Source: an uncultured Bacteroidia bacterium (GTDB lineage Bacteria > Bacteroidota > Bacteroidia > Bacteroidales > UBA932). From it: a stretch of 64,000 nt of DNA. The translations under genes were made by a program, and so were the position numbers. The notes beneath the pieces were generated by a model that saw only the letters and a list, made by a program, of their open reading frames with translations, was not told where the DNA came from and made no database searches. The stretch is taken from positions 105,584-169,583 of the forward strand of contig CACXNA010000016.1 in the NCBI GenBank assembly GCA_902768985.1, given 5' to 3'. Position 1 is the first letter of the stretch; every line of letters starts with the position of its first letter. Below are positions 1 to 64,000 of this stretch, one piece after another.

Positions 1-885
1 CAGCGTCTCGAGGATGTCGTCGGCGTTGCCGGCGCATTCCGCGAGGGCCTTCTCGTCGCCGCTGAACTTCTTGCGCTCGGCGATGAGCGTCTGGCAGTCG
101 AGGGCCAGCTGGCGGTAGGCCTCGGAGGTGGAATCTTTCTCCCGGCGGAGGAGGCTGTTCCGGTAGGAGAGCATCTGGTCGCGGGCCAGGATGGCGACGG
201 CCTGCCCGGCGTGTGCGTCCGCAAAGGCGCCCATCTTCTTCAGCCCGTCTTCCGGGCCGTTGCTCTCCCGGCGGGCGAGGCAGAATTCAATCAGGGCGTC
301 GAAGGGATAGCGCCCGGCGTAACAGGCCTGGATGGCCTGGTTGACGGCTTCGCTCTTCTTGCTCCCGAAGAGGCTCCAGAGGGTGTATTCGTAGTCGTTC
401 GCGATCCGGGGCAGCAGGAATTCGGAGAAGACGTAGCCCGCGACGTGGCCGTCCCGCCCGTAGAATTCCGGGTTGTGGGCCTGCTCCAGCTGCGCTTTGT
501 GCTCCGTGACGTAGCGCAGGAGCTCGCCGGTGTCTGAGCGGCCCTGGCGGAGGAAGAAGACGGCGACGGGCTCGCCGAAGGATTCGATGTCCTGGTTGGC
601 CTGGGTGAGCAGCTCGTCGCGCAGCTTCCAGTTGGAGCTGGCGCGCGCGTCCACGTATTTGAAGGTGGCGTCGTAGTAGTCCCAGGCGAGGTGCTTCTCG
701 GCGGCCTCTTTCTTGATCCGCGTGAGGATGTCGGCCTGGTCCTTGGGCCGGTCGGCGTCGACGGCCTTGTCGTACTCCGCCCAAAGCTTGGTGAGCGTGT
801 GCCCGCGGTCGTCTTTGGCGCAGGCGGAATTAACAAGATTCATGATGGTTATCAGTGTCAGGGTCAGAAACTTAATGGCTTTCAT
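1..885 (-). CDS. Secreted protein, N-terminal part; probable alpha-2-macroglobulin/MG2-family surface protein (truncated by window edge)
   Basis: An uninterrupted minus-strand frame runs from an ATG at 885 to the window edge, giving 295 residues without a stop. The start (MKAIKFLTLTLITIMNLVNS, then a Cys-Ala) is a signal peptide or possible lipoprotein signal. The mature part is an all-helical, Asp/Lys/Ala-rich region with segments such as LTKLWAEYDKAVDADRPKDQ and NDYEYTLWSLFG. This resembles, from memory, the helical N-terminal region of large Bacteroidales alpha-2-macroglobulin-like proteins. It lies 9 bases downstream of folC on the same strand. Family assignment is an inference; the diagnostic MG domains would lie outside the window. 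Confidence 0.6.
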   Translation of the reverse strand, partial: MKAIKFLTLTLITIMNLVNSACAKDDRGHTLTKLWAEYDKAVDADRPKDQADILTRIKKEAAEKHLAWDYYDATFKYVDARASSNWKLRDELLTQANQDIESFGEPVAVFFLRQGRSDTGELLRYVTEHKAQLEQAHNPEFYGRDGHVAGYVFSEFLLPRIANDYEYTLWSLFGSKKSEAVNQAIQACYAGRYPFDALIEFCLARRESNGPEDGLKKMGAFADAHAGQAVAILARDQMLSYRNSLLRREKDSTSEAYRQLALDCQTLIAERKKFSGDEKALAECAGNADDILETL

Positions 886-894
886 AGCGCAATT

Positions 895-2127
895 CTAATC
901 AGGGTCAAACAATCCAACGGCTTCTGCTACAACAAAATTGCTGCCACCGATGTAAAGGAGGCACCCGGGCGTGCTGCGGGCGGCCTCCAGCGCCTGCCGG
1001 ACGCCGTCCTTCACATCTCCGCAGACCATGCAGTCGAAGCCTTCGAGGCGCGCTGCGAGCCGGTCGGCGGGCAGGGCGCGCTCGCCCTTGGGGGCCACGA
1101 GGAAATAGCGTGCGTCCCGCGGCAGCAGGGGCTTGATGCCGTCGAGGTCCTTGTCGGCCATGATGCCGAAAACGATGAGCAGCGGTCGGCCGCTCTCGCG
1201 CAGCCGCCGGAAATTGATTTCGAGGGCGGGGGGATTGTGGCCGATGTCGCAGATGACCTCGGGATTCTCGCAGAGGCGCTCCCAGCGGCCGCGCAGGCCC
1301 GTGCGGGCGGCGGTGTGCGCCAGCGCCTCGCGGTCGGGCTCGACGCCCAAAAGTTCGAGGGCGGCGAGCGCCGTGCGCAGGTTGGCGGCCTGGCAGGGGC
1401 CGGTCAGGTCGGTGTCGAACAGCTCGACGTCGAAGTCTTCGGCGAAGAAAAGCGGGCAGGGGACCACGCTGGCGCGGGCCTCGAAGACGGGGGCCGTCTC
1501 GTCGTCGCGCTGGCCGCAGAGCGCCGGGACGCCGGGCTTGAAGATGCCCGCCTTCTCGGCGGCGATGGCCCCGCGCGTATTCCCCAGTAACGCGCAGTGG
1601 TCCAGCCCGATGCTCGTCACGACGGCGAGCTCGGGCGTGAGGATGTTCGTGCTGTCCAGGCGGCCGCCCAGGCCGACCTCGATCACGGCCACGTCCACCT
1701 GCTGCGCGGCGAACCACCAGAAGGCGAGTCCGGTCGTGATTTCGAAGAAGGAAAGGCCTTCCAGCTCGTTTTCCGTGAGGAAACGGAACACCTCCTCGCG
1801 GGGAATCATGGACCAGCCGTCCGGCTCCACGAGTTTGATCCGCTCGCGGAAATCCACCAGGTGCGGCGAGGTGTAGAGGCCGACCCGCAGGCCGGTGGCG
1901 GATAGGGCGGCCGCGAGCATCGAGCTCACGGAACCCTTGCCGTTGGTGCCGGCCACGTGGATGGAACGGAATTGCCGCGCGGGGTGCCCCAGGGCGGCGT
2001 CGAAGCGCTCCATGCCGGCCAGTCCGGGCTTGTAGGCGCCGGCCGTGAAACCGGTGTTCTGCACGCTGGGGTGTCGGTTGTACAGCTCCTCCAGGAGCCG
2101 GTTGTATTGCTCGCTTGTGTAGTTCAT
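895..2127 (-). CDS. folC: Bifunctional folylpolyglutamate synthase/dihydrofolate synthase
   Basis: 410 aa, the usual length for FolC. It adds glutamate to dihydropteroate and to folates in the cytoplasm using ATP. The Mur-ligase-type P-loop HVAGTNGKGS is at about residues 57-66, followed by the folate-site segment YTSPHLVDFRERI; IEVGLGGRLDSTN and the later ICDIGHNPPALE are also family hallmarks. I start at the ATG at 2127 (MNYTSEQY) rather than an in-frame TTG at 2145, because a TAAATTTG -7 box at 2143-2150 covers the TTG. A putative secreted protein follows 9 bases downstream. Confidence 0.95.
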   Translation of the reverse strand: MNYTSEQYNRLLEELYNRHPSVQNTGFTAGAYKPGLAGMERFDAALGHPARQFRSIHVAGTNGKGSVSSMLAAALSATGLRVGLYTSPHLVDFRERIKLVEPDGWSMIPREEVFRFLTENELEGLSFFEITTGLAFWWFAAQQVDVAVIEVGLGGRLDSTNILTPELAVVTSIGLDHCALLGNTRGAIAAEKAGIFKPGVPALCGQRDDETAPVFEARASVVPCPLFFAEDFDVELFDTDLTGPCQAANLRTALAALELLGVEPDREALAHTAARTGLRGRWERLCENPEVICDIGHNPPALEINFRRLRESGRPLLIVFGIMADKDLDGIKPLLPRDARYFLVAPKGERALPADRLAARLEGFDCMVCGDVKDGVRQALEAARSTPGCLLYIGGSNFVVAEAVGLFDPD

Positions 2128-2142
2128 AGTTGCAACTGATTC

Positions 2143-2150
2143 CAAATTTA
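2143..2150 (-). promoter_or_regulatory. Bacteroidota -7 promoter element for folC
   Basis: On the minus strand the box reads TAAATTTG, matching TAnnTTTG, 15 bases before the folC ATG. I see no convincing TTTG -33 element. The box supports the ATG at 2127 as the start. Confidence 0.6.
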
Positions 2151-2177
2151 GTTAAATTTACACGTTTTTATTACGGC

Positions 2178-3305
2178 ATGGCAGAAAAAACGACAGCGTT
2201 GCACGCGATCTACGTCATCGACGGAGTGCAGGAAGAATACACGCCTGCGCAGTTGCTGGATGCGGTGACGGAGCCGGAGGGACGGCATTCCCTGGCCGCT
2301 CCGGCGGAGGCGCGTGCGGTGGACGAGACCCTGGACCCGGTGTGCCGGGTGCCGGCGCTCGATCCCGGCTGTATCGATGCCTACCTGGATGCGGTCTGCT
2401 CGACGCAGAAGCGGGTCCCGGCCACGGCGGCCGACGCCTACACCCGCGTCCGCGTGGCCGCGGCGCTCATCGACACGCTGTGGCGCACCGGCCGTTTCCG
2501 CCTCGGCGACCTGCGTCTGGACGCCTCGTGGCGCTGGAACGAGACCCCGGTCGGGGCGCGGGCGGCCTTCTACGATTCCGTCCGCGCGGCGGCGGATTAC
2601 GTCGACGCCCTCGGCGTGAAATTCAGCGCCTACCGCTACGCCCGGACGACGGGCGAGTCGGAGCTGACCCTGCGCACCCGCATCACCCGCGAAGCGGACG
2701 AGGAGGAGTTCGGCTTCGTCAGCGAACCCTTCCGCTCCGAGCACCCGCTGCTCGGCGCGCGCCGCTCCTGCCCCGCCACGCTGGCCCCCGACCCGCAGAG
2801 CTGGGTCGTGTACATCCCCTTCGACACCTCCGAATTCCGCCTGGGCGGCTCGCTCTTCGCGCAGGTGCTCGACGTGGGCGGCGGCGCCAGCCCGCAGATT
2901 ACCGACGCCGACTACTTCATGGACTGCCACGAAGTGGTCCGGGAGCTGGTGGAGGACGGCATTCTTCTGTCCGCCGCCACGGTGGGCGAAGGCGGCTTGC
3001 TGCGGACGGTGAAGCAGATGGCGGACAAGGCCGGCCTGGTCGTGGACGTGTCTGACGTGATGCGCGCCTACCAGGAGCAGGACGTGCTGCGCGTCCTCTT
3101 CGCCGAGGTGCCGGGCGCCGTGATCCAAATACAAGATGCAGATTTTGACTACCTGGACGCCGAACTGCTGCTGCAGGATGTCGCCTTCTTCCCCCTGGGC
3201 CACCCGGTCCCCGGGCAGGCGGGCATCCGCGTCAAGGCTTCGGCCAAGTCGGGTATACAAACGATATTGGAATCCCTGATGCAAAACGCGGAAGGGGAGG
3301 ACTGA
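2178..3305 (+). CDS. PurL/PurM-like (AIR synthase-related) protein, catalytically degenerate
   Basis: 375 aa, starting at MAEKTTALHAIYVIDG. The C-terminal half follows the order of the PurL (FGAM synthase) C-terminal AIR-synthase domain: LGGSLFAQV aligns with the GATALAQV region, VREL.EDG.LLSA with the helix before the catalytic loop, and VLFAEVPGAVIQIQDAD with FNEELGAVIQVRAAD of E. coli PurL (recalled alignment). The conserved SDGG of active PurL/PurM is replaced by GEGG. The N-terminal half (FRLGDLRLDASWRWNETP) looks like an eroded PurM-type domain. Full PurL is above 1200 aa, so this is a short stand-alone paralogue. It sits 11 bases upstream of the phoH-like gene. Catalytic activity is doubtful; function unknown. 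Confidence 0.7.
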   Translation: MAEKTTALHAIYVIDGVQEEYTPAQLLDAVTEPEGRHSLAAPAEARAVDETLDPVCRVPALDPGCIDAYLDAVCSTQKRVPATAADAYTRVRVAAALIDTLWRTGRFRLGDLRLDASWRWNETPVGARAAFYDSVRAAADYVDALGVKFSAYRYARTTGESELTLRTRITREADEEEFGFVSEPFRSEHPLLGARRSCPATLAPDPQSWVVYIPFDTSEFRLGGSLFAQVLDVGGGASPQITDADYFMDCHEVVRELVEDGILLSAATVGEGGLLRTVKQMADKAGLVVDVSDVMRAYQEQDVLRVLFAEVPGAVIQIQDADFDYLDAELLLQDVAFFPLGHPVPGQAGIRVKASAKSGIQTILESLMQNAEGED

Positions 3306-3316
3306 ACCACATATTT

Positions 3317-4657
3317 ATGGGAAAACCTAAAATTTTCGTGCTGGACACCAACGTGATCCTGCACGACCACAAAGCCATCCGGAAATTCCAGGACAACCAT
3401 CTCGTGATCCCGGTCGCCGTGATCGAGGAAGTGGACAAGTTCAAGAAGGGCAACGATGCGCTGTCCTACAACGCGCGTGGCTTCATGCGCGACCTGGACC
3501 GCATCACCAACGGCAAGAGCTTCGGTGCGAACGGCCTGCCGATCGGCAAGGACCTCGGCTGCATCAAGGTCGAGCCCAACCATCCCTTCGAAGGCGAGTA
3601 TGCCGGCTTCTTCACCGACGACATTCCGGACCACCGCATCCTGGCCACGGCCATGTGGGTGCGGGACCACAACCCCGGCACCTTCGTGGCGCTGGTGACC
3701 AAGGACATCAACCTGCGGATGAAGGCCAAAGCCATCGGCATGGCGGTCCAGGACTACTTGACCGACAAGGTCGGCGACGACCAGATCGAAGAGGCGCAGC
3801 GCGAGGTGCAGCTGCTGGACGTGGACGGCATCGTCCTCCAGGAGCTGGCCTACGGGCCGGATGCCTCCATCGACTGGAAGCGTATCCTCAAGGTGCAGCC
3901 GAAGGCGAACCAGATGTTCAAGTTCCGCTGGGAAAAGGGCAACGACGAGCTGGTCTGCGCCCGCTATGACGCTGCGCGCGACCGCGTGGTGCTTGTCAAG
4001 AACCGCGAGGCCTACGGCATCCGCCCGCGCAACGAGGAGCAGAAACTGGCCCTCGACGCGCTGCTGAATCCGAAGGTGGAGCTCGTCTCCCTGACCGGCG
4101 GCGCCGGCACGGGCAAGACCCTGCTGGCCCTGGCGGCCGCCCTGGAGCAGGAGCGGGACTACGAGCAGATCTACCTGTCCCGCCCGACGGTAATCCTGGG
4201 CAACCAGGACCTGGGCTTCCTGCCCGGCGACCAGAAGGCGAAGATGGGCCCCTTCCTGCAGCCGCTGATGGACAATCTCAACGTGATCAAGAGCCAGTTC
4301 CGCCCGACCTCCAAGGAGGCGCAGCGCATCGACGCCATGCTCACGCAGGAGAAACTGATCATCGAGCCGCTGGCCTACATCCGCGGCCGCAGCCTCGGCA
4401 AGTGCTTCTTCATTATCGATGAGGCGCAGAACCTCACCCCGCACGAGATGAAAACCATTATCACGCGGGCCGGCGAGGGGACCAAGATGGTCTTCACGGG
4501 CGATATCTTCCAGATCGACCAGCCCTACCTGGACCAGTGGTCCAACGGCCTGACGCACCTGGGGGAGAAAATGTTCGGCCAGCCGCTCTTCCAGCACGTG
4601 TTCCTGCGGAAGGGAGAAAGAAGCGAACTTTCAGAATTGGCGGCAAAATTGCTATAA
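3317..4657 (+). CDS. PIN domain-PhoH family ATPase/ribonuclease
   Basis: 446 aa, of the PhoH2/YlaK type. Residues 1-140 form a PIN nuclease domain with the opening acidic motif KIFVLDTNVILHD and later DHRILATA. Residues 200-446 form a PhoH helicase-like ATPase: Walker A GGAGTGKT near residue 260, Walker B FFIIDEAQ near 364, and the sensor region MVFTGDIFQID. PhoH2 proteins of this architecture couple an RNA-unwinding ATPase to an RNase. The start at MGKPKIF lies 11 bases after the previous gene, suggesting co-transcription. The stop is 61 bases before ppdK, which has its own promoter-like sequence. Confidence 0.93.
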   Translation: MGKPKIFVLDTNVILHDHKAIRKFQDNHLVIPVAVIEEVDKFKKGNDALSYNARGFMRDLDRITNGKSFGANGLPIGKDLGCIKVEPNHPFEGEYAGFFTDDIPDHRILATAMWVRDHNPGTFVALVTKDINLRMKAKAIGMAVQDYLTDKVGDDQIEEAQREVQLLDVDGIVLQELAYGPDASIDWKRILKVQPKANQMFKFRWEKGNDELVCARYDAARDRVVLVKNREAYGIRPRNEEQKLALDALLNPKVELVSLTGGAGTGKTLLALAAALEQERDYEQIYLSRPTVILGNQDLGFLPGDQKAKMGPFLQPLMDNLNVIKSQFRPTSKEAQRIDAMLTQEKLIIEPLAYIRGRSLGKCFFIIDEAQNLTPHEMKTIITRAGEGTKMVFTGDIFQIDQPYLDQWSNGLTHLGEKMFGQPLFQHVFLRKGERSELSELAAKLL

Positions 4658-4680
4658 TGCGAAAAAATTTCGTAAATTCG
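4648..4680 (+). promoter_or_regulatory. Putative ppdK promoter
   Basis: ATTG at 4648-4651 and TAAATTCG at 4673-4680, 21 bases apart, approximate the TTTG/TAnnTTTG pattern with one mismatch in each box. The -33 element overlaps the end of the phoH-like gene. The leader to the ppdK ATG would be about 35 bases. Confidence 0.4.
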
Positions 4681-4718
4681 CGGCCTGATTATAAAGAAGT
4701 AATACTAAACCATATCCT

Positions 4719-7445
4719 ATGTTTGAAGTTAAGAAACGTGTCTATCGCTTTGGTGGCAAGACCGCCGAAGGCGACGGGACCATGCGTGAGCTCCTGGGTG
4801 GTAAGGGAGCCAACCTGGCCGAGATGAGCAAGCTCGGCATGCCGGTGCCTGCCGGCTTCACCATTACGACTGAATGCTGCGCCGAGTACTATCAGCTCGG
4901 CGGCGGGTACACCGAGGAGCTCAAGATGGAGGTCCGCGGTGCCCTCAACGCCACTGAGGCTCTCATGGGCAAGAAATTCGGCGATCCCAACGACCCGCTC
5001 CTCGTGAGCTGCCGCTCCGGCGCACGCAGCTCCATGCCGGGTATGATGGATACCATCCTGAACATCGGTCTGTGCTCCGCGACGATCCCGGGCATGATCA
5101 AGAAGACCGGCAACCCCCGCTTCGTGTATGACGCTTACCGCCGTCTCATCATGATGTACTCTGACGTCGTGATGGAGAAGGCCGAGGGCATCGAGCCCGC
5201 CGACGGCCAGGGCATCCGCCAGCAGCTGGACCGCATGATGGCCGAGCTGAAGGAGAAGAAGGGTTATGCCTCCGATACCGACATCACTGCCGACGAGCTG
5301 AAGGACCTCTGCGACCAGTTCAAGAAGAAGGTCAAGGAAGTGCTCGGCGTCGACTTCCCCGATACCGCCCAGGATCAGCTCTGGGGCTCCATCGGCGGCG
5401 TCTTCAAGTCCTGGAACGGCAAGCGCGCCATCGCGTACCGCCGCATCGAGAAGATTCCTGATGACTGGGGCACGGCCGTGAACGTCCAGTCCATGGTGTT
5501 CGGTAACATGGGCAACACCTCCGCCACCGGCGTCGCGTTCTCCCGCAACCCGGCCAACGGTGACAACCGTTTCTACGGCGAGTGGCTGATCAACGCCCAG
5601 GGCGAGGATGTCGTTGCCGGTATCCGCACCCCGAACCCGCTCAACGAAGCTACCAAGAACGATCATAACCGCAACCTCGAGTCCCTCGAGAAGGCGATGC
5701 CGAAGGTATACAAGGAGCTCGACGACATCCGCAAGCGTCTGGAGAATCACTTCCACGACATGCAGGACATCGAGTTCACCATCCAGGAGGGTGTCCTCTG
5801 GATGCTGCAGTGCCGTATCGGCAAGCGCACCGGTCTGGCCGCCCTGCAGATGGCCGTCGATATGCTCGAAGAGGGCATGATTGATGAGAAGACCGCCGTG
5901 ACGCGCGTCTCCCCGGCCCAGCTGGACGAGGTGCTGCACCCGATCCTGAACGCCGCTTCCGAGAAGGAAGCCAAGGTGGTGGCCAAGGGTCTGCCCGCTT
6001 CCCCGGGTGGCGCCGTCGGTACCATCGTCTTCACCTCCGAGGCCGCCATGGAGGCTGCCGCCGCAGGCAAGAAGACCATCCTCGTGCGTGAGGAGACCTC
6101 CCCGGAGGACATCCAGGGCATGCGCGCTTCCGCCGGTATCCTGACGATGCGCGGCGGTATGACCTCCCACGCCGCCCTTGTGGCGCGCGGCTGGGGCAAG
6201 TGCTGCATCGTGGGCTGCGAGGCCATGAAGATCAACTTCGAGGCCAAGACCCTCACCTTCGCCGGTGACAAGAAAGTTTACAAGGAAGGCGACTGGCTCT
6301 CCCTCAACGGTGCCAAGGGCAACGTGTATGCCAAGCAGATCGAGATGATGGACGCCAGCGAGAACCCGACCTTCATCAAGTTCATGACCATCGTGGACAA
6401 GTACCGCCGTCTGGGTGTGCGTACCAACGCCGACACCCCGGAGGATGCCCAGAAGGCCCTCGACTTCGGCGCCGAAGGTATCGGCCTCTTCCGTATCGAG
6501 CACATGTTCTACGGCAAGAACTCCGAGACCCCGCTCGCCAAGTTGCGCAAGATGATCCTCTGCACCACCGACCGTGAGCGCAAGGACGCCCTGGCCGAGC
6601 TGGAGCCGTTCATCAAGGCTTCCGTCAAGAGCACCCTCAAGGTGATGGACGGCAAGCCGGTGGTGTTCCGTCTGCTCGACCCGCCTCTCCACGAGTTCGT
6701 CCCGACCACCAAGGAGAAGACCGCCGAGGTCGCCAAGGAGCTGGGTATCAGCGCCGCTGAGGTGACCCGCCGTGGCGCCAGCCTCCATGAGGTCAACCCG
6801 ATGATGGGTCTGCGCGGCGTGCGTCTGCACGTGGCCTACCCGCTCATCGCCGAGACGCAGTACCGCGCCATCTTCACGGCTGTCGCCGAGCTGTGCCGCG
6901 AGGGCTTCCACCCGCAGCCGGAGATCATGATCCCGGTCACGGTGTCCGCCCGCGAGCTGGGCTTCCAGCGCGCCATCTGCGAGCGCATCAAGGCTGAGGT
7001 CGAGGTGCACAACGAGATGATCATCACCTACAAGTTCGGTACGATGATCGAGATCCCGCGTGCTGCCCTGACCGGCGACCGCATGGCCCGTACCGCCGAG
7101 TTCTTCTCCTTCGGTACCAACGACCTGACGCAGATGACCTTCGGTTTCTCCCGCGACGACGTGGGTACCTTCATGGGTGACTACCTCGGCCACAAGATCC
7201 TCGACGCCGACCCGTTCCAGACCATCGACACCAAGGCTGTCGGCAAGCTGGTCGAGATCGGTATCCAGGGTGGTCGCGCCCGTCGTCCGGAGCTGAAGTG
7301 CGGCGTCTGCGGCGAGCACGGTGGCGATCCTGACTCCATCGCCTTCTTCAACAAGATCGGTGTGGACTACGTCAGCTGCTCCCCGTTCCGCGTGCCTATC
7401 GCCCGCCTCGCTGCCGCCCAGGCCGCGATCAAGCAGTCCGAGTAA
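4719..7445 (+). CDS. ppdK: Pyruvate, phosphate dikinase
   Basis: 908 aa, full length. It interconverts pyruvate + ATP + Pi and PEP + AMP + PPi, a reversible step of glycolysis/gluconeogenesis common in anaerobes. The N-terminal ATP-grasp domain begins KGANLAEMSKLGMPVPAGFT; the swivelling phosphohistidine motif GGMTSHAA is near residue 478; the C-terminal PEP barrel carries GIGLFRIEHMF and the catalytic-cysteine motif CGVCGEHGGDP near 860. Codon usage is strongly biased to C-ending codons and looks like that of a highly expressed gene. A strong terminator follows at 7541-7563. Confidence 0.98.
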   Translation: MFEVKKRVYRFGGKTAEGDGTMRELLGGKGANLAEMSKLGMPVPAGFTITTECCAEYYQLGGGYTEELKMEVRGALNATEALMGKKFGDPNDPLLVSCRSGARSSMPGMMDTILNIGLCSATIPGMIKKTGNPRFVYDAYRRLIMMYSDVVMEKAEGIEPADGQGIRQQLDRMMAELKEKKGYASDTDITADELKDLCDQFKKKVKEVLGVDFPDTAQDQLWGSIGGVFKSWNGKRAIAYRRIEKIPDDWGTAVNVQSMVFGNMGNTSATGVAFSRNPANGDNRFYGEWLINAQGEDVVAGIRTPNPLNEATKNDHNRNLESLEKAMPKVYKELDDIRKRLENHFHDMQDIEFTIQEGVLWMLQCRIGKRTGLAALQMAVDMLEEGMIDEKTAVTRVSPAQLDEVLHPILNAASEKEAKVVAKGLPASPGGAVGTIVFTSEAAMEAAAAGKKTILVREETSPEDIQGMRASAGILTMRGGMTSHAALVARGWGKCCIVGCEAMKINFEAKTLTFAGDKKVYKEGDWLSLNGAKGNVYAKQIEMMDASENPTFIKFMTIVDKYRRLGVRTNADTPEDAQKALDFGAEGIGLFRIEHMFYGKNSETPLAKLRKMILCTTDRERKDALAELEPFIKASVKSTLKVMDGKPVVFRLLDPPLHEFVPTTKEKTAEVAKELGISAAEVTRRGASLHEVNPMMGLRGVRLHVAYPLIAETQYRAIFTAVAELCREGFHPQPEIMIPVTVSARELGFQRAICERIKAEVEVHNEMIITYKFGTMIEIPRAALTGDRMARTAEFFSFGTNDLTQMTFGFSRDDVGTFMGDYLGHKILDADPFQTIDTKAVGKLVEIGIQGGRARRPELKCGVCGEHGGDPDSIAFFNKIGVDYVSCSPFRVPIARLAAAQAAIKQSE

Positions 7446-7540
7446 ACTCGGCCTGCTTGACGCCTTCGGCGCTAATGACGGGGGGCGTTCCCCCCGAACC
7501 CCCTGCGTCGCTTCGCTCCGAAGCGTCAGCATCAAAAAAA

Positions 7541-7567
7541 GGGGCTCGGAATTTCCGAGCCCCTTTT
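7541..7567. terminator. Bidirectional intrinsic terminator between ppdK and the DUF389 gene
   Basis: An inverted repeat (GGGGCTCGG ... CCGAGCCCC, loop AATTT) at 7541-7563 has a run of A on its left and TTTTCTT on its right. It can end transcription of ppdK (plus) and of the converging DUF389 gene (minus). Confidence 0.9.
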
Positions 7568-7586
7568 CTTATTTAATGGATGATGG

Positions 7587-8924
7587 TTACTTGTTGATGA
7601 CGGTGACGTCGTCGATGCCCAGGCGGACGCGGAGCCACTGCTCGATGCGCTCGCGTTCGTCGTCCTGCAGCGGCTGGGTGCTGCGGACGATGGCCACGAT
7701 GGCGGCCGCTGCCTTGCCGTCGGCGGTTTTCACGCGCTGGCCGCGGGTGAGCGTGACCTCGGTCACGCCGTCATACTGCGCGGCGATCTCGCGGGTGATC
7801 AGCTCGGAGGGCAGCTGCTGCGCCTTGTAGAACTCGATGGCCGTCGAGAGCGAGTCGACCTGGCCGGTCAGGCGCCTGATCTCGTCGTTGTGGCTGTCGA
7901 TCATGCTGCGGATGAGCTCCGATTCGGTCATCATCTCGTTCTGGAAGGCGGCGTCCTCGTGGATGACGATCTGGGCGCGCGTGATGCCCATCTCCTCGGC
8001 GTTGAGGAAGAGCCGCTCGCGGGCGGAAGACTCCAGCTTCTCGCCGGCCAGATACAGCTCGAGGGTGGAGGGCTTGGTCTCGATGTCGGTGTGGTAGTCG
8101 TAGATGAAGCTCTTGCCCAGGTTCTTGTTCTGTTGGACGAGGATACGCGCGTTGCGGGCGAAGTTGTTGTCCTTGATCATCTCGATGGCCGAGAGCACGC
8201 TCGGGACCAACAGGATGATGAGGATCACGGTGATCCAGCGCGCGTTGCGGCGGCGCTTCACCTCATCCTCAGCCACGGGGGTAAAGTGCAGCAGGTAGCG
8301 CACCGACACGAAGGTCGCCAGGGTGATGAAGACGGTGTTGATGATGAAGAGGTAGAAGGCGCCGACGATGAAATGCCAGTCCAGGTGGGCAAAGCCATAG
8401 CCGACCGTACACAGCGGCGGCATGAGGGCGGTGGCGATGGCCACGCCCGGGATCACGGTGCCGCCCTTCTCCTTGCGGGAATTCTCCAGGATGCCGGCGA
8501 AGCCGCCGAACAGGGCGATGAACACGTCGTAAAGCGTCGGATTCGTGCGCGCCAGCAGCTCCGTCTGCTGCTCCAGCTCGAGCGGCGAGACCAGGTAGAA
8601 GAGCGTCGAGGCGAGGATGCTGATCACCACCATCACGGCGAAGTTCTTGAGCGCTTCCTTGACCAGCATGGTGTCGTTGGTGCCCAGGCCCAGGCCGAAG
8701 CCGAGGATCGGTCCCATGACCGGGGAGATGAGCATGGCGCCGATGATCACCGGGATGGAATTGAGGTTCAGGCCCACCGACGCGATGATGATCGCGCACG
8801 CGAGAATATAGACGTTGGGGCCGCGGAAATGGATGCCGTTGCGGATGCTGACCGCCGCTGCGTCAACATCCACGTGGTCCCGCATATTGACCAGGATCCG
8901 GAGGAATCGGGTGAACTTGTTCAT
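7587..8924 (-). CDS. DUF389 family multi-pass membrane protein
   Basis: 445 aa. The frame is open far upstream, but the real start is MNKFTRFLRILVNMRD at 8924, just after a -7 promoter box. Residues 30-270 contain about six hydrophobic helices, with the family-typical segment VIIGAMLISPVMGPILGFGLGLG and a second gate-like VIPGVAIATALMPPLCTVGYG. After residue 280 comes a soluble, partly coiled-coil periplasmic or cytoplasmic tail (DSHNDEIRRLTGQVDSLSTA). DUF389 proteins are conserved in bacteria but lack an established function. The gene converges on ppdK and diverges from the EF-hand gene. Confidence 0.9.
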   Translation of the reverse strand: MNKFTRFLRILVNMRDHVDVDAAAVSIRNGIHFRGPNVYILACAIIIASVGLNLNSIPVIIGAMLISPVMGPILGFGLGLGTNDTMLVKEALKNFAVMVVISILASTLFYLVSPLELEQQTELLARTNPTLYDVFIALFGGFAGILENSRKEKGGTVIPGVAIATALMPPLCTVGYGFAHLDWHFIVGAFYLFIINTVFITLATFVSVRYLLHFTPVAEDEVKRRRNARWITVILIILLVPSVLSAIEMIKDNNFARNARILVQQNKNLGKSFIYDYHTDIETKPSTLELYLAGEKLESSARERLFLNAEEMGITRAQIVIHEDAAFQNEMMTESELIRSMIDSHNDEIRRLTGQVDSLSTAIEFYKAQQLPSELITREIAAQYDGVTEVTLTRGQRVKTADGKAAAAIVAIVRSTQPLQDDERERIEQWLRVRLGIDDVTVINK

Positions 8925-8944
8925 GTGGATTAGTCTTTGTCGTA

Positions 8945-8952
8945 CAAATATA
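8945..8952 (-). promoter_or_regulatory. -7 promoter element for the DUF389 gene
   Basis: TATATTTG on the minus strand, 20 bases before the ATG at 8924. It is back-to-back with the plus-strand element at 8966-8973. Confidence 0.6.
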
Positions 8953-8965
8953 AGGATATAATTGT

Positions 8966-8973
8966 TATATTTG
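8966..8973 (+). promoter_or_regulatory. -7 promoter element for the EF-hand membrane protein gene
   Basis: TATATTTG on the plus strand, 32 bases before the ATG at 9006. The local sequence is AT-rich in an otherwise GC-rich region. No correctly spaced TTTG -33 box is seen. Confidence 0.6.
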
Positions 8974-9005
8974 TGGATACTGAATAACCAAAATAAACCC
9001 ACAAT

Positions 9006-11231
9006 ATGGCAAAGAAACAGACGAACGGCTATCCCTGGAAATTCTGCTCGCTGGGCGGAGTGGTCCGGGTGAACATCACGTCGGGCGAGGACATCGCCCA
9101 CCTGGGCGAGTTGGACCAGAAACTCTGGACGGTCCTGAGCTGCCCGACGAAGGATCTGGAATTCGACGAGCAGACCCTGAAGCTGATCGATACCGACGGC
9201 GACGGGCGCGTGCACGTGCAGGAAGTCGTCGCCGCCGCGCAGTGGCTGACCTCCGTGGTGAAGGACAAGGACGCCATCCTGAAAGGGGAGCGCGTGCTGA
9301 AGCTCGACGGGATCAATACGGACTGCGAAGCCGGGCAGACGCTCCTCGCTTCCGCGAAGCACATCCTGCAGAACCTCGGCCTGGAGAAGGACGAGATCAG
9401 CGTGGAGGAGGCATCCGACAGCGTGGCTATCTTCAAGGGTACGAAATTCAACGGCGACGGCATCATCACGCCCGTCTCCACGGACGACGAGGCGCTGAAG
9501 GCGCTCATCGCCACCATCGCGGAGAAGGTCGGTTCTGCGACCGACCGCAGCGGCGAGGCCGGCGTCACGGCCGAGCACGTCGAGGCCTTCTACGCGGCCC
9601 TCGCGGACTACGCCGCCTGGCAGGACGCCGCCGAGGCTGACAAGAAGAATATTTTCCCGTACGGGGAGAACACCGCCGCGGCCCTGGCCGCCTGCGAGGC
9701 GGTCAAGGACAAGGTGGCCGACTACTTCATGCGCTGCAAGCTGATCCGCTTCGACGACGCCGTGGCGGGCGCCGTGGACGTGTCTGCCGACCGGGTCGGC
9801 GCCATCAGCGACAAGAACCTCGCGACGCAGTCCGAGGAGATTGCGACCTACCCGCTGGCGCGGCCGACGAAGGAGGCCGTCCTGCCGTTCGACGCCGTCA
9901 ACCCGGCCTGGCAGGCGCAGTTCGCCGCCGTCAAGGCCCTCGTGCTGGACGTCGATTTCCCGAAGGCGAAAGGCATCACGGAAGACCAGTGGCTGGAGGT
10001 GCTCGCGAAGTTCGGGCCCTACCAGGCCTGGGTGGCCGGCAAGAAGGGCGAGGCCGTGGAGGCCCTCGGGACCGAAGAGGTCCACGCCCTGCTGAAGGCG
10101 GACCGCAAGGCCGAGCTGCTCGCGCTGGTCGAGTCCGACAAGGCCCTCGAGGCGGAGTCGCTGGCCATCGACGACGTGAAGAAGCTGATGCTCTACTATC
10201 GCGATTTCGCGAAGCTGCTCCGCAACTACGTCCTCTTTACGGATTTCTATGGCCGCCGGGAGGGCTCCCGCGGCATCTTCGAGGTCGGCAAGCTCTACAT
10301 CGACGAGCGCTGCTGCGATCTCTGTATCCGGGTCTCCGACATGGGCGCCCACGCCGACATGCCCAAGCTCAGCGGCATGTTCCTGCTCTACTGCAAGTGT
10401 ACGTCCAAGACGAAGGCTGAAACCATGGATATCGTGGCCGTGATGACCGACGGCAAGACCAGCGACCTGCGTCCCGGCAAGAACGGCCTGTTCTATGCAC
10501 TGGACGGCAGCGACTGGGATGCCGTGATCACCAAGGTCGTGGAGAATCCGATCAACCTCAAGGAGGCTTTCTGGAGCCCCTACCGCAAGGTGGCGCGCTT
10601 CGTCTCCGAGAAGATCGACAAGGCGGCGGCCGACAAGGACGCCGACGCGATGGCCAAGCTGACGGCGGCAGCCGACAGCAAGCCCGCGGAGGCCGCCAAG
10701 CAGCCGTTCGACATCGCCAAATACGCCGGTATCTTCGCCGCCGTCGGCATGGCCATCGGCGCCATCGGCGCGGCATTGGGCCTGATCGGGCAGTCACTCA
10801 AGGGGCTGACCTGGTGGCAGATCCTCGTGGTGATCGCCGCCGTGATGCTCATCATCTCCGGCCCGGCCTGCTTCATCGCCTGGCGCAAGCTGCGCAAGCG
10901 CAACCTGGGTCCCGTGCTCAACGCCAACGGCTGGGCCATCAACTCGCGCGTGCTCGTCAACATCCTCTTTGGCAAGACGCTCACCAGCGTGGCCAAATAC
11001 CCGAAGCTCAAGCTCGCCGACCCGTACAAGAAGCGCACGCCCTGGTGGTGCAAGTGCCTGTACTGGCTGATTGCCCTGCTGATCGTCGCCTTCGGCGTCT
11101 GCTACTTCACCAACAACCTGAAGTGGATGGGCATCGAGCGGAAGGCGAAGACCGAGCAGGTCGAAGAAGCCCCCGCCGCCGAGGAGGAAGCTCCTGCCGT
11201 CGAAGAAACCGCACAGGAAGCCGCAGAGTAG
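9006..11231 (+). CDS. EF-hand-containing membrane protein of unknown function
   Basis: 741 aa, no signal peptide. A canonical 12-residue calcium-binding loop (D62-T-D-G-D-G-R-V-H-V-Q-E73) lies near the N terminus, and KFNGDGIITPVS near residue 155 may be a second, weaker one. Residues 80-560 are a soluble alpha/beta region with the Cys-rich stretch DERCCDLCIRVSDMG and a likely beta-rich part around it. Three hydrophobic helices follow (about 569-592, 602-625 and 681-705), separated by a basic segment with LNANGWAIN. The tail is Glu/Ala-rich. The GT4 gene starts one base after its stop, so the two are almost certainly co-transcribed. I recognise no named family. Confidence 0.8.
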   Translation: MAKKQTNGYPWKFCSLGGVVRVNITSGEDIAHLGELDQKLWTVLSCPTKDLEFDEQTLKLIDTDGDGRVHVQEVVAAAQWLTSVVKDKDAILKGERVLKLDGINTDCEAGQTLLASAKHILQNLGLEKDEISVEEASDSVAIFKGTKFNGDGIITPVSTDDEALKALIATIAEKVGSATDRSGEAGVTAEHVEAFYAALADYAAWQDAAEADKKNIFPYGENTAAALAACEAVKDKVADYFMRCKLIRFDDAVAGAVDVSADRVGAISDKNLATQSEEIATYPLARPTKEAVLPFDAVNPAWQAQFAAVKALVLDVDFPKAKGITEDQWLEVLAKFGPYQAWVAGKKGEAVEALGTEEVHALLKADRKAELLALVESDKALEAESLAIDDVKKLMLYYRDFAKLLRNYVLFTDFYGRREGSRGIFEVGKLYIDERCCDLCIRVSDMGAHADMPKLSGMFLLYCKCTSKTKAETMDIVAVMTDGKTSDLRPGKNGLFYALDGSDWDAVITKVVENPINLKEAFWSPYRKVARFVSEKIDKAAADKDADAMAKLTAAADSKPAEAAKQPFDIAKYAGIFAAVGMAIGAIGAALGLIGQSLKGLTWWQILVVIAAVMLIISGPACFIAWRKLRKRNLGPVLNANGWAINSRVLVNILFGKTLTSVAKYPKLKLADPYKKRTPWWCKCLYWLIALLIVAFGVCYFTNNLKWMGIERKAKTEQVEEAPAAEEEAPAVEETAQEAAE

Positions 11232-11232
11232 T

Positions 11233-12435
11233 ATGGCCAAACCGACCGTATTCAATCCGGACAAGGCCAATGTCGGCCTCTTCTGCGAGGTGTTCCCGCC
11301 CGTGATGGACGGCGTGTCCGTCTGCATGGAGAACTATGCCTACTGGCTGCAGAAGAAAGTTGGCGGCGTGGCCGTGGTCACGCCCCACGTCCCGAAGGCG
11401 GACTACAGCGTGCATGAGTATAAGGTCTTCGACTACATGTCCATTCCGGTGCCCAAGCGGCGCCCGTACATGACCGGCATTGCGGCGTTCGACCCGACCT
11501 ACCTGGCCAAGATCGCCACGACGCGCTTCAAGATCGTGCACGCGCATACGCCTTTCTCCGCCGGTTCGGCGGCGCTGAGCATCTCCCGCGCGCAGAAAAT
11601 TCCGCTCGTGGCCACGTTCCATTCCAAGTACCGTGACGACTTCAGCAAGATCCTGCCGAAGCTGGTCGTGGATATGATGATCGATTCCGTCGTGGACTTC
11701 TTCGAGCGCGCCGACCTGGTCTGGGTGCCGCAGGAGTCCGTGATCGACGTGATCCGCGAGTATGGCTACAAGGGCCACGTGGAGGTGATGGACAACGGCT
11801 CCGACCTCGTGGCGGACTATCCCGAGAAATACTTCGTGGAGGCCCGGCAGCGGCTGGGCATCGCCCCGGAGGAGTTCGTGCTGCTCTTCGTCGGCCAGCA
11901 CGTCTGGCAGAAGAACCCGCAGCTGACCATCGAGGCGCTCTCGCGCCTGGAGGACGTTCCTTTCAAGATGTTCTTTGTCGGCAACGGCTATGCCGCCGAG
12001 GAGATGAAGGCCATGGTCAGCGAGAAGGGCCTGGACGGCAAGGTGACCTTCGTGGGCACCATCACCGACCGGGCGAAGATCGTCGATTACTACGCCGCCT
12101 CCGACCTGTTCGTCTTCCCGTCGCTCTACGACAACGCGCCGCTCGTCGTACGCGAAGCGGCGGCCCTGCATACGCCTTCCGTGATGGCCATCGGCTCCAC
12201 GGCCGCGACCATCCTCCAGGATGGGGAGAACGGCTTCCTCGTGGAGAACGATCCGGATAAACTGGCGCAGCTGCTGCGCGAGCTGATTCATGATCCTGAG
12301 CGCGTGCATCGCGTGGGCGTGCAGGCGTCCAAGACCATCGTCCGCTCGTGGGAAGACTGTGTGGAAGAAGTGATCGACCGCTACAATGCGCTGCTGCGCA
12401 GCCGCGGCCTGCCGCTCATCGAACGTCCAGCGTAG
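11233..12435 (+). CDS. GT4-family glycosyltransferase
   Basis: 400 aa with the two-Rossmann GT-B fold. The N-terminal FCEVFPPVMDGVSVCMENYA and IVHAHTPFSAGSAALSIS are typical of GT4 enzymes related to diacylglycerol glucosyltransferases and mannosyltransferases. The nucleotide-sugar site is seen as LFVGQHVWQKN and FVFPSLYDNAPLVVREAAA, where the conserved E of the EX7E motif falls. The likely product is a glycolipid or surface glycan; the substrate cannot be read from sequence. It directly follows the EF-hand membrane protein gene. Its last 20 bases overlap the 3' end of the converging MG2-type gene. Confidence 0.9.
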   Translation: MAKPTVFNPDKANVGLFCEVFPPVMDGVSVCMENYAYWLQKKVGGVAVVTPHVPKADYSVHEYKVFDYMSIPVPKRRPYMTGIAAFDPTYLAKIATTRFKIVHAHTPFSAGSAALSISRAQKIPLVATFHSKYRDDFSKILPKLVVDMMIDSVVDFFERADLVWVPQESVIDVIREYGYKGHVEVMDNGSDLVADYPEKYFVEARQRLGIAPEEFVLLFVGQHVWQKNPQLTIEALSRLEDVPFKMFFVGNGYAAEEMKAMVSEKGLDGKVTFVGTITDRAKIVDYYAASDLFVFPSLYDNAPLVVREAAALHTPSVMAIGSTAATILQDGENGFLVENDPDKLAQLLRELIHDPERVHRVGVQASKTIVRSWEDCVEEVIDRYNALLRSRGLPLIERPA

Positions 12436-14104
12436 CCTGCGCCGAGACGGCCTCGCCCCGGGCGCTCAGCCCTTCCGCAACCACTTCGAAACGTCCGCTG
12501 TAGGCGGGCGTTTTGCATTCCAGCTCCACGCTCTCGCCCGGGGCGAGGGTCAGCAGCGGATGCCAGTAGAGCGTCTGTCGGTAGTCCGGGTAGTCGCTGC
12601 CGGCGCGGGTGCAGGTGTAGGCCATGGGCAGGGCGCAGCCCTGGAAGTCCGCGATGCGGACCTGGCTGTCGAACTGCATCGAAGGGAGCGTACCCTTGTA
12701 GGTGACGAAATTCGCCACGCCCGGGAAGCTCCGGATGCCAAGCAGGTAGTTGTCCGTGTAGATGTCGATGGATTTCACCAGCAGCGGGTCGTAGTCGAGG
12801 ATCTTCGCGTGGTCGAGGACCGGGATGCCGTCCAGCAGGACGAGGGCGCTTCCGCGCGGGAAGTAGTAGTTGCCCAGGTAGTCCGGCAGCCAGACCTGGA
12901 GGCCCCGCGTGCCGTTCATGCGCCGCACGCGCATCTCCGGGATGAATTCGATGAAGAGCTCCTCCATGACGGGGAAGCGGGTGTAGTCGTCGAGGGTGTA
13001 GCGCGTGCGATCACGCTCGTCGAAGATGCGGTGCATCCGGGCGGGCAGGGCCGCGTAGAGGGTGTCGGCGTCGAAATTCTTCTCCAGCTGCATGCCCAGG
13101 CCCCGCAGCTCGAGCTGGCTGGCCCAGCCGGCATACAGCGGCAGCGCCGGGACGTCGCCGGCGGGCAGGTTGCGGAAGGGGCTGATCAGCTCCAGATGGC
13201 AGGCCTGGTCGGGTTCGAGGCCTTCGATTTCCAGAAAGACTTCCCGGTCGCCGTAGATGTTGGAGGTGAAGAAGGTGACCGTGCCGTCTGCGGCGATGGA
13301 TTCGGTATAGACGTTCTCGCCGGAGCCCGGCGAGGAGATGAAGGCGTACTTTTCGGTGAGCGTGCCGGCGGGGAGGTTGTCCGCACCCACGACGCGGGCG
13401 CGGATGATCTCGCCCTCGTATTCGGGCACGACGCTCTCGTCGAAGCCCCGGGCGGCGGGCAGGGCGCGGACTTCGCGGACGAAGTCGGCGATGTGCTTGC
13501 CCTGCGGCGCAGGGATGCCGTCGTCGTGGCGGACGCTGAGGCTGAAGCTGACGGCCTCCGCGCCGTCGTTGGTCAGGCGGATGCGCGTGGAGCCGGCGGG
13601 CGCGGCGCTGCCGGCGTCGAGGCGCAGCGCGCCAGTCGCCGGGGTGGCCGCCGGGGCGGCGGGAGCCTCCGGGACAATCTGGACGCCGCCTTCGACGCGG
13701 TCGGTGCTGAAGGTGTTGAAGACGGACAGCGTCCGGACGCCGGAGAGCGGGTCGAAGCCCTCCTCCGAGGCGCCCAGCTGGGTGTAGGCCAGGAGCTTGT
13801 AGTTGCCGGTGGGCAGGGTGGTCGGCAGGGCCAGGAAGCCTGCGCCGCGACCGCCGTCCAGGGCGATCTTGGCCGTCTGGACCATGCCGGAGGCGGAATG
13901 GAGCTCTACGTAGGCCGTTTTGCTGAAGGCGGAGAGCTGACCGGTTCCTGCATCCAGGCACCAGGCGGACAGCCAGACCCGGTCGCCGGCCACGTAGACC
14001 TCGCGGTCCGTGGAGAGGTACACGCGCTCACGCAGCCGCTCCGCACCCTGGAGGGTCAGCAGCGGCAGCAGGAAGAGGATATATATCAATAAGAACTTTT
14101 TCAT
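12416..14104 (-). CDS. MG2-domain and TonB-plug-like outer-surface protein
   Basis: 562 aa. The signal peptide MKKFLLIYILFLLPLLTLQG is followed by an MG2-type beta domain (VYLSTDREVYVAGDRVWLSA), common in Bacteroidota surface proteins, and a second beta domain near residues 170-290. The C-terminal part (LLVKSIDIYTDNYLLG ... GVANFVTYKG) resembles the plug domain of TonB-dependent receptors without a barrel. It is the last gene of the four-gene operon, 9 bases after the DUF4249 lipoprotein. The role is probably in surface assembly or uptake with the TonB receptor; this is inference. Confidence 0.75.
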   Translation of the reverse strand: MKKFLLIYILFLLPLLTLQGAERLRERVYLSTDREVYVAGDRVWLSAWCLDAGTGQLSAFSKTAYVELHSASGMVQTAKIALDGGRGAGFLALPTTLPTGNYKLLAYTQLGASEEGFDPLSGVRTLSVFNTFSTDRVEGGVQIVPEAPAAPAATPATGALRLDAGSAAPAGSTRIRLTNDGAEAVSFSLSVRHDDGIPAPQGKHIADFVREVRALPAARGFDESVVPEYEGEIIRARVVGADNLPAGTLTEKYAFISSPGSGENVYTESIAADGTVTFFTSNIYGDREVFLEIEGLEPDQACHLELISPFRNLPAGDVPALPLYAGWASQLELRGLGMQLEKNFDADTLYAALPARMHRIFDERDRTRYTLDDYTRFPVMEELFIEFIPEMRVRRMNGTRGLQVWLPDYLGNYYFPRGSALVLLDGIPVLDHAKILDYDPLLVKSIDIYTDNYLLGIRSFPGVANFVTYKGTLPSMQFDSQVRIADFQGCALPMAYTCTRAGSDYPDYRQTLYWHPLLTLAPGESVELECKTPAYSGRFEVVAEGLSARGEAVSAQATLDVR

Positions 14105-14113
14105 ACGGGTGCT

Positions 14114-15292
14114 TTATCTGTGGTCGTTCGGCCAGTCTTCGGGTTTGGTCTTGGTGCCGCCCAGCTGGCGGCAGTCGATGCAAATGTTCAGGGCCCACAT
14201 GTAGTGGGTCGGCTCCAGACCCCCGGTTTCGTAGATGGCCTGGTAGGGGAGATAGCCATGCTTATACCAGTAGTCCATGGAGTCCAGCTGGTTGACGGAG
14301 ACCTTCTCGTCGAAGCGCTCAAAGAGCTTGCCCGGCACGTAGTAGCCGGCCACGCTGTTGTCATAGTACATCGAGGCCTCGGCCTGGACGGCGGCGTTGA
14401 GGTAGCCCATCACCTGGACCGTCGGGTCCGAGATGCAGTGCACGTTGCTCGCCATCTCGCTGGGCGTCGGGGAGAAGATGGATCCCTGCCCCTCGGAATT
14501 CTGCTGCATGTTGTACCAGTAGTTGTAGGCGTTCTCGCTCATGCCCTCCAACTTAACATCGATGCGGTACATCACCTGCAGGCGCTTGTTGTCCAGGGGG
14601 ATGGTGTAGAAGGCCAGCTCCTCGAAGCGGTCCTCCGTCTGGTTGGCCGTCGAGAAGATGTTGATCTGGGAGGAGTTGGCGGAATTCCAACAGTAATACA
14701 GGGTGGCCCCCTCGTAGTAGTCGACCTGCTTCAGCTGCGGCTTGTACTCGAACCAGGTGGGGATGTCGCTGTGGTATTCCCAGGTCTCGGAGAAGCTCCA
14801 GCGGAAGTGGTGCGAGCCGTTGCAGTGCATGCTCAGGCCGATCCAGAGTTCGCCGTAGTCCGGATGGTGGCTGTAGGTGAGGCCGTCGATCGTCGGCGCG
14901 GGCATCGGGGTCAGCCAGTCGGACTCGAAGATGTTGGCGGTCTGTCCGCCTACGTTGTGCGTCTCCAGGTGGAGGCGGTAACGCTGGCCTTCCTTCAGCG
15001 AGCGGGTGTCGAAGGTCAGCTGGCTGGTGCCGCCACCCTCGATCCGGGTGCCGTCTTCGCCCTCGACGTAACCGGTGGCGAGGACGGGAGCCGTTTCGCT
15101 GTCCTCCGTGCCGAAGGGGCGCACATAACTCAGGTTGACCTGGGTGATGCCGCCGACGTGGATGTCGCCCTCGACGACGAGGGGCAGTTCGCCGTCCTGC
15201 TTGAGATCAACCTCGTACGGATACACACAGGCGGCTGCGGCAAGCAGCGTGGCGGCCAGGGCCGCGATGCGGGAAAGATATTTCGTAGCCAT
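14114..15292 (-). CDS. DUF4249 family lipoprotein
   Basis: 392 aa. The signal peptide ends in a lipobox (LLAAAAC, Cys at about residue 22). The mature part YPYEVDLKQDGELPLVVEGD is the classic opening of DUF4249 proteins, which are encoded next to TonB-dependent receptors in Bacteroidota and are thought to be surface partners of the receptor. Other family traits are the immunoglobulin-like N-terminal half and a final Cys pair (INICIDCRQLGG). The ATG overlaps the receptor stop by one base (TGATG), so translation is probably coupled. Confidence 0.9.
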   Translation of the reverse strand: MATKYLSRIAALAATLLAAAACVYPYEVDLKQDGELPLVVEGDIHVGGITQVNLSYVRPFGTEDSETAPVLATGYVEGEDGTRIEGGGTSQLTFDTRSLKEGQRYRLHLETHNVGGQTANIFESDWLTPMPAPTIDGLTYSHHPDYGELWIGLSMHCNGSHHFRWSFSETWEYHSDIPTWFEYKPQLKQVDYYEGATLYYCWNSANSSQINIFSTANQTEDRFEELAFYTIPLDNKRLQVMYRIDVKLEGMSENAYNYWYNMQQNSEGQGSIFSPTPSEMASNVHCISDPTVQVMGYLNAAVQAEASMYYDNSVAGYYVPGKLFERFDEKVSVNQLDSMDYWYKHGYLPYQAIYETGGLEPTHYMWALNICIDCRQLGGTKTKPEDWPNDHR

Positions 15293-17943
15293 CAGAATTT
15301 TAGGTTGAGGTTGATATACGGGATCGGGCAGGCGAAGACGGAGAGCATGTAGCTGTCCGTCCCGTTGAAGAAGATCGAGTAGGCGTTCTTGCGTGCGGTC
15401 ACGTTGTAGACGCCGATGGTCCAGGACATGTGCGAGAACTGCTTGAGATAATGGCCGGGCTCGATGTTGATGGCGAGGTCCAGGCGGAAGTAGTCCGGGA
15501 TGCGGTAGGTGTTGCGCTCCGAGTAGGCGATGCGCCAGCCGCCGCCGTACTGGAAGGTGCCGATAGGCAGCGTGACGGGGCGTCCGGTGGCATAATCGAC
15601 GTTGGCGGAGATGGAGAAGCGGTGGGTGAACTTGTAGTTGCCCGTGAGCTTGAACTCGTGCGGCTTGTCGTGCGGCGCGTTGTACCAGGCGCCGCCGTTG
15701 ATGGTCTCCACCCCGCGGTCCACCATCTCACGCAGCAGCGAGCGGGAGTAGGAGTAGGACAGCCAGCCGGTGAGCTTGCCGGAGGTCTTCTTGACCATGA
15801 ATTCCACGCCGTAGGCCTTGCCGTAGGTCTCCACGAGGTCGTCGGCGAGGTGGTCGTTCATCAGGGTGGTGGCGCCGGACTTGTAGTCGAGCTGGTGCGC
15901 GGTGCGCTTGTAGTAACCCTCCAGGGTCAGGTCGACGGTGCCGTTCGCGACGGTCCAGTACAGGCCGGCGGCGGCCTGCCAGCCGGTCTGCGGCCGGATG
16001 CGGTCGGAGGACAGCTGCCAGGTGTCGATCGGGGAGATGGAGGAGGTGTTGGAGATGAGGTGGATGTGCTGGCTCATCGTGTTGAATCCGGCCTTGAACG
16101 AGAGGTTGTCGCGGAAGGAATACTTGCCGGACAGGCGGAACTCGGGCGTGAGGTAGAACTTGGCGGGATTCAGGGCCAGCAGGCCGCTCAGGCGGACGCC
16201 GGCCTCGAGGGTCAGCGCGGGCGTGACGGTCCAGCTGTCGCTGGCGAAGATGGCGGGCTCCACGGCCTGCTGGCGGTCGAGCGACCAGCGCTTGACCAGC
16301 GATTCGCCGGAGTAGAGCGGTGCCATGATGCCGGGCATCAGGTTGTAGTAGGTGGTGTTGAGGCCGAACGACAGGTCGTGGGCGTCGGCCACCGTGTAGC
16401 GGAAGTTGGCTTTGACGAAGCCCTGGCGGATCTTGGTGTCCACGCTGTAGCCGGACTTCTGGTTCTCGCCCAGGCTGTTCTCCAGCCGGGCGCCGTACTG
16501 GTCGTAACCCGCGACGGTCGTGAGGTTGAGGCGGCTGCCCAGGCGGCTGCGCCATTTCACGGACGCGTTGAGGTTGGCGTAGCGGAAGGCCGGGTCGCGC
16601 GAGAAGTCGAAGCCGTCCCGCGACCAGTAGAAGTAGGCCTGGAGCGTATTGTTCTCATCGACCTTGTGGGTCAGGGACGCGTTGATGTCACTGAAGGAGG
16701 CCCGTCCGCCGGCGTACTCGCTGGTCTTGGGCAGCAGGTTCAGCATCCAGTTGGAATAAGTGGTGCGCCCGCCCAGCAGGAAGGTGGTCTTGCCCTTGAC
16801 GAGCGGACCCTCGAGGTGAAGGTGGCTGGTCAGCAGGCCGATGCCCAGCGAGCCGGCGAGCTTGTTGGCGTTGCCCTCGCGGCTGCGCACGTCGAGCACC
16901 GAGGAGATGCGCCCGCCGTACTCGGCGGGGATGCTGCTCTTGTAGAGCTCCACTTCGCTGACGACGTCGGGGTTGAACGCCGAGAAGATGCCGAACAGGT
17001 GCGTGGGGTTGTAGATGGTGCCGTCGTTGAACAGGATGAGGTTCTGGTCGGCGGAGCCGCCGCGGACGTTGAAGCCGCTGGACGCCTCGCCCACGGACTT
17101 GACGCCCGGCAGGGTGAGGACGGCCTTGATGATGTCGCCTTCGCCGAAGGCGCTCGGGATCTTGTTGATGACCTCCATGCGGACGCGCTCGATGCCCATC
17201 ATCGCGTTGCGGTGGTGGGAGACCGCGTCGGCGGAGACCACGGCGCCCGTCAGGGCGAGGACCTTCTCCTTCATCACGACGTCGAGCACGCCGTCGTCCC
17301 AGACCTTGAGGGTGAGGTGCATGTCCTCGAGCGAGTAGCCGCTCAGGTTGAGCAGGTTGTCGCCCACGGGCAGGGCCAGGCGGTAGAAGCCGGCGGCGTC
17401 GGTGACGGTGTAGGCGCCGGTCTTGTCGTCGTAGACGGACACGCCCACGAGGGGCTCGCCGCTGGCGACGTCGCGGATGTGTCCGCTCAGGTACACCTTG
17501 CCGTGGCGGTTGGCGCTGGTCTCGCCGATCTCGTAGACCTTGTTCTGGAAGGTCACCACGGCGCTCTGCTCGGCGAGGTACTGCTGCAGGCCGCTGTCGT
17601 CGCTGAGGCGGCCGACGCCGTCGTCGAAGTAGCCGGCGGGCAGGGAGGCGAAGACGGACTTGCTGTGCAGGATGAAGCGGGCGGAGCCGTAGCTGCTGAC
17701 GATGTAGCCTTTCTCGCGCAGGGCGTCGAAGGCGGCCTCGAGGAACTGCGCGCGCGGGGCGCTCACGCTGAAGGTGGCCTGCTCGGCCTCGTCCTTGACG
17801 AAATAGATGTCGGGCTGGAACTCACTGCGCAGGAAGCGCACGAGCGAGTCCAGCTCCACGCGCTTGACCTCCAGGAGGTCCTGCGCGGACAGGCTGGCGC
17901 CCAGGGAGAGGGCCAGCAGGAGGGGAATCAGGACTCTTCTCAT
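15292..17943 (-). CDS. TonB-dependent outer-membrane receptor with STN-like N-terminal domain
   Basis: 883 aa. After a signal peptide (residues 1-20) comes an STN-like domain (about 21-110), then a carboxypeptidase-regulatory-like beta domain (HIRDVASGEPLVGVSVYD, about 150-235). The plug follows (VLTLPGVKSVGEASSGFNVRGG, about 265-360), then the 22-strand barrel ending in a terminal Phe (YINLNLKF). The STN-like domain often signals to an anti-sigma factor, but no sigma/anti-sigma pair is nearby. The ligand is unknown. It overlaps the upstream gene by ATGA and the downstream DUF4249 gene by one base. Confidence 0.95.
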   Translation of the reverse strand: MRRVLIPLLLALSLGASLSAQDLLEVKRVELDSLVRFLRSEFQPDIYFVKDEAEQATFSVSAPRAQFLEAAFDALREKGYIVSSYGSARFILHSKSVFASLPAGYFDDGVGRLSDDSGLQQYLAEQSAVVTFQNKVYEIGETSANRHGKVYLSGHIRDVASGEPLVGVSVYDDKTGAYTVTDAAGFYRLALPVGDNLLNLSGYSLEDMHLTLKVWDDGVLDVVMKEKVLALTGAVVSADAVSHHRNAMMGIERVRMEVINKIPSAFGEGDIIKAVLTLPGVKSVGEASSGFNVRGGSADQNLILFNDGTIYNPTHLFGIFSAFNPDVVSEVELYKSSIPAEYGGRISSVLDVRSREGNANKLAGSLGIGLLTSHLHLEGPLVKGKTTFLLGGRTTYSNWMLNLLPKTSEYAGGRASFSDINASLTHKVDENNTLQAYFYWSRDGFDFSRDPAFRYANLNASVKWRSRLGSRLNLTTVAGYDQYGARLENSLGENQKSGYSVDTKIRQGFVKANFRYTVADAHDLSFGLNTTYYNLMPGIMAPLYSGESLVKRWSLDRQQAVEPAIFASDSWTVTPALTLEAGVRLSGLLALNPAKFYLTPEFRLSGKYSFRDNLSFKAGFNTMSQHIHLISNTSSISPIDTWQLSSDRIRPQTGWQAAAGLYWTVANGTVDLTLEGYYKRTAHQLDYKSGATTLMNDHLADDLVETYGKAYGVEFMVKKTSGKLTGWLSYSYSRSLLREMVDRGVETINGGAWYNAPHDKPHEFKLTGNYKFTHRFSISANVDYATGRPVTLPIGTFQYGGGWRIAYSERNTYRIPDYFRLDLAINIEPGHYLKQFSHMSWTIGVYNVTARKNAYSIFFNGTDSYMLSVFACPIPYINLNLKF

Positions 17944-18668
17944 TGCGCTGCGATGTTGAGGACGGCCTTGCAGAAGGCGTCGAAGTCATTGCGGTCGATC
18001 GCGGCGGCGTTCACGCCCCGGCGGATCTCCCGCTTGCGGTCCGGGAAATGGCGGAGCAGGGCGCTCTTCCCCTTGAAGGGGGAGAACTGCCCGGCCGCGT
18101 CGCGGAAATAATAGTTTGCAAAATAGGAGAAATGGCGGACGACGTCGGGACGGTAATTCTCGTCGTAGTAGCCGATCGTGCTGCCGTTGGCGTTGGTCAC
18201 GGAGTTCTCCAGGCGCTTGAAGATGTGCTTGTAGACCTGCTCGGAGCCCTGGCCGAAGACTTCGTAGAAGCCTTCCGGCAGGTCGCCGTCGGGGCCGACG
18301 CCCACGAAGCGGCGTCCGTCCAGGGTAATGGACGACACCTGCGCCGGGGTGAGCGCCACGGAGACCGGACTGCCCTCCAGTTGCACGAGCGCGCGCTGTG
18401 CGTGCGCGTCAATATTCAAGGGGACGTCCCGGTAGAGATTTCCTTCGATCACGATGTCCCCGGTCTCGAATGCGGGCTGCGTCCAATAGGGATGCCCGTT
18501 GGCGGGGAAGGAGTAGCGTGCCGCCTGCTTGCCGCGGAAGATGACGGAGCGTTCGCCGGCGGTGGCCTGGAAGGTCTCCAACTCAGCCTGGCCCTGCGCA
18601 GAGGCGCTCAGGCAGCCGACTGATAAGGCAAACACACTACTAAGGGTTAATAAGACTGCTTTTTTCAT
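17940..18668 (-). CDS. Secreted protein of unknown function, first gene of the TonB receptor operon
   Basis: 242 aa, starting at MKKAVLLTLSSVFALSVG with a signal peptide cleaved after SASAQ. The upstream in-frame extension to 18863 runs into the rpsO promoter and is rejected. The mature protein opens with a beta-rich part (GERSVIFRGKQAARYSFPAN; DIVIEGNLYRDVPLNID) and ends in a charged helical region. DGRRFVGVG and GFYEVFGQG recall secreted proteins that pair with TonB receptors, but I cannot name a family. Its stop overlaps the receptor start (ATGA). Only 5 bases separate its ATG from the -7 box, suggesting a leaderless mRNA. Confidence 0.85.
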   Translation of the reverse strand: MKKAVLLTLSSVFALSVGCLSASAQGQAELETFQATAGERSVIFRGKQAARYSFPANGHPYWTQPAFETGDIVIEGNLYRDVPLNIDAHAQRALVQLEGSPVSVALTPAQVSSITLDGRRFVGVGPDGDLPEGFYEVFGQGSEQVYKHIFKRLENSVTNANGSTIGYYDENYRPDVVRHFSYFANYYFRDAAGQFSPFKGKSALLRHFPDRKREIRRGVNAAAIDRNDFDAFCKAVLNIAAQ

Positions 18669-18673
18669 TGGAG

Positions 18674-18681
18674 CAAATATA
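18674..18681 (-). promoter_or_regulatory. -7 promoter element of the TonB receptor operon
   Basis: TATATTTG on the minus strand with only five bases between its last base and the ATG at 18668. Transcription would start at or next to the A of the ATG. Confidence 0.6.
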
Positions 18682-18701
18682 ATCATAATAAACCGCAATG
18701 C

Positions 18702-18732
18702 TTTGGATTTTCGAGAAATATGTCTAAATTTG
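18702..18732 (+). promoter_or_regulatory. rpsO promoter (-33/-7)
   Basis: TTTG at 18702-18705, 19 bases, then TAAATTTG at 18725-18732: a perfect match to the Bacteroidota consensus. The rpsO ATG is 60 bases downstream. Confidence 0.85.
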
Positions 18733-18792
18733 CACACTTTTTCCCGCCACGGGAAGAAGGAATGAGTATTAACCTTTAATTTTTTTGCTGAG

Positions 18793-18991
18793 ATGGCTGA
18801 ATATTTGATGCCTGAGAAGAAGCAAGAGATTTTCGCGAAGTACGGGAAGTCCAATAAGGACACAGGACGTGGTCACCCGTCGTTCCCTTCTCCGCCTCGT
18901 CGGTAAGCGCCGTCAGATCCTGGACTACCTCCAGGCCATGGACATTGAGAGATACCGTAAGATCGTCAAGGAGCTCGGTCTCCGTCGATAA
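18793..18991 (+). pseudogene. rpsO: 30S ribosomal protein S15, disrupted by an internal 77-nt deletion
   Basis: The first frame reads [25 protein letters not shown], the normal S15 N terminus, then runs out of register and stops at 18906. The second frame, shifted by one, reads [20 protein letters not shown] through [16 protein letters not shown] and stops at 18991, the normal C terminus. The central segment (SAE.QIALF...HLTEH...NRK in homologues, about 25 residues) is absent. Restoring 77 nt at about 18860-18868 would give a single frame of 91 codons, which fits family length (about 89). S15 binds 16S rRNA early in 30S assembly and the missing part holds 16S contacts. It lies immediately upstream of pnp, the classic rpsO-pnp order. 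It may be real or an assembly/consensus error. Confidence 0.9.
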
Positions 18992-19008
18992 ACGAAATAG
19001 GAAAAGGT

Positions 19009-19042
19009 AGGGATGGTTCCCGCACGGGACCATCCCTTTTTT
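19009..19042 (+). terminator. Intrinsic terminator between rpsO and pnp
   Basis: GGGATGGT ... ACCATCCC with an inner CCC/GGG pair around GCAC, followed by TTTTTT at 19037-19042. pnp begins 38 bases later and lacks an obvious promoter, so pnp may depend on read-through. Confidence 0.85.
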
Positions 19043-19079
19043 GATGAAAGACGTATAAAGACGCAATAGAGAAACAGTA

Positions 19080-21470
19080 ATGAACGTTATCAACAAAAAG
19101 ATCGAACTCGCGGACGGCCGCGTGATCGAGATCGAGACCGGCAAACTGGCCAAGCAGGCCGCCGGCTCCGCCGTTGTCAAGATGGGAGGTACGATGGTCC
19201 TCGCCACCGTGACCTGTGCCGACGAAGTCAAGGAAGGCACCGATTTCATGCCTCTCACCGTGGACTACCGTGAGAAGTATTACTCCGCCGGACGTTTCCC
19301 CGGCGGTTTCCTGAAGCGCGAGAGCAAGCCCTCCGATTACGAGGTGCTCATCGCCCGCCTGGTGGACCGCCCCATCCGCCCGCTGTGGCCGGATGATTTC
19401 CACCTGGAAGTTTTCGTGAATATCAGCCTGATTTCCGCCGAGAAGGACATCCAGCCGGATGCCCTCGCCGGCCTGGCCGCTTCCTGCGCCCTCGCCACCT
19501 CCGACCTGCCTTTCGGCGGCCCGGTGTCCGAGGTCCGCGTGAGCCGCATCAATGGTGAATTCGTCATCAACCCGACCTTCTCCCAGATGAAGGACTCCGA
19601 CCTCGAACTGATGGTCGCCGCCACCGAGGAGAATATCATGATGGTCGAAGGTGAGATGAACGAGGTGACCGAGCACGACATGCTCGAGGCCATCAAGTTC
19701 GCCCACGAAGAGATCAAGAAGCATTGCCGCGTGCAGAAGGAGCTCATGCACGAGCTCGGCACCGACGTCAACAAGCGCGACTATCCCCACGATCCAGAGG
19801 ATGAGGAGCTCAAGAAGGCCGTGCACGACTTCTGCTACGACAAGTGCTACGCCCTCGCCAAGGCTGCCAAGCCCAAGAAGGAGCGTGAGGAAGGCTTCAA
19901 GGCCATCAAGGAGGAGTTCCTCGCCACGATTCCGGAGGAGGAGCTCGAGGAGAAGACCCCGCTCGTGGAGCGTTACTACCACGCCGAGGAGAAGGAAGCC
20001 ATGCGCAACATGATCCTCGACGAGGGCATCCGCCTGGACGGCCGCGTCTGCGACCAGGTCCGTCCGATCTGGTGCGAGGTGGACTACCTCCCCTGCGCCC
20101 ACGGCTCCGCCATCTTCACCCGCGGTGAGACCCAGTCCCTCGCGACCGTCACCCTCGGCACCAAGATGGATATGAAGGAGATGGACGAGGTGCTGATCCA
20201 GGAGGACCAGCAGTTCGTGCTCCACTATAACTTCCCGCCGTTCGCCACCGGCGAGGCCAAGCCGCAGCGCGGCCCCGGCCGTCGCGAGATCGGCCACGGC
20301 AACCTTGCGATGCGCGCCCTCAAGCCGGTCGTGCCCCTCGCTCCCGAGAACCCGTACGCCGTGCGCGTCGTTTCCGATATCCTCGAGTCCAACGGTTCTT
20401 CTTCCATGGCCTCCGTCTGCGGTGGCTGCCTCGCCCTCATGGACGCCGGCGTGAAGATCAAGAAGCCGGTGGCCGGCGTGGCCATGGGCCTCATCACCGA
20501 CGAGGTGCACCCGAACGACCGCTACGCCATCCTGACCGATATCCTCGGTGACGAGGATCACCTCGGCGACATGGACTTTAAGGTCACGGGTACCGCCGAC
20601 GGTATCACCGCCACCCAGATGGATATCAAGGTGGACGGCCTGTCCTACGAGGTCCTCGAGAAAGCCCTCGAGCAGGCTCGCCAGGGCCGTATGCACATCA
20701 TGGGCGAGATGATGAAGACCATCAGCGAGCCGCGTGCGGACTACAAGCCGTTCGTGCCGCGCATCGTCCAGCTCCGCATCGCCGCCGAGTTCATCGGCGC
20801 CGTCATCGGCAAGGGCGGCGAGACCATCCAGAAGATTCAGAAGGAGACCGGTTGCGTCATCAACATCGATGAGGAGCCGATCCCTGGCACCAACCTCACC
20901 GAAGGTGTGGTGGATATCGCATCCGACAACGCCGACAACATGCAGAAGGCCCTCGACTGGATCAAGGGTATCTGCGCTGTCCCCGAGGTCGGCACCGTCT
21001 ATCACGGCAAGGTCGTGAGCATCCTCGAGTTCGGCGCTTTCATCGAGATCCTGCCGGGCAAGGAAGGCCTGCTGCACGTCTCCGAGATCGCGTGGAACAA
21101 GACCGAGAAGGTCGAGGACGTCCTGTCCGTCGGCGACGAGGTCGATGTCAAGCTCCTCGAGATCGACGCCAAGACCGGCAAGATGCGCCTGTCCATGCGC
21201 GCCCTCACCGAGAAGCCGGAAGGCTACAAGGAGCCGGAGCGCCGTCCCCGTGGCGAGCGCGGCGACCGTGGCGACCGTCGTGACGACCGCCGCGGCGGCG
21301 ATCGCCGGGAGGGTGGCCGTGGCCGCGACGAGCGTCGCGGTGGCGACCGTCGCGAAGGAGGCCGTGACAACCGTCACAACGACCGCCCGCGCCACAACAA
21401 CGGTCCTCGCCAGGATGCTCCCGCCCCGTCCTTCGACGACTTCAAGGAGCCTGTCGAGGAGGTGTTCTAG
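19080..21470 (+). CDS. pnp: Polyribonucleotide nucleotidyltransferase (PNPase)
   Basis: 796 aa. It is a phosphorolytic 3'-5' exoribonuclease of mRNA decay. Two RNase PH folds (about 10-140 and 325-480) flank an all-helical linker. A KH domain ([17 protein letters not shown], near 570) and an S1 domain ([20 protein letters not shown], near 640-705) follow. The PNPase-specific [14 protein letters not shown] and [10 protein letters not shown] are present. The last 80 residues are an Arg/Gly/Asp-rich low-complexity tail with GGDRREGGR repeated, ending in an acidic segment ([12 protein letters not shown]). It is preceded by the rpsO terminator; a pair of palindromic arms ends the transcript at 21511-21543. 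Confidence 0.97.
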
Positions 21471-21510
21471 ACCGTTTTCGGTAAACTCCTGATTAATAAT
21501 CAGATACTAA

Positions 21511-21544
21511 AGTAACCGGGTACCTGGGTGCCCGGTTACTTTTG
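21511..21544. terminator. Intrinsic terminator after pnp
   Basis: AGTAACCGGG at 21511-21520 pairs with CCCGGTTACT at 21531-21540, extended by a partly paired TACC/GGTG, followed by TTTG. On the minus strand the same hairpin could end the short transcript of the peptide ORF at 21671. Confidence 0.8.
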
Positions 21545-21593
21545 TAATATGCAGATCAATAGCTACTTACGCAAAACAGTGCCTAGCGGAAGA

Positions 21594-21671
21594 TCAGCGG
21601 CAGGAACTGGTAGAGGCTGCGGCGCAGAAGAGGCACGCCGCGGCGAGGGAGAGGAGGAGATGTTTTATCAT
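21594..21671 (-). CDS. Possible 25-residue secreted peptide
   Basis: A minus-strand ATG at 21671 opens a 25-codon frame, MIKHLLLSLAAACLFCAAAS followed by TSSCR and a stop. It looks like a complete Sec or lipoprotein signal peptide with almost nothing after it. It is preceded 20 bases upstream by a good promoter (TTTG, 21 bases, TATCTTTG) and followed by the hairpin at 21511-21540. It could be a genuine micro-peptide, the remnant of a larger lipoprotein gene, or a small RNA that encodes nothing. Confidence 0.35.
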   Translation of the reverse strand: MIKHLLLSLAAACLFCAAASTSSCR

Positions 21672-21691
21672 CGGAGGGTCATTAGTTTTCC

Positions 21692-21724
21692 CAAAGATAA
21701 TGAAAATGATTATTTTTGTACAAA
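21692..21724 (-). promoter_or_regulatory. Promoter of the 25-residue ORF
   Basis: On the minus strand TTTG (21724-21721), 21 bases, TATCTTTG (21699-21692). It overlaps the plus-strand promoter of the lipoprotein hydrolase. Confidence 0.55.
21711..21718 (+). promoter_or_regulatory. -7 promoter element of the lipoprotein hydrolase gene
   Basis: TATTTTTG, 23 bases before the ATG at 21742. It interleaves with the -33 region of the opposing promoter. Confidence 0.55.
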
Positions 21725-21741
21725 CTAACACTTCTTCACAA

Positions 21742-22647
21742 ATGAAAAAGACCTCCTTCATTCTGGCGGCTTGCGCCCTCGCGCTGGTCGCGTGTACCCC
21801 CAAGCCGGTGGCGCCGAACGCCACCCAGTCCCTGGTTGTCGAAGACGGCGGCACCGGCCCCGTCAAGGTGCTGATGCTCGAAGACCCGACGCTCGAGGCG
21901 CACACCATCTTCGCCCCGCAGGATCTCTCCGCCTTCGGCAAGAAGAACCTGCTGCCCGTGCTTGTGTGGGGCAACGGCGCCTGCACCAATTCCCCGTGGG
22001 AGCATTTCAAATTCCTAAACGAAATCGCCTCCCAGGGCTTCCTGGTGATTGCCACGGGCTACATCCCGATGGAGGAGAAGCCGTACCGCGGTCCGCAGTC
22101 CACCTCCGCCCAGCAGATCGAGTCCATCGACTGGGCCATCGCGCAGAATGCCGACAAGGAGAGCCCGTACTACGGACGCATCGACGTGAATGCCATCGCG
22201 GCGGCCGGCATGTCCTGCGGCGGCCTGCAGACCCTCGACAACTCCGGCGACCCGCGCATCAAGACCATCATGATCTGCAACAGCGGCCTGTTCTCCAACC
22301 CGGCCGGCGCCGTCCCCGGCATGCCGATGCCTGAGAAGGAGAAGCTCCAGGGCATTCAGGTTCCTATTATATATATCCTCGGTGGTGAGACCGACATCGC
22401 CTACGAGAACGGCATGGATGACTTCCACCGCATCAGCAAGGTGCCGGCCTTTGCGGCCAACTTCCCGGTCGGCCACGGCGGCACCTACCGCGAGGCGCAC
22501 GGCGGCGAGTTCACCGTCCCGGCCATCGCGTGGCTGAAATGGCAGCTCAAGGGCGACAAGGAAGCCGCCAGGATGTTCCAGGGCGAGGCCTGTGGCCTGT
22601 CGCAGCGCGAAGGCTGGACCGTCGAGAAGAACGCCCTGATCGACTAG
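21742..22647 (+). CDS. Alpha/beta-hydrolase lipoprotein
   Basis: 301 aa, starting at MKKTSFILAACALALVAC, a lipoprotein signal with lipobox LVAC. The mature protein has the alpha/beta-hydrolase order: oxyanion strand LLPVLVWGNGAC, nucleophile elbow AAGMSCGG (Ser in G-x-S-x-G form), an acid in GGETDIAYE and a histidine in VGHGGTYREAHGG. It resembles Bacteroidales chlorophyllase/dienelactone-hydrolase-like proteins. The substrate is unknown; esters of polymers or lipids in the envelope are possible. Its last four bases overlap the converging nitrilase gene. Confidence 0.85.
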   Translation: MKKTSFILAACALALVACTPKPVAPNATQSLVVEDGGTGPVKVLMLEDPTLEAHTIFAPQDLSAFGKKNLLPVLVWGNGACTNSPWEHFKFLNEIASQGFLVIATGYIPMEEKPYRGPQSTSAQQIESIDWAIAQNADKESPYYGRIDVNAIAAAGMSCGGLQTLDNSGDPRIKTIMICNSGLFSNPAGAVPGMPMPEKEKLQGIQVPIIYILGGETDIAYENGMDDFHRISKVPAFAANFPVGHGGTYREAHGGEFTVPAIAWLKWQLKGDKEAARMFQGEACGLSQREGWTVEKNALID

Positions 22648-23408
22648 ATTTTCAGTTCAAAGGAGTCCGCGTCGGAGAGGACGGGGAATTTGGCGTGGTA
22701 GGTGGCGATGCGGGCGAGATCGATTTCGCCGCTGACGACAGACTCTCTGCCGTCGGCGGCTTCTGCGAGCGTCTCGCCGTAGGGGCCGATCCAAGCGGTG
22801 CCGCCGTTGTAGGTGCACGCGGGATCGGTGCCGACGCGGTTGACGGCCGCGACGTAGCAGGCGTTCTCGATGGCGCGGGCGCGGGCGAGCGTGTCCCACG
22901 CGAAGCGGCGCACGTCGGGCCAGCTCGCGACGAGCAACATCACGTCGTAGTCGTCGCGGCTGCGCAGCCACACCGGGAAGCGCAGGTCGTAGCAGACGGC
23001 CAGCAGGAAGCGGACGCCCAGGTATTTGACGATGACGCGCTCCTGGCCGGCCTGGAAGCGCTCACCCTCACCGCCGTAGCCGAAGAGGTGGCGCTTGTCG
23101 TACTGCTCGTACGTCCCGTCCGGACGGACGAAATAAAACCGGTTGACACATTTCTCACCGACCTCCAAAGCGATGCTGCCGGCGATGGCGGCGTGCAGCT
23201 CCGCGGCCTTGCGCTGCATCCAGGCGAGGCCCGCGGAGGGCTCGTGCTCGACCGTGGCGTTCGGCAGGGTGGCGAAGCCGGTGGAGAACATCTCGGGAAG
23301 GACGTAGAGCTCGGCGGGCTCGGCGCCCGCAAGCAGCTTGTCGAGGTGGGCGCAGTTGGCCTGCGGGTCACCCCAGACGATATCGGTTTGGATGAGGTTG
23401 ATTTTCAT
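22644..23408 (-). CDS. Nitrilase-family amidohydrolase (omega-amidase/YafV type)
   Basis: 254 aa. The catalytic triad is visible as E39 (LPEMFSTGF), K105 (YDKRHLFGYGGEG) and C139 (LLAVCYDLRFPVWLR). The FSTGF and KRHLF signatures fit the Nit2/YafV branch, which deamidates alpha-ketoglutaramate or related omega-amides as metabolite repair. It overlaps the transporter stop by one base (TAATG), so it belongs to the kdgK-eda-transporter operon. Why a nitrilase is in a hexuronate operon is unclear. Confidence 0.9.
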   Translation of the reverse strand: MKINLIQTDIVWGDPQANCAHLDKLLAGAEPAELYVLPEMFSTGFATLPNATVEHEPSAGLAWMQRKAAELHAAIAGSIALEVGEKCVNRFYFVRPDGTYEQYDKRHLFGYGGEGERFQAGQERVIVKYLGVRFLLAVCYDLRFPVWLRSRDDYDVMLLVASWPDVRRFAWDTLARARAIENACYVAAVNRVGTDPACTYNGGTAWIGPYGETLAEAADGRESVVSGEIDLARIATYHAKFPVLSDADSFELKI

Positions 23409-24859
23409 TATAATTCTATCGGTTTATACTTCGGGACGAGGGATTTCATGATGGTCCAGGCGATCAGGTAGGCGACGCCGCAGAAGCAGAACATGACAAA
23501 GTAGCCGGCAGGCTTGCCCTCGAAGCCGAGGAAGCGGAAGGCGGCGCCCGCCTCTTCCGCGTGCGTAAAGAGGTTGCCGGCCACCTTCTGGATGATCATC
23601 GACCCGATGCCGCCGGCCGTCGTGCCGATGCCGGTGATGGAGGCGATGGTGCTCTTCGGGAACATGTCGCCGATGGTGGAGTAGAGGTTGGCGCTCCAGG
23701 CCTGGTGGCCCGCCCCGGCGAGGCCGATCAGGATGGCCGGCCACCAGGCGGAGTTGAGGTTGATGCCCAGCGGCTGCGCGAAGAGCGCGGCGATGGGGAA
23801 GAAGGCGAAGATGAGCATGGCGAGCATGCGGCCCGCATACGGGTTCATGCCCTTCTTCTCGACGAAGACCTTCGGGAGGTAGCCGCCGATGATGGACACC
23901 ACCGTGACGATGGCGTAGAGGGTGAAGATCAGCGCCTGGCCGAGCGGGGACGTGGCGGGTGCGCCGAACTGGTTGCTGAAATAGGACGGCGCCCAGAAGA
24001 GGAAGAACCACCACACGCCGTCGGTGAAGAACTTGCCGGAGATGAAGGCCCAGGTCTGCTTGTAGCGCAGGCACTGGACGAAGGGGATGGACGGCTCGTC
24101 TTGCGCCGGCTTTTTCTCCTCCCCGATCTCGTCATCCTGGTGGATGTACGCCAGCTCGGCTTCGTTCACGCGCGGGCTCTTCTCGGGCTTCTCATACATG
24201 AAGGCCCAGAAGAACATCCAGATGAAGCCCAGGCCGCCGATGATGATGAAGGCCCACTCCCAGCCGAACTTCACGGCGAGGGGCGGGATCAGGAGCGGCG
24301 CGGCCAGGGCGCCCACGGAGGCGCCGGCGTTGAAGATGGAGGTCGCGAAGGCGCGGTCCTTCTTCGGGAAATATTCGGCCGTCACCTTGATGGCGGCCGG
24401 GAAGTTGCCGGACTCGCCGAGGGCGAGGATGCTCCGGCAGAGCAGGAACAGGTAGACGGAGGTCGTCGACACGGCGAGCGCGACGTTGCTGCCCACCTCA
24501 AGGGCAGCGAGGGCCTTGGTGCCGTCCAGCCCGGTCAGGAGGGCGGTGCCCCAGCCGCACAGGGCGTGCAGGCAGGCGCCGAACGACCAGACGCCGATGG
24601 CGATGAGATATCCCTTCTTGGTGCCCATCCAGTCGATGAACTTGCCCGCGAACAGGCAGCAGATGGCGTAGAAGATGGAGAAGAAGGAGGTGATGGTGCC
24701 GTAGTTGGCGTCCGTCCAGTGGAATTCGGGCTTGATGAACTCCTCGTATGTCAGGGAGAGAACCTGGCGGTCCAGGTAATTGACCGTGGTCGCCACGAAG
24801 AGCAGCGAGCACAGCCACCAGCGCCAGTTGGTCATCAGTTTCTGTTGGGTGGTAGACAT
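23408..24859 (-). CDS. MFS transporter, hexuronate (ExuT-like) anion:cation symporter
   Basis: 483 aa with about 12 hydrophobic helices. The N-terminal VATTVNYLDRQVLSLTYEEF and FNAGASVGALAAPLLIPPLA segments are typical of the ACS family of MFS carriers, which import hexuronates such as galacturonate and glucuronate. A second possible start is M9 (MTNWRWWLC). The position between eda and a nitrilase, with kdgK upstream, supports import of a hexuronate or of KDG itself. Confidence 0.9.
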   Translation of the reverse strand: MSTTQQKLMTNWRWWLCSLLFVATTVNYLDRQVLSLTYEEFIKPEFHWTDANYGTITSFFSIFYAICCLFAGKFIDWMGTKKGYLIAIGVWSFGACLHALCGWGTALLTGLDGTKALAALEVGSNVALAVSTTSVYLFLLCRSILALGESGNFPAAIKVTAEYFPKKDRAFATSIFNAGASVGALAAPLLIPPLAVKFGWEWAFIIIGGLGFIWMFFWAFMYEKPEKSPRVNEAELAYIHQDDEIGEEKKPAQDEPSIPFVQCLRYKQTWAFISGKFFTDGVWWFFLFWAPSYFSNQFGAPATSPLGQALIFTLYAIVTVVSIIGGYLPKVFVEKKGMNPYAGRMLAMLIFAFFPIAALFAQPLGINLNSAWWPAILIGLAGAGHQAWSANLYSTIGDMFPKSTIASITGIGTTAGGIGSMIIQKVAGNLFTHAEEAGAAFRFLGFEGKPAGYFVMFCFCGVAYLIAWTIMKSLVPKYKPIEL

Positions 24860-24868
24860 GGTGTGTGG

Positions 24869-25534
24869 TTATCGTATTTCTTGGATGATCTGCAGGGCGT
24901 CCCGGCAGAGGGCGGTGATGCGGGGCCAGTCGCCCGCGGCAATGACGTCTTTGGGGAAGAGGTTGGAACCCATCCCGACGCAGGTCACGCCGGCCTTGAA
25001 CCAGGCCTCGAGGTTCGCCCGTTCGGGCTTCACGCCGCCGGTGACCATCAGGCGGCTCCAGGGCATGGGGGCCCGCAGGCCCTTGACGAAGGCGGGGCCG
25101 AGGACGTCGCCCGGGAAGACCTTGCAGAGGTCGCAGCCGGCCTCCTGGGCCGCGCTGACCTCGCTGGCGCTGCCGCAGCCCGGGCAGTAGGGGACGAGGC
25201 GCCGGTTGCAAACCGGCACGACGGCGGGATTGTAGATGGGGCCGACCACGAAGTTGGCGCCGAGCTGCAGGTAGAGGGCGGCGGTGCCGGGATCGACCAC
25301 GCTGCCGATGCCCAGGATCATGCCCGGAAGCTCGGCGGCGGCATATTTGACCAGTTCTGCAAAGACTTCCTGCGCGAAATCACCGCGGTTGGTGAATTCG
25401 AAGGCGCGCACCCCGCCGTCATAGCAGGCTTTGAGCACCTGCTTCGCCACGGCGGCGTCGGCATGGTAGAACACCGGCACAAGGCCGGTCTGCTGCATGG
25501 TCGCGAGGACCTGGAGTTTGTCGTATTTTGCCAT
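24869..25534 (-). CDS. eda: 2-keto-3-deoxy-6-phosphogluconate/4-hydroxy-2-oxoglutarate aldolase
   Basis: 221 aa, a TIM-barrel class I aldolase. It splits KDPG into pyruvate and glyceraldehyde-3-phosphate. The Schiff-base lysine lies in [10 protein letters not shown] and the catalytic Glu region is [27 protein letters not shown] and MVTGGVKPE are characteristic. It is seven bases from kdgK and nine bases before the transporter gene. Confidence 0.95.
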
Positions 25535-25541
25535 AACTGTC

Positions 25542-26582
25542 TTATCTTGCTACGCGTCCGGAGGCGTCGCCCTTCATCAGGTTCTCGACCTCGGCCACGG
25601 TGACCTGGTTGTAATCGCCGAAAATGGTATGCTTGAGGCAGGAGGCGGCCACGGCGAAGTTCAGCGCCTTCCGGTCGTCGCCCGGGAAGCTGAGCAGGCC
25701 GTAGATGAGCCCGCCCATGAAGGAGTCGCCGCCGCCCACGCGGTCCACGATGTGGGTGATGTCGTAGCGCGGGGACTCGTAGAGCTTCGCGCCGTCCCAG
25801 AGCACGCCGCCCCAGGTGTTGTGGTTGGCGTTGATGGAGCCGCGCAGGGTGATGATGACCTTCTTCGCGCGCGGGAAACGCTTCATCAGCTGCTCGCCCA
25901 CGCTGCGGAAGCGGCCCTGGTCGATCGCGCCGCCGGTGGCGGTCACGTCGAAGCCCTCGGGCTTGATGCCGAAGACCTTGTCGGCGTCCTCCTCGTTGCC
26001 GAGGATGATGTCGCAGCCCTCCACGAGGGCGGGCATCACTTCGCCGGCGGTCTTGCCGTATTTCCAGAGATTCTTGCGGTAGTTGAGGTCGCAGCTGACC
26101 GTCACGCCGAGCGCGTTCGCGGCGCGGACGGCCTCCAGGCAGACGTCCGCCGCGCCCTGGCTGAGCGCTGGCGTGATGCCGGTCCAGTGGAACCAGTCGG
26201 CGCCTTCGAAGACTTTCTTCCAGTCGATCATGCCCGGCTGGATGGTGGCGATGGAGGAGCCGGCGCGGTCGTAGACGACCTTGCTCGGGCGCGCCACGGC
26301 GCCGGTCTCAAGGAAGTAAATGCCGACGCGGTCGCCGCCGAAAACGATCTTGGAAGTGTCTACGCCGTAGGAACGGAGGTCCTTGATGCAGGCCTTGGCG
26401 ATGTCGTTGTCGGGCAGGCGGGTGACGAATGCGGCGTCGATGCCGTAATTGGCCAGCGAGACGGCCACGTTGGCCTCGCCGCCGCCGAAGGTGGCGTCAA
26501 ACTGGCGGGCCTGGCCGAACCGAAGGTAGCCGGGGGTAGAAAGGCGGAGCATGATCTCGCCGAAGGTAATGACTTTGGGCAT
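25542..26582 (-). CDS. kdgK: 2-keto-3-deoxygluconate kinase (PfkB family)
   Basis: 346 aa. It phosphorylates KDG to KDPG for the aldolase encoded next. PfkB signature 1 is seen as [16 protein letters not shown] and signature 2 as [18 protein letters not shown], with the catalytic Asp in GGGDS. The sugar-binding opening [15 protein letters not shown] fits KDG kinases. It begins 14 bases after der and shows no -7 box of its own, so it appears to be read from the der transcript. Confidence 0.93.
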
Positions 26583-26596
26583 GGTAGATTTGTGGG

Positions 26597-27904
26597 TTAT
26601 TTCTGCCGGCAGTAAATCTGTACGGGACAGCCGGTCAGGTTGAAATGCTTGCGGAGCTGATTCTCCAGGAAGCGCTTATAGGGGTCTTTGATGTATTGCG
26701 GGAGGTTGCAGAAGAAGGCGAAGGCCGGGAAGCTGGTCGGGAGCTGCGTGATGTACTTGACCTTCACGTACTTGCCCTTCCATGCCGGGGGCGGCGTCTC
26801 CTCGATCACGGGCAGCAGCGCCTCGTTGAGGCGGGCCGTGGGGATCTTCTGCGAATAATTGGCATATACCTGCGTGGCGGCGTCCAGCACGTCCTGGATG
26901 CGCTGCATCTTCACGACGGAGGTGAAGACTACGGGGATGTCGTTGAACGGGGCCAGGCGCTCCTTGAGCGACTCGCTGTAGTCGCGCAGCGTGTTGGAAT
27001 CCTTGATGAAGAGGTCCCACTTGTTGACCACGACCACGCAGCCCTTGCGGTTCTTGACGATGAGGTTGAAGATGTTCATGTCCTGCGCCTCCATGCCGGT
27101 GGTCGCGTCGATCATCAGGATGCAGATGTCGGCGTGCTCGATGGCGCGGATGGAGCGCATCACGGAGTAGAACTCCAGGTCCTCGTGGACCTTGGTCTTG
27201 CGGCGGATGCCGGCGGTGTCCACGAGCATGAACTCGTGGCCGAACTTGTTGTAGTAGGTCTCGATGGCGTCGCGCGTGGTGCCCGCCACGGGGGTGACGA
27301 TGTTGCGCTCCTGGCCCAGCAGGGCGTTGGTCAGCGAGGATTTGCCGACGTTCGGCTTGCCCACGATGGCGATGCGGGGGAGTCCGGCGTGCGGGTCCTC
27401 CTGCTCCGTCTCCTCGGGCAGCGCGGCCACCACGGCGTCCAGCAGGTCGCCGGTGCCGCTGCCGTTGGCCGCGGAGATGCTGTACAGCTCGCCGAGGCCG
27501 AGGGAGTAGAACTGGTAGGAGTCGAACATCTTCTCGCCGGAGTCCACCTTGTTCACGCAGAGCACGACGGGCTTCTTGCTGCGGCGCAGGATGTCCGCAA
27601 TCTCGGCGTCGTAGTCCGTGATGCCGGTGGCCGCCTCGACCATGAAGAGCACGAGGTCCGCCTCGTCGATGGCGATCTGGACCTGCGAGCGGATGGCCGA
27701 CTCGAAGACGTCGTCGGAGTTTGTGGTGTAGCCGCCGGTGTCCACGACGGAGAACTCCCGGCCGCACCATTCGCAGCGGCCGTAATGGCGGTCGCGGGTC
27801 ACACCGGCGGTGTCGTCAACGATGGCCTGCCGCATGCCGACCAGGCGGTTGAAGAGGGTGGATTTGCCGACATTGGGCCGGCCGACGATGGCTACTAAAC
27901 TCAT
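26597..27904 (-). CDS. der: Ribosome-assembly GTPase Der (EngA)
   Basis: 435 aa. It has two tandem GTPase domains with P-loops GRPNVGKST (near residue 8) and GKPNVGKSS (near 180), DTGGY and DTAGIRRKT switch II motifs and NKVD/NKWD G4 motifs. A C-terminal KH-like domain follows ([18 protein letters not shown]). It acts in maturation of the 50S subunit. The upstream small membrane-protein gene ends 3 bases before its start. Confidence 0.98.
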
Positions 27905-27907
27905 AGG

Positions 27908-28174
27908 CTAAGAGGTTTGGGATTCCGGGTTGAGCCCGGAATGACTGTTGAAAAACTGGCAGTCCTGGCAGGCTTCAGTTTGCTGACCCTGGCAGGACTT
28001 GCCGTGGAGGGCGGCGTCCTCGTCCTTGAAGCAACGGATGCCGCGTTTGCGCATCTCCTCGTTGGAACCGACGTCGTATTTCGGGAACTCCTTCTTGAAA
28101 AAGAGGATGTTGACTCCGAGTCCGAGGACGCAGAGCCCGACGAGTACGAGTACAGCGAGGAAGACAGGCCACAT
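27908..28174 (-). CDS. Small Cys-rich membrane protein of Bacteroidota
   Basis: 88 aa. One N-terminal transmembrane helix (residues 2-24) is followed by FPKYDVGSNEEMRKRGIRCF and a cytoplasmic-looking segment with four cysteines (RCF, SCQ, ACQ, DCQ) that could bind a metal or form disulfides. I recall a family of such short proteins in Bacteroidales with the conserved FPxxxVGxxxxMRxRGI motif and no known function. The last ten residues are encoded by a GTCATTC-headed palindrome, so the C terminus appears to be a late addition. Confidence 0.8.
   Translation of the reverse strand: MWPVFLAVLVLVGLCVLGLGVNILFFKKEFPKYDVGSNEEMRKRGIRCFKDEDAALHGKSCQGQQTEACQDCQFFNSHSGLNPESQTS
27921..27945 (-). repeat. 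GTCATTC-headed palindrome (REP-like), copy inside a coding sequence
   Basis: In minus orientation GTC, then ATTCCGGG / CCCGGAAT arms around a five-base loop. It has the same layout as elements at 49095-49124 and 55830-55859. It encodes the C-terminal end of the small membrane protein. Confidence 0.6.
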
Positions 28175-28177
28175 AGA

Positions 28178-29145
<968 letters not shown>

Positions 29146-29149
<4 letters not shown>

Positions 29150-29742
29150 AGTGTGTTGAGTATATTGTCGATGTAGTCGAGGATCTCTTCCTTGCCGCGG
29201 TGGGTCTGGGACGAGCTGCAGAAGAGGGGAGGCAGCTCCTCCCACTGCTGCAGCAGGATCTCGCGGTCCCGCTCGATCTGGGCGGCCAGCACGTTGGGCC
29301 CCTGCTTGTCGCACTTCGTCAGGATCAGGGCGAAGGGGATCCCGTGCTCGCCGAGCTCCGCCAGGAAGTCGAGGTCGATGCGGCCGATGTCGTGGCGCGA
29401 GTCGATTAGGACGAAGAGCAGGGCCATCTCTTCCGAGTTCAGGATATAATCCTTGATCACGGCGGCCAGCTCCTCGCGGCCTTTCTGGCCTACCTTCGCG
29501 TAGCCGTAGCCGGGGAGGTCCACCAGGTACCAGCTGTCGTTGATGAGGAAGTGGTTGACCACCTTGGTTTTGCCCGGGGTGGAGGAGGTCATGGCAAGCT
29601 TGCGGTTCCCGCACAGGGAGTTGATAAGCGAGGACTTGCCGACATTGGACCTTCCGATGAAGGCGAACTCCGGCAATTTACGCTTCGGCTTCTGTGAGAT
29701 CCGGGTGCTGCTGCCTGCAAACACGGCCTCGGAAATCTTCAT
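29146..29742 (-). CDS. engB: Ribosome biogenesis GTP-binding protein EngB/YsxC
   Basis: 198 aa, a single small GTPase. G1 is GRSNVGKSS, G2/G3 are STPGKTK and DLPGYGYAKV, and G4 is TKCDK. It is needed for late 50S assembly. It is first in a directon that also contains der, a second ribosome-assembly GTPase. Confidence 0.97.
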
Positions 29743-29765
29743 ACAAACTAACGCTTAAAATCAGA

Positions 29766-29773
29766 CAAAGATA
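29766..29773 (-). promoter_or_regulatory. -7 promoter element of the engB-prs-der directon
   Basis: TATCTTTG on the minus strand, 23 bases before the engB ATG. The next plausible promoter on this strand is not seen until beyond the nitrilase gene, so this may drive eight genes. Confidence 0.55.
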
Positions 29774-29831
29774 GTAATTCTTTATGGATTTTCTGCACCA
29801 AAAATCCGCTAGAAAATATGAATTTTGTGTC

Positions 29832-29839
29832 TATTTTTG
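29832..29839 (+). promoter_or_regulatory. -7 promoter element of xseA
   Basis: TATTTTTG, seven bases before the ATG at 29847. It supports that start over the upstream in-frame ATG at 29784. Confidence 0.6.
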
Positions 29840-29846
29840 TAGGGAT

Positions 29847-30947
29847 ATGGATTGTGAATACATAGACCTGCTTGAATTGCAGTCCCAGCTGCGGGAAGAG
29901 ATCGAATCTTCCTTCCCGGAGCGGGTCTGGGTGCGGGCGGAAATCGCCTCCGTGCAGGCCAAGGCCAACGGCCACTGCTACCTCGACCTCGCGCAGAGCG
30001 AGGAGGGCCGCATCGTGGCGAAGGCCAAAGCCGTGATCTGGCGGAGCCGTTTCGCGCCCCTGCGGGCGTATTTCCGCGAAGCGACGGGCGGCGAGCTGGC
30101 CCCCGGCATGGAGGTGCTGCTGCGCGTGCAGGTGAGCTACAGCGAGCTCTACGGGCTGTCGCTGACGGTCGACGAGATCGAGCCGCGCTTCACCCTCGGG
30201 GCCGCCGAGCTGCAGCGCCGCCGCACGCTCGAGAAGCTGGAGGCGGACGGCCTGCTGGACAGGCAGCAGGAGCTCGAGCCGGCGCTGCTGCCCTACCGTC
30301 TGGCGGTCATTTCCGCGCGGGACGCGGCGGGCTACGGCGACTTCCGCCGCCACCTGGAGGAGAACGCCTACGGCTTCGTGTTCGCGCCGGAGCTCTTCGA
30401 GGCGACGATGCAGGGGGAGGACGCCCCGGCGAGCATCGTGGACGCGCTGGAGCGCGTGGAATGCGCCCCCGAGCCCTTCGACGCCGTGCTGATCCTGCGC
30501 GGCGGCGGCTCGGCGCTCGACCTGGCCTGCTTCGACGACTACGGTCTGTGTTTCGCGATCGCGAACTGCCCGGTCCCGGTCTACACGGCCATCGGCCATG
30601 ACCGCGACGTCCACGTGGCCGACCGCGTGGCGTACGACGCTGTCAAGACGCCCACGGCGCTGGCCGACCGCTTCATCGACGCCTTCGCCGCCGAGGACGA
30701 GCGCATCAGCTCCTACGGCAACCGCCTGCGGATGGCCTTCGCGGCGCACCTCGCCGCCATGGAGCAGCGCATCCTGGCGCTGGGCGAGCGCATCCGGTCC
30801 GCCGACCCGCGGGGCGTGCTGGCGCGCGGCTACACGCTGGTCGCCGACGCGCAGGGCGTGGTGGTCAAATCGGCCGCCCAGCTGCGCCCGGGCGCGAAAT
30901 TTAAAGTAATGTTTGCCGACGGCACCGTGGAGGCCGTCGCCCAGTAG
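29847..30947 (+). CDS. xseA: Exodeoxyribonuclease VII large subunit
   Basis: 366 aa, starting at MDCEYIDLLELQSQ. The N-terminal OB-fold domain (VWVRAEIASVQAKANGHCYL, residues 25-110) is followed by the catalytic domain with LAVISARDAAGYGDF, ILRGGGSALDLACFDD and the AIGHDRDVHVAD and PTALADRFIDAF signatures. It is shorter than the E. coli protein (456 aa) because the long coiled coil is reduced. It degrades single-stranded DNA together with XseB, encoded four bases later. Confidence 0.95.
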   Translation: MDCEYIDLLELQSQLREEIESSFPERVWVRAEIASVQAKANGHCYLDLAQSEEGRIVAKAKAVIWRSRFAPLRAYFREATGGELAPGMEVLLRVQVSYSELYGLSLTVDEIEPRFTLGAAELQRRRTLEKLEADGLLDRQQELEPALLPYRLAVISARDAAGYGDFRRHLEENAYGFVFAPELFEATMQGEDAPASIVDALERVECAPEPFDAVLILRGGGSALDLACFDDYGLCFAIANCPVPVYTAIGHDRDVHVADRVAYDAVKTPTALADRFIDAFAAEDERISSYGNRLRMAFAAHLAAMEQRILALGERIRSADPRGVLARGYTLVADAQGVVVKSAAQLRPGAKFKVMFADGTVEAVAQ

Positions 30948-30951
30948 AGAT

Positions 30952-31128
30952 ATGAAGGAATTCGACTATAACAAGGCGGTCGCCGAACTGGAGAAGATCG
31001 CCGCCCGCGTGGAGGATCCCGCGACGGGGCTCGACGAGATCGAGCGCCTGATCAAGCAGTCGGACGAGCTGATCGGCCGCTGCCGCGAGTACCTGCGCAC
31101 GGTCAGACAAACCACAGAAGCACTATGA
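30952..31128 (+). CDS. xseB: Exodeoxyribonuclease VII small subunit
   Basis: 58 aa, MKEFDYNKAVAELEKIAARV, then the typical helix GLDEIERLIKQSDELI. Four bases separate it from xseA and its stop overlaps the glgB start (ATGA), so xseA-xseB-glgB is one translational chain. Confidence 0.93.
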   Translation: MKEFDYNKAVAELEKIAARVEDPATGLDEIERLIKQSDELIGRCREYLRTVRQTTEAL

Positions 31129-33095
31129 CGATAAAGAAAATCTACCAGACCGATCCCTGGCTGGAGCCGCAGCGGGGCGCCATCGACGCCCGCCACGAGC
31201 GTATCCTCGCCGACCGCCGCAAGCTGGCGGGCGAGGGTCCGCTGAGCCCGGCGGTCAACAACCACATCTACTACCCGCTCCACAAGGAGAAGGGCGAGTG
31301 GGTGATCCGCGAGTGGGCCCCCAACGCCACCAGGATCTTCCTGATCGGCGAATGCAACAACTGGAAGCGCATCGACACGTATGCCTTCAAGCCCGTCGGA
31401 AACGGCAACTGGGAGCTGCGCCTGCCGGCGCTCTTCCTGCACCACCGGGAGCTGTACAAGCTCTGGGTCGAGTGGCCGGGCGGCGGCGCCGAGCGCCTGC
31501 CTGCCTACGTGACCCGCGTGGTCCAGGATCCCGAGACGAAGATCTTCTCGGCGCAGGTCTGGGCGCCTTCCAAGCCCTACAAATGGACCGGCCGCAAGCC
31601 GGGCAGGCGCCCGCATCCGCTGATCTACGAGTGCCACATCGGCATGAGCAGCGAGCAGGAGCGGGTGGCGAGTTTCGAGGACTTCCGGCGGGACGTGCTG
31701 CCGCGCGTCGCGAAGCTGGGCTATAACGTCCTGCAGATCATGGCCCTGCAGGAGCATCCCTATTACGGCTCCTTCGGCTACCAGGTGTCCAATTTCTTCG
31801 CGCTGAGCTCCCGTTTCGGCACGCCCGAGGACTTCAAGGCGCTGGTGGACGACGCGCACCGCCGCGGCATCGCGGTGATCATGGACATCGTGCACTCGCA
31901 CGCCGTCAGCAACGAGGCCGAGGGCCTCTCCAAGCTGGACGGCCACGAGGATCTCTACTTCTACAAGGGCTCCCAGGGCTACCATCCGGCCTGGGATTCC
32001 CGCTGTTTCGACTACGGCAAGGACGAGGTGAAATACTTCCTGCTCGCCAACTGCAAGTACTGGATGGAGGAGTACCACCTCGACGGCTTCCGCTTCGACG
32101 GCGTGACCAGCATGATGTACTGGGACCACGGCCTGGGCCGCGATTTCGGCAACTACGACTGCTACTTCAACGAGGGCGTCGACGAGAACGCCGTCAGCTA
32201 CCTGGCGCTCGCCAACCAGCTCATCCATGAGATTGATCCCGAGGCGATTACGATTGCTGAGGACGTGAGCGGTATGCCGGGCCTGGCCGCCCCCTTCGCG
32301 GCCGGCGGCGTGGGCTTCGACTTCCGCATGGCGATGGGCATCGCCGACCACTGGATCAAGTGGATCAAGGAGCTCCCGGACGAGCAGTGGAGCATGGGCG
32401 GCATCTGGTGGGAACTGACCAACAAGCGCGCCGACGAGCACACGATCTCCTACGCCGAGTGCCACGACCAGGCGCTCGTGGGCGACAAGACCATCATCTT
32501 CCGCCTCATCGACAAGGACATGTACTGGTTCATGGAGAAAGGCTCGCAGAACCTGCTCGTGGACCGCGGCGTGGCGCTGCACAAGATGATCCGCCTGGTG
32601 ACCCTCGCCACCTGCGGCGGAGGCTATCTCAATTTCATGGGCAACGAGTTCGGCCACCCCGAGTGGATCGACTTCCCGCGGGAGGGGAACGGCTGGTCTT
32701 TCGCGCATGCGCGGCGGCTCTGGTCCATCGCGGACGACGAGCGGCTTCGCTACGGCGGCCTGCAGGCTTTCGACGCAAAAATGATTCACTATGTGAAACA
32801 GGAGCGCATTCTGTCCGGCGAGCTGCGTCAACTATATGTTGACGAAGAGCGAAAAGTTTTGATTTTCAGCCGGGGAAATAGTATCTTTGCATTTAATTTC
32901 AATCCCAATGCCTCATTTGAGGATTTCCGCTTCCAGGCACCGGAGGGAGAGTATGCGATGGCATTCAACTCCGACGACCCTGTGTACGGCGGTTTCTCGA
33001 GGTTGGAAGCGGACGAGCGCCACTCCACCGTGGACGGATGGTTGTCGCTGTATCTGCCCAGCCGGGTGGCCCTGGTATTGAAGAAAACAAATTAA
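31125..33095 (+). CDS. glgB: 1,4-alpha-glucan branching enzyme (GH13, eukaryote-like)
   Basis: 656 aa. It forms alpha-1,6 branches in glycogen. A CBM48 module (EWAPNATRIFLIGECNNWKR, residues 60-150) precedes the GH13 barrel with the conserved regions DIVHSHAV, GFRFDGVTSM (nucleophile Asp), TIAEDVSG (acid Glu) and YAECHDQALVG. The lineage is closer to plant/animal enzymes than to E. coli GlgB, as often in Bacteroidota. The last 200 bases are AT-richer and carry a promoter-like site at 32858-32889. Confidence 0.95.
   Translation: MTIKKIYQTDPWLEPQRGAIDARHERILADRRKLAGEGPLSPAVNNHIYYPLHKEKGEWVIREWAPNATRIFLIGECNNWKRIDTYAFKPVGNGNWELRLPALFLHHRELYKLWVEWPGGGAERLPAYVTRVVQDPETKIFSAQVWAPSKPYKWTGRKPGRRPHPLIYECHIGMSSEQERVASFEDFRRDVLPRVAKLGYNVLQIMALQEHPYYGSFGYQVSNFFALSSRFGTPEDFKALVDDAHRRGIAVIMDIVHSHAVSNEAEGLSKLDGHEDLYFYKGSQGYHPAWDSRCFDYGKDEVKYFLLANCKYWMEEYHLDGFRFDGVTSMMYWDHGLGRDFGNYDCYFNEGVDENAVSYLALANQLIHEIDPEAITIAEDVSGMPGLAAPFAAGGVGFDFRMAMGIADHWIKWIKELPDEQWSMGGIWWELTNKRADEHTISYAECHDQALVGDKTIIFRLIDKDMYWFMEKGSQNLLVDRGVALHKMIRLVTLATCGGGYLNFMGNEFGHPEWIDFPREGNGWSFAHARRLWSIADDERLRYGGLQAFDAKMIHYVKQERILSGELRQLYVDEERKVLIFSRGNSIFAFNFNPNASFEDFRFQAPEGEYAMAFNSDDPVYGGFSRLEADERHSTVDGWLSLYLPSRVALVLKKTN
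32858..32889 (+). promoter_or_regulatory. Promoter-like sequence inside the 3' end of glgB
   Basis: TTTG at 32858-32861, 20 bases, TATCTTTG at 32882-32889. It lies in a locally AT-rich segment and would read toward the debranching enzyme gene 217 bases downstream. Confidence 0.4.
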
Positions 33096-33105
33096 ACTTG
33101 ATGAT

Positions 33106-35046
33106 ATGGCTTTCTTGAAGTTCAACAAGTCCGAGCTGGTCAATTTGTCCTATTCGCTCAAGCGGGAGATCCTGTGTGCGAACAAGACCGGCGCCTACTG
33201 CAACACGTCCATCGTCACGTGCAACACCCGCCGCTACCACGGTCTGCTGGCTGTCACGCTGGACCGTTTCGGCGGAGACCGTTTCCTGCTGCTGTCGGAT
33301 GTGGACGAAACTCTGATCGTGAACGGCAAGCAGTTCAACCTCGGCATTCACTGTTACGGCGACCTTTACGAGCCGCGCGGCCATAAATACGTGGTGGATT
33401 TCAGCGCGGACCCCGTGCCGCAGATCACCAGCAAGGTGGGCGAGATCCTCTTCCGCAAGAGCATCGTGCTGGCGCAGGACCGCGACCAGGTGCTCGTCAA
33501 GTACGAGTTGCTGGAGAGTCCGACCCCGGTCGTGCTGCAGCTGCGTCCTTTCCTGGCATTCCGCAATATCCACGCCCTGACCGAGGAGAATCCCAACGCG
33601 AACACCGCCGGGACGGAGATCCCGGGCGGCGTGTCCTACTGCATGTACGAGAGCTTCCCTGACCTGAGCTTGCAGGTCAGCGACAAGAGCGCCATCTTCG
33701 TGCAGAACCCGTACTGGAACAAGGGCGTGACGTACTCCGACGAGTATCGCCGCGGCTACAACTGCCGCGAGGACCTGCTGGTCCCCGGCTGGTTCGAGGC
33801 GCGCCTCAAGCCGGGCGAGTCCATCGTTTTCTCCGCCTCCATCCAGGAGGAGGTTCCTACGGAATTCAAACACCGCTTCAACGCCTGCGTCAAAGCCGCC
33901 GGCGAGATCACAAGCTACCGGGATCAGCTCCGCCGCTGCGCGGACACGCTGATCACCAACCATAACGGCCGCCGGCGCATCAACGCCGGATACTCCTGGC
34001 TCTACACGGGCCTGCTGCGCGAGACGCTGATGGCCCTGCCGGGCCTGACGCTCTACGGCCTGAACGACCCGAAGCAGTTCGAGGAGATCCTGGACAACCT
34101 GATCGCCGACGAGCAGGAGCGCCTGTTCATGCGCACCACCCAGGTGGAGGCGCCACTGGCGCTGGTCACGACCCTGCAGGACTACCTCGCCTATGGCGCG
34201 GATCCCAAGAAGGTCTGGAAGAACTACGGCATCATCGTGCGCGGCATCATCGAGAGTTACCTCCCGGGTGTGCGCGCCGAAGTGTCCATGCAGCCCAACG
34301 GCCTGCTGTGGGCCCAGAAGGACGGCGTGGCCCTGACCTGGATGAACGCCTACATCGACGGCCGGGCTGTCACCGAACGGGCGGGCTACCAGGTGGAGAC
34401 CAACGCCCTCTGGTACAACGCGATCTGCTTCGCCATCGACATGGAGACGCGCTTCGGTCCCAAGAAGAGCACCTTCGTGCAGAAGTGGTCCGCGATCCGC
34501 GACCTCATCAAGGCGAACTACCAGCCGACCTTCTGGAACGAAGAATACGGCTGCCTGGCCGACTACGTGGACAACGCCGGCCAGCACATGGAGATCCGCC
34601 CGAACCAGCTTTTCGCGATCGCCATCCCGAATTCGCCGGTGGACGAGGCGCTTGCGCCGTCCATCCTGCGTGTCATCGACAATGAACTCGTGACGGCGCG
34701 CGGCCTCCGTACCCTGTCGCCGCGCGACGCCTACTACAAGGGCGTGTATGAAGGCCCCCAGCGCGAGCGCGACCTCGCGTACCACGGCGGCAGCACGCGT
34801 CCGTTCCTGCTTCGTCCCTATGTGGAGATAAGTTTCAAGATCAAGGGCCCCGCCTTCTGGAAGCGGGCCGAGTGGCTGATCGAGGGTTTCTACGCCGACC
34901 TGAGCAAACACGGTGTCGGTGCCTTCTCCGAGCTCTACGACGGAGATCCCCCTCACGAGCCGCACGGCGCCATTTCCTCCGCACTCAGTACGGCGGCGCT
35001 TCTCACCATCGAGTATATGTTGGATAAATACAAGGAGGGTAAGTAA
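33106..35046 (+). CDS. Glycogen debranching enzyme, amylo-alpha-1,6-glucosidase (GH133)
   Basis: 646 aa. The N-terminal beta domain opens NKTGAYCNTSIVTCNTRRYH and is followed by an (alpha/alpha)6 barrel. Segments such as YSWLYTGLLRETLMALPGL, TWMNAYIDGRAVTERAGYQV and FWNEEYGCLADYV are typical of the GDE C-terminal glucosidase. It hydrolyses alpha-1,6 branch points. It has 10 bases to glgB and overlaps the GT4 gene start by one base. Confidence 0.95.
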   Translation: MAFLKFNKSELVNLSYSLKREILCANKTGAYCNTSIVTCNTRRYHGLLAVTLDRFGGDRFLLLSDVDETLIVNGKQFNLGIHCYGDLYEPRGHKYVVDFSADPVPQITSKVGEILFRKSIVLAQDRDQVLVKYELLESPTPVVLQLRPFLAFRNIHALTEENPNANTAGTEIPGGVSYCMYESFPDLSLQVSDKSAIFVQNPYWNKGVTYSDEYRRGYNCREDLLVPGWFEARLKPGESIVFSASIQEEVPTEFKHRFNACVKAAGEITSYRDQLRRCADTLITNHNGRRRINAGYSWLYTGLLRETLMALPGLTLYGLNDPKQFEEILDNLIADEQERLFMRTTQVEAPLALVTTLQDYLAYGADPKKVWKNYGIIVRGIIESYLPGVRAEVSMQPNGLLWAQKDGVALTWMNAYIDGRAVTERAGYQVETNALWYNAICFAIDMETRFGPKKSTFVQKWSAIRDLIKANYQPTFWNEEYGCLADYVDNAGQHMEIRPNQLFAIAIPNSPVDEALAPSILRVIDNELVTARGLRTLSPRDAYYKGVYEGPQRERDLAYHGGSTRPFLLRPYVEISFKIKGPAFWKRAEWLIEGFYADLSKHGVGAFSELYDGDPPHEPHGAISSALSTAALLTIEYMLDKYKEGK

Positions 35047-36338
35047 TGAAAGTTTTGATGTTCGGCTGGGAGTTCCCGCCTCACATCGCCGGTGGCCTCG
35101 GTACAGCCTGCGAGGGCATCGTGAAGGGTCTCGCCCACAACGGGGTGGAGACGCTCTTCGTGATGCCGTCCGCGTCGGGAGACGAGGATCAGAGCTGCGC
35201 CACCATCCTGAATGCGAGCGATGTCGCCGTACAGCATGTCAGCGACACGGTCGAGGAATTCCTGGACAAAGTGAAATTCATCAACGTGGATTCGAATATC
35301 GTCCCCTACGTCGATCCGGAGGAGTATTTCGAAGCCATTGAAAAAATGAAGCGCGAGCAGACGAAGGAAACGACCGTCGGCTTCGGGCAGAAATTCAAGT
35401 TTTCCGGCAAGTACGGCGCCAACCTCCTCGAGGAGGTGTCGCGCTACGCCCAGGTGGGCGGCACCATCGCGATGCAGCATGCCGGCGAGTTCGACGTGAT
35501 CCACGCCCATGACTGGCTGACCTACCTGGCCGGCATCGCCGCCAAGGAGCTGTCCGGCAAGCCGCTGGTCGTCCACGTGCACGCGACGTCCTTCGACCGC
35601 GGCACGGACGACATGGTGGACTCTCGCGTCTATTCCATCGAGAAGCGCGGCATGGAGGCGGCCGACCGCGTGGTCACCGTCAGCGACCTCACGCGCAATA
35701 TCGTCATCAACAAATACGGCATCAACCCGGACAAGGTCGTGACCGTCCACAACGCCGTGGACTTCAGCGGCCGGGAGAACCTCCAGGTCGACCGCGGCGT
35801 GCGGGACAAGGTGGTGACCTTCCTGGGCCGTATCACCTTCCAGAAGGGCCCCGAGTACTTCATCGAAGCGGCCGCCAAGGTCCTCAAGCGGACCAAGAAC
35901 GTGCGTTTCGTGATGGCCGGCAGCGGCGATATGATGAACCGCGCGATCCGTCAGGTGGCGCGGCTGGGCATCTCCGACCGCTTCCATTTCACGGGCTTCC
36001 TGCGCGGACAGGAAGTGCAGAAGATGTTCGCCCTGTCGGACGTCTACATCATGCCTTCCGTGTCCGAGCCTTTCGGCATCTCCCCGTTGGAGGCCATGCG
36101 CTCCAACGTTCCGTCCATCATCTCCCACCAGTCCGGCGCAGCCGAGGTGCTCAAGTACGCCCTCAAGGTCGATTTCTGGGACGTGGATGCGATGGCCGAC
36201 GACATTTATGCCCTGCTGCAGTATCCGGCGCTGTCGGATTTCGCCAACCGCCAGGGATTCGACGAAGTGAATGCGCTGAAGTGGAACAACGCCACGCTGA
36301 AGCTCAAAAAAGTGTATGAATCAGTAGTCAACTCATAA
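35046..36338 (+). CDS. GT4-family glycogen/alpha-glucan synthase-like glycosyltransferase
   Basis: 430 aa, GT-B fold. The opening MKVLMFGWEFPPHIAGGLGT has the glucosyl-binding KxGGL-like element in the form AGGLGTA. The C-terminal half has TFLGRITFQKGPEYFIEAA and MPSVSEPFGISPLEAMRSNV, with the EX7E pattern. In Bacteroidales this enzyme sits between the debranching enzyme and a GH57 gene and is assumed to be the glycogen synthase. No glgC (ADP-glucose pyrophosphorylase) lies in the window, so the donor sugar is uncertain. Confidence 0.88.
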   Translation: MKVLMFGWEFPPHIAGGLGTACEGIVKGLAHNGVETLFVMPSASGDEDQSCATILNASDVAVQHVSDTVEEFLDKVKFINVDSNIVPYVDPEEYFEAIEKMKREQTKETTVGFGQKFKFSGKYGANLLEEVSRYAQVGGTIAMQHAGEFDVIHAHDWLTYLAGIAAKELSGKPLVVHVHATSFDRGTDDMVDSRVYSIEKRGMEAADRVVTVSDLTRNIVINKYGINPDKVVTVHNAVDFSGRENLQVDRGVRDKVVTFLGRITFQKGPEYFIEAAAKVLKRTKNVRFVMAGSGDMMNRAIRQVARLGISDRFHFTGFLRGQEVQKMFALSDVYIMPSVSEPFGISPLEAMRSNVPSIISHQSGAAEVLKYALKVDFWDVDAMADDIYALLQYPALSDFANRQGFDEVNALKWNNATLKLKKVYESVVNS

Positions 36339-36342
36339 ACCT

Positions 36343-37536
36343 ATGAAGAAGTCAATCTGCCTATATTTCCAGGTTCACCAGCCTACCCGTCTCCGCCTGT
36401 ACCGTTTCTTCGATATCGGCAAAGATTCCCACTACTATGACGATTTTGCCAACCGCACGATCCTCAAGCGGATTGCCCAGAAGTGCTATCTTCCGATGAA
36501 CGAGCTCCTGCTCGAGGCCATCACGAAGAGCAAGGGCAAGATCAAGCTGGCCTTCTCCATCACGGGCTCCGCGCTGGAGCAGTTCGACCGCTACGCCCCC
36601 GAGGTCATCGAGAGTTTCCGTGCGCTGGCCGATACCGGCTGCGTGGAGTTCCTCTGCGAGACCTACAACCATTCGCTGGCTTCGCTCATCTCCGGTCCGG
36701 AGTTCGAGCATCAGGTGAAGAAGCACAAGGCTGCCATCGAGCAGTACTTCGGCGTCACGCCGACGACCTTCCGCAACACCGAGCTGATCTACTCCGACGG
36801 CATCGGCAAGGCGGTCTATGAACTGGGCTTCAAGACGATGCTGACCGAGGGCGCCCGCCACATCATGGGCTGGAAGAACCCCAACTATATCTACAGCAAT
36901 GATTTCGAGCCGGGCCAGAAGCTCCTGCTCCGCAACTATTCGATGAGCGACGACATCGCGTTCCGTTTCTCCGACCGGGGTTGGAGCGAGTGGCCGCTGA
37001 CCGCGGAGAAGTACGTGGAGTGGCTGCACTCCGCCGAAGGCGAGATTGTGAACCTCTTCATGGACTATGAGACCTTCGGCGAGCACCAGAGCTCCGAGAC
37101 CGGCATCTTCGAATTCATGCGCGCCCTGACGGGCCTCATCGCCAAGGACAAGGAGCTGGAATTCGTGACGCCGAGCCGCGCGGCCGCCAAGCACAAGGCC
37201 GTCGGCGAGCTGTCCGTCCCGCAGCCCATCTCCTGGGCGGACGAGGAGCGCGACACTTCCGCCTGGCTGGGCAACGAGCTCCAGCAGGACGCCTTCAACA
37301 AGCTGTATGGCCTGGAGGAGAAGCTCTCCATCCTGGACGATCCCGCCCTGTGGGGCGACTTCGGCCATCTCCAGGAGAGCGACCACCTCTATTACATGTG
37401 TACGAAGTTCTTCTCCGACGGGGAAGTGCACAAGCGCTTCAACCCGTACGACACTCCGTACGAGGCTTTCATCAACTATATGAATGTACTCAGCGATTTC
37501 ATTATCCGCGTCAACAACGCCATCGCTGAAAAATAA
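36343..37536 (+). CDS. GH57-family alpha-amylase/glucanotransferase
   Basis: 397 aa. The GH57 opening YFQVHQPTRLRLYRFFDIG contains the conserved HQP; LAFSITGSALEQFDRYAPEV and VEFLCETYNHSLASLISGPE hold region 2-3 residues, with the nucleophile Glu probably in the latter. FMDYETFGEHQ is conserved region 4. It acts on alpha-1,4-glucan, in the cytoplasm since there is no signal peptide. It begins 4 bases after the GT4 gene. Confidence 0.92.
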   Translation: MKKSICLYFQVHQPTRLRLYRFFDIGKDSHYYDDFANRTILKRIAQKCYLPMNELLLEAITKSKGKIKLAFSITGSALEQFDRYAPEVIESFRALADTGCVEFLCETYNHSLASLISGPEFEHQVKKHKAAIEQYFGVTPTTFRNTELIYSDGIGKAVYELGFKTMLTEGARHIMGWKNPNYIYSNDFEPGQKLLLRNYSMSDDIAFRFSDRGWSEWPLTAEKYVEWLHSAEGEIVNLFMDYETFGEHQSSETGIFEFMRALTGLIAKDKELEFVTPSRAAAKHKAVGELSVPQPISWADEERDTSAWLGNELQQDAFNKLYGLEEKLSILDDPALWGDFGHLQESDHLYYMCTKFFSDGEVHKRFNPYDTPYEAFINYMNVLSDFIIRVNNAIAEK

Positions 37537-37547
37537 AGTAGTAGTGT

Positions 37548-40109
37548 ATGATAAACAATTATGACATTGCCGCGCCCGTGTGGAAGAGCGTGATGGTGAC
37601 GCGGCATCTTCCGGAGGAGCTGTCGGGTCTGGAGACCCTCTGCAAGAACCTCTGGTGGTGCTGGAACGACAACGCCAAGGCGCTGTTCCGCACCGTGGAT
37701 TACGATCTGTGGCACAAATCCGGCCACAACCCGATGGTCATCCTGGACCAGGTCAGTCTGAAAAGATATAAGGAACTTGCCAAGGATGCCGAATTCCTCG
37801 CCCGCCTCGACGGGGTGATGAAGGAGTTCAACGCCTACATGGCCGAAAAGGAGAAGCGGACGGAACCGTCCGTCGCTTACTTCTGCATGGAATATGGCCT
37901 GGACACTTCCCTGATGATCTACTCCGGCGGCCTGGGCATCCTGGCCGGCGACTACCTGAAGGAGACTTCCGACATGAACATCAACTTGGTGGCGGTCGGT
38001 CTCCTGTACCGTTTCGGCTACTTCACCCAGCGCCTCACGCCGCAGGGCAACCAGGTGGCCGAGTACAAGCCGCAGGACTTCATGAAGATCCCGGCGGAGC
38101 CGGTGCTCGACGAGAACGGCGCCTGGAAGACCATCCAGATGCAGATGCCCGGCCGTATGCTGAGCGCGCGTATCTGGAAGGTGGCCGTGGGCCGTACCGA
38201 CCTCTATCTGCTCGATACCGACTATGAAGCCAACACTCCGGAGGACCGCGAGATCACGCACCAGCTCTACGGTGGCGACTGGGAGAACCGTCTGAAGCAG
38301 GAGCTCCTGCTGGGCATCGGTGGCGTGCGCGCCCTGCGTACGCTGGGCCTGACGCCCAGCATCTACCACTACAATGAGGGTCACGCCGCTTTCGCCGGCC
38401 TGGAACTCATGCGCGAGTGCGTGCAGGAGCGCCATTTCTCCTTCCCGGAGGCGCTGGAGCTCATCCGCGCCGCGGGCCTTTACACGACGCACACCCCGGT
38501 TCCGGCCGGCCACGACGCGTTCACGGAGGATATGATTGGTCGCTTCATTGGCCACTATCCGCAACGCCTCGGCGTGGATTGGCGCACGATGATGGGCCTG
38601 GGCAAGGTCGATCCGGACAACGCCGACGAGAAGTTCTCCATGAGCACGCTCGCCGCTTCCCTGTCGCAGAATGTCAACGGCGTGTCCATGCTGCACGGCA
38701 AGGTCAGCCAGGACATCTTCGCGCACATGTTCCCGGGCTACCTCCCCGAGGAGCTTTATATCAGCTACGTCACCAACGGCGTCCACTACCCGACCTGGGC
38801 ATCGAAGTATTGGAAGGAGCTGCACGCCAAGGTGTTCGGCCCCGAATTCCAGACCCACCACTACGACAAGAAGTGTTTCGAGGGCATCTATTCCGTGCCT
38901 GACGCGGAGGTCTGGAACATCCGCAAGACCCTCAAGAAGGAGCTGATCCGCGCCATCCGCGAGCGCCTCTCCGACCCGATCCTGAGCGCGCACTACACGC
39001 CGCGCGAGGTGGTCACGATCAAGGAGCGCCTGCGCGAGGATGTGCTGACCATCGGCTTCGCCCGCCGCTTCGCGACCTACAAGCGCGCCACGCTGCTGTT
39101 CAGCGATCTCGACAAGCTCGACGCCATCGTCAACAACCCCAAGCGCCCGGTGCAGTTCATCTTCGCCGGCAAGGCGCACCCGGCCGACGGCATGGGCCAG
39201 GACCTCATCAAGCAGATCGTCGAGATCTCCAAGCAGGACCGCTTCCTGGGCCGCATCATCTTCGTCCCGGGCTATGACATCACGCTCGCCAAGCGCCTGG
39301 TCCAGGGCGTGGACGTGTGGCTGAACAACCCGACCCGTCCGCTGGAGGCCTCCGGTACGTCCGGCGAGAAGGCCGCCATGAACGGTGTCATGCACTTCTC
39401 CGTGCTGGACGGCTGGTGGGTTGAGGGCTACCGTGAGGGTGCCGGCTGGGCCCTCCCGCTGGAGAGCACCTACGACGACAACAACTACCAGAACGACCTG
39501 GATGCCGCCACGATCTACGCCATCCTCGAGAACGAGATCGCCGCATCCTACTACGATGTAGACAAGAACCTCGGCCTGTCGCCCGTCTGGGTCGGCTACA
39601 TCAAGAACACCATCGCGCAGGTGGCCTGCAACTTCACGACCAACCGCATGCTGAACGACTACTGCAAGCAGTACTACGAGCCGCAGTACGAGCGCCTCCA
39701 GCAGCTGACGGCCGACAATGCGAAGCTGGCCCGCGAGATCGCGAGCTGGAAGCAGGGCGTCCTTGCGGAGTGGAACAACATCCGCATCCTGTCCTGCACG
39801 CAGCCGGATCCGTCCTATGTCCTGTCGCAAAACGACATGCTCAAGAGCAAGGTCGTCCTGGATCTGGGCCGCCTCCGTCCGGAGGACGTCGGCGTGGAGA
39901 TCCTCTTCACCACGCAGGACGCCAAGGGCGCGCTGCATGTCCAGGAGGTCGAGGAGCTCCAGATGACCAGCTACGAGAACGGTGTCGCCACCTATGAGGC
40001 TGCGCTCCTGCCGGAGCACACCGGTATGTACCAGGTGGCCAAGCGTATCTTCCCGAAGAATCCGCTGCTGCCGCACCGTCAGGACTTCCCGCTGGTCAAA
40101 TGGCTGTAG
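37548..40109 (+). CDS. glgP: Alpha-glucan (glycogen) phosphorylase, GT35
   Basis: 853 aa, of the shorter TIGR02094-like bacterial/archaeal type. It releases glucose-1-phosphate from glycogen. VAYFCMEYGLDTSLMIYSGG and GLGILAGDYLKETSDM are the N-terminal active-site region. The PLP lysine is in EASGTSGEKAAMNG. Glycogen genes directly precede it. Its last ten bases overlap ribF. Confidence 0.95.
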   Translation: MINNYDIAAPVWKSVMVTRHLPEELSGLETLCKNLWWCWNDNAKALFRTVDYDLWHKSGHNPMVILDQVSLKRYKELAKDAEFLARLDGVMKEFNAYMAEKEKRTEPSVAYFCMEYGLDTSLMIYSGGLGILAGDYLKETSDMNINLVAVGLLYRFGYFTQRLTPQGNQVAEYKPQDFMKIPAEPVLDENGAWKTIQMQMPGRMLSARIWKVAVGRTDLYLLDTDYEANTPEDREITHQLYGGDWENRLKQELLLGIGGVRALRTLGLTPSIYHYNEGHAAFAGLELMRECVQERHFSFPEALELIRAAGLYTTHTPVPAGHDAFTEDMIGRFIGHYPQRLGVDWRTMMGLGKVDPDNADEKFSMSTLAASLSQNVNGVSMLHGKVSQDIFAHMFPGYLPEELYISYVTNGVHYPTWASKYWKELHAKVFGPEFQTHHYDKKCFEGIYSVPDAEVWNIRKTLKKELIRAIRERLSDPILSAHYTPREVVTIKERLREDVLTIGFARRFATYKRATLLFSDLDKLDAIVNNPKRPVQFIFAGKAHPADGMGQDLIKQIVEISKQDRFLGRIIFVPGYDITLAKRLVQGVDVWLNNPTRPLEASGTSGEKAAMNGVMHFSVLDGWWVEGYREGAGWALPLESTYDDNNYQNDLDAATIYAILENEIAASYYDVDKNLGLSPVWVGYIKNTIAQVACNFTTNRMLNDYCKQYYEPQYERLQQLTADNAKLAREIASWKQGVLAEWNNIRILSCTQPDPSYVLSQNDMLKSKVVLDLGRLRPEDVGVEILFTTQDAKGALHVQEVEELQMTSYENGVATYEAALLPEHTGMYQVAKRIFPKNPLLPHRQDFPLVKWL

Positions 40110-40957
40110 TCGCCACCGGCTTCTTTGACGGGGTCCATCTGGGCCACCGCCAAGTGATACAGACGCTCGTCTCCTCTGCCCGGCAACGGGGGGAGGAGGC
40201 GATTGTCGTTACCTTCGCGCAGCACCCGCGCGCCGTCTTGCAGCAGGATGCGCGCATCCTGCGCCTGCTGAATTCTCCGCAGGAGAAGGAGGCGCTGCTG
40301 CGCAGCCTCGGCGTCGACCGCGTGGAGACGCTTCCCTTCGACCGCGCCTTCGCGCGCCTGACCGCCGCGGACTACATCCGCGACGTCCTGCGCGACCGCC
40401 TCGGCGCCACTTGCCTCATCCTCGGCTACGACAACCGCCTCGGCTCCGACTGCCTCGGCCCCGACGCCATCCGCCCCCTGGCCGAGTCCCTCGGCCTGGA
40501 GGTTGACATTGTTCCGGCTTCTTCCGCCAGCGATATCGTGGTGAGTTCCACCAAGATACGCAAGGCCCTCGAGGAGGGGAGAGTGGAGGATGCAGAGGCG
40601 ATGCTGGGGTATGCGTATGGCTTGCGGGGCGTGGTGGTGAGCGGCAAGCAGCTGGGTCGGAAGCTGGGCTTTCCGACCGCGAACCTGCGGCTCTATGATC
40701 CGATGAAACTGGTCCCCGCGAAGGGCGTGTACCTGACGGAAGTCGAGGTGCTGGGCGCCCACTATTGGGGCATGACGAACGTCGGTGACATCATCGAGAC
40801 GAACATCTTCGACTTCAACGAGGACATCTACGGCCTCGACCTGTCGATCCGCTTCCGGCGGCACCTGCGCGACATGCGCAGCTTCGACTCGCTCGACGCC
40901 CTCTCCGCGCAGCTCGCCGCCGACCGCGACGCCTGCCGCGCGCTGCTGGCCGAATAA
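40100..40957 (+). CDS. ribF: Bifunctional riboflavin kinase/FAD synthetase
   Basis: 285 aa. It makes FMN and FAD. The nucleotidylyltransferase motif GFFDGVHLGH is near residue 8, with SSTKIRKALEEGRVEDA later. The riboflavin kinase half carries GRKLGFPTANL and GVYLTEVEV. The N terminus starts almost at the first catalytic motif, some 15 residues shorter than many homologues, because the gene begins inside glgP. Confidence 0.95.
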   Translation: MAVVATGFFDGVHLGHRQVIQTLVSSARQRGEEAIVVTFAQHPRAVLQQDARILRLLNSPQEKEALLRSLGVDRVETLPFDRAFARLTAADYIRDVLRDRLGATCLILGYDNRLGSDCLGPDAIRPLAESLGLEVDIVPASSASDIVVSSTKIRKALEEGRVEDAEAMLGYAYGLRGVVVSGKQLGRKLGFPTANLRLYDPMKLVPAKGVYLTEVEVLGAHYWGMTNVGDIIETNIFDFNEDIYGLDLSIRFRRHLRDMRSFDSLDALSAQLAADRDACRALLAE

Positions 40958-40969
40958 ACAATTGACAAC

Positions 40970-41004
40970 AAAAAAACGGGTGCCTTTCTGAGGCACCCGT
41001 TTTT
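40970..41004. terminator. Bidirectional terminator between ribF and the TlpA-like gene
   Basis: ACGGGTGCCT at 40976-40985 pairs with AGGCACCCGT at 40991-41000. A run of A precedes and a run of T follows, so it suits both converging genes. Confidence 0.92.
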
Positions 41005-41021
41005 GTTAGCAGTTATGCTTC

Positions 41022-42143
41022 TTATTTCTTCCCCTTGCCGTTGCCCAGCGTCTTCGCGAGGGTCTTCTTGAGACCTTCGACGCCGCCGGTGATCGGCTGG
41101 GTGTTGAGTTCGCCGTTGATGATCAGGAAAGAATCCGGCAGCTGGGTCACACCGTAGGTGATGACCGCCGGGGAGGCGGCGCCGAGGCCGTCGTTCACGT
41201 TGATCCACGGGAGCTTCTGGGCCAGCACGGAGGACGCCCATTCGGGCTTGTCCGGCGTGACGCAGATCGAATAGATCTCGAGCCCGCGCGGGTGGTATTC
41301 CTTATAGATCGGCAGCAGGGTGTCGATGCTGAGCATCTTCTGCGCAGCGTCGTCGGCATCCCAGAAGTGCACCAGGATGACCTTGGCCTGCACCTCGGAG
41401 AGGGCCTTGCGCTCACCGTTGATGTCGCTCATCACGATGTCGGGGAAGGAAGCCTCGGTGGCGTTCTGCAGCTGGTTGTTGATCTCCATGAGATGCTCGC
41501 GGCGGGTCGCTTCCTTATCGAGGGCCTTGACATAGCGGGAGTCGGGATAGGCGGTCGCGAGCGAATCCGCACCGCGGCGGATCAGCAGGGCGTCGGAGGG
41601 CTGCGCGAACACGTAGCTCTGGCCCAGGCGCTCGAAGAACACCGGCACGGTGGTCAGCGAGTACGGGTGCTCGAGCACGTAGCGGACGCAGTCGCGGTAG
41701 TGCTGCACATAGAGCTTGGTCATCTCGGCGGGCGCCTCGGAATTGTCGGCCAGGGCCAGCAGGAAGTCGGCGTAGGCCTTGTCCACCTTGGCCAGCTCGG
41801 CGGATCCTTCGGAACCGGTGACCGTGTAGCGGCCGAGGGTGTCGGCTTCGACGACGGCGGTCTCGCCCTTCTCGAGCAGCAGCGCGGCCACGCGCGTGTC
41901 GCCATAGAAGAGGTAGATGAATTCAGGGTCGCCGGCGGCCACCTTCACGTCGTAGCGGAAGGAACCGTCAGAGGCGGTCTTGACGGTGTCAAGATCCTTG
42001 TATACATTTATATCCAGCTGCTTGACGACCAGCTTCTTGTCGGGGGCACCGGCGAGGGTGCCGCGGATGTGGGCCTTGTCAGAGCAGGCAGCCAGGGAGA
42101 GCGCCGCAAGCGCGAGCGCGAGGAGTTTATTGCAATTTTTCAT
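41022..42143 (-). CDS. Lipoprotein with DUF4369-like and thioredoxin-like domains, lacking CxxC
   Basis: 373 aa. The lipoprotein signal ends LAALSLAAC. Residues 25-115 are a beta domain like DUF4369 (IRGTLAGAPDKKLVVKQLD). The middle is helical. The C-terminal thioredoxin fold begins near residue 235 (FPDIVMSDINGERKALSEVQ) and reads VILVHFWDADDAAQKM where redox-active homologues have FWASWCxxC; both cysteines are missing. It is therefore probably a non-redox binding or structural domain in the periplasm. The cis-Pro region (QLPDSFLI) is kept. It overlaps the HIT gene by 17 bases. Confidence 0.88.
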   Translation of the reverse strand: MKNCNKLLALALAALSLAACSDKAHIRGTLAGAPDKKLVVKQLDINVYKDLDTVKTASDGSFRYDVKVAAGDPEFIYLFYGDTRVAALLLEKGETAVVEADTLGRYTVTGSEGSAELAKVDKAYADFLLALADNSEAPAEMTKLYVQHYRDCVRYVLEHPYSLTTVPVFFERLGQSYVFAQPSDALLIRRGADSLATAYPDSRYVKALDKEATRREHLMEINNQLQNATEASFPDIVMSDINGERKALSEVQAKVILVHFWDADDAAQKMLSIDTLLPIYKEYHPRGLEIYSICVTPDKPEWASSVLAQKLPWINVNDGLGAASPAVITYGVTQLPDSFLIINGELNTQPITGGVEGLKKTLAKTLGNGKGKK

Positions 42144-42534
42144 ACTCGGAGAGAATCGCTGCGGCGGTCTGCGCCATTTGTTCCGGGGTGAAGGTCGGGC
42201 GGACCTTGCGGAAATCCAGGTCGCCCTCGGTCTGGAGCGGGACCAGGTGGATGTGCGTGTGGGGCACTTCCATGCCCAGCACGGCCACGCCCACGCGCTG
42301 GCAGGGCACCGCGGCCTTCAGGGCCGTGGCCACCTTGCGCGCAAAGGCCCAGAGGCCGGCGTACGTGGCCTCATCGAGGTGGAAAATGTAGTCGTCTTCG
42401 ACCTTCTTGGGAATCACGAGGGTGTGCCCCTGCGCAAGCGGGCTGATGTCGAGGAAGGCGTAGTAGTCTTCGTTCTCCGCCACTTTGTAGGACGGGATCT
42501 CGCCCTGAGCGATGCGGGTAAAAATCGTAGCCAT
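42127..42534 (-). CDS. HIT family nucleotide hydrolase
   Basis: 135 aa with the HxHxH catalytic motif in VPHTHIHLVPLQ. YYAFLDISPLAQGHTLVIPK is the conserved HIT core. It hydrolyses AMP-linked substrates such as adenosine phosphoramidate. Its start shares one base with the greA stop. Confidence 0.95.
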   Translation of the reverse strand: MATIFTRIAQGEIPSYKVAENEDYYAFLDISPLAQGHTLVIPKKVEDDYIFHLDEATYAGLWAFARKVATALKAAVPCQRVGVAVLGMEVPHTHIHLVPLQTEGDLDFRKVRPTFTPEQMAQTAAAILSEYEKLQ

Positions 42535-43004
42535 CAGAACGTGATATCAAGAATCTTGAACTGCATGACGCCGGAGGGCACCTTAGCCTCGACGACCTCG
42601 CCCTTGGAGTGGCCCATCAGGGCCTTGCCGATCGGGGTCGTGGCGGCGAGCTTGCCCTTCGAGAAATCGGCCTCGCTTTCGCCCACGATGGTGAATTCCA
42701 TCACGCGGTGGTTGGCGAGGTTCTCGACCTTGACGGTATTGAGCATCTGGACGTGGTCGCAGTTGAGCTGCGAGCTGTCCAGAACCTTGGCGTTAACCAC
42801 CTGATTCTGCAGTTTGGCAATCTTCAGTTCGAGCAGGCCCTGCGCTTCGCGGGCCGACTCGTATTCCGCGTTCTCGGAGAGGTCGCCCTTTTCGCGGGCC
42901 TCTGCGATCGCAGCGGCGATGACCGGGCGCTGAGCCAACGCCTCGGCGAGTTCCTTCTTGAGCTTATCCAGCCCTTCCTGGCTCATGTAATGTGCTTCAG
43001 ACAT
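42534..43004 (-). CDS. greA: Transcription elongation factor GreA
   Basis: 156 aa, starting at MSEAHYMSQEGLDKLKKEL. An in-frame TTG at 43025 is less likely. The N-terminal coiled coil contains EAREKGDLSENAEYESAREA, with the acidic tip DLSEN that enters the RNA polymerase channel. The C-terminal FKBP-like domain follows. It rescues backtracked polymerase. The leader is about 65 bases and holds a terminator-like hairpin at 43031-43060. Confidence 0.96.
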   Translation of the reverse strand: MSEAHYMSQEGLDKLKKELAEALAQRPVIAAAIAEAREKGDLSENAEYESAREAQGLLELKIAKLQNQVVNAKVLDSSQLNCDHVQMLNTVKVENLANHRVMEFTIVGESEADFSKGKLAATTPIGKALMGHSKGEVVEAKVPSGVMQFKILDITF

Positions 43005-43030
43005 AGTTATTGTGTTTTCGTTCAATCAAC

Positions 43031-43060
43031 TAAAAAGGAGTCCTGCCAATACGGCAGAAC
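43031..43060 (-). promoter_or_regulatory. Terminator-like hairpin in the greA leader
   Basis: On the minus strand GTTCTGCC and GGCAGGAC pair around a five-base loop and are followed by TCCTTTTT. It sits between the promoter and the greA start, so it could attenuate transcription. Confidence 0.55.
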
Positions 43061-43074
43061 CCTTGTTGCTTTTG

Positions 43075-43106
43075 CAAATATACATATTTATTTGATAAAC
43101 GACAAA
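43075..43106 (-). promoter_or_regulatory. greA promoter (-33/-7)
   Basis: On the minus strand TTTG (43106-43103), 20 bases, TATATTTG (43082-43075). Confidence 0.75.
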
Positions 43107-43130
43107 TATCCCGCCTTCGGCTATTTTTAT

Positions 43131-43138
43131 TATCTTTG
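43131..43138 (+). promoter_or_regulatory. -7 promoter element of the Dabb gene
   Basis: TATCTTTG, 28 bases before the ATG at 43167. No TTTG at the right distance. Confidence 0.55.
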
Positions 43139-43166
43139 TACGGATAATCTTCAAAACAAGTCACTT

Positions 43167-43472
43167 ATGGTCAAGCATATCATCCTCTGGACGCTGAATC
43201 CGGAGCTTTCGGAAGAAGAAAAACAGGCCGTCAAGGCCGGGATCAAAGAAGGCCTCGAGGGCCTGGTCGGCCAGGTGCCGGGGCTGCTCGACGTGAAGGT
43301 GCACATCGACGGCCGCCTGGCCTCCTCCAACGCCGACGTGATGCTCGACAGCACGCTGGAGAGCGCGGAGGCGCTGGCGGGCTACGCCAAGCACCCGGCG
43401 CACGTCGCCGTGGCGAACGGCAAAGTCCGCCCCTACACCGTCCAGCGCTCCTGCCTGGACTTTGAGATCTAG
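43167..43472 (+). CDS. Dabb (stress-responsive A/B barrel) domain protein
   Basis: 101 aa. MVKHIILWTLNPELSEEEKQ, LVGQVPGLLDVKVHID and the closing HPAHVAVANGKVRPYTVQRS are typical of the dimeric Dabb ferredoxin-like barrel. The function in bacteria is not established. The real start is at 43167; the longer open frame overlaps greA. Its last four bases overlap tsaB. Confidence 0.92.
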   Translation: MVKHIILWTLNPELSEEEKQAVKAGIKEGLEGLVGQVPGLLDVKVHIDGRLASSNADVMLDSTLESAEALAGYAKHPAHVAVANGKVRPYTVQRSCLDFEI

Positions 43473-44161
43473 AAGAGCTTTTTGCGACTGACGGTCGCGA
43501 CGAAATCCTTCAGGTAGAAGGGCTCGAAATAGGCTACGTCGCGCCAGTGCTGTGCTTCGAATTCCCGCGTAGCGGGGACGAGCAGGGCGCTGGCGCGCGG
43601 GTTTGTCTGCACGAAGTGCGCGTCCGGCCCGGCCAGGGCCTCCCGGCATTTCTCGGCGCCGTCGCCGATGAACAGCACCGGCCCCTCGGCGCGCTGGGCG
43701 CGGAAACTCTCCGCGTTGATGACCTGCGGCGCCACGTCGGTCAGGCGCTCGCCTTCGGGCGTGAACACGGCCGCGTAGACTTCCATGCGGCGCGCGTCAA
43801 TCATCGGAATCACGTATTTGCAGCCCGCGGGCAGCTGACCCTCGGCGCGCGCCTGGTGGACCAGCAGCTCGAGCGTGCCCACGGAAAGCAGCGGCACGCC
43901 GGCGGCGAAGCAGATTCCCTTAGCGGTAGATACGCCCACGCGCAGGCCGGTGTAGGACCCCGGGCCTGCGCTGACGCAGACGGCGTCCAGGTCGGCGGCG
44001 CGCAGCCCCCGTTCCTGCAGGACCTCCTGCACGTACGGGGCGGTCATGGCCGCATGGGCGCGGGGCTCCGCGCTCTCGCGGAAGGCGGTCACGCGGCCGT
44101 CCTCTGCCAGCGCCACCGAGCAGAGCGCGGTGGACGTCTCAATCAGGAGAAATTTAGACAT
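43469..44161 (-). CDS. tsaB: tRNA threonylcarbamoyladenosine biosynthesis protein TsaB
   Basis: 230 aa from MSKFLLIETSTALCSVALAE. The ASKHA-fold motifs ETSTALCSVAL and GPGSYTGLRVGVSTAKG identify TsaB/YeaZ, the scaffold for TsaD in t6A37 tRNA modification. The upstream in-frame extension to 44203 overlaps cvpA and is not needed. It overlaps cvpA by eight bases. Confidence 0.95.
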   Translation of the reverse strand: MSKFLLIETSTALCSVALAEDGRVTAFRESAEPRAHAAMTAPYVQEVLQERGLRAADLDAVCVSAGPGSYTGLRVGVSTAKGICFAAGVPLLSVGTLELLVHQARAEGQLPAGCKYVIPMIDARRMEVYAAVFTPEGERLTDVAPQVINAESFRAQRAEGPVLFIGDGAEKCREALAGPDAHFVQTNPRASALLVPATREFEAQHWRDVAYFEPFYLKDFVATVSRKKLF

Positions 44162-44690
44162 GGGCGGCAGATCCGACGGCGGCCGCAGCGGCGTCGGCAC
44201 CATTGGAGATCCAGGTCTTCAGGATCGGGAATACAGTGTTGCCGAGTTCGCGCAGTGCATTGTACACCACGGCGTCCTCCAGGTAAGTGTCACGCATGAA
44301 GTGCAGCGTGCCGTTGAGCACCTCGAAAAGCTGGATGAGCAGCGCGAGGATGAGCGCGCATTTGATGACGGCGAAGACCACGCCGAGCAGCTTGTTCAGG
44401 AAACCCAGCGACAGGGCGCTGAGCGCCTTGGTGATCAGCGAAGAGATCAGGCCCAGCACCAGCGCGATCACGAGTGCGATCAGAATGAAGGCGACGACCT
44501 TCAGCACCGTGGGATCCCAGGACACATACTGCCCCAGATAAGCCCCCAGCCCTGCGGAAAAATGGTAGGCCGCCCAGGCGGCTACAATGAGTGCGACAAG
44601 GTCTGCGACCTGCTTGACCAAACCTTTGGTGAGGCCGCTGATGACGGCGGGGATGAAACAGAGCAAAAGAATGATGTCCATAATCGGCAT
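44154..44690 (-). CDS. cvpA: CvpA family membrane protein
   Basis: 178 aa with about four hydrophobic helices. MDIILLLCFIPAVISGLTKG and the following basic/Gly turn KGLVKQVADLVALIVAAWAA are typical of CvpA (colicin V production) proteins. M4 at 44681 is an equally good start. The role is unclear, linked to envelope function in several bacteria. Confidence 0.9.
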   Translation of the reverse strand: MPIMDIILLLCFIPAVISGLTKGLVKQVADLVALIVAAWAAYHFSAGLGAYLGQYVSWDPTVLKVVAFILIALVIALVLGLISSLITKALSALSLGFLNKLLGVVFAVIKCALILALLIQLFEVLNGTLHFMRDTYLEDAVVYNALRELGNTVFPILKTWISNGADAAAAAVGSAAHV

Positions 44691-44692
44691 AT

Positions 44693-44723
44693 TTTGTTGA
44701 ATGCGTAAAATTCGTTAAATTTG
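44693..44723 (+). promoter_or_regulatory. ileS promoter (-33/-7)
   Basis: TTTG at 44693-44696, 19 bases, TAAATTTG at 44716-44723. The -33 element starts two bases from the cvpA start codon. Confidence 0.85.
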
Positions 44724-44740
44724 CAGACTAAATTCAGACG

Positions 44741-44770
44741 CAAAATTAGGCAAAAAATATGACATTCAAA
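44741..44770 (-). promoter_or_regulatory. cvpA-tsaB promoter
   Basis: On the minus strand TTTG (44770-44767), 18 bases, TAATTTTG (44748-44741). The -33 box lies inside the first codons of ileS, so the two promoters face each other and their 5' ends overlap. Confidence 0.5.
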
Positions 44771-47700
44771 GAGTATAACGGCTTGGACTTGGTTTCCGTG
44801 GGGAAGGAAGTGCTCGAGCGCTGGCAGAAACGCCACGCTTTTGAGCGTTCGCTGGCCCTGCGCGAAGGCGCCCCGGAGTTCATCTTTTTCGAAGGTCCGC
44901 CTTCCGCCAACGGCATGCCGGGCATCCACCACGTGATGGCCCGCTCCATCAAGGACGCCGTCTGCCGCTATAAGACGCAGGCCGGTTTCAAGGTGCGCCG
45001 CCGCGCCGGTTGGGACACCCACGGCCTCCCGGTCGAGCTGGGTGTGGAGAAGAAGCTCGGCATCACCAAGGAAGACATCGGCACGAAGATCTCCGTCGAG
45101 GACTACAACCGCACTTGCCGCGAAGAGGTGATGAAATATACCGCCGAGTGGCGCAACCTCACCGAGCGCATCGGCTACTGGGTTGACATGGACGACCCGT
45201 ACATCACCTACGACAACCGTTATATCGAAACGCTCTGGTATCTCCTGAAGGATATCTACGGCAAGGGCCTCCTTTATAAGGGCAAGAGCATCCAGCCGTA
45301 CAGCCCGGCCGCCGGCACGGGCCTGAGCACGCACGAACTCAACCAGCCGGGCTGCTACCGCGACGTCAAGGACACGACCTGCACGGTGCAGTTCAAAGTG
45401 GTGGGGGAGGAAGACCTCTATTTCCTCGCCTGGACCACGACCCCCTGGACCCTCGCTTCCAACACGGCGCTCTGCGTCGGCCCCAATATCGACTACGTCA
45501 AAGTCCGCTCCGAGAACCCTTACACCGGCACGCCCGCGACCTACATCGTCGCCGAGGCGCTCGTCGGCACGCTCTTTGGCGGCAAAGTTCCCTTCGAGGT
45601 CCTGCCCGGCAGCGTCAAGGGCCGCGACCTCGTGGGCATGCGCTACGAGCAGCTGATCCCCTGGTTCCAGCCGGACGGCGACGCCTTCCGCGTGATCCCC
45701 GGCGACTACGTCAGCACGGAGGAAGGTACGGGCATCGTCCACATTGCGCCGACCTTCGGCGCGGACGACGCCAAGGTGGCCCGCGCAGCGGGCATCGCCG
45801 CCCTGCAGGTCATCGACCGCAACGGCGATCCGCAGGCGCAGGTGGACCTGCAGGGCCGTTTCTTCCGCCTGGAAGACCTCGACCCGCAGTACGTTGCCAC
45901 GCACGTGAGCCCGGACTACGCCGAGTGGGCCGGCCGCTACGTGAAGAACGCCTACGACAGCTCCCTCGCGCCGGACGCCCCGACCCTCGACATCGACCTC
46001 TGCGTCATGCTCAAGGCCGCCGGCAAGGCGTTCAAGATCGAGAAGCACGTCCACTCCTACCCGCACTGCTGGCGCACCGACAAACCGGTGCTCTACTATC
46101 CGCTGGACAGCTGGTTCATCAAGACCACGGCCGTGCGCGAGCAGATGATGTCCCTGAACGAGCAGATCACCTGGAAGCCGGAATCCACCGGCACGGGCCG
46201 CTTCGGCAAATGGCTGGAGAACATCCAGGACTGGAACCTCAGCCGTAGCCGCTACTGGGGCACCCCGCTGCCCATCTGGCGCAGCGAGGACGGCAAGGAA
46301 GAGATCTGCATCGGCTCCGTCAAGGAGCTTTACGCTGAAATCGACAAGGCGGTCGCCGCCGGCTTCATGGCCGCGAACCCGCTGCGCGAGCGGGGCTTCG
46401 ACCCCGCCGATATGTCCAAGGAGAATTACGACAAGATCGATCTGCACCGTCCGTACGTGGACCAGATCTTCCTCGTCAGTCCCTCGGGCAAAAAGATGAC
46501 CCGCGAGACCGACCTCATCGACGTGTGGTTCGACTCCGGCGCCATGCCGTACGCCCAGACGGGCCTGCGCGGCATCGACAGCCCGGACTTCGGCTGCACG
46601 GCCGACTTCATCGCCGAAGGCGTCGACCAGACCCGCGGCTGGTTCTACACCCTGCACGCCATCCACACGATGGTCAGCGGCACGCCCGCCTTCAAGCGCG
46701 TGATCTCCAACGGCCTCGTGCTCGACAAGAAGGGTGAGAAGATGAGCAAGCGCCTGGGCAACGCCGTGGATCCCTTCCAGGCGATGGACAAATACGGCGC
46801 CGACGCGCTCCGCTGGTACATGATGACCAACGCCCAGCCCTGGGACAACCTCAAGTTCGACGAGGCGGGCGTGGAGGAAGTGCGCCGCAAGTTCTTCGGC
46901 ACGCTCTATAATTCCTATTCCGTCTTCGCGCTCTACGCGAATATCGACGGATTCGACCCGGCGGCCAAGGCCGTGCCCTACGAGCACCGGCCGATGTTCG
47001 ACCGCTGGATCATCAGTCGGCTGAACACCCTCGTGAAGGGTGTTGTGGCCGCCTACGAAGATTTCGACATCACCACGGCGGGTCGCCTGGTGCAGGATTT
47101 CGTCTGCGACGACCTGTCCAACTGGTACATCCGCCTGAATAAGAAGCGCCTTTGGGGTAAGGGCATGGGTGAGGACAAGCTCGCCGCCTACCAGACCCTC
47201 TACGAGGTGCTGAAGGGTGTCGCCCTGCTGGGCGCCCCGATCGCCCCGTTCTTCATGGAGCGCCTCTGGCTCGACCTCGTGCCGGACGCCGACTCGGTGC
47301 ACTACTGCCCGATGCCGACCTTCGAGCCCAACCGCGTGGACGAGGGCCTGGAGGAGAGCATGGGCTTCGCCCAGAAGGCTTCCTCGATGGTGCTGGCGCT
47401 GCGCAAGAAGGTGGGCATCAACGTCCGCAAGCCGCTGGCCAAGGTACTGGTCCCGGTGCTCGACGACACGGTCAAGGAGCACATCCAGCGCGTCAGCGAC
47501 ATCTTCCTGACGGAAGTGAATGTCAAGGAAATCGAGTTCCTGCACGATACCGTGGGCCTGATCACCAAGAAGATCAAGCCGAACTTCAAGACCCTCGGCA
47601 AGATCTACGGCAAGCAGATGAAGGAAATCGCCGCGGCCTTCGGCCAGCTCTCCCAGGAGGAGATCGCCGCCATCGAGCGCGCCGAGGCGGAGTATGTCCT

Positions 47701-48106
47701 GCACCTGCCATCCGGCGACGTCGCTCTGAACAAGGGCGACTACGAGATCAGCTCCGAGGACATGCCCGGCTGGCTCGTGGCCACCGAGGGCTCCCTCACG
47801 CTCGCCCTGGACATCGTCCAGACGCCGGAGCTGGTCCGCGAGGGCCACGCCCGCGAGCTCATCCATCCGATCCAGACCCTCCGCAAGGACAGCGGATTCG
47901 AGATCACGGACCGGATCGACACCGTCATCTATGCCGACGGCGCCGCCGCGGAGGAGATCCGCGCCGCCCTCGCCGAGCATGCAGAATATGTCGCCGCCCA
48001 GACCCTGTCGCGCTCCCTGGAGCTGAAGCCGCTCGCCGAAGCCCCGCAGGACGCCGCCGAAGTGGAATGGGGCGATGGTAAGATCCACATTACAGTCAAA
48101 AGATAA
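44759..48106 (+). CDS. ileS: Isoleucyl-tRNA synthetase
   Basis: 1115 aa, the long eukaryote-like type common in Bacteroidota. The class I HIGH-like motif is GPPSANGMPGIHH near residue 49 and KMSKS-like is KGEKMSKRLGN near 660. The editing CP1 domain contains WTTTPWTLASNTALCVG. The C-terminal anticodon-binding and extra alpha/beta domains are complete. It begins the ileS-dksA-lspA set. Confidence 0.98.
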   Translation: MTFKEYNGLDLVSVGKEVLERWQKRHAFERSLALREGAPEFIFFEGPPSANGMPGIHHVMARSIKDAVCRYKTQAGFKVRRRAGWDTHGLPVELGVEKKLGITKEDIGTKISVEDYNRTCREEVMKYTAEWRNLTERIGYWVDMDDPYITYDNRYIETLWYLLKDIYGKGLLYKGKSIQPYSPAAGTGLSTHELNQPGCYRDVKDTTCTVQFKVVGEEDLYFLAWTTTPWTLASNTALCVGPNIDYVKVRSENPYTGTPATYIVAEALVGTLFGGKVPFEVLPGSVKGRDLVGMRYEQLIPWFQPDGDAFRVIPGDYVSTEEGTGIVHIAPTFGADDAKVARAAGIAALQVIDRNGDPQAQVDLQGRFFRLEDLDPQYVATHVSPDYAEWAGRYVKNAYDSSLAPDAPTLDIDLCVMLKAAGKAFKIEKHVHSYPHCWRTDKPVLYYPLDSWFIKTTAVREQMMSLNEQITWKPESTGTGRFGKWLENIQDWNLSRSRYWGTPLPIWRSEDGKEEICIGSVKELYAEIDKAVAAGFMAANPLRERGFDPADMSKENYDKIDLHRPYVDQIFLVSPSGKKMTRETDLIDVWFDSGAMPYAQTGLRGIDSPDFGCTADFIAEGVDQTRGWFYTLHAIHTMVSGTPAFKRVISNGLVLDKKGEKMSKRLGNAVDPFQAMDKYGADALRWYMMTNAQPWDNLKFDEAGVEEVRRKFFGTLYNSYSVFALYANIDGFDPAAKAVPYEHRPMFDRWIISRLNTLVKGVVAAYEDFDITTAGRLVQDFVCDDLSNWYIRLNKKRLWGKGMGEDKLAAYQTLYEVLKGVALLGAPIAPFFMERLWLDLVPDADSVHYCPMPTFEPNRVDEGLEESMGFAQKASSMVLALRKKVGINVRKPLAKVLVPVLDDTVKEHIQRVSDIFLTEVNVKEIEFLHDTVGLITKKIKPNFKTLGKIYGKQMKEIAAAFGQLSQEEIAAIERAEAEYVLHLPSGDVALNKGDYEISSEDMPGWLVATEGSLTLALDIVQTPELVREGHARELIHPIQTLRKDSGFEITDRIDTVIYADGAAAEEIRAALAEHAEYVAAQTLSRSLELKPLAEAPQDAAEVEWGDGKIHITVKR

Positions 48107-48125
48107 TTAGTTAACCGTTCATAGT

Positions 48126-48536
48126 ATGGAAAAGACAGACCAAACTGCCAAGACCCGTTACTCGGATGCTGAACTCGCCGAGTTCAAAGTCATCATCGAA
48201 GAGAAACTCGCCAAAGCCAAGGCGGAATACAACACCCTCCGCCAGGTGGTGATGCATAACGGTACCAACGACATCGAGGACACGACGCCGTCCTTCCGGA
48301 CCGTCGAGGACGACGGTGCGTTCCAGCTTTCCAAGGAGGAGGCCAGCCAGATGGCCCAGCGCCAGTACAAGTTCATCCAGAACCTGGAGGCCGCGCTGGT
48401 GCGCATCGAGAACAAGACCTACGGCATCTGCCGCGTGACCGGGCAGCTCATTCCGAAGGAGCGCCTGCGCCTCGTCCCGCACGCCACCCTGACCGTCGAG
48501 GCCAAGGAAATGCTCGCCAAGCAGGGCAAGAACTAA
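48126..48536 (+). CDS. TraR/DksA family protein with a degenerate zinc finger
   Basis: 136 aa. The coiled coil (residues 15-90) is followed by YGICRVTGQLIPKERLRLVP, HATLTVEAKE, the DksA-type globular end. Only one cysteine is present in the whole protein, where classical DksA has four, so the zinc site is lost or replaced; this appears normal for Bacteroidota members. It may bind the RNA polymerase secondary channel. It is 19 bases after ileS and 6 before lspA. Confidence 0.92.
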   Translation: MEKTDQTAKTRYSDAELAEFKVIIEEKLAKAKAEYNTLRQVVMHNGTNDIEDTTPSFRTVEDDGAFQLSKEEASQMAQRQYKFIQNLEAALVRIENKTYGICRVTGQLIPKERLRLVPHATLTVEAKEMLAKQGKN

Positions 48537-48542
48537 CGGGAG

Positions 48543-49094
48543 ATGAAGCTGTCCCAAGGCAAACGGCTCCTGCTGCTGGGAGTCCTGCTCGTCGTCATTG
48601 ACCAGGTGATCAAGTACCTGGTCAAGACGAATATGGAGCTGGGCGAACAGATCTACGTGATCGGGCAGTGGTTCCGGCTTTCGTTCGTGGAGAACGAGGG
48701 CATGGCCTTCGGCATGGCTTTCGGCGGGCAGATCGGCAAGTTCCTGCTCTCGCTCTTCCGCATCGTGCTGAGCGGCGCGCTGATCTGGTGGATCCGCTCG
48801 CTGATCAAGAAAGGGGACACCCCGAAGGGGGTGCTGGTGGGCCTGACGCTCATCACGGCCGGCGCCATCGGCAACATCGTCGACAGCCTCTTCTATGGCC
48901 TGATCTGGGACTACGCGCCCTTCATGTTCGGCAAGGTGGTCGACATGTTCTTCTTCCCGATCATCCGGGACGGCGAGCGCGTGATCTTCTTCAGCCCGGT
49001 GTTCAACTTCGCCGATTCCTGCGTCACGGTCGGCGCCTTTTATCTATTGCTCTTCCAGTGGCGCTTCTTCATGGCCGACGAGAAGAAGCCGTAG
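48543..49094 (+). CDS. lspA: Lipoprotein signal peptidase (signal peptidase II)
   Basis: 183 aa with four hydrophobic helices. VIDQVIKYLVK, the catalytic aspartates in ITAGAIGNIVDSLFYG and FNFADSCVTVG are diagnostic. It removes signal peptides from prolipoproteins such as several encoded here. Confidence 0.96.
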   Translation: MKLSQGKRLLLLGVLLVVIDQVIKYLVKTNMELGEQIYVIGQWFRLSFVENEGMAFGMAFGGQIGKFLLSLFRIVLSGALIWWIRSLIKKGDTPKGVLVGLTLITAGAIGNIVDSLFYGLIWDYAPFMFGKVVDMFFFPIIRDGERVIFFSPVFNFADSCVTVGAFYLLLFQWRFFMADEKKP

Positions 49095-49124
49095 CCGTCA
49101 TTCGCCGGCCTGACCGGCGAATCC
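49095..49124. repeat. GTCATTC-headed palindrome (REP-like) after lspA
   Basis: CCGTC, then ATTCGCCGG and CCGGCGAAT arms around CCTGA. It is nearly identical to 55830-55859, differing mainly in the loop. It could also act as the lspA terminator, although only a short T run follows. Confidence 0.65.
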
Positions 49125-49136
49125 ATATATTTTTGC

Positions 49137-49144
49137 TAATTTTG
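49137..49144 (+). promoter_or_regulatory. -7 promoter element of tRNA-Ser(TGA)
   Basis: TAATTTTG, 12 bases before the tRNA 5' end. Confidence 0.6.
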
Positions 49145-49156
49145 CAGTCCCAATCC

Positions 49157-49241
49157 GGAGGTGTGGCCGAGTGGTCGATGGCGGCAGTCTTGAAAACTGT
49201 TGAACGGCAACGTTCCGGGGGTTCGAATCCCTCCGCCTCCG
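49157..49241 (+). tRNA. tRNA-Ser (anticodon TGA)
   Basis: 85 bases, with the long variable arm of class II tRNAs. Acceptor GGAGGTG pairs with CGCCTCC; the anticodon loop reads CTTGAAA; the T loop reads GGTTCGAATCC. Discriminator G; the CCA is not encoded. Confidence 0.95.
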
Positions 49242-49245
49242 CATA

Positions 49246-49274
49246 AGAAGCAGCGCAAACGCGCTGCTTCTTTT
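49246..49274 (+). terminator. Terminator of tRNA-Ser(TGA)
   Basis: AGAAGCAGCGC and GCGCTGCTTCT pair around AAAC and are followed by TTT. Confidence 0.85.
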
Positions 49275-49695
49275 CGCTCCGGCGTCGGGATTGGCGCTTC
49301 GCGCCTCCCGATCGATCCCCCTGCACCCCCAGGGGACGGGGGAAAGGGTTCCCCCGCCTCGCTTCGCGAGCCCCCTTCTGTCGGCCTTCGGCCTCCGAGT
49401 CGTCAGAACTGCCTCGCGGGAACCAAAGGCGTACAAATGGGGAAGGTCTAATTCCAGGCCCGACACCTTTCCCGGGAAAAACCGCTCTGGCTATCGTGAA
49501 AGCCGGAATCTGCGGGGAAGGTCTGACACCTATAATGAAACCTTCCCCAGAAAAGGGTTTTCGGCCGGAGGGCTCCGAGAATTTAAAAATCGATGAAATT
49601 ACGTGCCGCAAGCCATAGCTATCGCTCCTGCGCCTTCCCCACCCGCTGCGTAGCTATTAAATAGCACAGAATCCCACACTCGCCGCTTCCCTAAA
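49275..49695. other. Noncoding region with many short inverted repeats
   Basis: About 420 bases between the tRNA terminator and the icd-side hairpins with no credible gene; open frames here are shadows of the tRNA. It holds GCGC/CTCGCTTCGCGAG/TCGGCCTTCGGCC mini-hairpins and two copies of GGGGAAGGTCT (49439 and 49514), each at the left of a larger hairpin closing with ACC..TTCCC. I see no promoter. Confidence 0.6.
49439..49548. repeat. Two related hairpins with direct repeat GGGGAAGGTCT
   Basis: GGGGAAGGTCT at 49439-49449 and 49514-49524 (period 75). Each is followed by GACACC and a closing arm; the second closes perfectly as ACCTTCCCC at 49540-49548. Confidence 0.6.
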
Positions 49696-49735
49696 ATGCA
49701 AGTAGCCTGCCGAAATCCCGGCAGGCTACTTGCAT
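49696..49735 (-). terminator. Strong hairpin downstream of icd (second of two)
   Basis: A perfect 17-bp stem (ATGCAAGTAGCCTGCCG with its complement). On the minus strand it is followed by TTTTAG, so it can act as a terminator for icd. Confidence 0.7.
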
Positions 49736-49749
49736 ATTTGGCCATTTTT

Positions 49750-49785
49750 GCGAGTAGCCTGTCCATTATCTGACAGGCTTCTCGC
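49750..49785 (-). terminator. Hairpin immediately downstream of icd (first of two)
   Basis: GCGAGTAGCCTGTC and GACAGGCTTCTCGC pair with one mismatch. Its core is related to the next hairpin (shared AGTAGCCTG). On the minus strand a run of A follows rather than T. Confidence 0.6.
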
Positions 49786-49791
49786 AGTGTG

Positions 49792-51003
49792 TTACGCGGC
49801 GAGCCGCTTCTCCAGCCGCTCGCGGATGGCCGCGATGAACTGGGCGGAGTTAGCCGGCTTGGGGGTGATGCCCTCCATCAGACCCACGAGGTCCTTGGTG
49901 GCGATGCCCTCACCGAGGGTGTCGAAGCACGCGGCCTCCAGCTCGTCCGCAAAGCGGACCAGCTCCTGCAGGCCGTCCTTGACGCCGCGCTGGCGCAGGG
50001 CGCCGCTCCAGGCGAAGATCGTGGCCATCGGGTTGGTGGACGTCTCCTCACCCTGCAGATACTTATAATAGTGGCGCGTCACGGTGCCGTGGGCGGCCTC
50101 GTACTCGTAGTTGCCGTCCGGGCTGACGAGCACGCTAGTCATCATGGCGAGCGAGCCGAAGGCCGTCGAGACCATGTCGCTCATCACGTCGCCGTCGTAG
50201 TTCTTGCAGGCCCAGATGAATCCACCCTTGCTGCGGATCACGCGCGCGACCGCGTCGTCGATCAGCGTATAGAAATAGGTGATGCCGAGCTCCTCGAAGC
50301 GGGCCTTGTACTCCTGGAAGACCTCGTCGAAGATCTCGCGGAAGCGGGCGTCGTAGGTCTTGGAGATGGTGTCCTTGGTGGAGAACCAGAGGTCTTGCTT
50401 CGTGTCGGTGGCGTACTTGAAGCACGCGTGCGCGAAGGAGCGGATGGACGCGTCGGTGTTGTGCATGCCCTGGATGACGCCCGGGCCCTTGAAGGCCTGG
50501 ATCGTCACCTCCTGATGGCTGCCGTCCGCGCCGTCGAAGACGAGCTTCGCCGTGCCCGGGCCGCCGGCCTTCAGCTCAACGCTCTTGTAGACGTCGCCGT
50601 AGGCATGGCGGGCGATGGTGATGGGCTTCTCCCAGTTTTTGACCACGGGATGGATGGTCGGGATGGTGATGGGCGCGCGGAAGACCGTGCCGTCCAGGAT
50701 GGAGCGGATGGTGCCGTTGGGGCTCTTCCACATCTGGTGGAGCTTATACTCCGTCATGCGCTGCGCGTTGGGCGTGATGGTGGCGCACTTGACGCCCACG
50801 CCGTACTTCTTGCAGGCCTGGGCGGCGTCAATGGTGATCTGGTCGCCGGTCTCATCGCGCTTGGGGAGGCCGAGGTCGTAGTATTCCACCTTCAGGTCCA
50901 CGAAAGGCAGGATGAGCTCATCCTTGATCATCTTCCAGAGGATCCTGGTCATCTCGTCGCCGTCCATCTCTACGAGCGGCGTGGTCATCTGTATCTTTTT
51001 CAT
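49792..51003 (-). CDS. icd: NADP-dependent isocitrate dehydrogenase, eukaryote-like
   Basis: 403 aa. It converts isocitrate to 2-oxoglutarate, the biosynthetic TCA branch. The N-terminal VEMDGDEMTRILWKMIKDEL and the C-terminal YEAAHGTVTRHYYKYLQGEE plus STNPMATIFAW are those of the dimeric NADP enzyme found in animals and many Bacteroidota, not the E. coli type. The start MKKIQMTTPLVEM follows a weak TATCTTTA box near 51030-51040. Confidence 0.97.
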   Translation of the reverse strand: MKKIQMTTPLVEMDGDEMTRILWKMIKDELILPFVDLKVEYYDLGLPKRDETGDQITIDAAQACKKYGVGVKCATITPNAQRMTEYKLHQMWKSPNGTIRSILDGTVFRAPITIPTIHPVVKNWEKPITIARHAYGDVYKSVELKAGGPGTAKLVFDGADGSHQEVTIQAFKGPGVIQGMHNTDASIRSFAHACFKYATDTKQDLWFSTKDTISKTYDARFREIFDEVFQEYKARFEELGITYFYTLIDDAVARVIRSKGGFIWACKNYDGDVMSDMVSTAFGSLAMMTSVLVSPDGNYEYEAAHGTVTRHYYKYLQGEETSTNPMATIFAWSGALRQRGVKDGLQELVRFADELEAACFDTLGEGIATKDLVGLMEGITPKPANSAQFIAAIRERLEKRLAA

Positions 51004-51060
51004 ATCAATGGTTTATTCAAAAAAGGCCGATAAAGATAGAGAAATAATCTGAAAACTGAA

Positions 51061-51096
51061 ATAGAGGCGCCCGGGAGCGATCCCGGACGCCTCTAT
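51061..51096 (-). terminator. Terminator of the outer-membrane barrel gene
   Basis: A long hairpin (ATAGAGGCG ... CGCCTCTAT, with an inner CCGGGA/TCCCGG) lies just downstream of the minus-strand gene at 51120 and before icd. Confidence 0.75.
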
Positions 51097-51119
51097 CCTT
51101 ATTTCACAAACCTATGGAC

Positions 51120-51761
51120 CTAGAAGAGGAAGGCGACACCGGCCGTCAAGCGGGTGTTCTTTCGGGAGACGCCTTCGGTGGTGCCGATGTAGCGGTTGAG
51201 CATGCCCCAGTCGTAGCCGACGTTGAAGCGGATCATGTCCGCAATCTCGAAGCCGAGACCGGCGCCGAGCAGGATGTCGAAGCGGCCGTAGCCGTCGTTG
51301 TTGTAGTTGTCCACGGTGGAACCGGCGCTGATCCCAAGGACGGTGCCGTTGTACACCGTCGTGGAGGCGAGGCCGATGGCTGCGGTCGGGCCGGCATAGG
51401 CGAAGACGCGGAAGCCGTCGGTGAGCTCAGCGCCGAAGCTGAAGGTCAGAGGAACATTGATATAATGCTCGGTGATCTTGCCGCTGACGTTGGCCACGCC
51501 GCCGATGTTGGTGGCGTCGCCCTTGGTGAGGAACTCATAGTAGACGCCCGGCGTGAAGTTCAGGCCGCTCACCACGGGGATGGTGTAGCCGAAGCCGGCG
51601 TAGAAGCCGTTGAGGGCGGTGTTGCTGGGATCTGCGTTCTTGCTGAGTTTGTAAGATTCGACGGAGTTGACGTAGCCGGCGCCGATGCTCATCTGAGCGT
51701 TGGCCTGCGTGCCGGCGAGCAGCAGAAGTGCTGCACTGAGAATCACGGTAAACTTTTTCAT
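51120..51761 (-). CDS. Small outer-membrane beta-barrel protein
   Basis: 213 aa. The signal peptide MKKFTVILSAALLLLAGTQA is cleaved after NAQ. The mature part alternates Gly/aromatic strands (SIGAGYVNSVESYKL, GFYAGFGYTIPVVSGLNFTP, RLTAGVAFLF), ending in Phe, as an 8-stranded OmpW/PorT-type barrel does. Function unknown; commonly abundant surface proteins in the group. Confidence 0.85.
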   Translation of the reverse strand: MKKFTVILSAALLLLAGTQANAQMSIGAGYVNSVESYKLSKNADPSNTALNGFYAGFGYTIPVVSGLNFTPGVYYEFLTKGDATNIGGVANVSGKITEHYINVPLTFSFGAELTDGFRVFAYAGPTAAIGLASTTVYNGTVLGISAGSTVDNYNNDGYGRFDILLGAGLGFEIADMIRFNVGYDWGMLNRYIGTTEGVSRKNTRLTAGVAFLF

Positions 51762-51828
51762 ACGTATTTATGATAATATTGTATTGTGTACATAATAAGA
51801 TGATCCTTCCCCGCGGAATGTTGCATCC

Positions 51829-51858
51829 TTTGCGAATGCGGAAAATAATGTACCTTTG
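51829..51858 (+). promoter_or_regulatory. MATE transporter promoter (-33/-7)
   Basis: TTTG at 51829-51832, 18 bases, TACCTTTG at 51851-51858, 17 bases before the ATG. Confidence 0.75.
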
Positions 51859-51875
51859 CACCGGTTTTTCCGAAT

Positions 51876-53210
51876 ATGAGATACGGCTCGCTGACCAAAC
51901 TCCTTGTCTCCCTGGCATTGCCCATTTTCATCGACACGCTGCTTGTCATGACCCTGGGCGCGGCCGACACGTTCATGCTCAGCCGGTACTCGGATGAGAG
52001 CGTGGCGGCCGTGGGGCTCGTCAACCAGCTGGTCAACATCGTCTTCATTATCTTCCAGGTCATCTCGATGGCCACTTCCATCCTCTGCTCCCAGTATGTG
52101 GGGGCGGGGCAGCGCGACCGGGTGCTGCAGGTGATGGGGATCTCAGTCCTGTTCAATCTCATCCTCGGGATGGGGTTCAGCATGTTCCTGCACGGCAAAG
52201 CCGCGCACCTGCTGGGCATGATGGGCGTCCGGGAAGAACTGTACGCGCAGAGTTTCACATACATGCGCACCGTGGGCGCGTTCGCCTTCTTCCAGGCCGT
52301 GTCGCTGTCGGCGGCGGCCGCCTTGCGGAGTGTCGACATGGCGTATTATCCCATGTACGTGTCCGGGCTGGTCAATGTCATCAACATCCTCGGCAACTAT
52401 GCGCTCATCTTCGGTAAGTTCGGCCTGCCGGCGCTGGGCGTGCAGGGCGCAGCCATCTCGACGGTGCTCTGCCGCGGGCTGTCCTCGGCGCTGCTGCTGT
52501 TCCTGCTTTTCCGCAAATACATCGTGCACCTGCCCAAGGGGTTGTTCCGTCCGTTCCCCTGGCAGGAGGCGGGCAAGCTATTCAAGGTGGGCATCCCGTC
52601 GGCCGGTGAGCAGATGTCCTACAGCCTATCGATGGTCGTCGTGACCTACTTCATCAATTTCCTGGGGAATGACGAACTGGCCACGCGCACCTATGCCCAG
52701 ACCATCACCATGTTTGTGTACCTGTTCTCGATGGCCGCGGCGCAGGGCGGCGCCATCGTGATCGGGCACCTGACCGGCATGAAGAAATACGAAGCCGCTT
52801 TCGCGCTGGGCCGCAGGGTGCTGCGCGTGTCGGTAGCCGTCACGTTCGTGCTCTCTTTTCTTACCGCCTGTTTCGGGCATACCATCTACTCCCTGCTGAG
52901 TGACAACGAGCACATCATCCGCCTGGGCGCCATCGTGCTCTGGGTCGATATCATGGTCGAGGTGGGTCGGGCCATCAATCTGTTCGCCGTGAACTCGCTG
53001 CGTGCGGCCGGAGACATCTATTATCCCGTGACTGTCGGCATCATCGTCTGCTGGACCGTAACCGTGGGTGGCAGCTGGCTGCTGGGCATCGGCCTCCATG
53101 GCGGCCTCATCGCCCTGTGGTGCGCCCTGGTCCTCGACGAATGCACCCGCGGCATCATCTTCATCCGCCGCTGGAAATCCCGCAAGTGGACCGCCAAGTC
53201 GCTGGTATAA
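51876..53210 (+). CDS. MATE family efflux transporter
   Basis: 444 aa with about 12 hydrophobic helices in two similar halves. LALPIFIDTLLVMTLGAADT and PSAGEQMSYSLSMVVVTYFI are the matching starts of each half. It exports cationic compounds with Na+ or H+. The tRNA-Val gene converges on it and shares the terminator at 53214-53244. Confidence 0.93.
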   Translation: MRYGSLTKLLVSLALPIFIDTLLVMTLGAADTFMLSRYSDESVAAVGLVNQLVNIVFIIFQVISMATSILCSQYVGAGQRDRVLQVMGISVLFNLILGMGFSMFLHGKAAHLLGMMGVREELYAQSFTYMRTVGAFAFFQAVSLSAAAALRSVDMAYYPMYVSGLVNVINILGNYALIFGKFGLPALGVQGAAISTVLCRGLSSALLLFLLFRKYIVHLPKGLFRPFPWQEAGKLFKVGIPSAGEQMSYSLSMVVVTYFINFLGNDELATRTYAQTITMFVYLFSMAAAQGGAIVIGHLTGMKKYEAAFALGRRVLRVSVAVTFVLSFLTACFGHTIYSLLSDNEHIIRLGAIVLWVDIMVEVGRAINLFAVNSLRAAGDIYYPVTVGIIVCWTVTVGGSWLLGIGLHGGLIALWCALVLDECTRGIIFIRRWKSRKWTAKSLV

Positions 53211-53213
53211 TCA

Positions 53214-53244
53214 AAAAGCCGTCAGCAATTTGCTGACGGCTTTT
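53214..53244. terminator. Bidirectional terminator between the MATE gene and tRNA-Val
   Basis: AAAAGCCGTCAGCAA and TTGCTGACGGCTTTT form a 15-bp inverted repeat around one base, with A run on the left and T run on the right. Confidence 0.9.
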
Positions 53245-53246
53245 GG

Positions 53247-53321
53247 TAGGGACGATCGGGGTCGAACCGATGACCTCTTGAATGTGACTCAAGCGCTCTG
53301 AACCAACTGAGCTACGCCCCT
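53247..53321 (-). tRNA. tRNA-Val (anticodon CAC)
   Basis: 75 bases. Acceptor AGGGGCG pairs with CGTCCCT (one G-U); anticodon stem CTTGA/TCAAG with loop GTCACAT gives anticodon CAC. Discriminator A followed by an encoded CCA (53244-53246), unlike the two tRNA-Ser genes in this window. Position 32 is G, which is unusual. Confidence 0.88.
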
Positions 53322-53338
53322 GTCTCACTTTGGGAATG

Positions 53339-53370
53339 CAAAAATAGACCATTTTTTAGATAATCGCAAA
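53339..53370 (-). promoter_or_regulatory. tRNA-Val promoter (-33/-7)
   Basis: On the minus strand TTTG (53370-53367), 20 bases, TATTTTTG (53346-53339). Confidence 0.75.
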
Positions 53371-53378
53371 TTTTTTCA

Positions 53379-53386
53379 TACCTTTG
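53379..53386 (+). promoter_or_regulatory. -7 promoter element of tRNA-Ser(CGA)
   Basis: TACCTTTG, 16 bases before the tRNA 5' end, divergent from the tRNA-Val promoter. Confidence 0.65.
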
Positions 53387-53402
53387 CATTCCCCAATCGA
53401 CT

Positions 53403-53487
53403 GGTGAGTTGTCCGAGTGGTTGAAGGAGCCTGCCTCGAAAACAGGTGTACGGCAACGTACCGGGGGTTCGAATCCCTCACTCACCG
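53403..53487 (+). tRNA. tRNA-Ser (anticodon CGA)
   Basis: 85 bases, class II with long variable arm. Acceptor GGTGAGT pairs with ACTCACC; anticodon loop CTCGAAA. The last anticodon-stem pair is a C-A mismatch. Its 3' end is duplicated 196 bases downstream. Confidence 0.95.
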
Positions 53488-53684
53488 CGCTATGCAAAGC
53501 AAATCAGGGGCGCCGCACATATGTGCGGCGCTTTTGCGTAATGGGGTGACCGTCAAGAGCTTGCTCTTGTAAGGGCACACCAGCACGCAAAAAGAGACGA
53601 AGTCTCGCCCCGATTTGCTTTGCTCGCGGTGACCGAGGGAGGTGCAAAGGAGCGAAGCGACTGCGCAAATCCCTCACTCACCGC
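53472..53684. repeat. 17-bp direct repeats of the tRNA-Ser(CGA) 3' end (att-like)
   Basis: AATCCCTCACTCACCGC occurs at 53472-53488 (T arm/acceptor of the tRNA) and again at 53668-53684. The 180 bases between contain an imperfect inverted repeat (GCAAAGCAAATC...GGGGCG and CGCCCCGATTTGCTTTGC) and several small hairpins but no gene. Confidence 0.8.
53510..53535 (+). terminator. Terminator of tRNA-Ser(CGA)
   Basis: A perfect 22-base palindrome centred on ACATATGT with GCGCCGC/GCGGCGC ends, followed by TTTT. Confidence 0.8.
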
Positions 53685-53691
53685 CTTAAAG

Positions 53692-53718
53692 AGCCGACGT
53701 TTATGCGTCGGCTTTTTG
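53692..53718 (+). terminator. Second terminator, overlapping the next promoter
   Basis: AGCCGACG and CGTCGGCT pair around TTTATG, followed by TTTTTG. The last TTTG of the T run is also the -33 box of the epimerase promoter. Confidence 0.75.
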
Positions 53719-53745
53719 TTTTCCGGCGGGGAATGCGTACATTTG
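53715..53745 (+). promoter_or_regulatory. Dipeptide epimerase promoter (-33/-7)
   Basis: TTTG at 53715-53718, 19 bases, TACATTTG at 53738-53745, eight bases before the ATG at 53754. Confidence 0.8.
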
Positions 53746-53753
53746 ATACACGT

Positions 53754-54899
53754 ATGGACAGACGCGATTTCCTCAAGACCGCCGCCGCGGCGGGAGCCGG
53801 CGCGGCGCTGCTCGGCACCGCCGGGGCCTGCGCCCCGTCGGCGGGCGCCCCCAAGGCCTACCGCGTGGGCGGCAGCGCCCGCATGCAACTGAGCTGGGAG
53901 CCCTATGAGCTGCAGCTCCGCCACACCTTCACCGTGGCCTCCTATTCCCGGACCACCACCCCCGACGTGCAGGTCGAGATCCGCTACGACGGGTTCGTCG
54001 GCCACGGCGAGGCGTCCATGCCCCCGTATCTCGGGCAGACGGTGGAGAGCGTGTGCGCATTTCTCGAAAAGGTGGACCTCGCGCAGTTCGCGGACCCCTT
54101 CCAGCTGGAGGACATCCTCGCGTACGTGGACAGCCTCTCGCCGGGCGACACCGCGGCGAAAGCCGCCGTCGACATCGCCCTGCACGACCTTGTGGGCCAG
54201 CTCCTCGGGCAGCCCTGGTGGCGCCTCTGGGGCCTGAACGCCGACAAGGCGCCGAACACCACCTTCACCATCGGCATCGACACGCCGGACGTCGTCCGGG
54301 AAAAGACGCGCGAATGCGCGGACCGCTTCCGCATCCTGAAGGTCAAGGTGGGCCTGGACAACGACTACGAGATGATCCGCACCATCCGCGAGGTCACCGA
54401 CCTGCCCCTCGCGGTGGATGCCAACCAGGGCTGGACCGACCGCCAGCAGGCCCTCGACGAGATCTTCTGGTTGCAGGAGCACGGTGTCGTCATGGTCGAG
54501 CAGCCGATGCCCAAGGAGCGCCTGGATGACAACGCCTGGATCACGGAGCGCAGTCCGCTGCCCATTTTCGCCGACGAGGCGGTCCAGCGGCTGGCCGACG
54601 TCCCGTCGCTGGTGGGTGCGTACAACGGCATCAATATCAAGCTGATGAAATGTACCGGCATGCGTGAGGCCTGGCGCATGGCCTCTTTTGCGCGTGCCGT
54701 CGGCATGCGCGTCATGCTGGGCTGCATGACCGAGACCTCCTGCGCCGTCACGGCCGCCGCGCACCTCTCGCCGCTGGCCGACTTCGCCGACCTCGACGGC
54801 AATCTTCTCATCTCCAACGACCGCTTCAGCGGGGTGACCGTTTCCGGCGGCCGCCTCATCCTCCCCGACGCCCCCGGCCTGGGCCTGAAGGCCCTTTGA
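53754..54899 (+). CDS. Dipeptide (Ala-Glu) epimerase, enolase superfamily, Tat-exported
   Basis: 381 aa from MDRRDFLKTAAAAGAGAALL. The twin-arginine signal RRDFLK and a Cys in TAGAC suggest a Tat lipoprotein. The capping domain includes VEIRYDGFVGHGEASMPPYL; the barrel has the catalytic KxK (ILKVKVGLD), metal ligands in VDANQGW, VEQPM and IFADEAV, as in L-Ala-D/L-Glu epimerases that recycle peptidoglycan peptides. The longer frame from 53703 starts inside the terminator and is rejected. Confidence 0.93.
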   Translation: MDRRDFLKTAAAAGAGAALLGTAGACAPSAGAPKAYRVGGSARMQLSWEPYELQLRHTFTVASYSRTTTPDVQVEIRYDGFVGHGEASMPPYLGQTVESVCAFLEKVDLAQFADPFQLEDILAYVDSLSPGDTAAKAAVDIALHDLVGQLLGQPWWRLWGLNADKAPNTTFTIGIDTPDVVREKTRECADRFRILKVKVGLDNDYEMIRTIREVTDLPLAVDANQGWTDRQQALDEIFWLQEHGVVMVEQPMPKERLDDNAWITERSPLPIFADEAVQRLADVPSLVGAYNGINIKLMKCTGMREAWRMASFARAVGMRVMLGCMTETSCAVTAAAHLSPLADFADLDGNLLISNDRFSGVTVSGGRLILPDAPGLGLKAL

Positions 54900-54903
54900 C
54901 CTC

Positions 54904-54936
54904 AAAAAAACAGATCCCTGGAGGCCAGGGATCTGT
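54904..54936 (-). terminator. Terminator of the PspC-PadR-PspC operon
   Basis: ACAGATCCCTGG and CCAGGGATCTGT pair around a three-base loop. On the minus strand it is followed by seven T, so it ends the operon running from 57062. Confidence 0.85.
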
Positions 54937-55036
54937 AAAAAGCTGTGCCGGCAGGTGCTACATGAACAGAAGCCGTTCGACGGACATCATGAGGCAAATA
55001 AGGAAAAACATGGCTTTTGGTTTGTTGGATGGTTCG

Positions 55037-56143
55037 TTAGACGGTCAATAATTCAGTGCTGATGAATCCGGTGGCGACCAGGATTCCGAGGGCCACCACG
55101 GAGAGCAGCCAGAGGATGAAGATCACCAGGCCCGGGTGCCACTTCGGCGGCTTGAAGCCGAAGAGGAGCTGGAGCGCGCCGTAGAGGATGCCGAGGAAGG
55201 GGAGGAAGCACACGAGCGCCACCAGGATGTTGACGCCGGGCTGGGCCAGTGCGTGCGCTGCCTGCGGGGCATACATGTGCAGCTCGGTCAGGCCCTGGTC
55301 GTAGAGCCGGCCCAGGCCGAGGAAGCCGTCGCCGTGGCGGTTGCCGAGCCAGCCGCTGCCGAAGCCCCAGAGGCTGCCGGTGAACAGGCCGGCGAAGCCG
55401 ACGATGAGCAGGACCACGCCGATCAGCTTGCCGAAGATATTCGCGAATTCACTCCAGGCCGAGGACTGGCCGACGGACTTGACGGCCTCCTCAAACTCCT
55501 TGGCACCGGCCTCGACGCTGCGCTGGATGCTGTTCAGCGTGCCGTCCTCGCCGCGCTGCTCCCAGCGCTGGCGGACGGTCTTGGCCGCCGGCATGCAGAT
55601 CCAGAGGATGACGTAGATCGTCGGCGCGCCCATGGAGATGCGCCAGCCGACGCCGTGGTGCCAGAAGCCGAAGGTGAACACGACCGTGAACAGGACGAAG
55701 AGGATTCGGAACAGGGCGACGTCCTGCTTGAAGTAGGCCGCCAGGCCGCTGCACACGCCCGCGACCATCTTGTTCTCCAGGTCGCGGTACAGTTTGCGCT
55801 GCCGTCTCTCGTCATTCGACGTACCCTTTCCGTCATTCGCCGGCCCGGCCGGCGAATTTCCCTCCGCGCCGGCTTCCTCCTCCGCGGCCTCGATGTCCTC
55901 CGGACGGCCGAGGATGCCGATGGCCTCCTCGATCATCGGGCGGGACACGACGCCGTCGCGGCCGGCCTTCTCCATCAGGAGCTCGGCCATGCGCTCCTCG
56001 ATGCCGTCGAGGATCTCGCCGCCGCCGGCGCGGCCGTCATAATATTTCTCGAGCTCGCCGAGGTAGTCCTCGGCCAGGCGGGCGGCGTCGCTTTCCAGGG
56101 TGAAGGCGTAACCGCCGAGGCTGACTCTTTCTATTTCTTTCAT
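55037..56143 (-). CDS. PspC-domain membrane protein (large)
   Basis: 368 aa. The N-terminal domain (VSLGGYAFTLESDAARLAED, residues 1-90) matches the one in the smaller PspC gene upstream. A PspC domain (KLYRDLENKMVAGVCSGLAA, about 118-190) follows, with its two helices, then four more transmembrane helices. PspC proteins respond to envelope stress. Residues near 95-110 are encoded by a GTCATTC palindrome insertion. Its start overlaps the padR stop (ATGA). Confidence 0.88.
   Translation of the reverse strand: MKEIERVSLGGYAFTLESDAARLAEDYLGELEKYYDGRAGGGEILDGIEERMAELLMEKAGRDGVVSRPMIEEAIGILGRPEDIEAAEEEAGAEGNSPAGPANDGKGTSNDERRQRKLYRDLENKMVAGVCSGLAAYFKQDVALFRILFVLFTVVFTFGFWHHGVGWRISMGAPTIYVILWICMPAAKTVRQRWEQRGEDGTLNSIQRSVEAGAKEFEEAVKSVGQSSAWSEFANIFGKLIGVVLLIVGFAGLFTGSLWGFGSGWLGNRHGDGFLGLGRLYDQGLTELHMYAPQAAHALAQPGVNILVALVCFLPFLGILYGALQLLFGFKPPKWHPGLVIFILWLLSVVALGILVATGFISTELLTV
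55830..55859. repeat. GTCATTC-headed palindrome (REP-like) inside the large pspC gene
   Basis: CCGTC, then ATTCGCCGG and CCGGCGAAT arms around CCCGG; identical stem to 49100-49122. A second GTCATTC head is at 55811-55817. In frame it encodes NSPAGPANDG, a linker just before the PspC domain. Confidence 0.7.
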
Positions 56144-56472
56144 ACGCGTTTGAGGGTGTTGACGGATTCAATGATTTCCTGCCAGGCAGCGTCCATCTGG
56201 GCGAGCTGCTCCCGGCCTTTGTCGGAGAGGACGTAGTACTTGCGGGGCGGGCCCTGGGTGGACTCTTCCCAGCGGTAGTCGAGCAGGCCCTGGTTCTTCT
56301 GCCGGATCAGCAGGGGATAGAGGGTGCCTTCGACGACGATCATGCCGGCGGCCTTGAGCTCCTCGATGAGCGAGGAGGCATAGGCTTCGTGCTTGCCCAG
56401 GATCGAGAGGATGCAGTAGTCGAGCAAGCCCTTGCGCATCTGTGCGCGGATGTTTTCGATGGTGTTCTCCAT
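56140..56472 (-). CDS. PadR family transcriptional regulator
   Basis: 110 aa, a compact winged helix. MRKGLLDYCILSILGKHEAY and EGTLYPLLIRQKNQGLLDYR are typical PadR. It probably represses this operon in response to an envelope or small-molecule signal. It lies between two PspC genes. Confidence 0.95.
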   Translation of the reverse strand: MENTIENIRAQMRKGLLDYCILSILGKHEAYASSLIEELKAAGMIVVEGTLYPLLIRQKNQGLLDYRWEESTQGPPRKYYVLSDKGREQLAQMDAAWQEIIESVNTLKRV

Positions 56473-56477
56473 GGCGG

Positions 56478-57062
56478 CTACTTATTGGTGGATTGGGCAA
56501 ACTTGGCGAGGTTCTCGGCCGTGACGGGCAGGCCGTACATCTCGCACTTCTGGGTCGGGGTGAGGGCCTTGGGGATGGCGATCCAGCAGATCACGTAGAT
56601 CCAGAAGCCGGCCAGGCCGGCCACCAGGGCCACGAGCATCAGGACGCGCGTCAGGACGACGTCGATGTCCAGGTAGATGGCGAGGCCCGCGCAGACGCCG
56701 GCGATGCGCCGGTTGTCGTAGTCGCGGTAGATCTTTTTGCGCTCCGTCGCGCTGCCGGCGGCGGGGGCGGGGCCCGCTTCGGGGCTCTCCGGCGCGCCGT
56801 CGGGCATGCCGAGCTGGCGCGTGACGCGCTCCACGAGCTCGAGCTTCACGACGCGTCCGCCCGTGCCCACTTCCTGGGCGAAGAGTTCGGCGATGCGGGA
56901 CTCGAGGTCCTCCATCACTTCGGCGTTCTGCGTATAGGGCACGCCCGACGACGCGGCGAGGCGGGTGCGGAAGTGCTCCAGGTACTCGCTCAGGCGGTTG
57001 TAGGCGTCTTCTTCCAGCGTGAAGCTGCGGTTCGCAAGGCTGATGTTGAATACTTTTTTCAT
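56478..57062 (-). CDS. PspC-domain membrane protein (small)
   Basis: 194 aa from MKKVFNISLANRSFTLEEDA. The N-terminal Bacteroidota-type domain (to about 95) is followed by PspC (KKIYRDYDNRRIAGVCAGLA) with one or two membrane helices (LMLVALVAGLAGFWIYVICW). It is the first gene of the PspC-PadR-PspC operon, 5 bases before padR. Confidence 0.9.
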   Translation of the reverse strand: MKKVFNISLANRSFTLEEDAYNRLSEYLEHFRTRLAASSGVPYTQNAEVMEDLESRIAELFAQEVGTGGRVVKLELVERVTRQLGMPDGAPESPEAGPAPAAGSATERKKIYRDYDNRRIAGVCAGLAIYLDIDVVLTRVLMLVALVAGLAGFWIYVICWIAIPKALTPTQKCEMYGLPVTAENLAKFAQSTNK

Positions 57063-57083
57063 TTCTCTAGAACTTTGACACTG

Positions 57084-57091
57084 CAAAGATA
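57084..57091 (-). promoter_or_regulatory. -7 promoter element of the PspC operon
   Basis: TATCTTTG on the minus strand, 21 bases before the ATG at 57062. Confidence 0.6.
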
Positions 57092-57150
57092 TATAAATTT
57101 TCTAATACCTTGTATCGCAAAGTACCAAAAATTTGCAAAATATTTTTCAA

Positions 57151-57182
57151 GTTGTTTTTCTCTCGGAAACGAAGTACCTTTG
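57151..57182 (+). promoter_or_regulatory. Promoter of the barrel protein gene
   Basis: GTTG at 57151-57154, 20 bases, TACCTTTG at 57175-57182, seven bases before the ATG at 57190. Confidence 0.6.
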
Positions 57183-57189
57183 TATATAT

Positions 57190-58260
57190 ATGAGAAGAAT
57201 CTTCTGCATACTGCTGCTCGCCGCGCTGGCGCTCCCGGCCGCGGCGCAGCCCGCCCGCTTCAACTGGGAATACGGCGCGGACTTCCGCTACATCTTCGAC
57301 AACCGCGAATTCGCTTACTCGAACGACGCCATCATCCCCTCCGGGACGATGCACACCATCGTGCTCGCACCGACGGTCGGCTTCAGCGTCGAGCAGTCTC
57401 CGAGGGTGCGGCACCGCCTGATGGCGGGCGTGGAGTTCGCGCACGACATGGGCTCGCACACCTGGACGGATTTCGCCCGGGAGCCTATCATCTATTATAA
57501 CGCTCACGTGCGCGCGAGGAGGGGCACATTCGACGCCTTTGCGGGTGTCTTCTCCCGCAACAACGTGGAGGGTGCCTACGGCGAAGCTTTCTTCTCCGGC
57601 ATGTTCCGCAACTCCGACCGCAACATCGAAGGCGTGCTCCTGAAGTGGCGCGCCGAGCGCTTTTACGCCGAGATCGCCTTCGACTGGATGGGACAGTACG
57701 GCCCCCAGACGCGCGAGCGCTTCCAGGTCTTCAGCGCCGGCCGCTGGCAGGCCAGCGAATGGTTCCAGCTGGGCTGGTCGGGGAGCTTCTATCATTACGC
57801 CTGCTCTGAGATTGCCCCCAACGTGGTGGACAACCACCTGCTGCAGCCGTGGGCGAAGGCGGATTTCTCCCGCCGGACCCGCTGGCAGGAGCTGTCGGTG
57901 CAGGCCGGTCTGTACGTCGCCTACCAGCTGGACCGCGGGCGCTCCATGCAGCCGGATATCCCCTGCGGCGGCGAGCTGAAGCTGACCGCGAAACGCTGGA
58001 ACGTGATGCTCCAGAACACGACCTACGCGGGCGGCAACCTGATGCCCTTCTTCCGCGACCTCGACCCGGCGGGCATCCCGTACGCCACCAACCTCTACTT
58101 CGGCACGCCCTGCTTTGACAAGTTCTTCAACCTGTCCGAGCTGGCGTGGACCCCGCAGATCGCGCGCTACGTCTCGCTCCGCCTGGCCGCGCGCTTCTAC
58201 GTCAGCGGCCAGGGCTTCCTCGGCTGGCAGCAGATCGCCTCGCTGCGCTTCGTGATATGA
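57190..58260 (+). CDS. Outer-membrane beta-barrel protein of unknown function
   Basis: 356 aa. The signal peptide MRRIFCILLLAALALPAAAQ is clear. The rest is rich in alternating aromatic/polar strands (FNWEYGADFRYIFDNREFAY, WFQLGWSGSFYHYACSE, LRLAARFYVSGQGF), ending SLRFVI, consistent with a 12- to 16-stranded barrel. I recognise no family name. Its stop overlaps the RNase H gene start (ATGA), an odd partner. Confidence 0.85.
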   Translation: MRRIFCILLLAALALPAAAQPARFNWEYGADFRYIFDNREFAYSNDAIIPSGTMHTIVLAPTVGFSVEQSPRVRHRLMAGVEFAHDMGSHTWTDFAREPIIYYNAHVRARRGTFDAFAGVFSRNNVEGAYGEAFFSGMFRNSDRNIEGVLLKWRAERFYAEIAFDWMGQYGPQTRERFQVFSAGRWQASEWFQLGWSGSFYHYACSEIAPNVVDNHLLQPWAKADFSRRTRWQELSVQAGLYVAYQLDRGRSMQPDIPCGGELKLTAKRWNVMLQNTTYAGGNLMPFFRDLDPAGIPYATNLYFGTPCFDKFFNLSELAWTPQIARYVSLRLAARFYVSGQGFLGWQQIASLRFVI

Positions 58261-58769
58261 AGTACTGGGATTTCCGCGAAAGCGGCAAGCCGCAATATGA
58301 CTATATAGCCTACACGGACGGGGGCTACCGCCTGCCGAAGAACTTCGGCGCGGCCGCCTGCATCGTCCTGGACGGGCGGGACGGCAAGCCCCTCTACCAG
58401 TGGAGCGAGGCGAGCCGCTACTCCACCAGCAACCGCCAGGAGCTCGCGGCCATCATCCACGCGCTGCTGCACGTCCCCGAGGGGAGCAGCGTGCTGGTGC
58501 GCAGCGACAGCGAGAATGGCATCGCGCAGCTGTCCGGCCAGGTGCGGAGCAAGAAAGACTTCGACCTGGTGCAGCTGTACCGCAAGGTGAAGAAGGAGCG
58601 CGCGCTGCAGGTGCAGCTGGAATGGGTGCGCAGCCACAGCGGCGACCGCTGGAATGACCACGTGGACGACCTCTGCATGGAGGCGCTGGACCTCTTCGAG
58701 ACCAAGGGAACACACGTGCGCGAAGGGGTTGACCCGGATGCGCTGATTTCGTATATTTGCAAGCAATAA
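58257..58769 (+). CDS. RNase HI-like protein
   Basis: 170 aa, starting at MKYWDFRESG. The RNase H fold carries D21 (AYTDGGYR), E62 (SNRQELAAI) and D84 (VRSDSENGI), and WVRSHSGDRWNDHVDDLCME supplies the His and last Asp. It likely cuts RNA in RNA-DNA hybrids. It has a non-standard N terminus and only weak similarity to E. coli RnhA outside the motifs. The proC -7 box lies inside its last codons. Confidence 0.88.
   Translation: MKYWDFRESGKPQYDYIAYTDGGYRLPKNFGAAACIVLDGRDGKPLYQWSEASRYSTSNRQELAAIIHALLHVPEGSSVLVRSDSENGIAQLSGQVRSKKDFDLVQLYRKVKKERALQVQLEWVRSHSGDRWNDHVDDLCMEALDLFETKGTHVREGVDPDALISYICKQ
58729..58759 (+). promoter_or_regulatory. proC promoter
   Basis: TTG at 58729-58731, 20 bases, TATATTTG at 58752-58759, 22 bases before the ATG. 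Confidence 0.6.
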
Positions 58770-58781
58770 ATCATCACGGAT

Positions 58782-59558
58782 ATGAAAATCGCGATCATCG
58801 GCGCCGGCAACATGGGCGGCGCCACCGCCCTGGGACTGGCAGGCGCCCTGCCTGACGCCCGCATCACGGTCACGGCGAAGCACGCCGCGACGCTGGAGAA
58901 ATTCGCCGCCCGCGGCCTGCAGACCTCGCTCGACAACGTGTCGGCGGCTGCCGACGCGGACGTTGTCGTGCTGGGCGTGAAGCCCTGGCTCGCCCAGGGG
59001 GTGCTCGCCGAGCTGAAGCCGGCGCTCGCCGGCAAAGTGCTGGTCTCCTTCGTCGCCGGCGTGCCGGGCGCGGAGATGCTCACCTGGCTGGACGGCAGCG
59101 GCATCGCGGGTGCCTATTCCGTGATTCCCAATCTCGCGATCGAGGTAGGCGAGAGCATGAGCTTCATCCATGAGCTCTGCGGCACGCCGGAGACGCTCGC
59201 CACCGTGCGCGGCCTCTTCGACGCCGTCGGCCGCACGGCCGTCGTGGACGAGAAGCGGCTGAACGCCGGCATGATGCTCGCCTCCTGCGGCACCGCGTTC
59301 GCGCTCCGCTACGTCCGCGCCTCCGCCGAGGGCGGCGTGGAGCTGGGTCTCTACCCGCAGGAAGCGCTCGACGCCGCGCTGCAGACCGTGCGGGGCGCCG
59401 CCGCCCTGCTCGCGGCGCGCGGCACGCACCCCGAGGCGGAGATCGACCGCGTGACCACGCCCGGCGGCATCACCATCAAGGGCCTGAACGCGATGGAAGA
59501 GGCGGGCTTCTCCGCCGCCGTCATCGCCGGCCTGAAGGCCTGGAAGCCGAAGCAGTAA
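58782..59558 (+). CDS. proC: Pyrroline-5-carboxylate reductase
   Basis: 258 aa. Rossmann loop IIGAGNMGGATALGLAGAL, then VLGVKPWLA and the C-terminal dimer helices with TTPGGITIKGLNAMEEAGFS, the ProC signature. It makes proline from P5C with NAD(P)H. Confidence 0.96.
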   Translation: MKIAIIGAGNMGGATALGLAGALPDARITVTAKHAATLEKFAARGLQTSLDNVSAAADADVVVLGVKPWLAQGVLAELKPALAGKVLVSFVAGVPGAEMLTWLDGSGIAGAYSVIPNLAIEVGESMSFIHELCGTPETLATVRGLFDAVGRTAVVDEKRLNAGMMLASCGTAFALRYVRASAEGGVELGLYPQEALDAALQTVRGAAALLAARGTHPEAEIDRVTTPGGITIKGLNAMEEAGFSAAVIAGLKAWKPKQ

Positions 59559-59572
59559 CTGAATGCCTCATA

Positions 59573-59614
59573 AAACAAATCCGTGGCTCCCGGCAGGGAA
59601 CCACGGATTTGTTT
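59573..59614. terminator. Bidirectional terminator between proC and glyA
   Basis: ACAAATCCGTGG at 59575-59586 pairs with CCACGGATTTGT at 59601-59612, with A run to the left and GTTTA to the right. Confidence 0.88.
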
Positions 59615-59630
59615 ATCCGGAGGACGAATC

Positions 59631-60983
59631 CTAATACTTGTTCAGCGGAACGCCGGCGGTCATGCGGTGGACGCGCTGCTTGACATCCTCGAGCAGGGCG
59701 TTGTGCTCCTGGAGGGAGGCCTGCTGGGCGTCGGTGAGCGGCTCGCCCTTCTTGACGGACAGGGCGTCGATGTGCTTGGCGCAGGAGCCGAGGACCTCGT
59801 CGATCAGGGCGACGATCTCCTCCATGTCCTTCTCCACGAAGCCGCGGGAGGTCACGGCCGGGGTTCCGATGCGGAAACCGGAGGTCTGGAACGGGCTGCG
59901 GGTGTCGAAGGGGACCATGTTCTTGTTGAGCGTGATCGCGGCGAGCTCCAGCTGCTGCTCGGCGATGCGGCCGGTGACTTCGTCAAACTTGCCGCGCAGG
60001 TCGATGAGCATCAGGTGGTTGTCGGTGCCGCCGGAGACGACCTTGTAGCCGCGGCGGAGGAACTCCGCGCACATGGCCTGGGCGTTCGCGATCACCTGCT
60101 TCTGGTACTGGACATATTCCGGCTGGGCGGCCTCGAAGAAGGCCACGGCCTTGGCCGCGATGACGTGCTCGAGCGGACCGCCCTGCACACCGGGGAAGAC
60201 ATAGGAATCGAGGACCTGGCTCATCTTCTTGACGACGCCCTTCGGGGTCGTGCGGCCCTGGGGATCGTCGAAGTCCTTGCCGATGAGGATCACGCCGCCG
60301 CGCGGACCGCGCAGGGTCTTGTGCGTGGTGGAGGTCACGATGTGGGCGTACTTGACAGGGTTTTTCAGCAGGCCCGCGGCGATCAGGCCGGCGGTGTGGG
60401 CCATGTCGATCCAGAGGATCGCGCCCACCTTGTCGGCGATGGCGCGCATGCGCTCGTAGTCCCATTCGCGGGAATACGCGGAAGCGCCGCCGATGATCAG
60501 CTTCGGCTTGTTCTCGAGGGCGAGCTGCTCCATCTTGTCATAATCCACGCGGCCGGTCTCGGGATCCAGCCCGTAAGCCACGGCGTTGTAGAGGAGGCCG
60601 GAGGCGTTGACGGGGGAGCCGTGGGTGAGGTGGCCGCCCTGGCTGAGGTCCAGGCCCATGAAGGTGTCGCCGGGCTTGAGGATGGACATGGTCACGGCCA
60701 TGTTCGCCTGGGCGCCGGAGTGGGGCTGGACGTTGGCCCATTCGGCCCCGTAGAGGGCCTTGAGGCGGTCGATGGCCAGCTGCTCGATCTGGTCAACGAT
60801 CTCGCAGCCACCGTAGTAGCGCTTGCCGGGATAGCCCTCTGCATACTTGTTCGTGCAGATGGAGCCCATGGCGGTGAGCACCTCGTCGGTGACATAGTTT
60901 TCAGACGCGATGAGTTCGAGGCCGGCTTTCTGCCGCTCATACTCTTTCTTGATCAGATCGGAGATTTGGATGTCCTGTTTCAT
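59631..60983 (-). CDS. glyA: Serine hydroxymethyltransferase
   Basis: 450 aa from [18 protein letters not shown]. It interconverts serine and glycine with tetrahydrofolate and PLP. The PLP lysine is in [26 protein letters not shown] and [13 protein letters not shown] are characteristic. It belongs to one-carbon metabolism with folC. The frame remains open to 61304, antisense to the methyltransferase, but a -7 box supports the start at 60983. Confidence 0.97.
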
Positions 60984-61006
60984 ACGGCTAATTAAAAATA
61001 TGCCCG

Positions 61007-61014
61007 CAAAGGTA
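61007..61014 (-). promoter_or_regulatory. -7 promoter element of glyA
   Basis: TACCTTTG on the minus strand, 23 bases before the ATG, back-to-back with the element at 61028-61035. Confidence 0.65.
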
Positions 61015-61027
61015 ATACTTTTTTCCG

Positions 61028-61035
61028 TATCTTTG
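61028..61035 (+). promoter_or_regulatory. -7 promoter element of the SpoU methyltransferase gene
   Basis: TATCTTTG with six bases to the ATG at 61042, so the transcript should be leaderless or nearly so. Confidence 0.6.
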
Positions 61036-61041
61036 CGCTCT

Positions 61042-61572
61042 ATGAGCGACAGGAAATTGCTTAATATAGAATTGGGTCGCGTGCGCGCGGACGCGTACCG
61101 CGATCTGCCGCCCTCCGGCGTCGTGCTCGTGCTGGACAACATCCGCAGCGCGCACAACGTGGGGAGCGCTTTCCGCACCGGCGACGCCTTCAAGGCCGAC
61201 AAGGTCTGGCTCTGCGGCATCTGCGCCGCGCCGCCCTCCGCCGAGATCCACAAGGTGGCCCTCGGCGCCGAGCTGAGCATGCCCTGGGAGCACGTGGACG
61301 ACACGCTCGCGCTGGTCCGGCGCCTGCGCGCCGAGGGCTGGACGGTCGTCTGCGCCGAGCAGACGGAGCATGCGGTGAGCCTGGAGAATTTCCGGCGCGA
61401 GCCGGGGCGGCGCTACGCCGTCGTGTTCGGCAACGAGGTGGATGGCGTGCGGCAGGACGTCGTGGACGCGGCCGACCTGTGCGTGGAGATCCCCCAGTCC
61501 GGCACCAAGCATTCGCTCAACGTCAGCGTGTCCGTGGGCGTGGTCCTGTGGCAGCTTTTCTATGGCCATTGA
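61042..61572 (+). CDS. SpoU/TrmH family RNA 2'-O-methyltransferase
   Basis: 176 aa from [14 protein letters not shown]. The SPOUT knot motifs are [18 protein letters not shown] (motif 1), [10 protein letters not shown] (motif 2) and [18 protein letters not shown] (motif 3). It methylates the ribose of tRNA or rRNA; the target is not deducible. The upstream extension to 60910 is antisense to glyA and rejected. Confidence 0.93.
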
Positions 61573-61582
61573 CAAATTGTCA
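61570..61582 (+). promoter_or_regulatory. Palindrome next to the groESL promoter
   Basis: TGACAAATTGTCA is a perfect 13-base palindrome around a central A, directly upstream of the sigma-54-like -24 element. Its first bases are part of the SpoU stop codon. It could bind a dimeric regulator. Confidence 0.45.
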
Positions 61583-61599
61583 TTGGCACGGACCTTGAT
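61583..61599 (+). promoter_or_regulatory. Sigma-54-type promoter of groES-groEL
   Basis: TTGGCACG-GACC-TTGAT matches the -24/-12 consensus TTGGCACG-N4-TTGCW except for one base (C to A in TTGC). No TAnnTTTG box is present before groES. The transcript would carry a leader of about 55 bases containing a CGCGG/CCGCG hairpin. Confidence 0.55.
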
Positions 61600-61665
61600 T
61601 TTGTAGGAGACGTCGCGGCCAGTCCGCGGCGTTTTGTGAATACAAATCAAAAAACAATATTCATT

Positions 61666-63557
<1,892 letters not shown>

Positions 63558-63574
63558 AAATTTCTGCGAAAAAA

Positions 63575-63605
63575 TTTGCAGGATAAAAAAAAGTAACTAC
63601 CTTTG
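63575..63605 (+). promoter_or_regulatory. rRNA operon promoter P1
   Basis: TTTG at 63575-63578, 19 bases, TACCTTTG at 63598-63605, with an A-rich spacer. Confidence 0.9.
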
Positions 63606-63643
63606 CGTCCCCTTTCGGAAACGGGGGGACGCAAAGTTCTTTT
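63601..63643 (+). terminator. groEL terminator overlapping rRNA promoter P1
   Basis: CTTTGCGTCCCC (63601-63612) pairs perfectly with GGGGACGCAAAG (63625-63636), followed by TTCTTTT. The left arm starts with the last bases of the P1 -7 box. Confidence 0.8.
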
Positions 63644-63689
63644 ACAGCACTTCGGATCGAAAAAATTTTTCGAAAATTTCTTTGAAAAA

Positions 63690-63720
63690 TTTGCAGATTC
63701 AAAAAAAGTAACTACCTTTG
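63690..63720 (+). promoter_or_regulatory. rRNA operon promoter P2
   Basis: TTTG at 63690-63693, 19 bases, TACCTTTG at 63713-63720. The spacer AAAAAAAGTAAC is shared with P1, so the two are duplicates 115 bases apart. Confidence 0.9.
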
Positions 63721-63740
63721 CAATCCCAATCGCAAGATAG

Positions 63741-63772
63741 GGCTGGCCATCAGCCGAAAGGCTGGTTTTTTT
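63741..63772 (+). promoter_or_regulatory. Attenuator-like leader of the rRNA operon
   Basis: GGCTGG (63741-63746), CAGCC (63751-63755) and GGCTG (63760-63764) followed by seven T. The middle arm can pair with either neighbour, giving mutually exclusive terminator and antiterminator forms. The remaining 137 bases to 16S show no gene. Confidence 0.5.
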
Positions 63773-63909
63773 AGCGCCAAATTTGAAAAGAGTTCATTGA
63801 AAAGACTGACAAGATAAGTACAAGCAAGTACCGAGAAACTAAGAATCGAGAGCGTTGATTTCTTTGGAAATTGATCGAGTGTCAGGAGAGACTAGAAGTA
63901 TAAAAATAT

Positions 63910-64000
63910 ACAAAGAAGAGTTTGATCCTGGCTCAGGATGAACGCTAGCGGCAGGCTTAACACATGCAAGTCGAGGGGCAGCGCGAGGTAGCAATACTTT
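63910..64000 (+). rRNA. rrs: 16S ribosomal RNA, 5' end (continues beyond window)
   Basis: AGAGTTTGATCCTGGCTCAG at 63917 is the universal 16S start; the following GATGAACGCTAGCGGCAGGC and CACATGCAAGTCGAGGGGCA are Bacteroidales-like. The mature 5' end is placed about seven bases earlier by analogy with E. coli. Confidence 0.97.

Follow-up and report, generated by a model that had tools for sequence, protein, structure and literature searches.

The gene for ribosomal protein S15 (rpsO), which appears broken in the 64,000-nt stretch of DNA analysed here (the window), very probably owes this state to a misjoin made during genome assembly, and the living bacterium would carry an ordinary, intact rpsO. 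The genome in question is a 2.35-Mb draft of 28 contigs, 95.18% complete, in which a search for 16S found nothing. It belongs to a Cryptobacteroides-like genus of Bacteroidales from rumen and gut, with relatives including Candidatus Cryptobacteroides. The earlier note on this DNA had left three readings of the broken gene side by side, namely an assembly error, a strain with a second rpsO copy and a real loss of S15. The first is now strongly favoured, the second finds no counterpart in the assembly and the third appears unlikely.

In the window, rpsO occupies positions 18793-18991, for a total of 199 nt, and both ends of S15 are present in different frames. As had been read from the letters, the first half ends at 18906: an open reading frame of 37 amino acids (18793-18906) holds the 5′ half of the gene, and another of 40 amino acids with a GTG start (18869-18991) encodes the C-terminal half of S15. 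Among 110 distinct open rpsO frames fetched from relatives, 104 measure 276 nt including the stop codon (some of the remaining six carry in-frame deletions), and the gene of the window is therefore 77 nt short, exactly the deficit first proposed. The missing segment, located by comparison with intact relatives, follows nucleotide 71 of the gene, and its junction has zero microhomology. Accordingly, the PF00312 match is confined to the C-terminal part, positions 40-81 of 81 (43.1 bits, above the family cut-off of 31), the TIGR00952 match covers positions 49-86 of 86 only (1.4e-11; 44.5 bits, below the cut-off of 63.65), and no NCBIfam match was obtained for the first half up to E 0.1. No single frame spans the whole profile above the curated TIGR00952 cut-off, as would characterize a bacterial ribosomal protein S15. 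The rpsO-pnp order is that of the relatives, in which the S15 match precedes pnp in all 80 named loci (a contig end cuts 7 of them). The flanking elements, described from the outset as perfect, are indeed present when read by eye: the element TAAATTTG upstream of rpsO, presumably promoter-like given its agreement with the Bacteroidota promoter consensus, and a terminator-like hairpin downstream (Table 1). An Rfam search of 18300-19300 returned a sole match with E 0.77, whose 17.7 bits fall short of the gathering score, 71.4.

Table 1. Position of rpsO, its junction and its neighbouring elements in the window.
Feature	Start	End	Strand	Basis
Promoter-like TAAATTTG, upstream of rpsO	18725	18732	+	reading by eye
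rpsO 5′ part, gene nt 1-71	18793	18863	+	first 24 codons translate as in L158, L188 and L192
Junction, 77 nt of relatives absent	18863	18864	+	comparison with intact relatives
rpsO 3′ part, other frame (ORF 18869-18991)	18864	18991	+	TIGR00952 and PF00312 matches
Terminator-like hairpin and T run	19010	19042	+	reading by eye
pnp, polyribonucleotide nucleotidyltransferase, intact	19080	21470	+	NF008805, 7.9e-285

The two halves of the gene retain their S15 sequence, and it might be supposed that full S15 is still made, either because the short gene is read with a frameshift or because another rpsO copy lies elsewhere. Such a possibility is hardly credible, as frameshifting could not supply the approximately 25 absent residues, and a further copy did not emerge from the assembly, itself only about 95% complete: a profile search gives one PF00312 match only, and a DNA search with the 5′ half of rpsO gives a single match. 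The nearest surveyed relative, G200, matched by its contig position to RUG13447 (L186), shares 98% identity in pnp and retains the central part of rpsO. In this same relative (L186/L157) the start region of rpsO has been lost in assembly despite a normal-looking profile match. From G200, the 3′ half of the remnant differs by four synonymous codons and by no amino acid, and from the more distant L158, L188 and L192 also by two, three and four amino-acid changes, respectively; the 5′ half translates as in these three. The undecayed state of both halves would fit a functional gene and speak against an old pseudogene; a very recent deletion would look alike. In other words, a real 77-nt deletion in the strain, by which S15 would be lost or non-functional and the 30S subunit would assemble without it, could also have left the halves as they are. 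In addition, the contig that bears the remnant is 169 kb long, the window is free of unread bases, and no second rpsO copy was found, all of which would accord with a real event. E. coli survives the loss of rpsO; on viability without this gene, the partial texts of the literature at hand offered nothing usable.

The relatives provide evidence that bears on this alternative. The survey drew on 400 genomes, each from a different species of the genus, and S15 was present in 348 of them. Affected genomes, picked out by hand at sequence level among suspects, number at least 49 of 348, with a contig end inside rpsO in at least 30 (G130 would raise this count to 31) and an internal break in 19; these figures are lower bounds, since inspection took in only some of the strongly matching genomes, and G200, for example, scored normal and was recognized at inspection alone. 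The 19 internal breaks consist of 16 indels and three cases in which the 5′ side is lost or replaced (G003, G150, G200). In G181, G235, G285 and G349 the whole profile domain still lies on one of two contigs. Among high-quality genomes (at least 90% complete and at most 5% contaminated, with G082 and G315 at the rounded limits of this filter), rpsO is affected in 19 of 146. Judged solely by how strong the match is (a best E weaker than 1e-27), S15 is weak in 33 of 348 genomes and in 11 of the 146 of high quality. The short form of the window, whose presence in sister species would have told against a broken gene, was seen in none of the relatives inspected. Two further observations concern single genomes. 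In G383 (L154), an in-frame TAA stands at codon 36 of an otherwise intact rpsO, where relatives have a tyrosine codon, and G123 has two complete rpsO matches (L152 and L153), equal in score, on two contigs of one bin.

Two genomes, G001 and G295, hold a cut rpsO plus a complete second version on a different contig, which indicates that mixed populations or bins do occur. A minority strain variant could then be envisaged for the window, some cells carrying the deletion and the assembler having picked that version. This explanation would, however, leave unaccounted for the duplications, the lost 5′ sides and the differing junctions found in many species, and it is extremely improbable.

The junctions themselves are informative. 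Measured against intact relatives, the 16 internal indels comprise 14 deletions, the shortest of 9 nt and the longest of 77 nt, and two duplications, one of 14 nt and one of 35 nt. The reading frame is preserved in six of the 16, close to the one third that chance would give, and the mean microhomology of the 14 deletions is 1.0 nt, compared with 0.67 at random positions. Replication slippage, considered as a cause of these indels, was rejected on the basis of such chance-level microhomology. All 16 junctions are different, and 15 of the 16 indels start within nucleotides 71-155 of the gene; the exception is G033, with an indel from nucleotide 164 to 210, outside the conserved stretch. Thus, G033 excepted, junctions differ between genomes and fall in DNA shared between them. 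The overall pattern looks like wrong joins of contig ends, and functional selection or repeat slippage would look different.

Contigs that terminate in rpsO bear a matching signature. Among 13 contig pairs that meet in the gene, 11 overlap exactly, by 45-141 nt, a size typical of k-mers: 99 nt in G042 and G315, 141 nt in G181 and G285, and 45-136 nt in the others. The two pairs without overlap in rpsO are those of G001 and G295. In the window genome, which has 56 contig ends, ten pairs of ends share exactly 99 nt at their boundary (five of these pairs overlap in a joinable manner, the other five have an end in common), and two more pairs have 84 and 30 nt in common, contig 28 being withheld. 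Ten pairs of exactly 99 nt are as expected from a de Bruijn assembly with k = 100. The default maximum k of IDBA-UD is 100, and it is from the 99-nt overlaps that we infer the assembler of the window genome. Moreover, with records assigned by name, internal breaks of rpsO occur in 8 of 30 named loci from one laboratory (RUG, red deer and reindeer genomes) and in none of 50 others (p = 2e-4); contig ends in rpsO are found in 4 of the 30 and 3 of the 50. The RUG, red deer and reindeer papers, in the portions available, describe the assembly of single samples by IDBA-UD and co-assembly by MEGAHIT. In the available portion of the RGIG paper, single samples were assembled with MEGAHIT and IDBA-UD, and binning took in single-sample contigs, of one or both assemblers, as well as MEGAHIT co-assembly contigs. 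The link of the breaks to IDBA-UD accordingly holds by project and not per genome.

These data weigh against a real deletion. The gene is broken in different ways in 18 other genomes, without frame bias and with microhomology at chance level, the breaks are tied to the assemblies of one laboratory, and the 3′ half of the remnant has diverged from G200 by synonymous changes alone. Despite the long contig and the continuous window, a real loss is therefore highly improbable. A misjoin, the preferred explanation, need not be placed at a read-poor spot, as the earlier note had supposed; the evidence suggests otherwise, because the break sits in DNA that is nearly identical between species and because other genomes break likewise at other junctions.

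Why rpsO should be prone to misjoining can be appreciated in part from the length of its identical runs. In the 3160 pairs formed by the 80 named loci, exact shared runs of at least 99 nt number 53 in the 420-nt rpsO region; for pnp, the corresponding numbers are 9 over its initial 420 nt and 25 over 2.1 kb. Similarly, identical runs of at least 70 nt (23 genomes, 253 pairs) are found in rpsO in 9.5% of pairs, whereas no window of the L14 operon exceeds 4.3%; the median identical run is 29 nt in rpsO and 30 nt in the best of those windows. As different species share long identical stretches of it, rpsO acts as an inter-species repeat.

Two ribosomal protein genes, those for S16 and L14, served as controls. 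Counted by hand, S16 is clearly weak (weaker than 1e-20) in 12 of 350 genomes and in 1 of 146 of high quality, and L14 (weaker than 1e-40) in 11 of 283 and 0 of 144, respectively. The difference between S15 (19 of 146) and L14 (0 of 144) in high-quality genomes has a p of 2e-6 in a comparison that is uneven, S15 suspects having been inspected more closely, mild cases included, and weak L14 having been scored by match strength. Of the 12 genomes with weak S16, eight have it at contig ends, in G025 (L304) the gene is interrupted by a stretch of unread bases, and the rest are G193, G304 and G370. Genomes without any match number 117 for L14, 52 for S15 and 50 for S16 among the 400, and 6, 4 and 4, respectively, among the 150 of high quality. 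The surplus of shared runs accounts only in part for the excess of rpsO breaks over L14.

The identity between species extends to synonymous positions. In 104 distinct sequences of the genus (e.g., L158), the synonymous sites of rpsO are unusually conserved in codons 10-51 and 72-91. Specifically, in 22 genomes synonymous positions are identical to an extent of 0.78 in codons 10-51 and 0.81 in codons 72-91, compared with 0.51 in codons 52-71, the limits of the conserved blocks having been set after codon conservation had been viewed; seven operon genes give 0.57-0.69 in the same number of genomes, and their best 42-codon windows 0.59-0.70. Some codons are virtually fixed and differ from those that serve the same residue elsewhere in the gene; for example, 102 of 104 sequences have CGA as their last codon, and the 97 sequences with isoleucine at codon 13 all encode it by ATT. 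An overlapping frame behind the conservation of codons 10-51 was rejected, the most open of the five other frames being open in 19 of 104 sequences. Folded RNA, compared with synonymous shuffles, gives a weak signal, with a mean z of -0.70 in the first block (codons 10-51) and -0.51 in the second (codons 72-91), and a z below -2 in 1 of 25 sequences for each block. A tentative and rather doubtful possibility is that the nearly frozen blocks represent a hitherto unrecognized element acting at the RNA or DNA level within the coding sequence, or else the outcome of repeated recombination of rpsO between species.

A sequence of events leading to the misjoin can be proposed. Related species present in one short-read metagenome would share rpsO stretches of about the k-mer size of the assembler, and the assembly graph would fork inside this shared DNA, a step consistent with the overlapping contig ends of the relatives. 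Paired-end scaffolding or local gap closing may then join the flanking contigs through a wrong overlap or gap. The outcome would differ from genome to genome, being a deletion, a tandem duplication or the loss of the gene start; in the case of the window, the wrong join would have dropped 77 nt and shifted the frame.

Taken at face value, genomes of this kind would suggest the existence of bacteria that do without a protein of early 30S assembly. The survey points instead to a core gene, present in single copy, that can behave as a repeat between species and be cut or misjoined in about one eighth of the high-quality genomes surveyed (19/146). Misjoined rpsO bears on claims of gene loss, on estimates of completeness and on trees built from marker genes.

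Among the literature matches listed, none dealt with internal misjoins of rpsO, which does not prove their absence from print. The closest known case is a technical artefact that affects ribosomal protein genes in metagenome-assembled genomes, with Bacteroidota among the strongest cases, according to the portion of PMC9723686 available. As far as that portion goes, a modest tendency towards absence is noted for rpsO among other genes, genomes assembled from long reads are without that lack, and the artefact is attributed to binning by tetranucleotide frequency. The likeness is that ribosomal protein genes of such genomes are struck by a technical artefact there and here. In contrast to a loss at binning, however, rpsO is retained here with a misjoin or a cut within it, frequently on a long contig, and this implicates assembly. 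The introduction of the same paper, in the part at hand, also mentions that repeats, rRNA genes for example, are prone to misassembly. In both instances, nearly identical DNA found at several places would be wrongly merged by the assembler; misassembly of rRNA genes involves multi-copy genes and long repeats, whereas the extension proposed here concerns a single-copy protein gene shared between species.
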